Assembly (NCBI GenBank): GCA_002699025.1
Contig: PABA01000169.1
Location: 1 to 47,621 of the forward strand
DNA: 47,621 bases
Direction: 5' to 3'
Origin: Sandaracinus sp.
GTDB lineage: Bacteria > Myxococcota_A > Polyangia > Polyangiales > Houyiibacteriaceae
This document shows positions 1 through 47,621 of the stretch, in pieces. The translations under genes and the position numbers were made by a program. Below the pieces are notes generated by a model. That model had not been told where the DNA came from, did no database searches, and saw only the letters and a program-made list of their open reading frames with translations. Numbering within the stretch: the first letter of the stretch is position 1; every line of letters starts with the position of its first letter.

Positions 1-192
1 CCCGCCGAGGAAGCTGCGCCCGCCGAGGAGGCCGCGCCCGCCGAGGAGGCCGCGCCCGCCGAGGAGGCTGCGCCCGCCGAGGAGGCTGCGCCCGCCGAGG
101 AGGCTGCCGCGCCCGCCGAGGAGGCCGCGCCCACCGAGGAGGCTGCCGCGCCTGCCGAGGAGGCCGCGCCGGCGGAGGCCGCCGCGGAGTGA
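1..192 (+). CDS. C-terminal end of an Ala/Pro/Glu-repeat protein (partial)
   Basis: Frame 1 is open from the window edge to the TGA at 190-192. It encodes about ten units of PAEEAA or PAEEAAA, one of them with Thr for Ala, so the visible part is a low-complexity acidic tail. Such tails are usually extended and disordered, and in Gram-negative envelope proteins they often act as spacers. The 18-21 base units are close copies of each other, so their number probably varies by replication slippage. The stop overlaps the GTG start of the next gene by two bases, which suggests co-translation. The N-terminal domain lies outside the window, so no function can be given. Codon use and frame leave little doubt that it is coding. 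Confidence 0.75.
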   Translation, partial: PAEEAAPAEEAAPAEEAAPAEEAAPAEEAAPAEEAAAPAEEAAPTEEAAAPAEEAAPAEAAAE

Positions 193-1019
193 GCGGTACG
201 CCCCGCGCGGGCCGTGGCGCCCCCTCGACCCCTCGGGTCGCGGGGGCGCTCTTCGTCATGGGCCTGCTCGTCGGCTGCCAGGACTGCCTCCCGCGCTACG
301 AAGCCGAGGAGGTGGAGCGGCTCGCCTATCCGAGCTGCGGCGAGGGGCCGCTGCCCGAGGGGGAGGTGATCGCCTCCGGGCACCTGCGCGCCGGGCCGAC
401 CATGCGCGAGGGCTCGGTCGTCGAGCGCTGGGAGGTGCGGCGCCGCGACTGCCTCTACGTGTTCACCGTGCACCAGGAGTGGGAGCGGCAGATCTCCGAC
501 GTGGAGGTCGTCTACGACGCGGACTGGAAGCCGCTCCGGGCCTGGAAGCGGATGACCATCCCCGGCGCCGACCCCGACGGCCGGCCGGACACGCGCCTCT
601 ACCAGCTCGAGGACGAGCCGGTCTCGATGATCCAGCGCTCCCCCGAGGGGCTCTCGCGCCACCGCTTCAACGGGGGCCGGCCCGTCGCCGTGATCGGACC
701 GGGGAGGGCGCTCGTGAGCGCGTGGATCCAGGCGCACGACCTCGAGGTCGGAGACGTCGTCCGGGGGCCGGTGCTCGACTTCCGGCCGCTCGTCGAGGAG
801 ATCGACGAGGTGGCGCTGCGTCGCGACCCGGATCGGGAAGAGCCCGGGCTCGGCCCAGTGCGGGTCTACACGGTGTTCGGGCGCGAGTCGGTGTTCACCG
901 ACGAGCACGGCTGGGTGGTCGGCGACCTGGCGGGCCTCCGCACGGACGAGAGCCTCGACACGCCGGCCCCGGAGCCGCTGCCGACCTACGGGGCGCCCAA
1001 CCCGCGAGGTACGCCGTGA
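189..1019 (+). CDS. Hypothetical lipoprotein
   Basis: A 276-residue protein. The GTG start overlaps the preceding TGA (GTGA). The N-terminus has Arg residues, then a hydrophobic stretch ending in a lipobox LVGC with Cys at about residue 30, so it should be a lipid-anchored envelope protein. An internal ATG at 258 would leave too short a signal, so the GTG is preferred. The mature part has several Cys, Trp-Glu-Val strand-like segments and mixed charge. It ends in a Pro-rich tail. I recognise no family. The stop overlaps the GTG of the esterase lipoprotein downstream by the same GTGA arrangement, so three consecutive genes appear translationally coupled. Coding status is well supported; function is unknown. 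Confidence 0.8.
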   Translation: MSGTPRAGRGAPSTPRVAGALFVMGLLVGCQDCLPRYEAEEVERLAYPSCGEGPLPEGEVIASGHLRAGPTMREGSVVERWEVRRRDCLYVFTVHQEWERQISDVEVVYDADWKPLRAWKRMTIPGADPDGRPDTRLYQLEDEPVSMIQRSPEGLSRHRFNGGRPVAVIGPGRALVSAWIQAHDLEVGDVVRGPVLDFRPLVEEIDEVALRRDPDREEPGLGPVRVYTVFGRESVFTDEHGWVVGDLAGLRTDESLDTPAPEPLPTYGAPNPRGTP

Positions 1020-2476
1020 GCGGCCGCGTGGCCAAGTGGGCGGGGGTCGCGGGCCTCGGGCTGGCGCTCCTGCTGGCCTGCGGCGGGTGCGCGGATGACG
1101 ACGCCTCACCGCCCGACGGCGGAGACGCTCACCCGGACGCCGGTCGCCGGGACGCGGAGGTCGCCGACGGAGGCATCGCCGATGGCGGCGGGCGGGAGGA
1201 TGGCTCTCCTGGGGACGGCTCGGTCGGTGACGCGGGGGACGGGTCGGTCCGTGACGGCGGGCCCCCCGATGCCGGCCCCGAGGAGCGGGACGTGGACGCG
1301 CTCCTCGCGGCGCTCCGCGATCCCGACGCCACGGCGGCGGCGCTCGACGCCGTGCTCGAGGAGGTGGCCCGGGACGAGGGCTGGCCGCTCCGCGCCGCGG
1401 GGCGCTGGGTCTTCTTCGGGCGCTGGGACGCCGCGCCGGGCGCCGTCTCCTGCGTGGGCGACTGGAACGATTTCACGCCGGAGGTGGATCCGGCCGAGCG
1501 CCTCGCCTCCGGGGTGCACTACCTCGCGGTCGTCGAGGCGGCGTCCGATCCGGCGGGCCAGAAGTGGAAGTGGCACGCGGCCGGGACCTTCCGGGCGCCG
1601 CTCGCGTCCACCGCCTACGGCTACGACGAGTTCGGAGAGCACGGCTGGGTGGCCCCGCCCCGCGACGCGAGCTGGCTCGCTCGCTTCCCCGGCTTCGGGC
1701 GAGCGGGCGTCGCCGAGCGGACGGTGCGCCTGCGCGTGCCGGCGGGCTTCGAGGCGGGCCCGGCTCGCGTGCTCCTCCTGCACGACGGACAGAACGTCTT
1801 CGATCCGGGGACCTTCTTCGGCGGCTGGCAGGCGGATGTCACGCTCGACCGCGCCTTCCCGGACGTGCTCGCAGTCGCCGTCGACAACGGACCGGACCGC
1901 TTCGCCACCTACACCCACACCGCGGACGACCTCGGCGATGGGCTCGTCGGCGGGGCGGCGGACGCCTACCTCGCGCTCCTCGAGGAGGAGGTCCTCCCCT
2001 TCGTGCGCGCTCGCTTCGGGGTGGCGGCGGTCGGGGAGGGGCTGGTCGTCGCCGGCTCGTCGCTCGGTGGGCTCGTGAGCCTGTACGCGGCGCAGGCTCG
2101 GCCCGAGCTCGCCGGCTGCGTGGTGGGCATGAGCTCGACGCTCGGCTGGGGCGCCTTCGGCCGTGACGGGTCGGAGGCGCTCGTGGCGCGCTGGTCGGCG
2201 CGGACGGCCCCGGCCATCTACCTGGACAGCGGCGGTGGCGTGAGCGGGGAGTGCGTCGACGGAGACGGCGACGGCCTCCCGGAGGACGCGGATGACTCGG
2301 ACAACTACTGCGTCACCCTCCAGCTCCGCGACCACCTGAGCGGCCTCGGCTACGCGGAGGGGACCGACCTCTTCCACTGGTGGGAGCCCGGCGCACCCCA
2401 CAACGAGGCCGCCTGGCGCGATCGCCTCGAGCGCGCCCTGGGCGCCTGCGCATCCGCCGGCTGGGCGGCCCGCTAG
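1016..2476 (+). CDS. Putative esterase lipoprotein (alpha/beta hydrolase, Fes/esterase D type)
   Basis: About 486 residues from a GTG that overlaps the upstream stop; the frame stays open far upstream, so the start rests on this overlap and on the signal peptide right after it. A hydrophobic stretch ends in LLLAC, a lipobox. An Asp/Gly/Ala-rich linker follows (about residues 26-85), then a region with an FxGxWN-like beta-sandwich (FVGDWNDF-type) of the kind found before enterochelin-esterase-like domains. The catalytic half has VLLLHDGQN, the nucleophile elbow GSSLGG and a late His in GAPHNEAAW. This fits the putative esterase family PF00756, which hydrolyses ester bonds of siderophores, acyl groups or carbohydrate esters. 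The substrate cannot be read from the sequence. A loop with DGDGDGLPEDADDSD looks like a calcium-binding insertion, flanked by two Cys. It should sit in the periplasm or on the surface. Confidence 0.82.
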   Translation: MSGRVAKWAGVAGLGLALLLACGGCADDDASPPDGGDAHPDAGRRDAEVADGGIADGGGREDGSPGDGSVGDAGDGSVRDGGPPDAGPEERDVDALLAALRDPDATAAALDAVLEEVARDEGWPLRAAGRWVFFGRWDAAPGAVSCVGDWNDFTPEVDPAERLASGVHYLAVVEAASDPAGQKWKWHAAGTFRAPLASTAYGYDEFGEHGWVAPPRDASWLARFPGFGRAGVAERTVRLRVPAGFEAGPARVLLLHDGQNVFDPGTFFGGWQADVTLDRAFPDVLAVAVDNGPDRFATYTHTADDLGDGLVGGAADAYLALLEEEVLPFVRARFGVAAVGEGLVVAGSSLGGLVSLYAAQARPELAGCVVGMSSTLGWGAFGRDGSEALVARWSARTAPAIYLDSGGGVSGECVDGDGDGLPEDADDSDNYCVTLQLRDHLSGLGYAEGTDLFHWWEPGAPHNEAAWRDRLERALGACASAGWAAR

Positions 2477-2479
2477 CGA

Positions 2480-2607
2480 CCGGCCTCTGGCCGGCCGTTC
2501 TGGCGAAACCCGGCGGATCTCGCCGGAAGGCGCGTCGACGACGACGCTCCTTCGCGGGATTCCTCCGAGGAATCGCGCTTCAGCGCCAGACCGGGAGGGC
2601 TGGCGCT
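2480..2607. terminator. Convergent intergenic region with three hairpins
   Basis: Three perfect inverted repeats lie between the convergent esterase and PAP2 genes: arms CCGGCC with loop TCT (2480-2494), arms GATTCCT with loop CCG (2558-2574), and arms AGCGCCAG with a 10-base loop (2582-2607). The last overlaps the TAG stop of the PAP2 gene. No T-tract follows, so these are probable but unproven bidirectional terminators. Confidence 0.5.
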
Positions 2608-3571
2608 AGAGCGGCTCCCACACGGGCTGGCGGTCGTCGTCGTCGTCGTCCCGGCTGCTCTCGCGGCCGCCGACGACCACGGCCACCGTTCGCGCCGTGA
2701 TGGCGAGGCAGAGGCCGGCGACGACGTCGATGAACCAATGCCAGCGGAGGAACATCGTGGCGATGACCATGTTCGCCGCGAAGAACGCGATGACCGGCCA
2801 CGCGAAGCGGAAGGGCTTGGTCTTCCGCCAGCCGAAGGCATGGAGCGCGAAGAAGACCGGGTAGGCCGTGTGCAGCGAGGGGAAGATGTCGAGCTGCGCG
2901 CCGGCGGACTCGACGGTGACGAGCACCTGCTGCCAGAAGAAGCCGCCGTGGATGGGCTCGGGGAACTCCATGGCCGCGTAGGGGCCGGCGCCGGGGACGA
3001 GCGTGTAGATGATGTGCCCGAGGACCGCGACGGTCATCGCGCCGAGCATGATCTCGCGCAGTCGACGGCCGCGGTCGAAGAAGAGCGCCGGCAGGAGCAT
3101 GCCCGCCATCAGGTAGAAGTAGCTGTAATAGAAGAAGGCGATCCACTCGACGATTGGCGGCTCGTTGAAGCGGTTGAACCAGAGCGCGGGCGTGATGCCG
3201 AGGAGCGCCTCGTCGATCGCGCGGAGCTGGGCGTCGAGGAGCTCGGGCTGGAGCGCCGGGAGCAGGACGCGCAGCTGGAAGTAGCTCAGAGGGATCGGCG
3301 CGAAGATGCCGACCCGGTAGACGAGGGCGCGGAGCTTGCCGGGCCGCAGCACCTCACCGCGGCACAGCACGATGGTCGCGAAGGTGACGGTGAGGAGGGC
3401 CAGGCCGATGCGCTGCGCCATGGCCTTGTCCACCGAGTCGGGGGCGAGGCTGACGCGGAGCAGCAGGAAGCTGTGGAAGGCGAGCGCGACCTTGTCCTGG
3501 AACGCGAGGTTCTGCAGGACGACCCGGGCGATGCCCAGGGGTTGGCTGGTGGTGGTGGGCTGCTGATGCAA
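2606..3571 (-). CDS. PAP2-family membrane phosphatase / inositol-phosphotransferase-like
   Basis: A TTG start at 3571 is chosen because GGGAGGGAGA lies about five bases before it and the upstream frame encodes no plausible protein. This gives 321 residues. Hydrophobic segments at about 29-41, 54-70, 84-105, 141-165, 175-192, 208-225, 258-275 and 283-300 suggest a polytopic inner-membrane protein. The C-terminal half holds the PAP2 motifs: FPSLHTAYP (SxxH, about 230-237) and RWHWFIDVVAG (RxHWxxD, about 276-286). The family removes phosphate from lipid phosphates or transfers phospho-headgroups; the AUR1/inositol-phosphorylceramide-synthase branch looks most similar. A run of six Asp near the C-terminus comes from a GTC trinucleotide repeat. 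It lies near other lipid genes. The family call is firm; the substrate is inference. Confidence 0.85.
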   Translation of the reverse strand: MHQQPTTTSQPLGIARVVLQNLAFQDKVALAFHSFLLLRVSLAPDSVDKAMAQRIGLALLTVTFATIVLCRGEVLRPGKLRALVYRVGIFAPIPLSYFQLRVLLPALQPELLDAQLRAIDEALLGITPALWFNRFNEPPIVEWIAFFYYSYFYLMAGMLLPALFFDRGRRLREIMLGAMTVAVLGHIIYTLVPGAGPYAAMEFPEPIHGGFFWQQVLVTVESAGAQLDIFPSLHTAYPVFFALHAFGWRKTKPFRFAWPVIAFFAANMVIATMFLRWHWFIDVVAGLCLAITARTVAVVVGGRESSRDDDDDDRQPVWEPL

Positions 3572-3811
3572 GCGATCTCCCTCCCGCGTGAGGCACCTCG
3601 TCGGCGCGGCGCCCGCCTGCTCTCGACCTGCTCGACTCTGTCCCAGACGGCTCGGCGGCCCGGGGTCTTCTACGGGGCCGCTCGCCCGGGTCTCCCTCGT
3701 CCCGGCGGCGGGCGGCGGCGTCGATCTCTCGATTCCGGCCACATGGCCGGGTTCTGTCGCTAGCGTAGAGAGCGCCGGGCGCGATCGCAACTGGCGTGTG
3801 TCGAACGTGTT

Positions 3812-4804
3812 TCAGCCGTCCCGCCGCCGGGACAGGGCGCGCCGCTGCAGGGCGAGCGCGCCCACGCCGAGGAGCACGGCCCACCAGAGCGTCGCCAGGC
3901 GCACGAGCAGGGTGGTGGCGGTGGCGACGACGCTGCTCATGTCGGCGAGGCGTTCGAGCACGCCCGTCATGCCGGCCTCGGTCACACCGAGGCCGCCCGG
4001 CATCATGGCGACCGCGCCGACGATGGTCGGCGCGCTGTAGGCGAAGGTGGCCTCGAGCCAGCCGATGCCGACGTCCGGGAAGCCGCGGGCGATCAGCCAG
4101 AGGGCGGCGCACTCGGTGAACCAGGAGACGAGCGCGAGGAGCGTCGCCACGCCGAGCGGCACGGGCTGGGCGAGGGCGTGGAGCGACTCGTAGGCCTCGC
4201 GGAGGCGCGGCGCGAGGCGGGAGACGACCGGGAGCTTCTCGCCGATGCGCAGGAAGAGCTCACCGAGCGGGCGCCAAGCGCAGGCGAGCCAGAGCACGGT
4301 GACGAGGGCGCCGCCGCCGAGGGCCACCCAGCTCCCCTCCGAGAGGGCCAGGGTGCCGAGGGCCGTGAGGAGGACGAGCGCGAAGAGGTCCGTGAGCCGC
4401 TCGGCCACGACGATGGGCGCGGTCCGGGCCACGGAGACGCCGCGGGACTCGTAGAGCAGGACGGACTTGAAGACCTCGCCGACCTTGCCGGGGGTCACGC
4501 TCATGACGAAGCCGGCGACGAAGATGCGGGCGCTCTCGGCCTTCGGGACGCCGCGGATGCCGAGCCGGTGGAGGTAGTACTCCCAGCGCAGGTAGCGGAT
4601 GGCGTAGTTCGCCGTCGCGAGAGCCAGCCCGCCGATGAAGTAGATCCAGCGGTAGCGGCCGAGGTTCGCGCGGAGGGCGCTCACGTCGCCGTAGAGGGAC
4701 ATGCCGGCGAAGACGAGGGCGCCGATGACCGTCGCGATGATCAGCTGGCGGCCGAAGCGGGCTCCGCTCGGGGCGTCGGCGGTCGTGGTCTCCGCGTCGC
4801 TCAC
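3812..4804 (-). CDS. Flippase-like membrane protein (LPG synthase TM region / UPF0104)
   Basis: About 330 residues, nearly all membrane segments. The open frame runs far upstream antisense to another gene, so the start is set at the GTG at 4804, whose GTGA overlaps the stop of the upstream small gene. Recognisable family traits are RYLRWEYYL after the second segment, the SVTPGKVGE motif (about residues 100-108), a later RLTDLFALV, and MMPGGLGVTEAGM near the C-terminus. These match the lysylphosphatidylglycerol synthetase transmembrane region family (PF03706), whose members include AglD-like and Dol-P-linked glycan flippases and MprF's flippase half. There is no soluble aminoacyl-transfer domain, so it is not MprF itself. 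A role in lipid or glycolipid movement across the inner membrane is inferred. Confidence 0.85.
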   Translation of the reverse strand: MSDAETTTADAPSGARFGRQLIIATVIGALVFAGMSLYGDVSALRANLGRYRWIYFIGGLALATANYAIRYLRWEYYLHRLGIRGVPKAESARIFVAGFVMSVTPGKVGEVFKSVLLYESRGVSVARTAPIVVAERLTDLFALVLLTALGTLALSEGSWVALGGGALVTVLWLACAWRPLGELFLRIGEKLPVVSRLAPRLREAYESLHALAQPVPLGVATLLALVSWFTECAALWLIARGFPDVGIGWLEATFAYSAPTIVGAVAMMPGGLGVTEAGMTGVLERLADMSSVVATATTLLVRLATLWWAVLLGVGALALQRRALSRRRDG

Positions 4805-5244
4805 GAGCGCTTCGCCACGCGCCGGGCGAGGACGACGCCGGCGGCCAGGAGGAGCGCGCCGCCGCCTGCCCAGACGACCCACGCGGGCACCGGCAGCCGC
4901 CCGCGGCGGGGACCCGCCTCGGGGCGCACGAGCCGGTAGCGGCGGCCCTCGCGGTCGCGGAGGATCTCGCCATCGGGGTCGGTCCCGGGGGCTGGCTCGG
5001 CGGTCGCCTCGGTGGGCTCGTCGTCCGGCGTCTGGGCGGCGAGCGAAGCGGAGCCCAGGCCCAGCGCGAGCAGCAACGCGCCGAGGGCCGCCGCCCGACC
5101 GGCGCGTCCGGGGAGCGGCCCGGGCCTGGCGCCCCGTCGCCGGGGCGATCCCCCACGGGCGGAAGGCGGCCCACTCGGGGGAAACGGAGGGAGGGACCAG
5201 CGCACGGCGCGCGAAAGCTGACACGCGGGCGTCGCCGCCGCCAC
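4801..5244 (-). CDS. Small membrane protein with signal peptide and C-terminal TM segment
   Basis: Up to 147 residues; the exact start is uncertain because the first 45 residues are Pro/Arg-rich and may not be translated, and a GTG at about codon 14 is an alternative. A clear signal sequence (GRAGRAAALGALLLALGLGS, then ASLAA) is followed by an acidic Thr/Glu/Pro stretch, a short conserved-looking patch (EILRDREGRRYRLVRP), a hydrophobic helix (VPAWVVWAGGGALLLAAGVV) and an Arg/Lys tail. It would sit in the inner membrane with a short periplasmic domain. The stop overlaps the start of the flippase-like gene, so the two are likely made together and may act together. I know of no family for it. 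Confidence 0.6.
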   Translation of the reverse strand: MAAATPACQLSRAVRWSLPPFPPSGPPSARGGSPRRRGARPGPLPGRAGRAAALGALLLALGLGSASLAAQTPDDEPTEATAEPAPGTDPDGEILRDREGRRYRLVRPEAGPRRGRLPVPAWVVWAGGGALLLAAGVVLARRVAKRS

Positions 5245-5263
5245 GCGCAGTCGCAGCGGATGA

Positions 5264-5293
5264 TTGACCTCCCGATGGCGCCTCTCCTACGCT
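5264..5293 (+). promoter_or_regulatory. Candidate promoter for the TPR-AIM24/pgsA operon
   Basis: TTGACC at 5264-5269 is followed after 18 bases by TACGCT at 5288-5293, about 21 bases before the ATG at 5315. The -35 match is good (5 of 6) and the -10 match is weak. The same -35 and spacing recur at 13553 and 30848 in this window. Confidence 0.3.
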
Positions 5294-5314
5294 GCCGCGA
5301 GGCCCTTGCAGCCG

Positions 5315-6754
5315 ATGTCCCGAGACGGTGACGAACCCGAGCGCGCCCCCGCCTCCCGAACGCCCGAGGACGAGGCGCCGGGCCCGGGCACGCGTCCGCG
5401 CAGCAGACAGGTCGCCCGGGGCGCCGCGGGCGGGAACGACGACTTCCTCTATCACCTCTACCGGGGCAGCTCGATGCTGCTCCAGGACCAGGTGGTCGAG
5501 GCGAAGGAGGAGCTCGAGCGGGCCCTCGCGCTCCAGCCCCAGGACGCCAAGAGCCAGGACCTGCTCGCCGGGGTCTACTTCCGCCTCGGGGTCTATCCGC
5601 GGGCCATCGAGATCTGGCGACGGCTGGTCGACGCCTACCCGAAGGAGCCGACGCTCCGCGTGAACCTGGCGCTGGCGCTCTTCAAGACGGGGCAGGCCGA
5701 CGACGCGCTCGAGCACGTCCACGAGGCGCTCCGGATCCAGCCCGATCACGAGCGCGCCTGGGGCTACCTGGGGCTGATCCACTGGCGGCTCGGGCAGCTC
5801 GAGGCGGCCCGCGACGCCTTCCTCCGCGGCGGGCAGGCCTCCATGGCGCGGCGCATGGAGGAGGCGCTCGGGCGGGACGCGCCGATGCCGGACCCGGGGC
5901 CCTCGGGGGAGGAGCTCGAGGCGTCCGACCGGGCGGCCATGCGCTCGGCGGCCGAGGAGGCGCTCGAGCGGCTGGACTCGGAGTCCCCGCGGCTGGCCCT
6001 CGAGGGTCAGGCGGGCCGCGCCGAGGGGCGGCCGAGCGGCGTCTGGAGCCCGATCGAGCCGGGGACGGAGGTGGTGCCGCCGCGCCCGGCGGAGACGCGC
6101 CCACGGCTCCTGGGGGAGCCTCCCACGCTGGCGGACCGGGTGCGGCGCTGGACCGTCGCGCTCTCGCCCGACACCCCGCTGGCGGTGACGGCGAGCGGCG
6201 CGCTCCTGGTGCAGGCCGAGCACGACGTCTTCCTGCGGCTCTCGAACGTCTCGGCCGTGCGCGGCGAGCTCCGCACGACCGTCGTCCGCCGGCGCACCCG
6301 CGGGCGGGAGCTCGACGCGCTGCTCGGTGGCAAGGAGCCGGTCATGCATTGGCGCGGGCCGATCACCGCGCTCGTCCGCCCGCCGCGCGGCCGGCTCTTC
6401 GCGGCCCTGCGCCTCGGCGAGGACGCCCTCTACGTGCGCGAGGAGCTCCTCTTCGGGTTCGACGATCGGGTCGGCTTCGAGACGGCGAACCTGCCGCTCG
6501 CCGGGGATCCGGTCGTAGTCACGCAGCTCCACGGGGATGGCATCGCCGTGCTGACGGTGCCGGCGGAGCCCGTGGCCATGCGCGTGCAGGAGGGGGAGGA
6601 GCTGCGGGTCGATCCGGCGCAGCTGATCGGCTGGTCCGGCCGCCTCTTCCCCAACGCGCAGCGCGGGACGGCGCCCTACTCGGCGCACGCGCCGCCGCTC
6701 GGCTTTCGCGGCGATGGCGTGGTCCTGCTCGGCGAAGCGGCGGATCTGCGCTAA
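5315..6754 (+). CDS. TPR repeat protein with C-terminal AIM24 domain
   Basis: 479 residues from the ATG at 5315; an upstream ATG in frame would overlap the candidate promoter. After a charged disordered N-terminus, residues about 40-185 form at least four tetratricopeptide-type helix pairs (spacing of 34, with A..L...L...P signatures such as ALALQPQDA and ALRIQPDHE). A Glu/Arg-rich linker follows, then from about residue 278 a beta-rich region with the AIM24/TIGR00266 pattern (GALLVQAEHDVFLRLSNV, later MRVQEGEELRVDPAQLIGW). AIM24-like domains are beta-helical and of poorly known function; the mitochondrial protein supports inner-membrane organisation. The gene lies 10 bases before pgsA and so is probably co-transcribed with phosphatidylglycerol-phosphate synthesis. 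No signal peptide is visible, so it should be cytoplasmic or membrane-associated. The fusion is notable. Confidence 0.85.
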   Translation: MSRDGDEPERAPASRTPEDEAPGPGTRPRSRQVARGAAGGNDDFLYHLYRGSSMLLQDQVVEAKEELERALALQPQDAKSQDLLAGVYFRLGVYPRAIEIWRRLVDAYPKEPTLRVNLALALFKTGQADDALEHVHEALRIQPDHERAWGYLGLIHWRLGQLEAARDAFLRGGQASMARRMEEALGRDAPMPDPGPSGEELEASDRAAMRSAAEEALERLDSESPRLALEGQAGRAEGRPSGVWSPIEPGTEVVPPRPAETRPRLLGEPPTLADRVRRWTVALSPDTPLAVTASGALLVQAEHDVFLRLSNVSAVRGELRTTVVRRRTRGRELDALLGGKEPVMHWRGPITALVRPPRGRLFAALRLGEDALYVREELLFGFDDRVGFETANLPLAGDPVVVTQLHGDGIAVLTVPAEPVAMRVQEGEELRVDPAQLIGWSGRLFPNAQRGTAPYSAHAPPLGFRGDGVVLLGEAADLR

Positions 6755-6764
6755 GGCTCACGCG

Positions 6765-7466
6765 ATGGCGGCGGAGGAGCAGACGGACGGGGCGACGCCC
6801 CCGAAGCCGAAGGGCATCCGGCAGGACGCGATCAACCTGCCGAACCTGCTGACGTTCCTGCGCATCATCATGATCCCGCTGGTGCTCTACCTGCTGGCGG
6901 ACGGGACCCCGCGCGCGAATTTCTGGGCGGCCATCGTCTACATCCTGACGGCGGTCACGGACTTCCTCGACGGTTGGCTCGCGCGGCGGATGGGGCTGAT
7001 CAGCGTGCTCGGGAAGTTCCTGGACCCGCTGGCGGACAAGCTGCTCGTGATGGCGACGCTCGTCTTCATGGCCTACCTGGGGCGGCTGCCGCTGCTCGGG
7101 GTCGCGGCGGTGATCCTGATGGTCGGCCGGGAGCTGAGCATCACGGCGCTCCGGACCATCGCCATGAGCGAGGGGGTCGTGATGGCGGCCGGGCAGGGCG
7201 GCAAGGACAAGACGGCGCTCCAGATGACCGCCATCCTGCTGCTCATCGTCTACCACCCCTACGAGGTCGACTTCTTCTTCTTCCGGGTGGACGTCGACCT
7301 GGCGCAGGTGGGGCTGATCATCCTCTACATGAGCGTCTTCTTCGCGATCACCAGCGCCGGGGAGTACATCAAGCTCTTCGTCGACGCGGTCGAGGCGAAG
7401 GAGAGGCGCCTGGCGGAAGAACAGCACGCCGGAGAGCGGCAGGTCGAAGCGCGGCAGGGCGGGTAG
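6765..7466 (+). CDS. pgsA: CDP-diacylglycerol-glycerol-3-phosphate 3-phosphatidyltransferase
   Basis: 233 residues from the ATG at 6765. The enzyme joins CDP-diacylglycerol and glycerol-3-phosphate to make phosphatidylglycerol phosphate, the committed step to phosphatidylglycerol and cardiolipin. The CDP-alcohol phosphotransferase signature D-x2-D-G-x2-A-R-x8-G-x3-D-x3-D is complete (starting DFLDGWLARR and ending DPLADK, about residues 66-92). The N-terminus has NLPNLLTFLRI, typical of PgsA, and four to six hydrophobic segments follow. The tail is charged and Gln/Glu-rich, a little longer than in the E. coli enzyme. It is the second gene of an operon with the TPR-AIM24 protein, 10 bases away. 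CDP-alcohol enzymes are similar, so phosphatidylserine synthase is the alternative, but the N-terminal motif favours PgsA. Confidence 0.92.
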   Translation: MAAEEQTDGATPPKPKGIRQDAINLPNLLTFLRIIMIPLVLYLLADGTPRANFWAAIVYILTAVTDFLDGWLARRMGLISVLGKFLDPLADKLLVMATLVFMAYLGRLPLLGVAAVILMVGRELSITALRTIAMSEGVVMAAGQGGKDKTALQMTAILLLIVYHPYEVDFFFFRVDVDLAQVGLIILYMSVFFAITSAGEYIKLFVDAVEAKERRLAEEQHAGERQVEARQGG

Positions 7467-7577
7467 CGTCGGGCAGTCCTCGGGGCGCGATGGCCGGGCA
7501 GGTCCAGCAGTCCTCGAGGCCGGTGTTCGAGCCGTGCGTCTGCTGGAGCCGGGTGTTCGGCTCGAGCCCGGCTCCGC

Positions 7578-7928
7578 TCAGGCGAAGGTGCCGCCGTTCC
7601 AGCCCCAGAGGTGGCGCGGGGCGTCGCTCATCTCGATGTAGACGCGATCCTTGGCGAGGCCGAGCTCCTCTTCGAGGGCCGCGCAGACCCGCTCGCTGAG
7701 CTGCTCGCTCTGGGTCGGGTCGAAGCCGCCGAGGCTCTTCGCCTCCACGTAGGCCGTGGGCGCGTCGCTGCCGCCGAAGGTCATGGGCGCCGCCGGCGCG
7801 AGGCGCGTCATGACCCACTTCTCCGGCTTGCCGGTGACCTCGGCGAGGACGGTGGAGAGGCGCTTCAGCAGGCGCTTCGTCACCTCGGACTCGGGCGTGG
7901 CGGTCGTGTGCACGTGGATGAGCGGCAT
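7578..7928 (-). CDS. MIF-family tautomerase
   Basis: 116 residues from the ATG at 7928. It begins Met-Pro-Leu-Ile-His, so removal of Met exposes the catalytic N-terminal proline of the tautomerase superfamily. The length, the central PMTFGGSDAPTAYVEAKSLG stretch and the C-terminal GWNGGTFA ending match macrophage migration inhibitory factor (MIF) and phenylpyruvate tautomerase, rather than the 60-residue 4-oxalocrotonate tautomerases. Such proteins form trimers and convert enol and keto forms of phenylpyruvate in vitro; the natural bacterial role is unclear. The upstream frame is open but lies antisense to the next gene, so the start at the catalytic proline is firm. It stands alone, divergent from the PPC-domain gene with about 80 bases between. 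Confidence 0.88.
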   Translation of the reverse strand: MPLIHVHTTATPESEVTKRLLKRLSTVLAEVTGKPEKWVMTRLAPAAPMTFGGSDAPTAYVEAKSLGGFDPTQSEQLSERVCAALEEELGLAKDRVYIEMSDAPRHLWGWNGGTFA

Positions 7929-8009
7929 GCGCCCATGCTGCCACGGGCCGGGGAGGGCGTCGCCGGGGAAGGCCGGGCGGCGAGGCGCGCCGGGTGCTAA
8001 CACCGCGGC

Positions 8010-8939
8010 GTGATCGTCATGGACGGAGAGGCGCGGCGCTGGGCGCTGCGGCTGGGCGCGGGGGCGAAGCTCCCGGACGCGCTCGAGGAGCTCGCGGCGG
8101 AGCGGGGCGTCGGGCAGGCGTACCTCGAGGGGGCAGCGAGCTTGAGCCGGGTCGAGCTGGTCGACGGAACGCGCTACGCGGCGGCCGAGGCGAGCCGGAT
8201 CGTGGGCGCCATCGAGGGGGGCGAGATCGTGCTGCACGTCACGCTCGCGGTGGACGGCGAGCTGGTCGCCGCGCGCCTCGACAGCGCCCGGGTCGAGAGC
8301 GCCGTGCTCTCGCTGGCCGTCTACGGGGTGGAGGCGAAGGTGGGGGCCTCGCGCGGGTCGACGCGGAAGGCGAAGGCGCCGGCTTCATCTCCGGTGGCGG
8401 CGAGCGACGCGGCCGAGGCCCCTGCCGCGAAGGGCAGCCCGGGCTGGGGCGACGTCGCGGCGGCGTCGGCGGCCGCGGAGGAGGGCGCCGAGAGCGGCGG
8501 CGCGAGCTGGGCGGACGTGGCGGTGGCGTCGGCGGAGGCGAAGAAGAGGGAGATCGTGGAGGACGCCGAGCTGACCTGGGCGCAGGTGGCGAAGGCGTCC
8601 TCGGCGGCCGAGGCCGCGGCGCCGAAGCCCGCGAAGAAGCGGCGGCGGCGCAAGCCCGAGCCGAAGGTGCCGGTCCTCCCGAAGCAGCCGCTCCCGACCT
8701 CGCGGGATCGCGCGCCGAAGGTGGAGCCGGACGTCTTCCCCGAGAAGGGCGACTACGTGAGCCACAAGCAGTTCGGCCTGTGCAAGGTCGAGGTGGTGCA
8801 CGACGACGGTGGCCTGCTGATCAAGCTGCCGAACAGCCGGCGAAAGCGGATCAAGCTCGACCCGTTCGTCGTCGAGGGCCCGACGACCGACGGCAAGGGG
8901 CGGACGGTCTTCCATCTGAAGAAGCGCCCGAAGCGTTAG
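8010..8939 (+). CDS. PPC (DUF296) domain protein with W-repeats and CarD-like C-terminus
   Basis: 309 residues from a GTG at 8010 (an ATG three codons later is the alternative). Residues about 8-115 fit the PPC/DUF296 domain of AT-hook proteins and bacterial homologues: an LRLGAGAKL start, YLEGAASLSRVEL, IVGAIEGGEIVLHVTL and a closing AVLSLAVYG. The usual metal-site His residues are partly lost (VLHVTL keeps one). A linker holds three related segments, WGDVAAAS, WADVAVAS and WAQVAKAS, spaced roughly 30-37 residues apart and each followed by Ala/Glu-rich helix. A Lys/Arg-rich block (KKRRRRK) follows, then GDYVSHKQFGLCKVEVV with a basic end, which looks like the CarD/RID or KOW-type fold of CarD and TRCF. 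Together this suggests a nucleic-acid or RNA polymerase associated protein. The PPC call is good; the tail call is inference. Confidence 0.75.
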   Translation: MIVMDGEARRWALRLGAGAKLPDALEELAAERGVGQAYLEGAASLSRVELVDGTRYAAAEASRIVGAIEGGEIVLHVTLAVDGELVAARLDSARVESAVLSLAVYGVEAKVGASRGSTRKAKAPASSPVAASDAAEAPAAKGSPGWGDVAAASAAAEEGAESGGASWADVAVASAEAKKREIVEDAELTWAQVAKASSAAEAAAPKPAKKRRRRKPEPKVPVLPKQPLPTSRDRAPKVEPDVFPEKGDYVSHKQFGLCKVEVVHDDGGLLIKLPNSRRKRIKLDPFVVEGPTTDGKGRTVFHLKKRPKR

Positions 8940-9000
8940 GACTGCGAGCACTGCGCAGGAGCGCGTACGCACTCCCTAGCCGGGACCGAAGCGCTGGGCT

Positions 9001-10272
9001 TCAGCCGCTCTTCTCGAGGCGGACGCGCGGGTCGAGGGCGGCGACGGCGATGTCGGCGAGCAGGTTGCCCGTCTGCACGGTGACGGCGAAGACCACCACC
9101 ACGCCCATCACGGTCGGCGCGTCGAGGTTCACGATGGCGCGGATGGCGAGCGCCCCCATGCCGGGCCAGCCGAAGATGGTCTCCGTGATGATCGCGCCCG
9201 CGACCAGGAGCGTCATCGAGAGGCCGAGCATGGTCACGATGGGCAGGAGCGCGTTCCGCACGGCGTGCCCCACGACCCGGTGGCGTGGCAGGCCCTTGGC
9301 GGCCGCCGTGCGCACGAAGTCGCTCCGCAGCGTGTCGACGAGCTCGCTCCGCATGATGCGCGCGTAGGTGGCCGCGCCGATGATGGCGAGCGTGAAGGCC
9401 GGCAGGAGCGCGTGGTAGACGTGATCCCAGAAGCCCACGCCGTAGCCGCCGAGCGGGAACCAGCCGTAGAGGAAGGCGAAGGCGAAGAGGAAGAGCGGGC
9501 CCGTGACGAAGGTCGGCAGGCTGATGCCGAGGTAGGCGCTGCTCATCAGCCCGGTGTCGACCCAGGTGTTGCGGCGCACGGCGGCGAGGATGCCGACGCT
9601 CAGCCCGAAGAGGAGCTCGAAGAGGAGCGCGATGGCGCCGAGGAGCAGCGTCCGCGGCAGCCGGTGGCCGATCACGTCGGCGACGGGCTCGTTGTGGCCG
9701 AAGGACTCGCCGAGGTCGCCCTGGAGCAGGCCGCAGCGGTCGCCCCGGTCGAAGCGCCGCACGACGACGGCGCCGCCCCCGAGGTGCGCCGCGACCGGCT
9801 CGGCGACCTCGCTCGCCAGGTCGTCCACGTTGCCGCTCGCGCGGAAGGTCTGCGCCGCGCCGCCGGCGTCGGTCGCGACGAGGGCCAGCTCCCACGCCTC
9901 GCCGGCCTTGGTGAGCTCGGCCGTGATCTCGCCGTGGGAGGAGGGGAGGGCGCTCTCCTCGCTCGTCCGATGGGGCCGCGCGACGTCCAGCCCGGCCCGC
10001 TCGAGCTGGGCCGAGAGGTCGTCTTCCACGATGGCCGGGCGCCGACCCCGGACGCAGCCGCCGACGCCGAGGTAGCCGAGGAGCTGCTGCCCGAGCGGCC
10101 GGTCGAGGCCGTACTTGCGCTGGAAGTCGGCCAGCTGCTCCGGGCCGGCGTTCGGCCCGAGGGTGGCGGCGGCCGGGTCGCCGATGGCGTGCACGAGCGT
10201 GAAGACGAGCAGCACGACCAGGAAGACGATGGTGATGGCGCCGAGCACCCGGCGGACGATGAAGGCGAGCAT
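9001..10272 (-). CDS. Oligopeptide/dipeptide-type ABC permease (DppB/OppB family) with extra domain
   Basis: 423 residues from the ATG at 10272, which overlaps the stop of the binding-protein gene (ATGA). The start MLAFIVRRVLGAITIVF and first membrane segment, the GLDRPLGQQLLGYL stretch, and the EAA-type loop (RTAAAKGLPRHRVVGHAVRNALLPIV) are those of DppB/OppB permeases. Ordinary members are about 310-340 residues. Here about 108 extra residues (about 72-181) sit in the periplasmic loop after the first helix, before the conserved GDLGESF segment. The insert starts and ends near a Cys (73 and 180) and reads like a small alpha/beta domain (EAWELALVATDAGG, then DDLASEVAEPVAAHL). The remaining part has the usual five more helices. 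It is the last gene of a three-gene operon without ATPases. Confidence 0.9.
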   Translation of the reverse strand: MLAFIVRRVLGAITIVFLVVLLVFTLVHAIGDPAAATLGPNAGPEQLADFQRKYGLDRPLGQQLLGYLGVGGCVRGRRPAIVEDDLSAQLERAGLDVARPHRTSEESALPSSHGEITAELTKAGEAWELALVATDAGGAAQTFRASGNVDDLASEVAEPVAAHLGGGAVVVRRFDRGDRCGLLQGDLGESFGHNEPVADVIGHRLPRTLLLGAIALLFELLFGLSVGILAAVRRNTWVDTGLMSSAYLGISLPTFVTGPLFLFAFAFLYGWFPLGGYGVGFWDHVYHALLPAFTLAIIGAATYARIMRSELVDTLRSDFVRTAAAKGLPRHRVVGHAVRNALLPIVTMLGLSMTLLVAGAIITETIFGWPGMGALAIRAIVNLDAPTVMGVVVVFAVTVQTGNLLADIAVAALDPRVRLEKSG

Positions 10273-12047
10273 CAGAGCGCTCCCATGGCCGGGAAGAGGA
10301 CGGCCGGCGCGCTCGCGCCGCGGCCGGTGAGGCGGCGGGTCAAGCGCTCGCGGGGCAGGTCGAGCCAGACGTTCCGGTAGTCCTCGAACCAGACCGGATG
10401 CGGCTCGTAGCCCTTCACGTAGGGCTGCCAGAGCTCCATCGAGAGCGGGTTGTAGGTGAAGGCCCAGGGCGCGTCGCGGCTGATGATGGCGTTGGCCTGC
10501 CGGTAGAGGCCGAGCCGCCGCTCGCGATCGGTCTCCGAGCGCGCCTGGTCGAGGATTCCGTCGAGCTCGTCGTTCCGGTAGAAGGCCCGGTTCTCCGAGT
10601 TCTCCGGGTGGATCGAGCGCGAGTGGAAGAGGATGTCGAGGAAGTTCGACGGGTCCGGGAAGTCCATGTTCCAGCCCGTGAAGAACGCCGGCGCCGTGTT
10701 CGGCTTCCCGCTCTCCGTGAGGTAGACGGCGAACGAGACGAAGCGGAGGCGCACCTCGATGCCGATCTGGGCGAGGTCGTGCTGGAGGAGCTCGCCGTAG
10801 GTGCGCGCGGTGTCGTCCTGGCCCGTGATCCAGACGGTGATCGGCTCGGGGAGGCCATCGGGATGGCCGGCGAGGCGCATCTCCTCGCGGGCGACGTCGA
10901 GGTCGAGCCGGTGGGCTTCGGGGAGGTCCGGGTCGTGGCCGGGGATGGCCGGGGGCAGGATCTGGCCCGCGGGGAGGAGACGGCCGGCGCGCGCCCGGTT
11001 CCAGCCCTCGCGGTCGATGGCGAAGGCGATGGCGCGGCGCACGTGGACGTCGTCGAAGGGCTCCATCTCGCAGTTGAGCCCGATGCCGAAGGTGGAGACG
11101 CGCGGGAACTCGTCGCGGTAGTCCGCCCACTGCTCGGCGTCGCGGAAGAAGCGGTAGTCGGACGGCGACTGGCGGTGGATGGCGTCCAGGTCGCCGTTCC
11201 GGAAGAGCAGCGCGGCGAGCTCCCGGTTCAGGTTCTCCTGGAAGACCATCTCGTCCGGGTTCGGCTGCGGGTCCCAGTACCGCGTGTGGCGGCGGAAGCG
11301 GAGCTCCACGTCCCGCTCCCAGCTCTCGAAGACGAAGGGACCCGTGCCGACCGGGTGGAACTTCACCTCCTCGCCCCAGTGCGCGTAGTTCTCCCGCGGC
11401 ACCGGGTAGGCGAAGGTCATGGCCATCGCGTTGAGGAAGGTCTGGTCGGCCTCGGTGAGCTGGAACTCGATCGTGTAGCGATCGATCACCCGGATGCCCG
11501 CGACGTGGTCCGCCGCGCCCTCGTGGTACTCGCCGGCGCCCTCGATGGCCGAGTAGAAGGGGTAGCCCGGCGAGCCGACCTCGTTGCTGAGGAGGCGCTC
11601 CATGGACCAGCGCACGTCGTCGGCCGTGAGCTCGCGGCCCTCCGGGTGGCCGGGCATGGGGTGGAACTGCACGCCGCGGCGCAGGCGGAAGCGGAAGCGC
11701 TTGCCTCCGTCGGAGACCTCGGGCATCGCCTCGGCGAGGCTCGGCACGAGGTTCGACTCCATGTCGTAGTCGAGGAGCCCGTCGAACATCAGCCGGACGG
11801 CCATGCCCGAGAGCTCGTCGTAGGCGATGTGCGGGTCGAGGGTGCGGACGTTCTCCTCGTGGTGGAAGACGAAGGTCCCGCCGCTCCGCGGCTCCGCATC
11901 GCCGGCGCCCCGCCAGCGCGGGCCCTCGGGCGGGGAGGGCCAGGTGGCCGCGAGGAGCGCCACCACCGCGCCCGCGAGGGCGAGCGGGACCAGGCAGCCG
12001 ATGGCGTCGGCGCGGCGTCGGGCCTTCAGCGGGTCGGGGGTCGTCAT
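10272..12047 (-). CDS. ABC transporter substrate-binding protein, family 5 (DppA/OppA)
   Basis: 591 residues. It binds the solute, typically di- or oligopeptides but in this family also nickel, sugars or opines, and delivers it to the permease pair encoded on either side. The N-terminus has Lys/Arg and a hydrophobic helix (about 16-36) with no lipobox Cys next to the mature part, so it is probably membrane-anchored by that helix. The family-5 pattern is clear: TFVFHHEENVRTLDPHIAYDE, LVPSLAEAMPEVSDGG, FRLRRGVQFH, LTADDVRWSMERLL, HPVGTGPFVFESW, and VRRAIAFAIDREGW. Length is slightly above the usual 530-560. The gene lies between the two permease genes, with a 4-base gap upstream and a 1-base overlap downstream. 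The ligand cannot be predicted. Confidence 0.93.
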   Translation of the reverse strand: MTTPDPLKARRRADAIGCLVPLALAGAVVALLAATWPSPPEGPRWRGAGDAEPRSGGTFVFHHEENVRTLDPHIAYDELSGMAVRLMFDGLLDYDMESNLVPSLAEAMPEVSDGGKRFRFRLRRGVQFHPMPGHPEGRELTADDVRWSMERLLSNEVGSPGYPFYSAIEGAGEYHEGAADHVAGIRVIDRYTIEFQLTEADQTFLNAMAMTFAYPVPRENYAHWGEEVKFHPVGTGPFVFESWERDVELRFRRHTRYWDPQPNPDEMVFQENLNRELAALLFRNGDLDAIHRQSPSDYRFFRDAEQWADYRDEFPRVSTFGIGLNCEMEPFDDVHVRRAIAFAIDREGWNRARAGRLLPAGQILPPAIPGHDPDLPEAHRLDLDVAREEMRLAGHPDGLPEPITVWITGQDDTARTYGELLQHDLAQIGIEVRLRFVSFAVYLTESGKPNTAPAFFTGWNMDFPDPSNFLDILFHSRSIHPENSENRAFYRNDELDGILDQARSETDRERRLGLYRQANAIISRDAPWAFTYNPLSMELWQPYVKGYEPHPVWFEDYRNVWLDLPRERLTRRLTGRGASAPAVLFPAMGAL

Positions 12048-12051
12048 GGCG

Positions 12052-12909
12052 TCAGTCCTTCGGGTCGAAGGCGTCGCGGAGCCCCTCGCCGAGCAGGTTG
12101 AAGCCGAAGACCGTCATCACGATGAGCATCGACGGGAAGAGCATGAGCCGCGGGAAGCTCATCATCTGCTGGCGACCTTCGTTGAGCATGGAGCCCCAGG
12201 TCGCGTCCGGCGGCTCCACGCCGAGGCCGAGGAAGGAGAGGGCGGACTCGAAGATGATCATCCGCGCCACGAGGGTCGTGCCGAGGACGATGATCGGCCC
12301 GAGGGCGTTCGGCAGGACGTGGCGCAAGAGGATGCGCAGGTGACCCATGTCGAGCGCGCGGGCCGCCTGGATGTACTCGAGCTCGCGGATCTGCATGACC
12401 TTCGAGCGGGTCACGCGCCCGAGGGTGGTCCAGGAGAGCACCGATAGGAGCAGGATCAGCGTCCAGAGCTGCGGCTCCTCGATCACGCGCCGGATGGTGA
12501 TCGCGATCAAGAGGAAGGGGAGGGAGAGCATCAGGTCGACCAGGCGCATCCAGCCGAAGTCGATCCAGCCGCCGAAGTAGCCGGCCGTCACCCCCGCGAG
12601 GGTGCCGATGAAGATGGCGAGGGCCGTCGCGAGGTAGGCCACCATCATGCTGACGCCGCCCCCGTAGAGGAGGCGGGAGAGCTCGTCGCGGCCCGTGGAG
12701 TCGGCGCCGAGAGGGTGGCCCTCGACTTGGCCGATGCCGACCGGGGCGCCGTCGTCCTGGAGGAGGACGTCGCGGAGCTGCTCGTTCGGGTCGTGGGGCG
12801 CGAGCAGGGGGCCGAAGACGGCCGTGAGGGTCACGAAGACGACGAGGATGCCCCCGACCAACGCACCCTTGTTCTTCCGGAAGCGCCGCCAGGCGCGCGG
12901 GTCCATCAT
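12052..12909 (-). CDS. Oligopeptide/dipeptide-type ABC permease (DppC/OppC family)
   Basis: 285 residues from an ATG at 12909, the first gene of the transporter operon. The N-terminal AWRRFRKNKGALVGGILV is the OppC N-terminal domain (PF12911) pattern, followed by APHDPNEQ and GADSTGRDELSRLLYG, the hallmark of DppC-type permeases. The EAA loop (EYIQAARALDMGHLRILLRHVLPNAL) contacts the ATPase. About six hydrophobic segments are present and the C-terminal GFNLLGEGLRDAFDPKD is typical. It pairs with the DppB-type subunit at the end of the operon. No ATP-binding subunit is encoded here, so the energy-supplying DppD/F proteins must come from elsewhere. The operon has no clear promoter that I could see upstream. 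Confidence 0.93.
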   Translation of the reverse strand: MMDPRAWRRFRKNKGALVGGILVVFVTLTAVFGPLLAPHDPNEQLRDVLLQDDGAPVGIGQVEGHPLGADSTGRDELSRLLYGGGVSMMVAYLATALAIFIGTLAGVTAGYFGGWIDFGWMRLVDLMLSLPFLLIAITIRRVIEEPQLWTLILLLSVLSWTTLGRVTRSKVMQIRELEYIQAARALDMGHLRILLRHVLPNALGPIIVLGTTLVARMIIFESALSFLGLGVEPPDATWGSMLNEGRQQMMSFPRLMLFPSMLIVMTVFGFNLLGEGLRDAFDPKD

Positions 12910-13031
12910 CGGCGCGGGCTCCGCGGGGGCGGCGGGTCGTGGCGGAGGGGGCTCAAAACCCTGTCCGGACTAGTCGAAGCGGGGCCCGAGCGTCAACGGG
13001 CGACCGCCCCGGCTCGCGGGGGATGGGCGGC

Positions 13032-13289
13032 TCACTGGCCGAAGGGCGTCGCGGCGCCGCGCCGGCAGACCAAGACGTTGTCCTGGGTCGCGCCGCTGCA
13101 GGTCCACCCCTCGGGGCAGTCCTCCGACGAGCCGCAGGAGACGGTGCAGACGGGCTCGGGGCCCGCCACGCCCGCCGCGCAGAGCCCCCGGGCGCAGTCG
13201 GAGTCGCCCGCGCAGGCCTCCCCGGTCTCCTTCTCGCCCCCGCCGCAGGCGAGGACGAGGCAGGCGAAGGCGAGGAGCACGCGGCGCAT
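13032..13289 (-). CDS. Small Cys-rich lipoprotein
   Basis: 85 residues from the ATG at 13289; the frame extends upstream but a lipoprotein signal (MRRVLLAFACLVLACGGG, lipobox VLAC) starts exactly here. The mature part has ten Cys in patterns such as GEACAGDSDCARGLCAAG and SCGSSEDCPEGWTCSG, like the small disulfide-rich modules common in myxobacterial surface lipoproteins. It is probably exported, lipid-anchored and folded by disulfides. No function can be assigned. It stands alone between the transporter operon and the regulator genes. Confidence 0.72.
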   Translation of the reverse strand: MRRVLLAFACLVLACGGGEKETGEACAGDSDCARGLCAAGVAGPEPVCTVSCGSSEDCPEGWTCSGATQDNVLVCRRGAATPFGQ

Positions 13290-13405
13290 GGGACGAGTCT
13301 GGCCCGCCGGGCCACCCGAGGCAACGGCGGGGCTCGTCGGGGAGCGCTTCGTCATCTGTCCCCGAGGGCGGACGCCACACTTGATACTCGGCCGATCGTC
13401 AGCTA

Positions 13406-13441
13406 GGGGGAGCGATCTCACCTCAGGCGATGAGATCCCCC
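13406..13441. promoter_or_regulatory. Imperfect long inverted repeat
   Basis: Perfect 7-base arms GATCTCA and TGAGATC around a 10-base loop, extended by GGGG and CCCC with a 3-base bulge on one side. It lies between the Cys-rich lipoprotein gene (reading away) and the MerR-like gene, about 160 bases before the latter. It could be a structured RNA element or an operator. Confidence 0.35.
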
Positions 13442-13519
13442 GAACCGGGGCCCGAGACCCGAACGGCGGCCTCGGGCTCATCGGGAAAAACCAAGTGATT
13501 CAAGCTGCTTGAGGGCTGC

Positions 13520-13536
13520 TGTCACACCCTGTGGCA
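13520..13536. promoter_or_regulatory. Candidate operator upstream of the MerR-like gene
   Basis: TGTCACA and TGTGGCA form an inverted repeat with a 3-base centre and one mismatch. It sits 17 bases before the candidate -35 at 13553, a place where a dimeric regulator could act. Autoregulation is only a guess. Confidence 0.3.
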
Positions 13537-13552
13537 ATCCTGCACATTTTTA

Positions 13553-13582
13553 TTGACCGTCTTCTTTTCAATGGAATACATT
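13553..13582 (+). promoter_or_regulatory. Candidate promoter of the MerR-like gene
   Basis: TTGACC (13553-13558), 18 bases, TACATT (13577-13582), in a strikingly A/T-rich stretch for this genome. The ATG at 13600 would lie about 11 bases from the expected transcription start, with no Shine-Dalgarno sequence. Confidence 0.45.
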
Positions 13583-13599
13583 CGCGCAAGTTCAACGAA

Positions 13600-14181
13600 A
13601 TGACCACACGGAAGCGAGCTCAGGGTACGAAGACCAGCCGGCGCACCGGGGCGGACCCGAGCGCCGAGGCGTGGTCGGAGGCCGAGCTCGACGCGATCGA
13701 GGCCGCCTTCCCCGAGGGGATGAGCGTCCAGCAGATCGTCGAGGCCTACACCGAGCGCGGGGAGCGCCTCACCGAGGCGACCTTCCGCAAGTACGTGCAG
13801 CTGGGCCTGCTCCCGAGAAGCCGCCGCGTCGGGCGAAAAGGAAAGCGGCGCGGTTCTCAGGGGCTCTACCCGGCGACGGCCGTGCGCCAGCTGGCGCACA
13901 TCCGCCGCCTCATGGCCCAGGGGTTCACCATCGAGGAAATCCAGAAGGAGTTCCTCTTCGTACGGGGCGACATCGAGGCTCTCGAGCGGCAGCTCGAGCG
14001 CGTCTACGTCGCCTTCGACGAGGCGCTGGAGGAGCGTCGGCGACAGGCCGGGTCGGGGGACCCGCAGGTCGTCGGAGCCCTGCAGCGTGCGCGGGAGACG
14101 GGCGCCGATCTCCTGCGACAGCTGGAGGCCATCGAGCGTCGCCTCACGCTCCGAGCCCGCATGGCCCACGCTGCCCTTTGA
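13600..14181 (+). CDS. MerR-like transcriptional regulator
   Basis: 193 residues from the ATG at 13600; the in-frame ATG at 13531 would include the promoter. A basic N-terminus is followed by an acidic helix and a winged-helix MerR-type unit: [30 protein letters not shown], then a basic wing ([17 protein letters not shown]) and [22 protein letters not shown]. The last 75 residues form a long Glu/Arg/Leu-rich coiled coil, probably for dimerisation. No effector-binding domain or metal-binding Cys is visible. Nearly identical arrangements of a MerR-type gene with a sigma-region-4-like gene seem usual in myxobacteria, but I cannot verify this here. The start is probably leaderless. It is likely a DNA-binding regulator; its target is unknown. 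Confidence 0.8.
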
Positions 14182-14211
14182 TGAGCGCAAATACTTAGAA
14201 ACACGAAGGAT

Positions 14212-14239
14212 TCCAATCGCAGAAGAAGGGCGATTCTGG
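14212..14239 (+). promoter_or_regulatory. Stem-loop just before the ribosome binding site
   Basis: AATCGC and GCGATT are perfect arms with a 9-base purine loop, extended by CCA/TGG across a 2-base bulge. The Shine-Dalgarno GGGAGGG begins at about 14238, partly inside the stem base, five bases before the ATG at 14249. The element could tune translation of the downstream gene. Confidence 0.3.
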
Positions 14240-14248
14240 GAGGGTGCG

Positions 14249-14764
14249 ATGACGGAGCAGGCGATCCGTGAAGTGAAGGAAGAGGCGACCTCGGGCGAGG
14301 GGGCGACCTCGTTGGCCGACGCGGCCAAGCCGCAGCGGCGGCGTGGGCGACGCAAGCGCAGGACGCGTGCGCGGGCCCGGACGATCTCGATCCGACGGCT
14401 GAGCAAGGCGGAGCTGAACCGGGGGCGGCTCCTCTACCCCGAGACCGACTACTGGCGACCGACGACGCGGGCGGAGTGCAAGGACATGGAGCGCCCCTGC
14501 CCGTACGTCAGCTGCAAGTACCACCTCTACATCGACGTCCACCCCGTGCGGGGGTCGATCAAGCTGAACTTCCCGGACCTCGAGGTCTGGGAGATGACCG
14601 AGACCTGCGCGCTCGACGTGGCCGACCGGGGCGGCATCACGCTCGAGGAGGTGGGCGAGATCATGAACCTGACGCGCGAGCGCGTGCGGCAGGTGGAGAC
14701 GGCCGGGCTCGCGAAGCTCGAGGCGCTCCAGGACATCGAGCGGCTCAAGGACTACATCCTCTGA
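14249..14764 (+). CDS. Sigma-70 region 4-like DNA-binding protein
   Basis: 171 residues from the ATG at 14249, preceded by GGGAGGG at good spacing. The N-terminus is acidic then very basic ([21 protein letters not shown]). The middle has [19 protein letters not shown] with conserved-looking Cys, HP and [17 protein letters not shown], so four Cys could bind a metal. The C-terminus [23 protein letters not shown] is a textbook sigma-70 region 4 helix-turn-helix, which contacts -35 DNA. No region 2 is present, so it cannot act as a normal sigma factor; it is more likely a promoter-binding accessory protein or anti-sigma-like partner. It is followed by a strong hairpin terminator. Confidence 0.8.
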
Positions 14765-14798
14765 GCTCGGAGATCGCGGCCACGACGCCGCGATCGAT

Positions 14799-14840
14799 AC
14801 GAAGGCGCGCAGCCCGGGGCGACGGGCTGCGCGCCTTCGT
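14799..14840 (+). terminator. Strong hairpin terminator
   Basis: An 18-base-pair perfect stem (left arm 14799-14816, right arm 14823-14840) closes a 6-base loop, 35 bases after the stop of the sigma-region-4-like gene. There is no T-run after it, but the length and perfection make a transcription stop very likely. Confidence 0.75.
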
Positions 14841-15042
14841 GCGTCAAACGCCAAGTCGCGGTTTCCATTCAGGAAGTCGGCGTACATCCGCGAGCGCCCC
14901 CGACCCTTCGGCATCGCTGCGCGAGGCCTTCCCAGCGCATCGAGGGCGCTTGGAGATCGCCGAGCTCGTGTCGAGATCGTGACGGTCGCCGAAGTCTGGC
15001 CCCCGCCCTGCCGCGTGACGAGGGGCGCCGACCACTGCTTTT

Positions 15043-15084
15043 TTGACACTGAAGATTTGACACGGGACATTCCATCCGTAGTCT
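15043..15084 (+). promoter_or_regulatory. Candidate lexA promoter region
   Basis: Two copies of TTTGACAC lie 14 bases apart (hexamers TTGACA at 15043-15048 and 15057-15062) in an A/T-rich island. After the second, a 16-base spacer leads to TAGTCT, a weak -10. Perfect -35 hexamers are rare in this genome, so a promoter for lexA is likely somewhere here, but the exact start is unclear. Confidence 0.4.
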
Positions 15085-15111
15085 CGAATCGCACCTGCAC
15101 ACACCTTCAGA

Positions 15112-15128
15112 CTGAGGTTGTGTTCAGG
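15112..15128 (+). promoter_or_regulatory. SOS box (LexA operator), Myxococcus-like
   Basis: CTGAGGTTGTGTTCAGG has the CTGA...TTCAG dyad and matches about 14 of 17 positions of the motif CTRHAMRYBYGTTCAGS that I recall for Myxococcus LexA. It lies 90 bases upstream of the lexA start and downstream of the TTGACA elements, where bound LexA would block transcription. Autorepression is expected for lexA. Confidence 0.55.
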
Positions 15129-15217
15129 CGTGATCCTTCCCGTCACGTCGGCGAGCACGCCGCATCGCTCGCCGCCCCGCTCGACGCCAGCAGACCGACC
15201 ACCGAGAGGCCCCCCGG

Positions 15218-15874
15218 ATGCAGAAGCTCACCGACCGTCAGCGCGCCGTCCTCGAGTACATCTCCGACTCGATCGACTCCCGCGGCTACCCGCCCACGCT
15301 CCGCGAGATCGGCAACCACCTCGGCATCAAGAGCACCAACGGGGTCAACGATCACCTGCGGGCGCTCGAGCGGAAGGGCTACCTCACCCGCGAGGACATG
15401 AAGTCGCGCACGCTCCGGCTCCTCCGGCACCCGGACGGCCGCCCCATCGACGAGGGCCCGAGCTTCGACGACGCGGACATGATCGAGATCCCCATCGTCG
15501 GTCGCGTCGCCGCCGGCGCGCTCACCGAGGCCATCGAGGAGCCGGAGGATCGGGTGCGCATCGACCGCATGCTGGTGGGCAAGGGCGGCGACGTCTTCGG
15601 CCTGCGCATCTCCGGCGAGTCGATGATCGAGGCCGGGATCCACGACGGCGACTACGTCTTCGTGCGCAAGCAGCTCACGGCGCGGCGCGGCGACATCGTG
15701 ATCGCGCTGGTCGGCGACGAGGCCACCTGCAAGCGCTACTTCCCCGAGAAGGACCACATCCGGCTGCAGCCGGAGAACAGCACGATGGCGCCGATCCTCG
15801 TGCCGAAGAACGACTGGCGCGAGACGCAGATCCTCGGCGTCGTCGTCGGGGTGTACCGGAAGCTCGCGAGCTGA
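15218..15874 (+). CDS. lexA: LexA repressor, SOS regulator
   Basis: 218 residues from the ATG at 15218. LexA represses DNA-damage genes and cleaves itself when RecA filaments form. The N-terminal winged helix (KLTDRQRAVLEYISDSI, PPTLREIGNHLGI, STNGVNDHLRALERKGYL) is canonical. The cleavage site is Ala99-Gly100 (VAAG), the catalytic Ser135 is in SGESMIEAGI, and the catalytic Lys172 in EATCKRYF, where Cys171 replaces the more usual Val. The length is normal to slightly long because of a linker. A good SOS box lies upstream. RecA, DinB or other SOS genes are not in the window, though recD2 is. Confidence 0.96.
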   Translation: MQKLTDRQRAVLEYISDSIDSRGYPPTLREIGNHLGIKSTNGVNDHLRALERKGYLTREDMKSRTLRLLRHPDGRPIDEGPSFDDADMIEIPIVGRVAAGALTEAIEEPEDRVRIDRMLVGKGGDVFGLRISGESMIEAGIHDGDYVFVRKQLTARRGDIVIALVGDEATCKRYFPEKDHIRLQPENSTMAPILVPKNDWRETQILGVVVGVYRKLAS

Positions 15875-15966
15875 GCGCGGCGCCGAACCGCGGCAGGGTG
15901 TAAGCGCGGGCAGATCCGTCGCGTTCCTCGGACGTCGAACCTCCTCGACGCCCAAGGAGCGCCCCC

Positions 15967-16698
15967 ATGCAACGACTCACCGCCCTCGCCGCCCTCTGCC
16001 TCGCCCTCGTCGCGCCGGTCCTCGCCGCGCCTTCCCCGGCCGAAGCGCAGCGCCATCCGGACCGCTACCTCCTCATCGACCCGCCGCCGCCGAGCCGGCG
16101 GGTCGTGGTCGTCCAGCAGCCGCCGCCTCCCCGACGGGTCGTCGTTCGCCACGTGCAGCGCCCACCCGACGTGCTGGTGCGGGTGAACCGGACCCCGCCG
16201 CCGCCGGTCCAGGTCGACCCGCCGCGCTCCCCGCGCCCCCGCTTCTTCGTCGGCGCCGGCGCTGGCGCGCTCCTCCGCTTCGACGAGGGCCGCGACGCGA
16301 CGCCCTCCTACCAGCTGCGGGTCGGCCTCGCCGTCGACCAGGCGGAGTTCGCCTTCCGCTTCGACCTGGCCCCCGGCTTCGAGCAGGGCGGCGAGACCGG
16401 CGCGGACGCGGCGCTCTATACCGCGGGCGCCGGCTTCCAGTACCGCTTCGTGGAGGACGGGAGCGTGCACCCGGTGCTCGGCCTCGGCCTCGAGAGCGTC
16501 TTCTTCAACCCCGAGGGGAGTGAGACGGCCCGCGCCTTCGCCGCCACCGGCCACTTCGGCGTCGAGCTCGACGTGCCGACCCGCTTCGGCGCCGTCTCCC
16601 TCGGCCTCGAGGCCCGCGCGCATCAGCCACTCGCTGGCGACGAGCAGGCCATGGCGCGCCTCCTCGGCGTCGACGCCCACCTCGACTTCCGCTTCTGA
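15967..16698 (+). CDS. Secreted outer-membrane-type beta-barrel-like protein
   Basis: 243 residues from an ATG preceded by AAGGAGC, a good ribosome binding site. A Sec signal (MQRLTALAALCLALVAPVLA, cleavage near AEA) is followed by a Pro/Arg/Val-rich linker of about 70 residues and then alternating hydrophobic-polar strands with many Gly and aromatic residues (FFVGAGAGALLRFD, YQLRVGLAVDQAEFAFRFDLAP, FQYRF, HFGVELDVPTRFGAVSLGLEARA). It ends LDFRF, with the C-terminal Phe typical of outer-membrane barrels. Eight strands would fit the length, as in small OmpA/OmpW-like barrels. I do not recognise a family. The stop codon lies inside a 14-base tandem repeat. Confidence 0.7.
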   Translation: MQRLTALAALCLALVAPVLAAPSPAEAQRHPDRYLLIDPPPPSRRVVVVQQPPPPRRVVVRHVQRPPDVLVRVNRTPPPPVQVDPPRSPRPRFFVGAGAGALLRFDEGRDATPSYQLRVGLAVDQAEFAFRFDLAPGFEQGGETGADAALYTAGAGFQYRFVEDGSVHPVLGLGLESVFFNPEGSETARAFAATGHFGVELDVPTRFGAVSLGLEARAHQPLAGDEQAMARLLGVDAHLDFRF

Positions 16699-16727
16699 GC
16701 TTCCGCTTCTGAGCTTCTGCTTCTGAG
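16686..16727 (+). repeat. Three tandem copies of a 14-base repeat over a stop codon
   Basis: Three copies of CTTCCGCTTCTGAG run from the last codons of the barrel-like gene into the convergent intergenic gap; the third has one change. Because 14 is not a multiple of 3, loss or gain of units does not extend the protein: the first copy supplies the stop. Confidence 0.7.
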
Positions 16728-16771
16728 CTGGGCGGCAGCGGGCGGCCCTGCGTCGGCAGTTCGCCCGACCC

Positions 16772-18085
16772 TCAGCGGTCGGTGGCCTCACGCCCGTAGA
16801 GGGCGCGGAGGGCGTCGCTGCGGGTCACGATGCCGGCCAGCGGATCCCCGCTGGCCTCCACCGGGAGGCGCCCGATGTCGTGCCGGGCCATCCGCGCCAG
16901 GGCCTCGGCGAGGGGCGCGTCGGCGGCGACGTCGATCACGTGGTGGCTCATCCAGCCGGCCACCGGGAGCCCGAGGCGCCCGCGTCGCTCGGCGCGGAGC
17001 ACGTCGCGGCGGGAGAGCATCCCGACCACCGCCCCGGCGACGTCGACGACCGGCGCGCCGCTCACCCCCCACCGCTCGAGCGCCTCGCCGGCTTCCTGGA
17101 CGGTCCACTCCCGCGAGAGCACGTGCACCGGCGCGCTCATCACGTCGCGGACGCGTTGGCGGGGCGGCTGGGCCTCGACCCGCTCGGCGAGGCGCGCCCG
17201 CAGCGCGGCGACGTCGAGGTCCCGCACCACGGCCGCGGCGGCCCCGGTGTGGCCTCCTCCGCCGACGGCGGCGAGCACCTCGCCCACGTCGAGGGCGCCG
17301 TGGCGCGCGCGGGCGATGACCTGCCGCTTCGTGGGCCCGTCGAAGATGGCGAAGAAGGCGCCGTACTCGGTGAGGGCGAGCGCCTCGGAGCAGACCCGCG
17401 CGATGCCTCGAACCTTCTTCGGGAGGGGGAGGGTGACGACCGCCGCCGGTCCCGCGAGCGGGGCCATGCCTTCCAGGAGCGCCCGGAGGAGCTGCCGTTG
17501 GCGCTCGTCGAGGGGCGGCGCGAGGTAGCGCTTCACGACGGTGAGCTCGGCTCCCTGCTCCATGAGCCAGGCGAGGGCGCGCGCGTCCCGGGGCGTGCTG
17601 GTCGGGAAGCTCAGGCTGCCGGTGTCGTCGTGGATGCCCAGGGCGAAGAGGGTGGCCTCGATCGGGTCGACGGGGAGGCCGCGCTCCCGGAGCGTCTCGA
17701 CGAGGAGCGTGGTGACGGCGCCGAGCGGGGCGACGTGGATGGCGTCCGCGGGGAGGTCGTCGGTCGAGGCCTCGTGGTGGTCCCAGACCTCGACGCGGAG
17801 CGCGGTGGGGTCGGCGTCGCGGCGCGCGAGGAGCGAGGCGACGTGAGGGACGCGGCCGCGGCGGCGGACGTCCGTGAGGATCAGGGCGTCGACGGCGTCG
17901 AGGTCGACGTGGTCGCAATGCTCGCTGGGGAAGCGTCCCCGGTGGAGCGCGAGGAAGGCGCGGGTCGAGGGGTTCAGGCGGCGGCCGAAGCCGACGATGG
18001 CTTCCGGGTGCAGCTTGCGGACGGCGACCGTGCTCGCGAGGGCGTCGAGGTCGGCGTTCTCGTGGGTGGTGATCAGCGTCGTCAC
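16772..18085 (-). CDS. DHH-family phosphoesterase with two CBS domains
   Basis: 437 residues from a GTG at 18085, set by the conserved first strand VTTLITTHENADLDALAS, which holds the motif I aspartates. DHH motif III is WDHHE (about 101-105), IHDDTGSLSF is at about 151-160, and DHHA1 has GGGGHTGAA (about 275-283). Two CBS domains follow (about 314-366 and 378-430). DHH proteins of the NrnA/RecJ superfamily cleave short RNA, pAp or cyclic dinucleotides. The DHH-CBS part resembles the front half of the long tRNA nucleotidyltransferases of deltaproteobacteria, but the nucleotidyltransferase domain is absent here and the gene ends cleanly. CBS pairs usually sense adenosyl ligands, so nucleotide-regulated hydrolysis of a dinucleotide or nanoRNA is likely. 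It could alternatively be a DHH-CBS inorganic pyrophosphatase-like protein. Confidence 0.85.
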   Translation of the reverse strand: MTTLITTHENADLDALASTVAVRKLHPEAIVGFGRRLNPSTRAFLALHRGRFPSEHCDHVDLDAVDALILTDVRRRGRVPHVASLLARRDADPTALRVEVWDHHEASTDDLPADAIHVAPLGAVTTLLVETLRERGLPVDPIEATLFALGIHDDTGSLSFPTSTPRDARALAWLMEQGAELTVVKRYLAPPLDERQRQLLRALLEGMAPLAGPAAVVTLPLPKKVRGIARVCSEALALTEYGAFFAIFDGPTKRQVIARARHGALDVGEVLAAVGGGGHTGAAAAVVRDLDVAALRARLAERVEAQPPRQRVRDVMSAPVHVLSREWTVQEAGEALERWGVSGAPVVDVAGAVVGMLSRRDVLRAERRGRLGLPVAGWMSHHVIDVAADAPLAEALARMARHDIGRLPVEASGDPLAGIVTRSDALRALYGREATDR

Positions 18086-18378
18086 GGCGCTGGCCCAGCA
18101 TACTCCGGGCGGGGTCCGAGGCGCCCCTGGCCCGAGCCCCTGCAACTCGGGGATGCACCCCGGAGACCTCGCTCGTCGCGCCGGGCATCCGGGGGCCGCC
18201 CGATCGTTCTCCGGCCGCCGTCGTCCTGGGCCTCTCTGCGTGCGATGCCGAGCGCAGGACTTGCGCGGGTGCAGCTCCGAGCGCGAGCGCTGCGCCTTCC
18301 GAGGGCCCCCCGCCGGCCCCGCCGGCACGCGGGCCCGGCCGGACCGGCGCGACCCCCTTCGCGACAGGGGCCCTGCCG

Positions 18379-18394
18379 TGGTACGGCGGTTGCT
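18379..18394 (+). promoter_or_regulatory. Sigma54 (-24/-12) promoter for the uspA gene
   Basis: TGGTACG, four bases, TTGCT matches the consensus TGGCACG-N4-TTGCW at all but one defined position, with the invariant GG and GC exactly ten bases apart. It is 71 bases before the GTG of the universal stress gene, leaving room for a leader with GAGGAGC as ribosome binding site. A sigma54 promoter needs an enhancer-binding activator; its site was not found. The rest of the 380-base divergent region, 18086-18465, shows only G/C-rich sequence. Confidence 0.6.
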
Positions 18395-18465
18395 CAGCCC
18401 CCTGGGCTCACGACTCAGGACGGTGGCCGGCGCGCTCTCGCCCCGGCCCCACTCGAGGAGCTCCC

Positions 18466-18903
18466 GTGACCACTCGTATCGTCTGCGCCGTCGACTTCTC
18501 CCAGACCTCGTCCCACGCGCTCGAGCATGGAGCGCGCCTCGGCCGCCGGCTCGGCGCCGAGCTCCACCTCGTCCACGCCTACGGCCTGCCGATGGCCGCG
18601 CTCCCGGTCGATGGGGGGGTGATGGCGGGCCCGGCGCGCGCCGCAGAGATCGCGGACGAGGCCCAGCAGCAGATGAAGAAGTGGGAGGACCACTACCCCG
18701 ATCTCGACCTCGTCACGCACGTCGTCGTGGGCGTCGCCTCGGACGAGGTGCTCCGAGTGGCGGACGAGGTGAAGGCCGACTACATCGTCGTCGGCACGCA
18801 CGGTCGGACCGGGCTCGCCCACCTGCTCATGGGCAGCGTCGCCGAGCAGATCGTCCGCCGCGCGAAGGTCCCCGTGCTCGTCGTTCGCGGCGAGGACGAG
18901 TGA
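18466..18903 (+). CDS. Universal stress protein (UspA family)
   Basis: 145 residues from a GTG with GAGGAGC upstream. A single Usp domain: IVCAVDFSQTSSHALEHGARLGRRLGAELHLVHAY at the start, and the ATP-binding signature G-x2-G-x9-G-S/T as GTHGRTGLAHLLMGSVAE (about 110-127), ending VPVLVVRG. The motif is complete, so it is of the ATP-binding type that forms dimers and is made in starvation, oxygen limitation or stress. It precedes the hpf gene by 82 bases in the same direction and has a very good sigma54 promoter match, so both may be induced together when growth stops. Confidence 0.93.
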   Translation: MTTRIVCAVDFSQTSSHALEHGARLGRRLGAELHLVHAYGLPMAALPVDGGVMAGPARAAEIADEAQQQMKKWEDHYPDLDLVTHVVVGVASDEVLRVADEVKADYIVVGTHGRTGLAHLLMGSVAEQIVRRAKVPVLVVRGEDE

Positions 18904-18985
18904 ACCGACCGCTCCCCTTCAACCCCTTTTCCCGGAGCCCCGGCTCCGCCACCCCGACGGGGCTCGGCCCCCGAGAAGCACAGCG

Positions 18986-19306
18986 ATGAACCTGACCTTC
19001 AAGGATTTCCCCGCCACGGACTCCCTGCGCGAAGCCGTCGAGAAGCGCGCCGACAAGGTGAAGACCCGCTACCCGGAGATCTCCACCTTCGAGGTGGTGC
19101 TGGCCGCGCCGCATCAGCACAAGCACCAGGGCAACCTCTTCACCTGCCACATCGAGGTGCACCTGCCGCGCGTCGAGCCGATCGTCATCGACCACGATCC
19201 GGACGACAACCACGCGCACGAGGACGCCTACGTCGCCATCCGCGACGCCTTCAAGGCCCTCGAGAAGCGCCTCGAGCACGCGACGGCGCACCCGCGCCAC
19301 CGCTGA
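18986..19306 (+). CDS. hpf: Ribosome hibernation promoting factor, short form
   Basis: 106 residues from the ATG at 18986. It fits the HPF/RaiA (sigma-54 modulation protein, S30EA) family: SLREAVEKRADKVKTRYPEI, the HKHQGNLFTCHIEVHLP strand pair and HAHEDAYVAIRDAFKALEKRLE. It would bind the 30S decoding site and silence or dimerise 70S ribosomes in stationary phase. It lacks the C-terminal dimerisation domain of long HPF, so it is the short type. The protein is rich in His (about a dozen), more than needed for the RNA-binding fold. It follows uspA, which supports a dormancy role. Confidence 0.9.
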   Translation: MNLTFKDFPATDSLREAVEKRADKVKTRYPEISTFEVVLAAPHQHKHQGNLFTCHIEVHLPRVEPIVIDHDPDDNHAHEDAYVAIRDAFKALEKRLEHATAHPRHR

Positions 19307-19353
19307 GCGACCGCCGAGCGACGAGCGCGGGTGAGCTGCCCGCGACGCGCGAG

Positions 19354-19387
19354 GACGCCGAGTCGACGACGCCGTCGGCTCGGCGTC
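19354..19387 (+). terminator. Candidate terminator after hpf
   Basis: GACGCCGAG and CTCGGCGTC are perfect 9-base arms with a 16-base centre that can pair further (CGACG/CGTCG). It lies 48 bases after the hpf stop and before the convergent gene. No T-tract follows. Confidence 0.4.
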
Positions 19388-19435
19388 GTGCGTCGGACGC
19401 GTCGGCGGGGACGTCCCCGGTGGGGCGGGGGCCGG

Positions 19436-20497
19436 CTACTCGCTCGGCTCGCCTTCGCCGTCTTCGCGGCGAAGCGCCGCGCCGAGCACGGCGAGCGGGT
19501 CGAAGCCGAGGATCTCGGTCACGGTCGTCGCCTGCGTGACCCGCGCGCGGAGCGTCTGCGCGAGGGGGAGCAGCGTGCCCGCCAGATCGAGCCCGCCGAG
19601 CGCCCGGGCCGAGGCCCGCCCGACGCCGCGCACGGCGTCCGCGCCGAGGGCTGCCATCACCGGCCGCGGCATGGGCTGGAGCACGACGTTCCGCACGGCG
19701 ACCTCCCGTGCCCAGGCGCCCGGGTCCGCGGCGGCGAGGAGCGAGCGCACGGTGCCCGCCTCTGCGAAGAGCCCGAAATGCACCGGCGCGACGGCCCGCG
19801 CCACCGCGTCGACCATCACCCGGTAGTCGCGCCGCCAGTCTCCGCCGAGCGGTCCGGTCCAGCGCGTCACGAGGTCGGGCCCGGCGACGAGATCGATGTC
19901 GCCGCCGCGCCGGCGGATGGTCAGCGCCGTCCAGAGCTGCCCCTGGTCCCAGAGCACCATGACCGCCGCCCGGTCGTTCGGCAGGAGCAGGTCGAGCGCC
20001 CGGCGCACGGTCGCCGGGGAGGGCACGGGGACGTTCGCGATCGGGTTCGGCCAGAGCTCGACCAGCCCGGCGTCCATCAGCTCGCGCGCCGCTCGCAAGA
20101 GCATCAGCACCTGGCCGAGGTAGCCGCTCTCGGGGCTCGAGGCCGCGAAGCGGAGCGCGAGCCGCTCGGCGAGCTCCTCCATCACCCCCTCGCGGATCAC
20201 CAAGGCGCGGTGGGCGCCGTAGCGGGCGCAGAGCTCGGGCAGGGTGCCGCCCTGGGGCTCGCCGACCAGCTCGGGGATGCGCCCGCGCTGCGTGTGCTGG
20301 GCCGCGAGCACGAGCCCCTGGCCGTCGCGCACGAGCAGCAGCGAGCCGGCCTTCGGCTCCCCTTCGCGCGCCGTGGGGGCGTCCGTCGGGTCCGGGTCCC
20401 GGGCGAGGCGCGCGGGCAGGCCCGGCATGAAGAGCGAGACGAGGTTCGTCCAGCTCCGCACGTCGAAGCCCTCGAAGCGGATGTCGGCGGCGATCAC
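19436..20497 (-). CDS. Conserved-looking hypothetical protein coupled to GH35 gene
   Basis: 353 residues from a GTG at 20497 whose GTGA overlaps the stop of the beta-galactosidase gene; the frame is open further upstream but antisense to nothing convincing. No signal peptide or membrane helix. The first third has DIRFEGFDVRSWTNLVSLFMPG and a Gln/Gly-rich strand region; the middle has YLGQVLMLLRAARELMDAG, a Trp-Pro-Asn-Pro stretch and RRALDLLLPNDRAAVMVLWDQGQLWTAL; the end is Ala/Leu-rich helical. The WDQGQ...RRRGGDIDLVAGPD segment looks like an enzyme or binding fold, but I recognise no family. Its only contextual clue is the GH35 enzyme. Cytoplasmic location is inferred. Confidence 0.75.
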   Translation of the reverse strand: MIAADIRFEGFDVRSWTNLVSLFMPGLPARLARDPDPTDAPTAREGEPKAGSLLLVRDGQGLVLAAQHTQRGRIPELVGEPQGGTLPELCARYGAHRALVIREGVMEELAERLALRFAASSPESGYLGQVLMLLRAARELMDAGLVELWPNPIANVPVPSPATVRRALDLLLPNDRAAVMVLWDQGQLWTALTIRRRGGDIDLVAGPDLVTRWTGPLGGDWRRDYRVMVDAVARAVAPVHFGLFAEAGTVRSLLAAADPGAWAREVAVRNVVLQPMPRPVMAALGADAVRGVGRASARALGGLDLAGTLLPLAQTLRARVTQATTVTEILGFDPLAVLGAALRREDGEGEPSE

Positions 20498-22617
20498 GAC
20501 GCGCCTCCCTTCTTCCGCTTCGTCTCGACGTCGGCGCCGTCGCCGGCCTTCTTCGCCGGGCGCCGCCGCGCCTTCGGCCGCGGCCGCTTCACCTCGTCGA
20601 GGAGCAGCATGCGCACCGAGCGCGGCGCCATCGGCACGCGCAGCGTGTCCTCGCCCGAGAGGGGCTCCCCGCTGAGCGCGTCCCGCGCGACCGTCGGGCG
20701 CGGCAGGCTGATCTCGGCTTCGACGCGCGGCCCCGGGTTGAGCACGAAGAGCACCGCGTCCCGATCGCCGCCGCGGTGCAGGCACGTGTCCACGGGCGGC
20801 AGGGCCGGGTAGGGGCGCTCGAGGTCGAAGCGGTCGATCCAGTCGTGCACCAGCGCGTGCGTGGTCGATGGGTCGAGCGGCGTCGGCGCGCGCCCGCCCG
20901 GCCGCGGGAAGGCGCGCTCGCGGAGCGTGTCGTCGAGCGTCGGCAGGCGCGGACCGTAGACCACGTGCACGCCCCGCTCGGCGAGCTCCTCGAGCTTCCC
21001 CCAGCGCGCCGGGTCGGCGAAGGCGAAGCTCGGCGCGAAGACCACCGCGTGCTCCGCGAAGCGCTCGATGGGCGCGTCGCCGTCCACGTAGACGTAGGGC
21101 ACGTTCGCGGCCGTCAGCGCGTTGGCGACCTGCGCCAGCGCGTCCCACCAGGCCAGCTGGATCGGCTCCTCGAAGCCGAGCGCGTCGCCCCGGCAGCCGC
21201 TCACGGGCGAAGCCCCGAGCGCCTCCAGCGTCGAAGGGCTGAGCGCGCCGAGGAGGTGCGTGGCCCGGGCCAGGCGCGCGTACTCCCGCGGCCAGAGGAG
21301 CGCGACCTTCGCCTGCCGCTCGAGCGCGTGGAACTCGCTCTCCTCGAGCGCGGCGAGGAGCCGCCTCCAGTCGGCCGCCTCCGGCCGGGGGTGCCCGAAG
21401 ACGTCGATGGCGCCGCCGTACCAGCGATCGCGGTCGACGGCCATGTAGAGGTTGAAGCCGCGGAGCCCGTAGGCGAGGGCGGTCAGCGCCGTCGTCAGGC
21501 TGTCCTCGTGCGAGAGGGGCGTGAACCAGGGCGGGGCGCCGACGCCGAGCTCGGGCGCGAAGGGCACCTCCTGCGTGCCGGCGAGGTAGAGCGTGCGCCG
21601 CTTCACCATCCGATGCTCGCGGGCGCCGTGGTAGTAGTCGAGGCCGACGAGGTCGACCTCCTCGCCGAGCGCCGGGATGCTCACGGGCAGCCCGCCGTCC
21701 CCGAGCGAGACGTTGTGCACGGTCGCCGGCCCGTCGAGCCCCGCCCGCCGCGCGGACGCGGCCATCTTCCCGATGGCGCGCGTGAGCAGGTGCTCCTGGA
21801 AGCCGGCCCAGTCGAGCTGGCGGGCCAGCGCGCCCGGCCGCAGTTGGCCGCCCTCCATCGCGTCGAAGGCGACGGGCGGGCGCACCTCGGCCCAGCTCGC
21901 GTAGCTCTCCCGATGGGCCTCACCGGTGCCCGCCAGATCCCCGTGCCTCTCCGCGAGGTAGCCGTGCCAGAGGCCCACGGCGTCGTCGTGGTAGTCCTGG
22001 CAGTAAGGCCCGTTGCGGAAGAAGTAGCCCGCCTCGTTGTCGATCTGCAGCAGCACGACCGGCCCGTCGGGCCAGAGCCGCGGCGCGAGCACCTCGCCGA
22101 CCGCCTCGTACCAGCCCGCGAGCGCCTCGAAGTAGGCCTCGCTCGCGTGGGAGGGGATGGGGAACATCTTCGGCGGGAAGTAGAGCACCACCGGGTTGCC
22201 CCGCGGGGAGCGTGCCTGGACGTCCGGGTCGTTCACGACGCGCTCGGGCAGGCCGAAGAGCGTCATCTCGGCGTTGATGTGCGGCCCCGGGCGCACGAAG
22301 GCGAGCAGCTCCTGCTCGTGCGCGAGGTCGAGGAAGGCGCCGAGGTCCTTGCGCGGGTCCTTCTCGCCGAAATCGAAGCGCGGGCCCTCGCCCTCCGGGC
22401 CGGCGATCTCGTGGACGCTCCAGGGCGCGTAGGTCTCGACCATGGGTAGGCCGAGCGCCTTCAGCTCCCCGAGCGCGTCGCGCCAGTGCTCGCGGGGCAG
22501 GCGCCAGTAGTGCATGGCGCCCGAGCGGAGCGGCACGAGCTGGTCCCCGAGGCGGAGCGCGCCGCCTTCGAGCACGGGGCGCGGCCGGTGCCGCGCGGAG
22601 GGTCGGGAGCTCCCCAT
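20494..22617 (-). CDS. Glycoside hydrolase family 35 beta-galactosidase
   Basis: 707 residues from the ATG at 22617. The start has SGAMHYWRLPREHWRDAL and LKALGLPMVETYAPWSVHE, the classic GH35 beginning (SGxxHYxRxP...NxxxTYxxWxxHE). The acid/base Glu195 is in QIDNEAGY (usually QxENEYG; the Asp before Asn is a variant) and the nucleophile is likely Glu356 in PELGVGAPPWF. GH35 enzymes remove terminal beta-linked galactose. No signal peptide is seen, so it would be cytoplasmic, acting on imported oligosaccharides. A C-terminal region with a weak beta-sandwich and a basic Lys/Arg tail follows. The downstream unknown gene overlaps by four bases. No sugar transporter or regulator is adjacent. Confidence 0.9.
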   Translation of the reverse strand: MGSSRPSARHRPRPVLEGGALRLGDQLVPLRSGAMHYWRLPREHWRDALGELKALGLPMVETYAPWSVHEIAGPEGEGPRFDFGEKDPRKDLGAFLDLAHEQELLAFVRPGPHINAEMTLFGLPERVVNDPDVQARSPRGNPVVLYFPPKMFPIPSHASEAYFEALAGWYEAVGEVLAPRLWPDGPVVLLQIDNEAGYFFRNGPYCQDYHDDAVGLWHGYLAERHGDLAGTGEAHRESYASWAEVRPPVAFDAMEGGQLRPGALARQLDWAGFQEHLLTRAIGKMAASARRAGLDGPATVHNVSLGDGGLPVSIPALGEEVDLVGLDYYHGAREHRMVKRRTLYLAGTQEVPFAPELGVGAPPWFTPLSHEDSLTTALTALAYGLRGFNLYMAVDRDRWYGGAIDVFGHPRPEAADWRRLLAALEESEFHALERQAKVALLWPREYARLARATHLLGALSPSTLEALGASPVSGCRGDALGFEEPIQLAWWDALAQVANALTAANVPYVYVDGDAPIERFAEHAVVFAPSFAFADPARWGKLEELAERGVHVVYGPRLPTLDDTLRERAFPRPGGRAPTPLDPSTTHALVHDWIDRFDLERPYPALPPVDTCLHRGGDRDAVLFVLNPGPRVEAEISLPRPTVARDALSGEPLSGEDTLRVPMAPRSVRMLLLDEVKRPRPKARRRPAKKAGDGADVETKRKKGGAS

Positions 22618-22799
22618 GGCGCTCAGCGCCCCTCGGGGGAACGACGCGGGTCGATCCGGGGTCGGGCGGCTTCAGTCATCGCATGCGCATGGGATGGAGT
22701 GGGGCAGCACGGAGTGCGGCAGGGCAGTGAGGGCAGAGGAGGGCATCGTCGTCCTGCGCAGGGCGCGGGCCGCGCCGGGGGGCGGCTCCGGGCGGCGGC

Positions 22800-23705
22800 T
22801 CAGCTCGAGGCGGCCTTCAGCGCCTTCTGCACCGCGGCCATGGCGTTGGCGAAGGGCTCGGCCGTGGAGAGGTCGGAGAGCGCGTCGAGCTTCGCGGCGA
22901 CGTCCTCCGGTCCGAACTCGTCCCCGAGCACGGCGCCCGCGGCCTCCACGATCTCGACGCGCGAGACGTAGCCCCCGCCGACGGCGAAGACCTGCCCGCT
23001 CACTTCGCAGGCCTCGCTCGCGAGGAAGGCCGCGACCGGCGCCACGCGCTCCGGCTCGAGCTTGTTCAGGACCTCCTCGGGGAGGCCGATGGTCTCGGTC
23101 ATGCGCGACTTCGCGACCGGGGCGATGCAGTTGCAGAAGATGCCCTTCTTGAAACCCTCCTGCGCGAGCGACTTCGTCAGGCCGACGATGCCGAGCTTGG
23201 CGGCGCCGTAGTTCACCTGGCCGAAGTTGCCGTAGAGGCCGGCGGCGCTCGTCGTGTTCACCACGCGGCCGTAGCCCTGCTCGCGGAGGAGCGGCCAGGC
23301 GGCCTTGGTGACGTTCATGGTGCCCGTGAGGTGCACGGCGAGGACCGCGTCCCACTGGTCGAGGGTCATCTTGTGGAAGCTGACGTCGCGCAGGATGCCG
23401 GCGTTGTTGATGAGCACGTCGACGCGCCCGAAGGCCTTCGTCGCCGCCTCGACGATCTTCGTCGCGCCCTCGAAGTCGGCGACGCTGTCGTAGCTCGCCA
23501 CGGCCTCGCCGCCGGCGTCGGTGATCTCCTTCACCACGGCGTCGGCGGCCTTCTGCGAGGCGCCCTCGCCATCGACGGTGCCGCCGAGGTCGTTCACGAC
23601 GACCTTCGCGCCGCGGGACGCGAGCAGGAGGGCGTGGGCGCGGCCGAGGCCACCCCCGGCGCCGGTGACGATGGCGACGCGGTCGTCGAAGCGGATCTCG
23701 CTCAT
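22800..23705 (-). CDS. Short-chain dehydrogenase/reductase, HSD17B4/MFE-2-like
   Basis: 301 residues from the ATG at 23705, preceded by an AGGA-type site. Classical SDR: TGAGGGLGRAHA (NAD-binding glycine motif, about 14-25), NDLGG, NNAGILRD, the catalytic Ser in NTTSAAG and YGAAK, where Tyr and Lys complete the triad. The sequence after the NADP region (EGASQKAADAVVKEITDAGGEAVASYDSV) and the long C-terminal extension resemble the dehydrogenase part of peroxisomal multifunctional enzyme type 2, which oxidises (3R)-hydroxyacyl-CoA. In bacteria such SDRs take part in fatty-acid or sterol side-chain oxidation. The hydratase and sterol carrier domains are absent. The C-terminal 60 residues form helices (FANAMAAVQKALKAASS). 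Confidence 0.88.
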   Translation of the reverse strand: MSEIRFDDRVAIVTGAGGGLGRAHALLLASRGAKVVVNDLGGTVDGEGASQKAADAVVKEITDAGGEAVASYDSVADFEGATKIVEAATKAFGRVDVLINNAGILRDVSFHKMTLDQWDAVLAVHLTGTMNVTKAAWPLLREQGYGRVVNTTSAAGLYGNFGQVNYGAAKLGIVGLTKSLAQEGFKKGIFCNCIAPVAKSRMTETIGLPEEVLNKLEPERVAPVAAFLASEACEVSGQVFAVGGGYVSRVEIVEAAGAVLGDEFGPEDVAAKLDALSDLSTAEPFANAMAAVQKALKAASS

Positions 23706-23803
23706 GGGGCCGTCCTTTCCCGGAAGGGAGGCGCGAGCGTAGGCGGCGCCGCGGGCGCGTTCAAGCATGCGCTCCGCCGCGGGCCCCGTGGTAGACAGGG
23801 CGG

Positions 23804-24181
23804 GTGAACTGGCTCCTCGTCGCGGCCGGCGGCGCCGTCGGCACGCTCTGTCGCTACGGGCTCGCGCGGCTCGGCATGCGCCTGGCGGGCGAGTCCTGGT
23901 TCCCCTGGGGCACCTTCGCGGCGAACGTGCTCGGCTCGTTCCTGCTCGGCGTGGTCTTCGTGGCGGCGGAGGGGCGGAGCGTGCTGGGGGTGGACGCGCG
24001 GCTCGTGCTGGGGACGGGCGTGATGGGCGGCTTCACGACCTACTCGAGCTTCAACCTCGAGGCGCTGAAGCTGCTGACCGAGAGCGGCCTGGGGAAGGGC
24101 GGGGCCTACCTCGCGGGGACCCTCGTCTGCTGCCTCGGCGCGGGGGCCGTGGGGCTCGCGGCCGGGCGCGCGATGAGCTGA
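23804..24181 (+). CDS. crcB: Fluoride ion channel CrcB/Fluc
   Basis: 125 residues from a GTG at 23804. Fluc proteins form dual-topology dimers that export fluoride. The family motifs are complete: GGAVGTLCRYGLAR at the N-terminus, GTFAANVLGSFLLG with the pore Asn, and GFTTYSSFNLEAL with the polar Thr-Ser track and Phe residues. Four hydrophobic helices are present. It stands alone, divergent from the SDR gene with about 98 bases between; no fluoride riboswitch sequence could be recognised in this short gap. A single gene suggests a homodimer. Confidence 0.95.
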   Translation: MNWLLVAAGGAVGTLCRYGLARLGMRLAGESWFPWGTFAANVLGSFLLGVVFVAAEGRSVLGVDARLVLGTGVMGGFTTYSSFNLEALKLLTESGLGKGGAYLAGTLVCCLGAGAVGLAAGRAMS

Positions 24182-24313
24182 GGCCGGCGGCTGGGTGCGA
24201 GCGCGCGGCTGGGTGCGACGCGCGGTGAAGGCGGGCGAGGTCTCGCGCGGGCTCGGTGGGCGCTGCACGGCTCAGCCGTCGAAGCTCGGCCCCCGCAGCT
24301 CGGCCCCCGCAGC

Positions 24314-25018
24314 TCAGCCTCCGCAGCACCCGCCGCCCATGCCGTGGCCGCGGCCCATGCCCTGACCGCGGCCGCGACCGTGGCGCCCGCGGCCGCGCCC
24401 GCCGCCGGGGCCCGGCTCGTGGGCGGAGGCGGCGATGCGCTCGAGCTCGGCTTGCGAGAGGTGCTGCGCCGTGTACGTCCCGCCGCGGCGAGCGAGCTGG
24501 CGGTGGAAGGCCCGCAGGTGGTTCCGCGAGCCGCGCAGGAGGTTCGAGAAGACGAACTGCACGTCGGGCTCGACGGTGCCGTCGAGGGCCTCGCGGAGGT
24601 CGTCGATGTCCATCTCCTCGATGCGCAGGCCCACGCGGAGCGCGCCCTCGAGCGTGGCGCCCGCGGCGAGGAGCTCGGCGTAGAGCCGATCGAAGCGTGG
24701 GTCGCCGAACTGGCCCCGCTCGAGCCCTTCGATCGGGTCGGCGAGATCACGGCGGGCGAGGAGGCGCCCCACCGCGTCCATGTGGCGCTGCTCGGCGCCG
24801 GCGATGTGCTCGAAGATGGGGAGGTCGTGGCGCTCGGCGAGCGCGAGGTACACGTCGCGCGCGAGCTTCTCTTCGCGGCGCATGGTGACGAGGTCGGTCA
24901 TGGAGGCCTCCGGGGCCTGGGGAGCTTGGGCCTCGGCGGGGGCGCTGGTCGCGGCGAGGAGCGCGCCGACGACGAGCGAGAGGGCGCCGAGGGGAGTGGA
25001 GTGGGGGGCGTGCGTCAT
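24314..25018 (-). CDS. Secreted DUF2202 ferritin-like protein with Gly/Arg/His-Cys tail
   Basis: 234 residues from the ATG at 25018; upstream frame encodes no protein-like sequence. A Sec signal (THAPHSTPLGALSLVVGALL, cleavage near AEA) is followed by the DUF2202 domain: LVTMRREEKLARDVYLALAERHDLPIFEHIAGAEQRHMDAV has the EE...H and E..H residues of a ferritin-like four-helix bundle. A second half includes LRIEEMDIDDLREAL and NLLRGSRNHLRAFHRQL. The last 30 residues are an unusual run of Gly/Arg/His ending GGGCCGG, which could bind copper or other metals. DUF2202 proteins are exported, metal-binding and of uncertain function, sometimes linked to metal or oxidative stress. It stands alone. Confidence 0.82.
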   Translation of the reverse strand: MTHAPHSTPLGALSLVVGALLAATSAPAEAQAPQAPEASMTDLVTMRREEKLARDVYLALAERHDLPIFEHIAGAEQRHMDAVGRLLARRDLADPIEGLERGQFGDPRFDRLYAELLAAGATLEGALRVGLRIEEMDIDDLREALDGTVEPDVQFVFSNLLRGSRNHLRAFHRQLARRGGTYTAQHLSQAELERIAASAHEPGPGGGRGRGRHGRGRGQGMGRGHGMGGGCCGG

Positions 25019-25256
25019 GGTGGGCTCGACGGGTTCGAGGTCATCCGGACGGCGTCGCCCGGCGCGCGGCCGGCGCGGGCCGACCTGCGACGGAGCCAAC
25101 ATGGGCCCGCGCTCGGAGCGATCACCGCGGCCGATTGTCGCGCCTTCGGGAGCCCGCCCGATGGGCTCGAGCATCGCGACGGGGTCGTCTCCGGAGCCGG
25201 CCTCATGAAGACGCCGCGCCATCGCTCCGCGGTGGCTTCACGACGCAGCGTCAGCG

Positions 25257-25368
25257 CGAAGCCGCGCCAGCACGAAGCCGCGCCAGCACGAAGCCGCGCC
25301 AGCACGAAGCCGCGCCATCACGAAGCCGCGCCATCACGAAGCCGCGAAAGCTCGAAGCCGTGGCACCG
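25257..25368. repeat. 16-base tandem repeat, seven units
   Basis: Units begin CGAAGCCGCG: three perfect copies ending CCAGCA, two ending CCATCA, and two degenerate copies. They lie in the 382-base gap between the DUF2202 gene start and the UbiB-like gene end (25019-25400), which otherwise holds nothing I recognise. The array contains no stop-free conserved frame that suggests protein. Possible protein-binding or slippage array. Confidence 0.75.
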
Positions 25369-25400
25369 CTCCCAGCTCGGGCTCCCCACCCGGTCGCGCG

Positions 25401-27059
25401 TCACTCGTCGCGGCGGCGCTGGTTCAGCAGGAACACCACCGTCGAGTGGAAGAGCCCGTAGGCCACTCCGAGCCCGATCAGCGTCCCGCCGAACCACTTC
25501 TGGTGCGAGGCCATCAGGATCGACCCGCCGAGGATCGCCGCCGCCACCACCAGCCCGCTGAAGAAGCGCCGCCCCAGCCGGTCCAGCGCGTCCCGCGTGT
25601 TCATCTCCCGCACCTGCACGCGGAAGGCCCCCTTGCGCAGGTCCTCGAGGATCTCCTGCAGCTGCAGCGGCGCCTCGCTCGCCGCGTGGCTCAGCCGCGT
25701 GATGCCCCGGATGACGTCCGCCGTGATCCGCTCCGGCGAGTAGCGCGCCTGGATGAGCCGCAGGAAGTACGGCTTCACCTCCTGGAAGACGTCGAGCTCG
25801 GGGTAGATCTCCTTGCCGATCCCCTCGACCGTCATGAGCGCCTTGCCCATCATCAGAAAGCCCGCCGGGATCTCGATCGAGTAGCGCCGCGAGCCGTCCA
25901 CCAGGTCGCGGAGCAGCCCGCTGAACTCGATCTCGCCGAGCTTCTTGCCGAGGTACTTCTGCGCGAGCATCGCCACCTCGGCCTCGAAGGCCTGCCGGTC
26001 GACCTTCTTCGTCGGTCGCCCGATGGCCCAGAGCGCGTCGGCGATGCCGCGGTAGTCCTCGCGCACGGCGGCCACCATCAGGTCGATGGTCCGGTCGCGG
26101 AGCTGCGGCGTGAGGTGCCCGACCAGGCCGAGGTCGATCATCCCGATGACCGGCCGGTCCTTCTCGCCGAGGATGAAGACGTTCCCCGGGTGCGGGTCCG
26201 CGTGGAAGAAGCCGTCCTCGAAGATCTGCTGGATCATCACGTCGACGGCGGTCTTCGCGATCTGCTCCCCGCTGAAGCCGGACTCGGGTGCCCGGTCGAT
26301 CTTCGGACCGTCGAGGAGCTCGAGCGTGAGCACGCGGCGCGAGCTCGCCGAGCGGTAGACGGCCGGGAACTTCACGTAGCGCTTGCCCTCGAAGTTCCGC
26401 GCGAAGCGCTCGGCGTTGTCGGCCTCGAGCACGAAGTCGAGCTCGGCGGTCACGGCCCGGTCGAACTCGGCGACCATCTTCACCGGGTTGTAGAGGCGCG
26501 CCTCGGGGATGGAGCGCTCGACGGCGTGGGCGAGCCAGTAGAGGAGGTCGAGGTCGGCCTCCATCATCTTCTTCACGTGCGGGCGCTGCACCTTCACGAC
26601 CACGTCGATGACGCCCTCGTCGCGCTTGAGGCGCGCCCGGTGCACCTGGCCGACGGACGCGCTCGCGAGCGGCTCCTCCTCGAAGGCCTCGAAGATCGCC
26701 TCGAGGGGCGCGCCGAGCTCCCCCTCGATCATCGGTTGGATCGCCTCGAAGGGCTCGGGGGGCACCTCGTCCTGGAGCTTCTTGAGCTCCTCCACGATGT
26801 CCGCCGGGATGATGTCCGGGCGCGTGGAGACGATCTGACCGAGCTTCACGAAGCTCGGCCCGAGATCCTGGAGCACGAGGCGGATGCGCTCGCCGAGGCG
26901 GATCTTCGGCTTCTCCGCGCGCTTCTTCGCGCCGGGCAGCAGCGAGCCGAGGCCCGTGCGCGTGACCACCTCGCCGAAGCCGTGCTTCGTCAGGACCGCC
27001 ACGATCTGTCGGAGCCGGTCGAGGTCCTTGACCGTGTTGAGGATGGAGGGGGCAGCCAT
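25401..27059 (-). CDS. UbiB/AarF (ABC1/ADCK) family atypical kinase-like protein
   Basis: 552 residues from the ATG at 27059. The ABC1 family signatures are all present: FVKLGQIVSTRPDIIP (KxGQ motif), the Ala-rich ASASVGQVHRARL, AVKVQRP-type VVVKVQRPHV, FFHADPHPGNVF (catalytic loop), and IDLGLVGHL (DLG metal-binding). Two C-terminal hydrophobic helices (FFSGLVVAAAILGGSILMAS and FGGTLIGLGVAYGLFHSTVVFLL) anchor it in the membrane. UbiB proteins are ATPases that help extract lipid precursors in ubiquinone biosynthesis; myxobacteria mainly use menaquinone, so the client may be another isoprenoid or phospholipid. The gene stands alone, divergent from the next small gene. A separate upstream ORF on the other strand is antisense noise. 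Confidence 0.93.
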   Translation of the reverse strand: MAAPSILNTVKDLDRLRQIVAVLTKHGFGEVVTRTGLGSLLPGAKKRAEKPKIRLGERIRLVLQDLGPSFVKLGQIVSTRPDIIPADIVEELKKLQDEVPPEPFEAIQPMIEGELGAPLEAIFEAFEEEPLASASVGQVHRARLKRDEGVIDVVVKVQRPHVKKMMEADLDLLYWLAHAVERSIPEARLYNPVKMVAEFDRAVTAELDFVLEADNAERFARNFEGKRYVKFPAVYRSASSRRVLTLELLDGPKIDRAPESGFSGEQIAKTAVDVMIQQIFEDGFFHADPHPGNVFILGEKDRPVIGMIDLGLVGHLTPQLRDRTIDLMVAAVREDYRGIADALWAIGRPTKKVDRQAFEAEVAMLAQKYLGKKLGEIEFSGLLRDLVDGSRRYSIEIPAGFLMMGKALMTVEGIGKEIYPELDVFQEVKPYFLRLIQARYSPERITADVIRGITRLSHAASEAPLQLQEILEDLRKGAFRVQVREMNTRDALDRLGRRFFSGLVVAAAILGGSILMASHQKWFGGTLIGLGVAYGLFHSTVVFLLNQRRRDE

Positions 27060-27190
27060 GGGGGTCGCGCCGGGCGAACGCGGAGCATAGCGCGGGCCCC
27101 GGCGTCCCTTCAGGTTTTCCGAAGCGCAGCTTTTGCGAAGCGCGTGCGCCCCTCGACGGGCGTGGCCCGGTCGGGGTAGCGTCCCGCGCC

Positions 27191-27643
27191 ATGGCGCTCG
27201 GTTTCGCCTTCCGCCAACGGCTCCGCGGCACCTACCACCGCCTCTCGGACCCCGGCGTCGAGCTCCCCGTGAGCCTCGACGTCGCCATCGAGCTGCCCCT
27301 CGGCCAGCTCCTGCGCGACGGTCGGGGGCGCCTCGGGGGTCACTTCGACGCGGAGGGTTACGCGACCCGCGCGCGCCTCGAGGGCACCTTCGGCCTGGAC
27401 CTCGGCAAGCGGAAGCTCGTGTACGACTTCCACTTCCCGGCGGACGACGGACGGGAGCGGCGCTTCCACGGCGAGACGGCCTTCGAGCTCCGCCAGCCGG
27501 TGCGCACGATGGAGGACCTCGTCGGCCGCCTCTACGACGAGGATCGGGAGGACGCGCGCGTCTTGCTGCGCGTCCCCATGACGACGGGGATCCGCACCCT
27601 CCTGCGCACGGCGCGGGCCGGCTTCACGACGAGGATGGGGTGA
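27191..27643 (+). CDS. Hypothetical beta-rich protein coupled to asparaginase gene
   Basis: 150 residues from an ATG. No signal peptide. The sequence alternates short beta-like strands (LPVSLDVAIELPLGQLL, GRLGGHFDAEGYATRARLEGTFGLDL, RKLVYDFHFPADDG, RRFHGETAFELRQP) with a final helix. The pattern resembles the beta-sandwich module found with GMC sterol oxidoreductases (first F/ETM-like, then YDF-F-G-Y-HGE), but this is a weak resemblance. Its stop overlaps the GTG of the isoaspartyl peptidase gene (GTGA), so both are made together. I cannot assign a function. Confidence 0.65.
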   Translation: MALGFAFRQRLRGTYHRLSDPGVELPVSLDVAIELPLGQLLRDGRGRLGGHFDAEGYATRARLEGTFGLDLGKRKLVYDFHFPADDGRERRFHGETAFELRQPVRTMEDLVGRLYDEDREDARVLLRVPMTTGIRTLLRTARAGFTTRMG

Positions 27644-28521
27644 GCGGCCCGGTCGTCGTCGTGCACGGCGGCGCCGGTCGCGTCGATCCGGCCCGGCTCC
27701 CGGCGCACGTGGCCGGCTGTGGGGAGGCGGCGGAGGCGGGGGCGGCCGTGCTCGCGGGCGGCGGCTCCGCGCTGGACGCCGCGCAGCGCGCCGTGGAAGT
27801 GCTCGAGGCGAACCCGCTCTACAACGCCGGGGTGGGGGGCTCGCTCACGGCCGCGGGCACGCTCGAGCTCGACGCGCTCGTGATGGACGGCCGCGACCTG
27901 CGCGCCGGGGGCGTCTGCGCGCTGCCGCCGTTCGCGTTCCCGATCCGGGTCGCGCGGGCCGTGCTCGAGGACGGGCGCCACGTGCTCCTCGCGGCGGAGG
28001 GGGCGGCGGCCTTCGCGCGCGAGGCGGGCTTCGCCCCCGGCGGCGAGGAGATGATCACGGCGCGGGCCCGGGAGCGCCTCGCGCGCTGGGAGGCCGGGCG
28101 CGTCGGCGAGGGATGGGCCGGCGGGACGGTCGGCGCCGTGGCGGTCGATGGGGCGGGTCACGTGGCCGCGGCGACCAGCACCGGGGGCACCGTGGGCAAG
28201 CGGCCGGGGCGCGTCGGCGACTCTCCGATCCCGGGCGCCGGCACCTGGGCCGACGATGGGAGCGCCGCGTGCTCGGCGACGGGGATCGGCGAGGCCATCC
28301 TGCGCGTCGGGCTGGCGCGCGGGGTCTGCGACGCGGTCGCGGGCGGCGCGGCGCCCCAGGAAGCGGCGGAGGCGGCGGTCGCGATGCTCCAGGAGCGCGT
28401 GGGCGGAGACGGCGGGCTGATCCTGGTCGCGCCGGACGGTCGCGTCGGCGTGGCGCGGAACACGGCGACCATGAGCCACGCGGTGGCCCGACCGGGAGAG
28501 CCCGCGTGGACCGGCTCCTGA
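27640..28521 (+). CDS. Isoaspartyl peptidase / L-asparaginase, Ntn-hydrolase
   Basis: 293 residues from a GTG at 27640 overlapping the upstream stop. It is of the plant-type asparaginase family (PF01112): VVVHGGAG at the start, ALDAAQRAVEVLEANPLYNAGVGG, DALVMDG, then the autoprocessing site before Thr in AGGTVGAVAVD, which becomes the N-terminal nucleophile of the beta-subunit, followed by AAATSTGGTVGKRPGRVGDSPIPGAGTWAD. The precursor is cut into two subunits and releases aspartate from asparagine or repairs isoaspartyl peptides. Substrate preference is not predictable. Lack of a signal peptide suggests the cytoplasm. Confidence 0.92.
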   Translation: MSGPVVVVHGGAGRVDPARLPAHVAGCGEAAEAGAAVLAGGGSALDAAQRAVEVLEANPLYNAGVGGSLTAAGTLELDALVMDGRDLRAGGVCALPPFAFPIRVARAVLEDGRHVLLAAEGAAAFAREAGFAPGGEEMITARARERLARWEAGRVGEGWAGGTVGAVAVDGAGHVAAATSTGGTVGKRPGRVGDSPIPGAGTWADDGSAACSATGIGEAILRVGLARGVCDAVAGGAAPQEAAEAAVAMLQERVGGDGGLILVAPDGRVGVARNTATMSHAVARPGEPAWTGS

Positions 28522-29082
<561 letters not shown>

Positions 29083-29324
29083 GCGGCGCTCGAGCGGTCG
29101 CCGAGCGAGACCCGTCCGAGAGGCGGTCCGAGATTGCGGGGCGCTCCGGTCGCGCCTCCCGAAGCACCCGACGGGAGTCGGGCGAGCCAGACCGAGGCCC
29201 GAGCCCGGGCATCCGCACCGGGTCTTCGAGCCAGACGAACCACCACCCAGAACTACGGCTCCGGTCGACCCGCGCGCGTGCGTGGCGCGCCGGCGCCCTC
29301 ACGAACTAGCGAAAGCGAGGAAGG

Positions 29325-30749
<1,425 letters not shown>

Positions 30750-30765
30750 TCGCGCGCGTTCTCGT

Positions 30766-30805
30766 CGAAGAGCCCGCCTGCGCTCCCCGCGCGGCGGGCT
30801 CTTCG
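30766..30805 (+). terminator. glnA terminator hairpin
   Basis: Thirteen perfect base pairs (CGAAGAGCCCGCC with GGCGGGCTCTTCG) around a 14-base loop, 16 bases after the glnA stop, followed by a pyrimidine-rich stretch. Confidence 0.7.
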
Positions 30806-30847
30806 CGTTCCGTCCTCTTCGCGATCGATGGGGCGATGCGCATCTCG

Positions 30848-30877
30848 TTGACGCGCTTCGATGGGCTCGGATAGCAT
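30848..30877 (+). promoter_or_regulatory. Candidate promoter of psd
   Basis: TTGACG (30848-30853), 18 bases, TAGCAT (30872-30877), after the glnA terminator. The leader to the psd ATG would be about 123 bases. Confidence 0.4.
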
Positions 30878-31006
30878 CCGAGGACCCGGTTTTCCTTCGT
30901 TGTTCCCAATGGTTCGGGCCGAACCCGCCGGAGGTCGGTCCGTCCCCTGCCCGCGACTCCCCTGCCCGCGACGCGGGCCCGCCCCTTGCCGAGAGCCCCC
31001 CGCCCG

Positions 31007-31882
31007 ATGATCGACGCCGCTCGTTTGACCGCGGACGCCCTGCGTTACCTGCCTCGCAAACGCATCAGCCGCGCCATGGGCCGCCTGGCGGACCTGCGCG
31101 CCCCCTCGCCGCTGCTCGAGCAGGCCGTGGACGCCTTCGCGCGCTCCTACGACATCGACCTGGGCGAGGCCGTGGTGCCGCCGGGGGGCTTCAAGACCTT
31201 CGACGAGTTCTTCACGCGCAAGCTGCGCGAAGGGGCGCGTCCGGCGGATCCCGATCCGGGCGCCGTGCTCTCGCCGGCGGACGGTCGGGTGGAGGACCTC
31301 GGGCCCATCGACCCGGAGGGCAGCCTGCTGGTCAAGGGCCGGCGCTACGAGGTCGCCGAGCTCCTGGGCGACGCGGCCTCCGCCGAGCGCTACCGCGGCG
31401 GCTCCTACTTCATCGTCTACCTCTCGCCGCGCGACTACCATCGCGTGCATGCGCCCGTGAGCGGCGCCGTCGTCGAGCTCCGGCACGTGCCGGGCACGCT
31501 CTACCCGGTGAACGCGATCGGGGTGACGCACGTGCCGCAGCTCTTCGCGAAGAACGAGCGCGTGGCGGTGGTGCAGCGGACCGAGCGGCGCGGTGAGGTC
31601 GCGACGATCATGGTCGGCGCCATCGGCGTCGGGCGGATCAGCGTCTGCTTCGACGACCTCGTGACGAACGTCGGGCGCGCGCCCGGGGTCCGGCGCTACG
31701 GGGAGGACGGCCCGCCCATCGAGCGGGCGGAGGAGCTCGGCGTCTTCCACATCGGGTCGACGGCGATCGTGTTCGTGCCTCCCGAGGCCGGGGCGTCGCG
31801 CTTCGTCGTGACCGCGGGGGCGCAGGTGCGCGTGGGGCAGGCGATCCTGCGCGGTGAGGGGGCGGAAGGGTCCGCGCCGTGA
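31007..31882 (+). CDS. psd: Phosphatidylserine decarboxylase precursor
   Basis: 291 residues from the ATG at 31007 (TTG at 30986 is the alternative). It converts phosphatidylserine to phosphatidylethanolamine using a pyruvoyl group made by self-cleavage. The cleavage motif is GST at about 250-252 (VFHIGSTAIV), so Ser251 becomes the pyruvate. Other family segments are FKTFDEFFTRKLREGARP, LSPADGRV, YLSPRDYHRVHAPVSG with the His of the charge relay, and PVNAIGV. It is the proteobacterial/mitochondrial-type long form. The stop overlaps the GTG of the methyltransferase gene by two bases, indicating tight coupling. Membrane association is through the N-terminal amphipathic region. Confidence 0.95.
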   Translation: MIDAARLTADALRYLPRKRISRAMGRLADLRAPSPLLEQAVDAFARSYDIDLGEAVVPPGGFKTFDEFFTRKLREGARPADPDPGAVLSPADGRVEDLGPIDPEGSLLVKGRRYEVAELLGDAASAERYRGGSYFIVYLSPRDYHRVHAPVSGAVVELRHVPGTLYPVNAIGVTHVPQLFAKNERVAVVQRTERRGEVATIMVGAIGVGRISVCFDDLVTNVGRAPGVRRYGEDGPPIERAEELGVFHIGSTAIVFVPPEAGASRFVVTAGAQVRVGQAILRGEGAEGSAP

Positions 31883-34032
31883 GCGCCGGGGACGAGGAGG
31901 TGGCCGCGCGGCCGGCGCGTCGCAAGCGGCGGGCCCTGCGGGTGCCGGTCGACGAGGTCCCGCGTCGGAGCGCGATCTCGGGGTTCCCCGCGGCCGAGGA
32001 GGCCGACTCGGGGAGCGATGGAGAGGCCGAGGCGAGCGCCGCATCGACGCCGCCAGCCTCCGCAGCCCCTGCATCGGTACCGCCCGCATCCGCAGCGCCC
32101 GCATCCGCAGCGCCTGCATCCGCAGCGCCTGCATCGGTACCGCCCGCATCCGATGCACCGGCGTCCCAGCCGCCGTCGTCTCCACCGTCGTCGCCCCCGC
32201 CTTCGTCGCCCCCGCCTGCTGTCGAGGCGGGCGCGGAAGAGGTCGCGGAGGGCGACGACGAGGACGAGTGGGCCCCCCTCGAGGGCGAGGCCACGATGGT
32301 GGACGCGCCCATGGCCGAGCCCGAGGAGGCGCCGCCCGCGCAGCCGGTCGAGCCGTCGTCCGAGCCGTCCGTGGTGGTCCGCGGGACCGTGCGCATCAGC
32401 TCCATGCCACCCCCCATGGCCGTCGACCACGGCGATGACGAGGACGAGCTCGAGCCCGACGAGACCGCGCCCGTCGACGTGGGGAGCGAGCCGCCGGAGG
32501 CCGAGGTGACGCCCCTCGCCGAGGCCGAGGCGGAGGTCGTCCTCTCGGCGGCGGGCGAGGAGGAGGGGCGCGTCACGGAGGAGGAGCTCGACGCCGCTCC
32601 CGAGGAGGCGCAGGGCGCTTCGGCGGAGGACGACGACGCGCCGGAGCTGGAGGTCGAGGAAGAGGACGACGACGCGCCGGAGCTGGAGGTCGAGGAAGAG
32701 GAAGACGACGCGCCGGAGCTGGAGGTCGAGGAAGAGGACGACGACGCGCCGGAGCTGGAGGTCGAGGCGGCCGACCTGGACGAGGAGGACCTCACGGAGG
32801 ACCTGGTCGAGGAGGATCTCGATCTCGAGGAGGCCGAGGAGCTGGAGCTCGACGAGGTCGAGGCCTCTCCGGCCGCCCCCGCCGTGCCGTCCAAGCCGCC
32901 GCCCCCGCCGGAGGGAGGGGAGGCCGCCGCGCCTCCGGCCCCGCCTGCTGCGCCGCCGGCCGCGCCGCGCAAGCCCAAGCAGGAGAAGGCGCCGGCCGCG
33001 CCCCCGGCGGCGAAGCCGAAGAAGCGCCGCCGCCCCTGGTTCGAGACCTTCTTCAGCGACGACTATTTGCGCACGGTGCGGCCGCCGACCCCGAAGGAGG
33101 TCGCCCGGGAGTGTGACGCCATCGAGCGCGCCCTCGGCCTCGCCAAGGGGGCCACGATCCTCGACGTCGGCTGCGGGCTCGGCGTGCACGCGATCGAGCT
33201 GACGCGCCGGGGCTACCTGGTCGTCGGGCTGGACCTCTCCCTGCCGATGCTCAGCCGCGCTTCCGACGAGGCGCAGGCGGAGGGCTTGAAGATCAACTTC
33301 CTCCACGGCGACATGCGCGAGATGACCTTCGACGGGTCCTTCGACGCCGTGCTCTGCTGGGGGACCACCTTCGGGTACTTCGACGACGAGACCAACAAGC
33401 GGGTCCTCGAGCAGCTCTACCGGGCCCTGAAGCCCAAGGGCGTGCTGCTCCTCGACGTCGTGAACCGGGACTTCGTCATCCAGCAGCAGCCGAACCTGGT
33501 CTGGTTCGAGGGGGACGGCTGCGTCTGCATGGAGGAGTCGAAGTTCAACTACTTCACGTCCCGGCTCGAGGTGAAGCGCACGGTCATCCTCGACGACGGG
33601 CGACAGCGCGAGAGCGTCTACACGTTGCGCCTCTACCCGCTCCACGAGCTGGGCAAGATGATGCACACGCTGCGTTTCCGCGTCGCCGAGGTGAGCGGCA
33701 TGATGGCGACGCCGGGGGTCTTCTTCGGGGCCGACTCGCCGCGCCTGATCATCGTCGCCGAGCGGCGGCAGCTGCCCGGCGACGCGCCCTCCGAGCCGCC
33801 GCCCCAGCCGCCGCCGAGCGGCGCGAAGGGCGAGGGGCCGCCGCCGGCGCCGGAGGGCACCGAGACGAAGGGCACCGCAGCGAAGGGCGCCGCAGCAAAG
33901 GGCACAGGGGCGAAGGGCGAAGCGCCGCCGCCGGCGCCCGAGGGAGCCGAGGCGAAGGGCGAGGGCCCCCCGCCGACGCCGGACGCCGAGACCGCTCCCG
34001 AGGACGACGCCGAAGAGCCCGAAGAGGGCTGA
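31879..34032 (+). CDS. SAM methyltransferase with long acidic disordered N-terminus
   Basis: 717 residues from a GTG overlapping the psd stop. About residues 1-390 are disordered: an Arg-rich start, Ala/Ser/Pro repeats (PASAAPAS type), long Asp/Glu stretches and a 12-residue unit repeated four times at about 251-298. A Pro/Ala/Lys-rich hinge leads to RRPWFETFFSDDYLRT and a class I methyltransferase domain (about 390-630): motif I LDVGCGLGVHAIEL, GLDLSLPMLSRA, FLHGDMREMTF and AVLCWGTTFGYFDD. A Lys/Pro/Gly repeat tail ends the protein. Coupling to psd suggests phosphatidylethanolamine methylation, but the domain is the generic soluble type with no lipid-specific sign, so other small-molecule or protein targets are possible. 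Confidence 0.85.
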   Translation: MSAGDEEVAARPARRKRRALRVPVDEVPRRSAISGFPAAEEADSGSDGEAEASAASTPPASAAPASVPPASAAPASAAPASAAPASVPPASDAPASQPPSSPPSSPPPSSPPPAVEAGAEEVAEGDDEDEWAPLEGEATMVDAPMAEPEEAPPAQPVEPSSEPSVVVRGTVRISSMPPPMAVDHGDDEDELEPDETAPVDVGSEPPEAEVTPLAEAEAEVVLSAAGEEEGRVTEEELDAAPEEAQGASAEDDDAPELEVEEEDDDAPELEVEEEEDDAPELEVEEEDDDAPELEVEAADLDEEDLTEDLVEEDLDLEEAEELELDEVEASPAAPAVPSKPPPPPEGGEAAAPPAPPAAPPAAPRKPKQEKAPAAPPAAKPKKRRRPWFETFFSDDYLRTVRPPTPKEVARECDAIERALGLAKGATILDVGCGLGVHAIELTRRGYLVVGLDLSLPMLSRASDEAQAEGLKINFLHGDMREMTFDGSFDAVLCWGTTFGYFDDETNKRVLEQLYRALKPKGVLLLDVVNRDFVIQQQPNLVWFEGDGCVCMEESKFNYFTSRLEVKRTVILDDGRQRESVYTLRLYPLHELGKMMHTLRFRVAEVSGMMATPGVFFGADSPRLIIVAERRQLPGDAPSEPPPQPPPSGAKGEGPPPAPEGTETKGTAAKGAAAKGTGAKGEAPPPAPEGAEAKGEGPPPTPDAETAPEDDAEEPEEG
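32629..32772 (+). repeat. Four 36-base in-frame repeats
   Basis: Each unit encodes DDDAPELEVEEE, the third with E for the first D and the fourth ending EAA. Near-identical DNA suggests recent in-frame duplication within the acidic region of the methyltransferase. Confidence 0.9.
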
Positions 34033-34050
34033 GAAGAGCGCGTCCCCGGG

Positions 34051-34626
34051 TCAGTCGAAGAGGGGCGCGGTGGGCTCGGCGTCGAAGGTGTAGCGGACGC
34101 TGCACGGGAGGGTGTCGAAGGGTCCGCCGGTCACGCGCAGCGCGGCGCTGCAGTTGGTCCCGATGGAGGGGATGAAGCGGATCTCCTGCGTGCCGCCCTC
34201 GACGCGCGTCGCCTGGGTCGTGGCCGCGTCCGGCGAGCCCTCGCCTTCGACGACGCGGAAGCTGAGCGTCTCCGTCTGGTCGAGGGCGCAGCCCGGATCT
34301 CCGGTGGTCGGGTCGGGCTCCCACACCGGGATGGTCGTCGTCGTGCTGAGCGTCCAGGTGTCCTCGGTGTCGATCGTGCCGTACACGACGGGGGCGTCCG
34401 GTCGCCGCCAGATGGCCATCCCCTCGTCCCGGCGGAGCTCCGCGCGGTAGGTGAAGGGGTCCATGGCGGGGACGGCCGCGGCGCCACACTCGTTCGCCTC
34501 GAGCTGCGCCTCGAAGACGAAGGACCCGACCGGCTCGCCTGCGGGGCCGTCGGCGCCCGGCGTCAGACAGGCCAGGCCGGGGAGGGCGAGGGCGAGCAGC
34601 GCGAAGGCGCGGACGAGGGGGCGCAT
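34051..34626 (-). CDS. Hypothetical lipoprotein
   Basis: 191 residues from an ATG at 34626. The signal RPLVRAFALLALALPGLAC ends in a lipobox GLAC, so it is an envelope lipoprotein. The mature protein is Thr/Asp/Pro-rich with beta-like strands (TYRAELRRDEGMAIWRR, VYGTIDTEDTWTLSTTTT, ETLSFRVVEGEG) and four further Cys, consistent with a secreted beta-sandwich with disulfides. I recognise no family. It follows the ompA gene in the same direction after 191 bases, so it may belong to the same transcript. Confidence 0.75.
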   Translation of the reverse strand: MRPLVRAFALLALALPGLACLTPGADGPAGEPVGSFVFEAQLEANECGAAAVPAMDPFTYRAELRRDEGMAIWRRPDAPVVYGTIDTEDTWTLSTTTTIPVWEPDPTTGDPGCALDQTETLSFRVVEGEGSPDAATTQATRVEGGTQEIRFIPSIGTNCSAALRVTGGPFDTLPCSVRYTFDAEPTAPLFD

Positions 34627-34817
34627 ACCTCGACGTAGGGGGAGCGGGGCGGCGCGGTCAAAGAAACGGCCGACGCGGGGCCGCGGCTCGTGGCGCCGAC
34701 GAGGCCGGGAAACGGCCTGCGGCCGGCGGGTCGTCGCTCTCGGTCACGAGCCCACCCGCGGTCGCCTCGCCTCGAGGGGCGCCGCCCGATCGGTGCTCGC
34801 GTCCGCGGGGGCGGGCC

Positions 34818-36827
<2,010 letters not shown>

Positions 36828-36861
36828 CCGGTCCCTCCCGAGCTCTCGAAAAAGCAGGGGA

Positions 36862-36891
36862 AGTATCGCCCGAAGGGGGGCCGGAGTTCAA
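36862..36891 (-). promoter_or_regulatory. Candidate promoter of the ompA-TSP3 gene
   Basis: On the minus strand TTGAAC (36891-36886), 18 bases, GATACT (36867-36862), 35 bases before the ATG at 36827. It would give a leader of about 28 bases. Confidence 0.4.
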
Positions 36892-36910
36892 CGACGAAAA
36901 GCCGTCAAGG

Positions 36911-36926
36911 GCGTGAAAATTCACGC
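36911..36926. promoter_or_regulatory. Inverted repeat upstream of the ompA promoter
   Basis: GCGTGAA-AA-TTCACGC has 7-base perfect arms and lies 20 bases upstream of the candidate -35 on the minus strand. It is well placed for an activator or repressor dimer, or it may help stop tonB transcription. Confidence 0.4.
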
Positions 36927-36993
36927 TGACCGCATTGCGGGAGGCCGTGCGGTGCGGCGGCGGTCGTCCATGAACGGGGACGCGCTGTGCCGC

Positions 36994-37926
36994 TCATTGG
37001 CGTACGGTGAACGTGCAAGAATAGGTCACTCGCGTGGCGACCGGGTTCCCGTTCCGGTCGAGCGGCGGGGACCAGCGCCGACCCCGGAGGCACTGGATGC
37101 AGGCGCGGCCGAAGCCCTGGTCGCTGACCGACTCGGAGCGCACCCGCAGGTTGGACACGGCGCCGTTCGGGTTGATCTGGATGCGCACGCGGGCGACGCC
37201 CTCGACGCCCTGGTTGCGGGCTTGCCGGGGGTAGTTGTCCTGCATGCACTGGGCGATGGCGCTGGTGCTCGGCGGGCGAGGCTGCCGGGAGAGGTCGCTC
37301 GAGGGGACGATCCGGGGGCCGCTGCCCTCGCCGGTGCCGCCGCCGCCCGTGCCGCCCTCCTCGCCGCCGGGGGCGCCGCGGCGCGCCCGGGTCGGAGGCG
37401 GCCCGAGGGGACCCCGTCGGTCGGTGCCGTCCGAGGCCTGGACGGTGAAGCCGCCGCCGCTGCCCTCGCTGGTGAGCGTGAGGCCCGTGAAGTCGACGGG
37501 CTCGGGCTCCGGCGGAGGAGGCTCCTCCTGCGGGGGAGGCGGAGGCTCGGGAGAGGGGTCGCGGGGCGGCCGCGCCTCGGGGGGCGGAGGGGGCGGCTCC
37601 ACCTCGGGCTCGGGCTCCGGCTCGACGACCTCGGGCTCCGGCTCGGGCTCGGGCTCGACGACCTCGGGCTCCGGCTCGGGCTCGGGCTCCGGCTCCGGAA
37701 CCACGATGTCCATGTCCACCGGCTCCGGGGGCGGCGGGATGGCGGCCACGGGCTGGAGCCAGCCGAGCCGGTCGACGAGCCCCATGAAGGCCGGGAAGCC
37801 GACGGCGTGGAGGAGCAGCGACGCCACCAGCGCCACCAGCACGGGCACGAGCCAGCTCTCGTCCGGGTCGCGCCGGGCGCGCTCCCGGGGCAGCCGCTCA
37901 CTTCCCGGCCGGGACGCCGTCGTCAC
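36994..37926 (-). CDS. TonB-family energy transducer
   Basis: 310 residues from a GTG at 37926, one base after the exbD stop. A basic N-terminus precedes one hydrophobic anchor (WLVPVLVALVASLLLHAVGF) with the His found in TonB anchors. Residues about 65-145 are a Pro/Glu spacer with long PEPEPE runs that spans the periplasm. A Gly/Thr/Ser linker and the TonB C-terminal fold follow (YPRQARNQGVEGVARVRIQINPNGAVSNLRV, then RRWSPP). Four Cys near the C-terminus (AQC, ACIQC, YSC) could form disulfides. It works with ExbB-ExbD to pass proton-motive energy to outer-membrane partners. In myxobacteria similar proteins also serve motility complexes, so iron uptake is not assured. Confidence 0.9.
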   Translation of the reverse strand: MTTASRPGSERLPRERARRDPDESWLVPVLVALVASLLLHAVGFPAFMGLVDRLGWLQPVAAIPPPPEPVDMDIVVPEPEPEPEPEPEVVEPEPEPEPEVVEPEPEPEVEPPPPPPEARPPRDPSPEPPPPPQEEPPPPEPEPVDFTGLTLTSEGSGGGFTVQASDGTDRRGPLGPPPTRARRGAPGGEEGGTGGGGTGEGSGPRIVPSSDLSRQPRPPSTSAIAQCMQDNYPRQARNQGVEGVARVRIQINPNGAVSNLRVRSESVSDQGFGRACIQCLRGRRWSPPLDRNGNPVATRVTYSCTFTVRQ

Positions 37927-37927
37927 C

Positions 37928-38377
37928 TCACTCGCCCTCGTCCCCGCCGCCGCTCAGATCGCCGGGTCGCACGTTGAAGGCGAACTTGGTCACCTGCTCC
38001 TGGCGGAGCACGTCGATGACCCGGATGACCGCCTCGTGCTGGATGCGACCGTCGGCGGCGATGATCGCGCGCACCTCCGGGTCCTCCTCGTGGGCGGCGC
38101 GCACCCGCGCGCGCATCTCGTCCATGGTGACCGGATCGCGGTCCAGGTAGAGCTGTCCCTCGGCGTCGATGGAGATCGCGAAGGTGGTCGGTGTCGTGTC
38201 CCCCTGGGCGCCGGTCTGGGCCTCCGGGAGCTCGACCTGGATGGTCTTCGAGACGATGGCCGTGGCCGTGACCATGAGGATGATCAGCAGCACCAGCACG
38301 ACGTCCACGAGGGGCGTCACGTTGATGTCGGTGATGATCTCGTCGTCTTCACCGCCGCCGAGCGTTCCGCCGGCCAT
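37928..38377 (-). CDS. exbD: ExbD/TolR-family proton channel subunit
   Basis: 149 residues from the ATG at 38377, three bases after the ExbB stop. One membrane helix carries the conserved proton-binding Asp (TDINVTPLVDVVLVLLIILMV, the D after LV). The periplasmic domain ends in the ExbD fold (LYLDRDPVTMDEMRARV, IIAADGRIQHEAVIRVIDVLRQEQVTKFAFNV). It forms the stator channel with ExbB and couples proton flow to TonB. A Gly/Asp/Glu-rich acidic head precedes the helix and the tail is acidic. TolR is the near alternative, but the adjacent TonB favours ExbD. Confidence 0.93.
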   Translation of the reverse strand: MAGGTLGGGEDDEIITDINVTPLVDVVLVLLIILMVTATAIVSKTIQVELPEAQTGAQGDTTPTTFAISIDAEGQLYLDRDPVTMDEMRARVRAAHEEDPEVRAIIAADGRIQHEAVIRVIDVLRQEQVTKFAFNVRPGDLSGGGDEGE

Positions 38378-38380
38378 GGC

Positions 38381-39040
38381 TCAGTCCTTCTCCGCGTCGC
38401 GGTAGCCGCCCGGGCCCTTCGACGCCTTCATGTACTCGAGCACGTCCCGGCCCATCGAGTCGGCCCAGACGAGGCGGCCGCGGATGATGCGCTGGAAGGT
38501 GTTGTAGGCGGCGACGGCCGGGAGGGCGACGAGGAGGCCGATGGCGGTGGCGACGAGCGCCTCGCCGATCTCGGCCATGAGGCCCGTCGAGACCTGGCCC
38601 TGGCTCTCGTTCAGCGCCTGGAAGGCCCGGATGATGCCGATGACCGTGCCGAGCAGGCCGACGAAGGGGGCGTTGTTGCCGACGGTGCCGAGGAAGGCGA
38701 GGTTGCGCTCCATCCGCGACTTCGCGAGGAGGCGCTCGCCGTTGAGCGACTCCTCCACCGACGCCGGACCGCGGCCGGCCGAGGCGAGGCCCGCCGCGAC
38801 GACGCGCGCCTCGAAGCTGCTCGAGCTCTCGAGGGCCTTCCGCGCGCCGTCGAGGTCCCCCTCGTCGAGCTTCTTGCGGAGCGCCTCCTTGAGGCGGCGT
38901 GCGTCGTCCCGCGTCGCGAAGAGGTAGTAGGCGCGCTCGAGGATGATCGCGAGGCAGACCACGGAGAGGATGACCAGCAGCCACATCACCCAGCCGGCGC
39001 CGAGCATCGCGAAGGCCGTGAGTCGTTCCTGGATGTCCAT
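38381..39040 (-). CDS. exbB: ExbB/TolQ/MotA-family proton channel protein
   Basis: 219 residues from the ATG at 39040. Three membrane helices: FAMLGAGWVMWLLVILSVVCLAIIL, LAFLGTVGNNAPFVGLLGTVIGII (with the Asn/Thr-rich channel lining) and ALVATAIGLLVALPAVAAYNTF. A cytoplasmic helix-rich loop with SMER follows the first helix. This is the usual ExbB topology; five copies enclose two ExbD helices. It is the first gene of the ExbB-ExbD-TonB set with 3-base and 1-base gaps to the next genes. Confidence 0.94.
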   Translation of the reverse strand: MDIQERLTAFAMLGAGWVMWLLVILSVVCLAIILERAYYLFATRDDARRLKEALRKKLDEGDLDGARKALESSSSFEARVVAAGLASAGRGPASVEESLNGERLLAKSRMERNLAFLGTVGNNAPFVGLLGTVIGIIRAFQALNESQGQVSTGLMAEIGEALVATAIGLLVALPAVAAYNTFQRIIRGRLVWADSMGRDVLEYMKASKGPGGYRDAEKD

Positions 39041-39444
39041 GCTATTCGAGTCTCTTCCGGCCCGTGAGGCGGGGCCTGTGGGCCGCGGGGGCGCCGCGGC
39101 GAGGCGCGACCTCGGGCCGCCCGTGTGCCGGCCGCGGCGCGGTCCAGCTCGGGGGGAGCCTGGGGTCGTTGGGAAGTATGCGAAACCTGCGGTGTCTTAG
39201 CAGCGGATCGGGCCGGGAGCGAGGGGGGCGCGTGGAGCGCCAACGGGAGGTGCGTCGCGAAAGACGGCCGAGGGTTACGTCGCGGCTTCGTCCCGGGCTC
39301 GACGCCCGGCGCGCCGCGTCTGTTCCCGACGATGCGGGCCGAGCGCGGGGGTCCCGGGTCGGGGAGGGGAGCGTCACGGCCCGTTCGACCGCGCCGCGGG
39401 GTGGAGCCTTGGCGGGCGCGGGCGATCCCCAGCGCGGGCTGGGA
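39041..39444. other. Intergenic region between exbB and truD
   Basis: A 404-base gap upstream of the leftward exbB and downstream of truD. It holds no convincing gene. A short A/T-rich element at 39175-39180 reads CATACT on the minus strand, but no matching -35 was found at a sensible distance. Otherwise it is G/C-rich sequence without clear repeats. Confidence 0.5.
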
Positions 39445-40500
39445 TCAGCTGCCGGCTCGGGACGCGTCCACGAGGCCGCCCTTGAAGAGCTCGCCGAGCA
39501 CGACCGTCGCGTAGGCCCCCGAGGGGAGGGCGAAGGCCAGGCGCACGCCTCCTTCGGCCGGTGCGAGCTCCGCGTCGGCGACCCGCACGCGATAGGGGCG
39601 CCGCGTGCCGAGGCCGAGCTTGCCGAAGCGCGCCAGCACGGCGTCGTCGAGCCCCAGCGCCTCCCGGAGCCGGGCCTCCCGCGCGCCGGCCTCGCCCTCG
39701 GGGGCGCGCATCTTGCGGCCGAACATGGGCCCCGTCGGGCTGATCTCCCAGGCCGCGCAGCGCTCGGTGGCGCGGGCGAGGTCGTCGCTCACGAAGAGCC
39801 CGCCCGTGTCCTCCTTGCGGAAGAGATCCCCGTCGATGGGTCGATCGAAGCTCCCCTCCTCGAGCCGCTCGGCCAGCGCGCGGTTGAAGGCGTCGGACTG
39901 GAGCGCCGAGACGTAGAGCCGCTTCTCGAAGCGGCCCCGGGGGGGCCGGCCGCCCTCGACGAGCCAGGCCCGCGCCTTGGCGACGTTGTCCCCGTCGCGC
40001 CCGAAGCGCTGGGCCCCGAAGGCGTTCGGCGCGCCGCGCGCCACCAGCGTTTCGAGCGCCTCCCGGAGCGCGGGGAGGGCGTCCTCCGGCACGTCCCGCA
40101 CCACCAGCTCGAAGCGATTGCCTCGGAGCTGCCCCGGCTTGCGCTTGCGGCCGTGGGCGTGGGCCTCGAGCACCTCGAGCCCCTCGACCTCTGCACCGCG
40201 CGCGTCCTCGGGGCTCACGCCGAAGACGCTCACCCACTGGGTCGTCACGGCGTGCCGGTCCTTCATGCCCGCCCAGCCGGCCTGGCGCGGATCGGCGCCG
40301 AGGGCGCGGCAGAGGAGCTCGACCGCGCGCTTCGTCGTCAGGTCGCGCTTTCGGAGCCGGACGTGGCAGTGCTCGCCGGCGCCATCGGGGTCGAAGGCGG
40401 CGATCTCGTCGACGCGGAAGTCTTCCGGGGCGACCTTGAAGCGGCCGGAGATCGGCGGCGTTCCGGTGAGGCGCGGGACGGGGTGGGGGCGGTCGGACAC
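39445..40500 (-). CDS. truD: tRNA pseudouridine synthase D
   Basis: 351 residues from a GTG at 40500. TruD makes pseudouridine 13 in certain tRNAs. The N-terminal PISGRFKVAPEDFRVDEI is typical; the catalytic Asp is in the family motif GMKDRHAVTTQWVSV. NAFGAQRFGRDGDN, GNRFELVVR and PTGPMFGRKM are also family-specific. The C-terminal insertion domain and the GAYATVVLGEL end are normal, and the size matches the E. coli enzyme. It stands alone, with no evident operon partner. Confidence 0.95.
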   Translation of the reverse strand: MSDRPHPVPRLTGTPPISGRFKVAPEDFRVDEIAAFDPDGAGEHCHVRLRKRDLTTKRAVELLCRALGADPRQAGWAGMKDRHAVTTQWVSVFGVSPEDARGAEVEGLEVLEAHAHGRKRKPGQLRGNRFELVVRDVPEDALPALREALETLVARGAPNAFGAQRFGRDGDNVAKARAWLVEGGRPPRGRFEKRLYVSALQSDAFNRALAERLEEGSFDRPIDGDLFRKEDTGGLFVSDDLARATERCAAWEISPTGPMFGRKMRAPEGEAGAREARLREALGLDDAVLARFGKLGLGTRRPYRVRVADAELAPAEGGVRLAFALPSGAYATVVLGELFKGGLVDASRAGS

Positions 40501-40585
40501 GGCGCGAGTATGACAGGCGGGCCCCCGCGGGCCGGCGGTTTTCCGTGGACGCCGGGGGGCGCGCTCCGGTAGACAGAAGGGGTAG

Positions 40586-41698
40586 GTGGGCGAGGGGCGA
40601 CACGCGCGGGTCCTCCGCGAATCCACCCGGCTGCTCGCGGCGGGGGTCAGCGGTCGGGTCTTCCCCGGGGCCGCCAGCTGCGTCGCCTACCGCGAAGGGG
40701 ACGACTGGACCTTCGCGCCGGCGGTCGCGGGCAAGCTCGCTCCCGACCTCGAGGCGGTCGCGGTCGACACCCCCTTCGACCTCGCCTCGCTGACGAAGTC
40801 CTTCGTGGCCGTCACCGCGCTCCGGCTCTCGGAGGCCGGCGAGCTCGATCTCGAGGCGCCGGCCCAGGACGTGCTGACGGACATCCGCGGCGGCGTCGCC
40901 GACGGCGCGTCGCTCGAGGCGCTCCTCACGCACCGATCGGGGCTCGCGCCCTGGGGCGGGCTCTACCTCGACGTCCCCCACGATCCGGGGAGCCCCGCCG
41001 CGCGCCGGTGGATCCTCAACGAGGCGGCGCGGCGCACCAGCGACGAGGGGCCGGGCGCCTGCGTCTACAGCGACCTCGGCTACATGCTCGCCGGAGAGGC
41101 CATCGCGCGCCGGGCCGGCACGAGCCTCGACGAGGCGGTGGCCGAGCGGGTCACCGAGCCCCTCGGCATCGCCGACCGGGTGTACTTCGCCGGGGCCCTG
41201 CCGAGCGACCGGCGGGCGGCGCTGGCGCGGGCCGCCGCGCCGACCGAGCGCTGCGAGTGGCGGGGGCGCATCGTGCGCGGCGAGGTGCACGACGAGAATT
41301 GCGCGGCCCTCGGGGGCGTCTCCGGCCACGCGGGCATGTTCGGCAGCGCCCGCGGCGTGGCGCGCTTCGCCGTGGAGCTGCTCGACGTGTGCGCCGAGCG
41401 CTCGAGCTTCCTCGCGCCGGAGACGCTGATGCACGCGCTCGAGGAGCGGCCCGGGGGGAGCTACCGGCTCGGCTTCGACGTGAAGAGCGGCCCGGAGTCG
41501 GCGGCCGGCAAGCGCACCAGCGAGGGCACGTTCGGGCACCTCGGCTTCACGGGCACCTCCTTCTGGTGCGATCCGGAGCGCGAGGTCGCCATCGTCCTGC
41601 TCACGAACCGGGTGCACCCGAGCCGCGCCAACGAGAAGATCCGCGGCTTCCGGCCGGCGTTCCACGACGGGGTGCTGGCCGCGTGGGATCGCGGCTGA
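40586..41698 (+). CDS. Serine hydrolase, beta-lactamase/class C penicillin-binding-like
   Basis: 370 residues from a GTG at 40586; no other start is better placed. The family nucleophile Ser and base Lys are in SLTK (DLASLTKSFVAVTALRL), the Tyr motif is YSDLGYMLAGE (YxN variant with Asp), and the third box is HLGFTGTSFWCDP. The flow LLTHRSGLAPW and GGVSGHAGMFGSARGVARFAVELL is usual for beta-lactamase-fold esterases and D,D-peptidases. No signal peptide or lipobox is present, so it may be cytoplasmic, which favours an esterase or amidase role over resistance. Nothing suggests clinical-type beta-lactamase activity. It is convergent with recD2. Confidence 0.88.
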   Translation: MGEGRHARVLRESTRLLAAGVSGRVFPGAASCVAYREGDDWTFAPAVAGKLAPDLEAVAVDTPFDLASLTKSFVAVTALRLSEAGELDLEAPAQDVLTDIRGGVADGASLEALLTHRSGLAPWGGLYLDVPHDPGSPAARRWILNEAARRTSDEGPGACVYSDLGYMLAGEAIARRAGTSLDEAVAERVTEPLGIADRVYFAGALPSDRRAALARAAAPTERCEWRGRIVRGEVHDENCAALGGVSGHAGMFGSARGVARFAVELLDVCAERSSFLAPETLMHALEERPGGSYRLGFDVKSGPESAAGKRTSEGTFGHLGFTGTSFWCDPEREVAIVLLTNRVHPSRANEKIRGFRPAFHDGVLAAWDRG

Positions 41699-41817
41699 GC
41701 GCAGACGGATCGCGGGGGGCTCCTCCGCGTCTCGGCCGGTCCCGACCCTCGCGCCCCTCGTCGTGCCCGTCGTTCCCTCGGAAGTGCCCGCGCCCTCGCT
41801 GCGCGTGCGTCGCGCGG

Positions 41818-41865
41818 TCTCGCGCCCTCGCCGTCTCGCGCCCTCGCCGTCTCGCGCCCTCGCCG
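41818..41865. repeat. Three tandem copies of a 16-base repeat
   Basis: Three perfect head-to-tail copies of TCTCGCGCCCTCGCCG in the 175-base gap between the serine hydrolase and recD2, just after the stop of recD2 on the minus strand. The period equals that of the array at 25257 but the sequence differs. Confidence 0.8.
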
Positions 41866-41873
41866 TCGGGGGC

Positions 41874-44033
41874 TCAGGCCCCGCCGCGGACCGCGCGCCG
41901 GAGCCGGTGCGCGAGCCGCGAGTTGCTCTCGTAGGTGAGCGCGTTGCGGGCGGCGCGGGCCATGGCCCGCGGGTCGCCGAGGAGCACGACGAGCTTCTTC
42001 GCGCGCGTCACCGCCGTGTAGAGGAGGGCGCGGCTGAGCAGCACGTGGTGCGCCCCATGGAGCACGACCACCACCGCCGGGAACTCCGAGCCCTGCACCT
42101 TGTGGATGGTGCTCGCGTAGGCGAGGGCGAGGTTGTCGAGCTCCTTCACCGGGTACTTCACCTCGCGCCCGTCGACGTTCACGTAGGTGATCCCGCCCTC
42201 CACGCGCGAGACGGTCCCGAGGTCGCCGTTGTAGACGTCCCGGTCGTAGTCGTTGCGGAGCTGCATCACCTTGTCGCCCTCGAAGAGGCTTCCCAGCCGC
42301 TTCGGGTCGGCGCCCGCGTTCAGGTGCCGCTGGAGCAGCGCGTTCAGCCCCTCGGTCCCGAGCGGCCCGCGCCGCATGGGCGCCAGCACCTGCACCTCGC
42401 GCACGGGATCGAAGCCGTAGGTCTGGCTCATGCGCCCGAGCATCGTGCAGAGCAGCTCGCCCACCCGCTCCGGGTCGCGCGCCTTCACCACGAAGAGGTC
42501 CCCCTCGCCCCGCTCGCCGCTCGGCGTCGGCTCGGGCATGGCCCCGCGCAGGATCGCATGCGCCCCGCGCACGATGGCGCTCCGCTGGGCCTGCCGGAAG
42601 ACCTCCTCGAGGCGCACCAGCGCGCCCACCTCGCTCGCGATCAGCTCCCGCAGCACCTGCCCCGGTCCGACCGGCGGGAGCTGGTCCACGTCGCCCACGA
42701 GCACCAGCCGCGACGAGGGCGCGATCGCGTCGAGGAGGCTGTGCGCGAGCTGCACGTTCAGCATCGACGCCTCGTCGACGAGCACCACCTCGGCGTCGAG
42801 CGGGTCCCTCGCGCCGCGCTGGAAGCCGCCGGTCGCCGGGTTCCACTCGAGCATGCGGTGGATGGTCTTGGCCTCGGCTCCCGTCGCCTCGTGGAGCCGC
42901 TTGGCCGCGCGCCCGGTCGGCGCGCAGAGGAGGATGCGCCGGTCGAGGGCCCGCTGCGCCCGCACGATGGCCCGCACGGTCGTCGTCTTTCCCGTACCCG
43001 GCCCGCCCGTCAGGACCATGAGCCCGTGCGTCATCGACGTCCGCACGGCGTCCCGCTGGCGCTCGCTCAGCGTGAGGTCCGCCGTCGCCGTCTTCAGCGC
43101 CTGGTCGATGCCGTCGGGCACCACGCGCGGGCGGGCGAGCTTGGCGAGGCGCTCGGCGACGCGCCGCTCGGCCAGGTGGAGCGGCGGCGGGTAGATGTCG
43201 TCCTCCTCGACGATCACGAGGCCCCGCCCGGCGAGCGTGTCGACGGCCTCCTCGACGCGCTCCGCGGGCACCTCGAGCCGCCGCGTGGCCTCGATCAGCT
43301 CCGGCCGCTCGAGGAAGACGTGCCCGTCGTCGGCGGCCCGGGCCAGCACGTGGAGGGTCGCGCCAGCCGCCCGGCGCGGGTCGTCCGGCCCGATGCCCAC
43401 GGCCCGGCCGATCCGATCGGCCGTCCGGAAGCCGATCCCGCGTACCTGCTCGGCGACGAGGTAGGGATCGTCGCGCAGCACGCGCCCGGCGTCCTCGCCG
43501 TAGCGCTGGAGCACCTTCCGGGCGAGCGCTGGCCCGAGCCCGAGCGCGTGGAGGAAGCTCAGCGCCTCCGCCTCGTCCCGCCGGGCGCGCACGGCCTCGG
43601 CGATGGCCTCCGCGCGTGCCGGGCCGATGCCGTCCACCTCCCGGAGCCGGCCCGACTGGGTCGCGATCACCTCGAGGGTCTTCTCGCCGAAGCGCTCGAC
43701 GAGCCGCTCCGCGAGCCGCGGCCCGATGCCCTGGATCATGCCCGAGCCGAGGTAGCGGACGATGCCTTCCTTGGTGGTGGGCACCACCGGCGTGAAGGTG
43801 CGCACGCGGAAGCGCTCTCCGTAGACCGCGTGCTTCTGCCAGCGGCCCTGCATGCGCAGCGTTTCGCCGACCGCGAGCTGGCCGAGGTCGCCGATCGCCG
43901 TGAAGGTCTCGTCCTCACGGCCCGCGCGGCGGAAGCGGGCCACCGAGAAGCGCCCGTCCTCGCTCTGGAAGACGAGCTCCTCGACGAGCCCCTCGACGGT
44001 CTCTTCGCGCAGCAGGGGCGCGGCGCGGCTCAT
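41874..44033 (-). CDS. recD2: RecD2-type ATP-dependent DNA helicase
   Basis: 719 residues from the ATG at 44033; the frame extends upstream but only from this point matches RecD2. An OB-like start (EELVFQSEDGRFSVARFRR) leads to helix-hairpin-helix motifs (IQGIGPRLAERLVERFGE, VDGIGPARAEAI) and the superfamily 1B helicase core: Walker A GGPGTGKTT (about 343-351), CAPTGRAAKRL, LVDEAS (Walker B), GDVDQLPPVGPG and a C-terminal TIHKVQGSEF and LYTAVTRAKK. RecD2 acts alone, without RecBC, in replication-fork repair and recombination in Deinococcus and Bacillus. It lies 25 bases after the LTD lipoprotein gene, so the two may share a transcript. Confidence 0.94.
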   Translation of the reverse strand: MSRAAPLLREETVEGLVEELVFQSEDGRFSVARFRRAGREDETFTAIGDLGQLAVGETLRMQGRWQKHAVYGERFRVRTFTPVVPTTKEGIVRYLGSGMIQGIGPRLAERLVERFGEKTLEVIATQSGRLREVDGIGPARAEAIAEAVRARRDEAEALSFLHALGLGPALARKVLQRYGEDAGRVLRDDPYLVAEQVRGIGFRTADRIGRAVGIGPDDPRRAAGATLHVLARAADDGHVFLERPELIEATRRLEVPAERVEEAVDTLAGRGLVIVEEDDIYPPPLHLAERRVAERLAKLARPRVVPDGIDQALKTATADLTLSERQRDAVRTSMTHGLMVLTGGPGTGKTTTVRAIVRAQRALDRRILLCAPTGRAAKRLHEATGAEAKTIHRMLEWNPATGGFQRGARDPLDAEVVLVDEASMLNVQLAHSLLDAIAPSSRLVLVGDVDQLPPVGPGQVLRELIASEVGALVRLEEVFRQAQRSAIVRGAHAILRGAMPEPTPSGERGEGDLFVVKARDPERVGELLCTMLGRMSQTYGFDPVREVQVLAPMRRGPLGTEGLNALLQRHLNAGADPKRLGSLFEGDKVMQLRNDYDRDVYNGDLGTVSRVEGGITYVNVDGREVKYPVKELDNLALAYASTIHKVQGSEFPAVVVVLHGAHHVLLSRALLYTAVTRAKKLVVLLGDPRAMARAARNALTYESNSRLAHRLRRAVRGGA

Positions 44034-44058
44034 CGGCGCCTCTCGCTCATCGGGCTGC

Positions 44059-45732
44059 TCATGGGGCTCCGGGCGTGCAGGGCGCCGCCCCGAAGGCGAT
44101 CGGATCGGCGCTTCGGCCGGCGCCCTCGCGGACGACGCAGACGCCGGGGCCGGGCGCGGGGATGGCCGGGACGGTCGAGAGCCGCCGCCCCTCCGCGTCG
44201 CGCAGGTAGAGGGCCTCGCCGGCGTTCGAGAGGCCGCCGCTGGCCAGCGAGCTCCCGATCCGCACGAGGGGGACACCGTCGGGGACGGGCGGATCGTCGG
44301 GGTGGCTGGGGTCGAAGCCGTCGGCGACGAGGAGGGCGCGGCCGCCCGGCGGGAGGGTCCACACGCCCATCACGACGTCCCCGAGGCGGTCGGGGCGGTC
44401 GGCGAGCGCGAGGCCTTCCAGGGAGACGGGCACGGCGCCGGAGTTTAGCAGCTCGACGTACTCCTGCCGGGGCTCGGGCCCGCGCGCGTCGGCGCGGACC
44501 TCGGCGATGGTCAGCGGCGCGAGGGGAGGGTGCGTGCGGAGCTCGAGCGCCTCCACGTGCGTCTCCCCGGCGAGCCCGACCAGGCGGAGCTCGGCGCGCT
44601 CGAGGGCGTCCGGGCCGAGGCCGCTCAGGCGGAGGCTCACCTCGCCCCGCGGAGCCACGACCCGATCGCTGGCGTGCTCCCCGACGAGGAACGCGCGGAC
44701 CGGGCCGTCGACGCGGAGCCGGAGGCGGGCGGCGTCGTCGTCGGCGAGCAGGCAGCCCGGGCCGAGGGCCTCCTCGTCGAGGGCACACTCGAGGGGCGAG
44801 GTGCGCAGGCCGAAGGCTTCCGAGGCGCCGGTCTCGAAGGTCGCCTCCCAGGGCCCGATGGCGGCGCCGCCCCGGTCTCGGACGGCCTCGCCGACACGCA
44901 AGCGGTAGGTCGCGCGGGGGCGGAGCACGCCGCTCCAGCGGAGTCGTACGCAGGTGCCCTCGCGCCAGCCGAGCACCTCGCAGCTCACGACCTCGGCCTC
45001 GGCCGTGACCCGGCCCTCGGGCCCCTCGAGGGTGACGCCGGCGGCGCCCTGGATCGCCCCGTCGAAGCGGACGGCCGCGAAGGCCAGCTCGGGCGGCACG
45101 CCCGCCGCGCCCGCCGGGGGCCAGCTCCCCACGGCCTCGGCGCCGGCGCCGCTCGGCGCGACGCGGAGGTCGGCGAGGAAAGGCGCGAAGGGGGCGCCGT
45201 CGTCGGCCGTGCGGGCCCAGCTCCCCAGGGCGACGTGGTAGCGCTCCCCCGGCGCGAGCGCGGCCGCGGGCGTCAGCCGGACCCGGTGGCCGTCGTCTTC
45301 GAGGCTCAGCTCGATCGGCTCCCGCAGACGCTCGTGGGCGACGAGGAGCGGGCGGCGCCGGAGGTCCTCCTCGAGCCGCCCGCGGTCGGCGACCTCGCGG
45401 AGGAGGAAGAGGGAGGGCTCGTCGGGATCGAGGGCGATCGGGCGCGTGAACCGGAGCTCGAGGACGGGGCGCCGTGGCGCGGCGTCGGCCTCCCAGGGCG
45501 CGCCGGTGTGATCGAGGACCGCGATGCCCGTGGTGGCGGGGGAGGGCGGGCCCGAGTCCGGCGGCGCGTCGACGGCGGGCGCGTCGGGGGGCGGTCCGGC
45601 GTCGGGGGTGGGGACGCCTTCGTCGAGGCCCAGGCAGGCGACGAGGAGGGTCGCGAGGGCGGGGGCGAGCGTGGACGGGAGGACGGGGGAGCGGAGCGGG
45701 GCCGCGGTGGAGGCGGACGTCGGGGCGCGCAT
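44059..45732 (-). CDS. Lipoprotein with lamin-tail domain and Ig-like repeats
   Basis: 557 residues from the ATG at 45732, which has GAGGAAG eight bases before it. The signal ends in LLVAC, a lipobox. An Asp/Pro/Ala linker follows, then repeated Ig-like or Bacterial-Ig strands (FTRPIALDPDEPSLFLL, VRLTPAAALAPGERYHVAL, GVPPELAFAAVRFDGAI). Near the C-terminus TIAEVRADARGPEPRQEYVELLNSG and VSLEGLALADRPD match the lamin tail domain, which is common in myxobacterial surface proteins. It is probably surface-attached. The first of two genes with recD2, though their functions look unrelated. Confidence 0.82.
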   Translation of the reverse strand: MRAPTSASTAAPLRSPVLPSTLAPALATLLVACLGLDEGVPTPDAGPPPDAPAVDAPPDSGPPSPATTGIAVLDHTGAPWEADAAPRRPVLELRFTRPIALDPDEPSLFLLREVADRGRLEEDLRRRPLLVAHERLREPIELSLEDDGHRVRLTPAAALAPGERYHVALGSWARTADDGAPFAPFLADLRVAPSGAGAEAVGSWPPAGAAGVPPELAFAAVRFDGAIQGAAGVTLEGPEGRVTAEAEVVSCEVLGWREGTCVRLRWSGVLRPRATYRLRVGEAVRDRGGAAIGPWEATFETGASEAFGLRTSPLECALDEEALGPGCLLADDDAARLRLRVDGPVRAFLVGEHASDRVVAPRGEVSLRLSGLGPDALERAELRLVGLAGETHVEALELRTHPPLAPLTIAEVRADARGPEPRQEYVELLNSGAVPVSLEGLALADRPDRLGDVVMGVWTLPPGGRALLVADGFDPSHPDDPPVPDGVPLVRIGSSLASGGLSNAGEALYLRDAEGRRLSTVPAIPAPGPGVCVVREGAGRSADPIAFGAAPCTPGAP

Positions 45733-45875
45733 GACGTCTTCCTCGGGCCGCGGCGGCGCGGGTTGCCGGGCTCCATGGGGGAGGAGCGACGCCGGCCAGC
45801 GGGCCGAAGTGCCCGAAAGCGTTCGCGAAGCTCGAACACTGCGGCTGAATCGATCCAGCACGGCGCGAACTGCGC

Positions 45876-45881
45876 TATGAT
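45876..45881 (+). promoter_or_regulatory. Candidate -10 element of the kinase gene
   Basis: TATGAT (5 of 6 to TATAAT) lies 9 bases before the ATG at 45891, so transcription would start about two bases before it. No good -35 is visible. If correct, the message is essentially leaderless, in keeping with the absence of a Shine-Dalgarno sequence. Confidence 0.35.
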
Positions 45882-45890
45882 TCGGCAGCC

Positions 45891-47426
<1,536 letters not shown>

Positions 47427-47621
47427 CGTTTTCCGCTCGCTCCGCTCGCTATTTGGGGCTTACCAGCGGGCCCGTGGGGCCCTCGGCGCGGCCTCCGGCC
47501 GCGTCACACGGGTCGGTTCTTCGTGGGTCCGCGAAGGCGGCTCCGTGGGGCCGGGCTACGGGGCGGAGATGGGGGCGCTCCCCTTCGCAGCCCGGTGACT
47601 TCGCCGCTCCGCGGCTGGAGC
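47427..47621. other. Window-end intergenic sequence
   Basis: 195 bases after the kinase stop with no gene I can support. A perfect stem CGCGGCC-TCC-GGCCGCG lies at 47487-47503 and may end the kinase transcript. Confidence 0.4.

Follow-up and report, generated by a model that had tools for sequence, protein, structure and literature searches.

A stretch of DNA of 47,621 nucleotides from Sandaracinus sp. (contig PABA01000169.1; hereafter 'the window') encodes a protein of 309 residues in which a PPC/PCC domain is followed by a low-confidence linker with three W-x-x-V-A-x-A-S motifs and a basic block and then by an SH3/Tudor-like barrel at the C-terminus (Table 1). This 'PPC-Tudor protein' is not a one-off but a member of a conserved family. 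Both of its domains are known; what appears to be new is their combination, the wide occurrence of that combination in the phylum, and the W motif. A role in coupling to transcription or repair, as a factor not yet described, is possible.

A conserved family of PPC-Tudor proteins

Taken alone, the protein gave nothing above threshold in Pfam, NCBIfam or the PDB; the Pfam scan of the single sequence placed PCC at E 0.025 and CarD_TRCF_RID, in the C-terminal GDYVSHKQFGLCKV domain, at E 0.14, both under the cut-off, and found no helicase family, that is, no helicase body. A scan of genome contigs with this protein alone also retrieved no relatives. With profiles, the gene is the sole PCC match in its genome at E ≤ 1 (E 0.03), and its C-terminal domain occurs there once (next best E 0.16).

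Across genomes, 26 full-length proteins, the window's included, share one arrangement of parts and, when aligned, five invariant residues (W167, H252, F255, G256 and C258). Within the phylum, profile A2, made from the C-terminal domain, has matches in 105 of 282 genomes at E ≤ 0.001, and a broader profile (A10, 44 sequences) has them in 144, although many of the source genomes of the profiles are among these 282; by our count of rows, 120 of the A10 matches are strong (E 4e-10 or better) and 24 are much weaker, and a single strong-match genome (G156) has two strong places.

The reading frame itself could have been a chance product or compositional artefact of high-GC DNA, because the linker is rich in alanine and a longer frame of 457 residues overlaps it; we reject this explanation, to which we give a negligible probability, on the conservation of orthologues (matches in 54 of 96 genomes, own and related, at E ≤ 0.01) and on NG86 dN/dS values of 0.219, 0.152 and 0.231 in three of five pairs (0.558 and 0.58 in the two diverged pairs), and the folded ends are predicted with confidence. 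The frame described in the initial annotation is thus a real gene, with all of the named parts in place; an alternative ATG lies at 8019, shortly after the GTG start. That annotation also knew of no described protein with this order of PPC domain, W repeats and CarD/TRCF-like C-terminus, and we found no paper on a bacterial PPC-Tudor protein among those listed by searches of the open literature, a coverage that leaves most subscription journals and bioRxiv outside.

Table 1. Positions of the PPC-Tudor gene, its parts and the genes around it in the window.
Feature	Position	Strand	Remarks
PPC-linker-Tudor gene	8010..8939	+	309 aa, GTG start; orthologues and dN/dS
PPC/PCC domain, residues 9-107	8034..8330	+	profile, Pfam, Foldseek
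Ala/Pro-rich linker, residues 111-245	8340..8744	+	pLDDT mostly <50 to residue 164, then about 60-80
W motif 1, WGDVAAAS, residues 146-153	8445..8468	+	
W motif 2, WADVAVAS, residues 167-174	8508..8531	+	
W motif 3, WAQVAKAS, residues 190-197	8577..8600	+	
Basic block KKRRRRK, residues 209-215	8634..8654	+	
C-terminal Tudor-like barrel, six strands, residues 246-305	8745..8924	+	
H252 to F255	8763..8774	+	counterparts in PcrA: H681 (of H252) and W684 (of F255)
K279 to I281	8844..8852	+	counterparts in PcrA: K712 (of K279) and L714 (of I281)
PgsA-like phosphatidyltransferase	6714..7466	+	recurrent upstream neighbor in relatives of the same taxonomic order; name is our own reading; start codon uncertain
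DppB-like ABC transporter permease	9001..10257	-	recurrent downstream neighbor in relatives of the same taxonomic order; name is our own reading
LexA-like gene	15218-15874		about 6 kb downstream of the PPC-Tudor gene

The two folded ends

The N-terminal PPC domain proposed in the initial annotation is secure once homologues are used: the family profile (A1) identifies 2h6l (E 4.8e-24) and 2dt4 (E 6.3e-17) in the PDB, and Foldseek finds the same two structures with the model (2dt4, E 2.2e-7; 2h6l, E 4.2e-7). Pfam PCC is present in 21 of the 26 order-level members at E ≤ 0.1 and in 38 of 45 further members at E ≤ 0.01; a head profile built from the 26 detects the domain in 68 of 71 family proteins, among them 42 of the 45 on which it was not trained, and in none of 71 shuffled sequences; it detects no head in L069, L071 and L091.

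The same annotation had the PPC domain link the protein to DNA or the nucleoid, and this part is retained only as a weak proposal: depositors labeled several solved PPC structures 'putative DNA-binding protein'; however, DNA binding by plant AHL proteins is assigned to their AT-hook (excerpt of PMC4209074). Neither core of that motif, RGR or GRP, occurs in the window protein, so DNA binding through an AT-hook was rejected. By eye, AT-hook-like cores occur in the linkers of two relatives (GRP in L003, RGR in L004).

Could the head instead be the working part, binding a small molecule or a metal, with a generic SH3-like tail that binds nucleic acid or another protein and has nothing to do with RNA polymerase? 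The structure 2h6l is described as metal-containing, and some relatives have HLH...GGH in place of its HIH...GGH histidines, which we take to be metal-binding; the UvrD Tudor domain also has affinity for nucleic acid (excerpt of PMC7585439), and the lysine position of the tail (279, see below) is not kept throughout the phylum. However, the window protein retains one of the three histidines, and a short orthologue (L088) that adjoins the same DppB-like permease gene has the W motif and the Tudor-like domain and no PPC domain, so motif and Tudor can persist without the head. We regard this alternative as distinctly improbable.

The C-terminal domain, predicted alone, is a six-stranded barrel with a mean pLDDT of 87. 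VIA-align places 5dma (PcrA; Z 6.0, rmsd 2.2, 49 residues aligned), 9dqs (UvrD1; Z 5.8), 9dci (UvrD1; Z 5.6) and 7egs (Z 5.6), that is, a lobe of E. coli RNA polymerase with the UvrD C-terminal domain, at the top of its list, the four together spanning Z 5.6-6.0, rmsd 1.8-2.5 and 47-51 residues; lower rows include the human PHF20 Tudor domain (Z 5.5), CarD (4kbm; Z 4.9) and Mfd (6ac8; Z 4.7). Because these scores are tied (maximum 6.0, PHF20 5.5), the fold alone does not decide the branch. Foldseek returned nothing at E ≤ 0.001 for this model (best UvrD row 6yi2, E 0.24); in both lists the absence of a fold is no proof of its absence.

Profile comparisons separate the branches further. By hhalign, A2 matches a profile of four UvrD Tudor sequences (A3) at 91.9% (E 6.9e-7) vs 1.2% for the two CarD-like proteins of the genome (a profile of these 2 sequences only, with no Mfd); against the PDB, however, the UvrD Tudor domain 9dqs scores only a borderline E 0.03. 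We also fetched 12 of the weak A10 places that lie below the family; in our own reading, made without a family scan, eight are tails of UvrD-like helicases and four belong to other proteins. The C-terminal domain is thus probably nearer to the Tudor domain of PcrA/UvrD than to CarD/TRCF.

A CarD- or Mfd-like mode, in which the domain would bind the beta1 region of RNA polymerase as CarD or the Mfd RID does, draws on other scores, e.g., CarD_TRCF_RID is found in 22 of 29 members at E ≤ 1 (best 5.1e-4) and PcrA_UvrD_tudor in three (best 0.16), and the CarD and Mfd structures are in the VIA-align list; the isolated window domain scores 15.9 bits with CarD_TRCF_RID vs a cut-off of 23. The tail of the genome's own UvrD-like protein is also below the PcrA_UvrD_tudor cut-off (E 0.69), so in this lineage a miss by that model says little. 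With the low hhalign value for the CarD-like proteins and with matched residues that are those of PcrA (see below), we consider this mode distinctly improbable. The initial annotation had called the C-terminus CarD/TRCF-like; a Tudor/SH3 barrel of the RNA-polymerase-binding kind stands, while the branch moves, that is, CarD/TRCF is the right kind of fold and probably not its closest branch.

A separate protein with a macro-domain-like N-terminus (our own reading) and a C-terminal Tudor-like GDFFLHPKFGVGKV domain is encoded elsewhere in the same genome (L033 1480-2907, contig G000:C138) and in two relatives (L086 1670-2755; L087 1283-2179).

In PcrA, each of the substitutions H681A, W684A, K712A and L714A severely reduces the pulldown of RNA polymerase (excerpt of PMC5397179). 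In an alignment of the window domain, E. coli UvrD, the UvrD-like protein of the genome and 5dma (PcrA numbering is our own count), these residues pair with H252, F255, K279 and I281. Among the 26 order-level A1 rows, the first two columns are H and F in all 26, position 279 is K in 22 and R in four, and position 281 is I in 24 and V or L in the others; in the wider A10 set of 44, the columns hold H in 44, F or W in 31, K or R in 25 and I, L or V in 44. As judged from these alignments, the binding residues of PcrA are matched completely within the taxonomic order but only in part across the phylum; because positions 255 and 279 vary in A10, the predicted surface for RNA polymerase may not be kept phylum-wide.

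The site on the polymerase is a beta-hairpin of RpoB that is bound by the PcrA Tudor domain and recurs in UvrB, with the pattern [VIL]DxxTGE[VIL][VILT] (excerpt of PMC8318588). The genome's RpoB has IDEETGEIL, which fits the pattern, but the genome's UvrD would in any case lead one to expect the hairpin. The same genome also encodes a UvrD-like protein (L101), a probable Mfd (L103) and two CarD-like proteins (L104 and L105; the names UvrD and Mfd are our own reading), so the PPC-Tudor protein would be an addition to them.

The linker and its W motifs

The three W repeats and the basic block noted at the outset are present in the linker (Table 1). In 20,000 shuffles of residues 113-245, three exact copies of W-x-x-V-A-x-A-S never occurred and one exact copy occurred 31 times, while 2,257 of the shuffles contained one or more copies of the looser W..[AV][AVI]..[AS]; none of the other five frames has the exact motif, and a profile of the motif run against the whole genome at E ≤ 10 finds the three copies of this gene and no others. 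The basic block has similar counterparts in some relatives with long linkers (L006-L009 and L011), is unclear in the closest (L003 and L004) and is absent from those with short linkers.

Conservation of the motif was counted in the 90 residues before the Tudor-like domain, leaving out L084-L087 (two helicases and two macro-like proteins) and redundant proteins, identical in the C-terminal domain. In its strict form, W-x-x-[AV]-[AVI]-x-x-[AS], it is present in 30 of 36 members from the window's taxonomic order (shuffle mean 1.1, maximum 6); a relaxed form is present in 32 of them (mean 2.4, maximum 9); outside the order and family f28 it is present in 11 of 25 (strict; mean 0.5) or 18 (relaxed; mean 1.0), and in f28 in none of 11 (strict) or one (relaxed). 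Because the proteins share ancestry, these counts should not be read as separate events. The distance from a copy to the Tudor-like domain ranges from about 14 to 120 residues (e.g., that of L005 is missed within 90 residues and found within 130), and the window protein has three strict ones. At the position of the invariant W167 all 26 aligned members have W, in L030 within a degenerate copy. Since the strict motif is missing from f28 and from several other members, it is not essential to the family. Most of the 11 f28 loci (within L047-L062) have an acidic, ELNILEM-like stretch just before the Tudor-like domain instead, which is perhaps a replacement motif.

The initial annotation had made its reading depend on CarD/KOW-type similarity at the C-terminus and on repeats in orthologues: a likeness to Tudor/SH3 folds was seen in the former, and the repeats are present in the latter.

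In the model, motifs 2 and 3 are helical (pLDDT about 62-80), and motif 1 holds a short helix (<50). Residues i, i+3, i+4 and i+7 would share one face of such a helix, and the pattern fits the behavior of a short linear motif.

The possibility that the motif is common to the genome's UvrD-like protein was rejected, as the motif was not seen there. UvrD/PcrA-like helicases of the genus g42 (L084 2107-4299, L085 1986-4199 and L125 222-2519) have a P-A-W-Q-[AT]-A-V segment ahead of their Tudor domain; its W-x-x-A-V resembles the W motif, a weak lead and possibly a chance one.

Gene neighborhood, proposed role and known systems

By our count, 20 of the 26 aligned loci have a PgsA-like or a DppB-like gene within their short flanks, and in wider stretches both are present at three of the remaining six (L009 = L117, L030 = L112 and L025 = L155). 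Among 20 wide loci, two have both genes (L155 and L156) and 18 have neither, so only some members of the taxonomic order have this arrangement; the two neighbors point nowhere in particular as to function. Two features of the window's neighborhood are side observations. The DppB-like permease has an apparent long insert following its first transmembrane segment, its alignments covering about 418 residues in the window and in L008 vs about 230-290 in most others; and between the PgsA-like and PPC-Tudor genes the window has a tautomerase/MIF-like gene (7578-7932, minus strand; our own reading), which tblastn at E ≤ 1e-8 found in none of the compared loci of other genomes.

In two of the 20 wide loci (L146 and L148, the same as L076 and L079), which are from distant genomes, the family gene has a LexA-like gene as its immediate, convergent neighbor (L146 6213-6818 and L148 3193-3795); this is a possible link to the DNA damage response. 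It bears on the alternative that the Tudor-like domain targets UvrB or another protein with a TGE hairpin, with a role in DNA repair rather than at RNA polymerase. The hairpin that UvrB shares with RpoB and the Thermus UvrD Tudor domain with UvrB (7egt; row 16 of the VIA-align list, Z 5.1) also speak for this alternative, and the window has a LexA-like gene at a distance (Table 1). However, no LexA-like gene turned up in the other 18 wide loci, and the recurrent neighbors in relatives of the same taxonomic order are the PgsA-like and DppB-like genes; we judge the alternative unlikely.

Our preferred reading, which we think somewhat probable, is that the protein is a multivalent adaptor for the transcription and repair machinery, with a PPC trimer and UvrD-like Tudor domains on the hairpin of RpoB or UvrB, perhaps rivaling UvrD. 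The variability of position 279 outside the order and the LexA-like gene that adjoins in two genomes weaken this reading, and with it the bolder version given below, and strengthen the repair, CarD and PPC-head alternatives. From known PPC proteins, we infer that the PPC domain would form a homotrimer; each chain would then extend a long flexible arm with W-x-x-[AV]-[AVI]-x-x-[AS] helices (three here) and carry a PcrA/UvrD-like Tudor domain at its C-terminus. The Tudor domain would dock on the exposed beta-hairpin with the TGE tip, either that of the beta subunit of RNA polymerase or its counterpart in UvrB. There the protein would compete with, or replace, the UvrD/PcrA helicase and so limit or direct UvrD; the W helices would recruit a second partner or reinforce the binding.

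A bolder version can be offered tentatively, as a possibility: an undescribed family of transcription factors, widespread in Myxococcota, would use a trivalent PPC hub to present UvrD-type Tudor domains to the UvrD/PcrA hairpin and thereby gate the access of the helicase to stalled polymerase or R-loops, while the W motifs would act as a linear motif not described before and draw in a partner specific to the lineage. If the adaptor reading is right, a conserved factor that is not a helicase would share the docking site of UvrD/PcrA on RNA polymerase, so that backtracking, transcription-coupled repair and the removal of R-loops would be under a further level of control in myxobacteria, and bacterial PPC domains would gain a concrete context; the W motif, as a short linear motif, could be used directly to fish for the partner.

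Among known systems, the PcrA/UvrD Tudor domains (5dma, 6yi2, 7egs and 9dqs) are similar in being small Tudor-like barrels at the extreme C-terminus, preceded by a linker, and the histidine, aromatic, lysine and aliphatic residues that bind RNA polymerase are matched, as is the start of the domain, G-D-x-V-x-H-x-x-F-G. Unlike PcrA/UvrD, the PPC-Tudor protein has no helicase, is fused to a PPC head and has an extra C-terminal stretch with a further strand; also, a cysteine after H-x-x-F-G is conserved in the family, and the domain is below the reach of the Pfam model.

The CarD_CdnL_TRCF group (CarD, CdnL and the Mfd RID) has the same Tudor/SH3 fold of the RNA-polymerase-binding kind, and the CarD of Myxococcus xanthus has an AT-hook tail. 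In this CarD, one part binds RNA polymerase and another binds DNA (excerpt of PMC4374960). The PPC-Tudor protein differs from this group in that its domain is C-terminal and below the Pfam cut-off, with a weak profile match, and in that it has no AT-hook core.

On the side of the head, the protein shares the PPC fold, with a significant profile match, with single-domain prokaryotic PPC/DUF296 proteins (2h6l, 2dt4 and 3htn). Prokaryotic PPC proteins are described as single-domain, stand-alone trimers (excerpt of PMC4209074); in contrast, the PPC domain here is fused to a linker and a Tudor-like domain, and in this branch the histidines are mostly lost. As in the plant AHL proteins, which join an AT-hook to a PPC domain (excerpt of PMC4209074), the PPC domain is coupled to another functional unit; unlike them, the PPC-Tudor protein has no AT-hook core, places the PPC domain first and has the Tudor-like domain instead.

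Follow-up and report, generated by a model that had tools for sequence, protein, structure and literature searches.

The window analyzed here, a stretch of 47,621 nucleotides from Sandaracinus sp., contains a unit of three genes on the minus strand, in the order DppC-type permease, family-5 solute-binding protein and, last, DppB-type permease (Table 1). The stop codon of the binding-protein gene overlaps the start of the DppB-type permease gene, and the open reading frames flanking the unit on both sides lie on the opposite strand, so that the unit comprises three genes without an ATPase gene. The arrangement is a conserved one, as homologs of the binding protein and of the DppC-type permease adjoin the permease in all 15 of the orthologous loci that were fetched.

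The DppB-type permease reads through 423 amino acids without stops. Its residues 1 to 69 matched the Pfam family BPD_transp_1_N (PF19300) with 56.8 bits (curated cut-off, 23.8) and residues 223 to 418 matched BPD_transp_1 (PF00528) with 135.2 bits (curated cut-off, 26.4), and these two matches, together with the adjoining family-5 binding protein and DppC-type partner, place it among the DppB/OppB-type permeases. Consistent with this assignment, a full-length model resembled OppB of Mycobacterium tuberculosis (Z score, 17.2) and DppB of Escherichia coli (Z score, 16.5). With these peptide/nickel-type proteins (E. coli DppB and M. tuberculosis OppB/DppB, which carry PF19300 and PF00528) it shares the fold, the first transmembrane helix (TM1), the scoop region and a GDLG-type motif. 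The best score against the NCBIfam equivalogs DppB, OppB, NikB and GsiC was 247 bits, below their cut-offs of 350 to 590, and the substrate therefore cannot be named.

The N terminus of the binding protein, MTTPDPLKARRRADAIGCLVPLALAGAVVALLAATWPSPPEG, resembles a membrane anchor, or else a signal sequence of unusual type, and the protein may be attached to the inner membrane. Elsewhere in the window, a single open reading frame (positions 5264 to 6754, plus strand) encodes TPR repeats and, after them, an AIM24-like domain, and a DUF2202 protein (24314 to 25222, minus strand) adjoins an open reading frame for an ABC1-type atypical kinase (25401 to 27059, minus strand).

Table 1. Features of the importer locus, with positions counted from the first nucleotide of the window
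Feature	Position	Strand	Basis
DppB/OppB-type permease subunit, 423 aa (P0001)	9001..10272	-	Pfam, NCBIfam, E. coli DppB alignment, full-length model
GDLGES, conserved permease motif directly after the insert, residues 185-190	9703..9720	-	Alignments
Cys73-Cys180 loop holding the inserted domain, residues 73-180	9733..10056	-	Translation, alignments, family loci
Stretch gained relative to short-loop orthologs, residues about 86-173	9754..10017	-	Boundaries inferred from loop alignment
Folded alpha/beta unit, TolB-N-like (predicted), residues 77-171	9760..10044	-	AlphaFold2, structure and profile comparison
Counterpart of the periplasmic scoop motif of DppB, residues about 31-60	10093..10182	-	Approximate, alignment to E. 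coli DppB 32-62
Family-5 solute-binding protein (SBP_bac_5), 591 aa	10272..12047	-	Pfam; conserved neighbor of permease
DppC/OppC-type second permease, 285 aa	12052..12909	-	Pfam, NCBIfam, conserved neighborhood

An insert in the permease and its in-frame ortholog

A preliminary description of this DNA had drawn attention to an extra segment in the permease with a cysteine at each end, and both the segment and the cysteines, residues 73 and 180, were confirmed in the intact gene. The alignment with E. coli DppB covers permease residues 1 to 68 and resumes at residue 181 with one DppB residue between, which leaves 112 residues without a counterpart. In E. coli DppB almost no sequence separates the scoop/alpha3 region from the GDLG segment, and the protein has no extra domain and no counterpart of the cysteine pair. 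Searched alone, the insert had no match in Pfam or NCBIfam. Compared with its nearest relatives, the permease is only about 89 residues longer, because in these a loop of 13 to 17 residues already separates the same two cysteines. Judging from NCBIfam coordinates, Mycoplasma OppB and YejB may likewise carry additional residues ahead of the shared segment.

Both genomes in which the insert occurs are draft assemblies, of 238 and about 700 contigs, and a frameshift, chimera or misassembly could in principle have fused unrelated sequence into the permease. The second genome makes this explanation extremely improbable. In a search of 96 genomes with the whole permease, a full-length ortholog with the insert in frame was found in a Polyangiaceae metagenome-assembled genome (G006; contig JALVDI010000607.1), and a scan of a public genome collection retrieved the same locus. 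The two proteins are 74% identical overall and 46% identical in the insert, where the alignment has three gaps, all frame preserving, and where segments including GNVD and DRCGLLQ are identical. Since this independent copy is in frame at 46% identity, the insert is not a gene-model error. The third-position GC content (GC3) of the insert is 0.97, like that of the permease core.

Predicted fold of the insert

An AlphaFold2 model of residues 70 to 184, made from two sequences, reached a mean pLDDT of 81.7 and a pTM of 0.70, with low pLDDT at the ends. Its elements (H-E-(h)-E-E-E-H-E, the three successive strands being the longer ones) include the strand and the helix named previously, and the earlier reading of the segment as a compact alpha/beta unit was thus borne out and disorder disfavored. 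In the full-length model the insert was again the best-predicted part, and much of the membrane region was poorly predicted. When known structures were ranked against the insert alone, TolB N-terminal domains filled the first twelve rows (Z scores, 7.2 to 7.7), followed by PelC and other envelope lipoproteins. With residues 73 to 165 of the full-length model, the TolB N-terminal domain gave a Z score of 8.2 (2.7 Å over 88 residues), ahead of porphobilinogen deaminase domains at about 6.7. Z scores of 7.2 to 8.2 are near the level of common arrangements, and the Foldseek E values alone were not significant, which is why a separate test at the sequence level matters. A profile of the insert, built from its two sequences only, scored 29.4 against the TolB_N domains of the same order. 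The maximum was 20.2 among 200 column-shuffled controls and 17.5 among 80 real segments taken from the neighboring genes for the binding protein and DppC. A Pfam search of the insert for TolB_N (PF04052) returned no match at an E value of 1 or below, and the insert is therefore not filed as a member of that family; a search of PDB sequences with the insert profile returned chance-level matches only (best E value, 0.26).

The likeness to TolB thus comprises the alpha/beta arrangement and a detectable profile similarity. The matched part of TolB begins after its first strand, whereas the insert carries an additional strand at its C terminus and is not followed by a beta-propeller. Taken together, sequence profile and model suggest that the insert is probably a TolB-N-like domain without the leading strand. 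The proposal that it represents a new domain stands for the transporter class, as far as searched; the fold itself is probably not new. A circular permutation in which the C-terminal strand VVVRRF replaces the missing first strand of TolB was considered and rejected, as the permuted profile scored no better (28.9 compared with 29.4). Weak genome matches to the insert (L063 to L066 and L087 to L089) looked like chance, several of them lying in doubtful reading frames. One further protein was encountered in another genome (L062 in G007; 562 to 2244, minus strand); it is apparently secreted, the N-terminal half of its 561 amino acids contains two TolB-N-like alpha/beta units, and DUF2066 is its only Pfam family above cut-off. 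It scored 44.6 against the insert, a match that is only suggestive because the protein was picked from several hundred genomes.

The cysteine pair, distribution and divergence

Both cysteines were found in all 27 permease loci sampled from the same GTDB family, a joint conservation of the kind that a disulfide-bracketed loop would show. Only 13, 14 or 17 residues lie between them in 25 of these loci (for example, CVREASPAWSEDDSERGYC), compared with 101 to 106 in the two insert carriers. The short-loop orthologs share with the carriers the set of three genes as well as the cysteine pair, which stands 13 to 17 residues apart just before GDLGxS (permeases L006 to L027, L029, L045, L049 and L031). 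One locus outside the family shows the same pattern, and in remoter relatives the loop either lacks the pair or is itself absent. The domain was thus not what brought the two cysteines, contrary to what the preliminary description implied, since every sampled family member that lacks the domain has them too. To our knowledge, a family-wide cysteine pair in DppB-type permeases has not been reported.

In a tree built without the insert, the two carriers were sisters (support, 100/97) nested among relatives with the short cysteine loop, a placement that also speaks against an assembly artifact. No third insert-bearing permease turned up when the two-sequence insert profile was run against 183 genomes from the order, 317 from the class and a sample of 377 from the phylum; conservation of the insert in homologs accordingly holds for the one ortholog and is limited to a single sister lineage. 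The simplest history is that about 89 residues were gained once, at the center of a cysteine-bracketed loop that was already present. No donor copy or source gene of the domain was found in its own genome (nothing better than an E value of 0.08), and scans of viral contigs yielded only two distant permeases, which were added to deepen the alignment.

Constraint on the insert is weak. Between the source genome and the Polyangiaceae genome, dN/dS was 0.77 for the insert; the remainder of the permease gave 0.19, the binding protein 0.32 and DppC 0.24. All of these values are inflated by a GC3 of 0.97 to 1.0, for which the permease core serves as an internal control. Nonsynonymous divergence in the insert was about four times as high as in the core, and no stretch of 100 residues in the binding protein or DppC reached that level. 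However, hydropathy was correlated at the 57 substituted positions of the insert (r = 0.35; permutation P = 0.004), and the fold thus seems to be maintained despite fast sequence change.

The roughly fourfold nonsynonymous rate makes a serious rival of the idea that the insert is a decoration which the permease tolerates: part of an envelope-protein gene would have come to lie in a permissive loop and would fold harmlessly with no important function. Its restriction to two genomes, when relatives at 25 family loci retain the short loop instead, is consistent with this explanation. However, the domain is kept in frame in two genera, the hydropathy pattern is preserved at changed sites with GNVD and DRCGLLQ unchanged, and the high GC3 inflates dN/dS, though the core serves as an internal control. 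We regard a dispensable insert as quite possible, if somewhat doubtful.

Position at the docking face and possible roles

In E. coli DppB, the scoop motif consists of residues 32 to 62, between TM1 and alpha3; it enters the cleft of DppA and has been proposed to seal the cavity, and DppB lacking it shows roughly a quarter of the ATPase activity and is impaired in transport (PMC12136057). In the alignment, the insert lies just after the scoop equivalent, directly behind the alpha3-like helix, and before GDLGES, which upholds its earlier placement on the periplasmic side at the docking face for the binding protein; it would thus share a face with the scoop and leave it uninterrupted. A parallel in function, for which no homology is claimed, is MalF-P2 of the maltose importer, a folded periplasmic domain that lies within the permease of a type I importer and makes contact with the binding protein MalE (PMC3150292); the permease family and the domain are both different.

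By this analogy, an accessory role in docking, or as a lid, would seem most likely. On the evidence of sequence, tree and structure prediction, we propose that an ancestor shared by two Polyangiaceae lineages gained a TolB-N-like domain of about 89 residues in a short cysteine-bracketed loop. Cys73 and Cys180 would pair and hold the ends of the loop together, and the domain would form a rigid knob alongside the docked binding protein. The knob may add a contact surface for the binding protein or for an envelope partner, much as MalF-P2 does, without replacing the scoop. We favor this reading, in which a disulfide-held domain gained in an ancestral loop provides an accessory surface at the docking face, but only tentatively. 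Counted against it are the occurrence in two genomes only, the insert dN/dS of 0.77, structural Z scores of around 8 and the ordinary length of the binding proteins, those of insert carriers being no different in length from those of short-loop relatives.

Because the fold is of an envelope type, a link to the outer membrane or the cell wall is also possible. The TolB-N-like domain might bind Tol-Pal, peptidoglycan or an outer-membrane partner and position the importer there. The ranking of TolB N-terminal domains first and of PelC and other envelope lipoproteins next agrees with such a trans-envelope tether, but this is a resemblance of fold alone and a shared fold shows no function; we consider the tether unlikely. 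A version in which the domain, by linking the importer to an outer-membrane or cell-wall partner, couples uptake to a machine spanning the envelope is very unlikely.

The insert represents a case in which a domain of envelope type, predicted to be folded, has been added at the periplasmic mouth of a peptide importer, where the binding protein meets the permease. The relatives provide possible intermediates for such an addition, from no loop through a short loop and a short loop with two cysteines to a whole domain, and this series may constitute a natural set for testing the limits of remodeling at the docking face.
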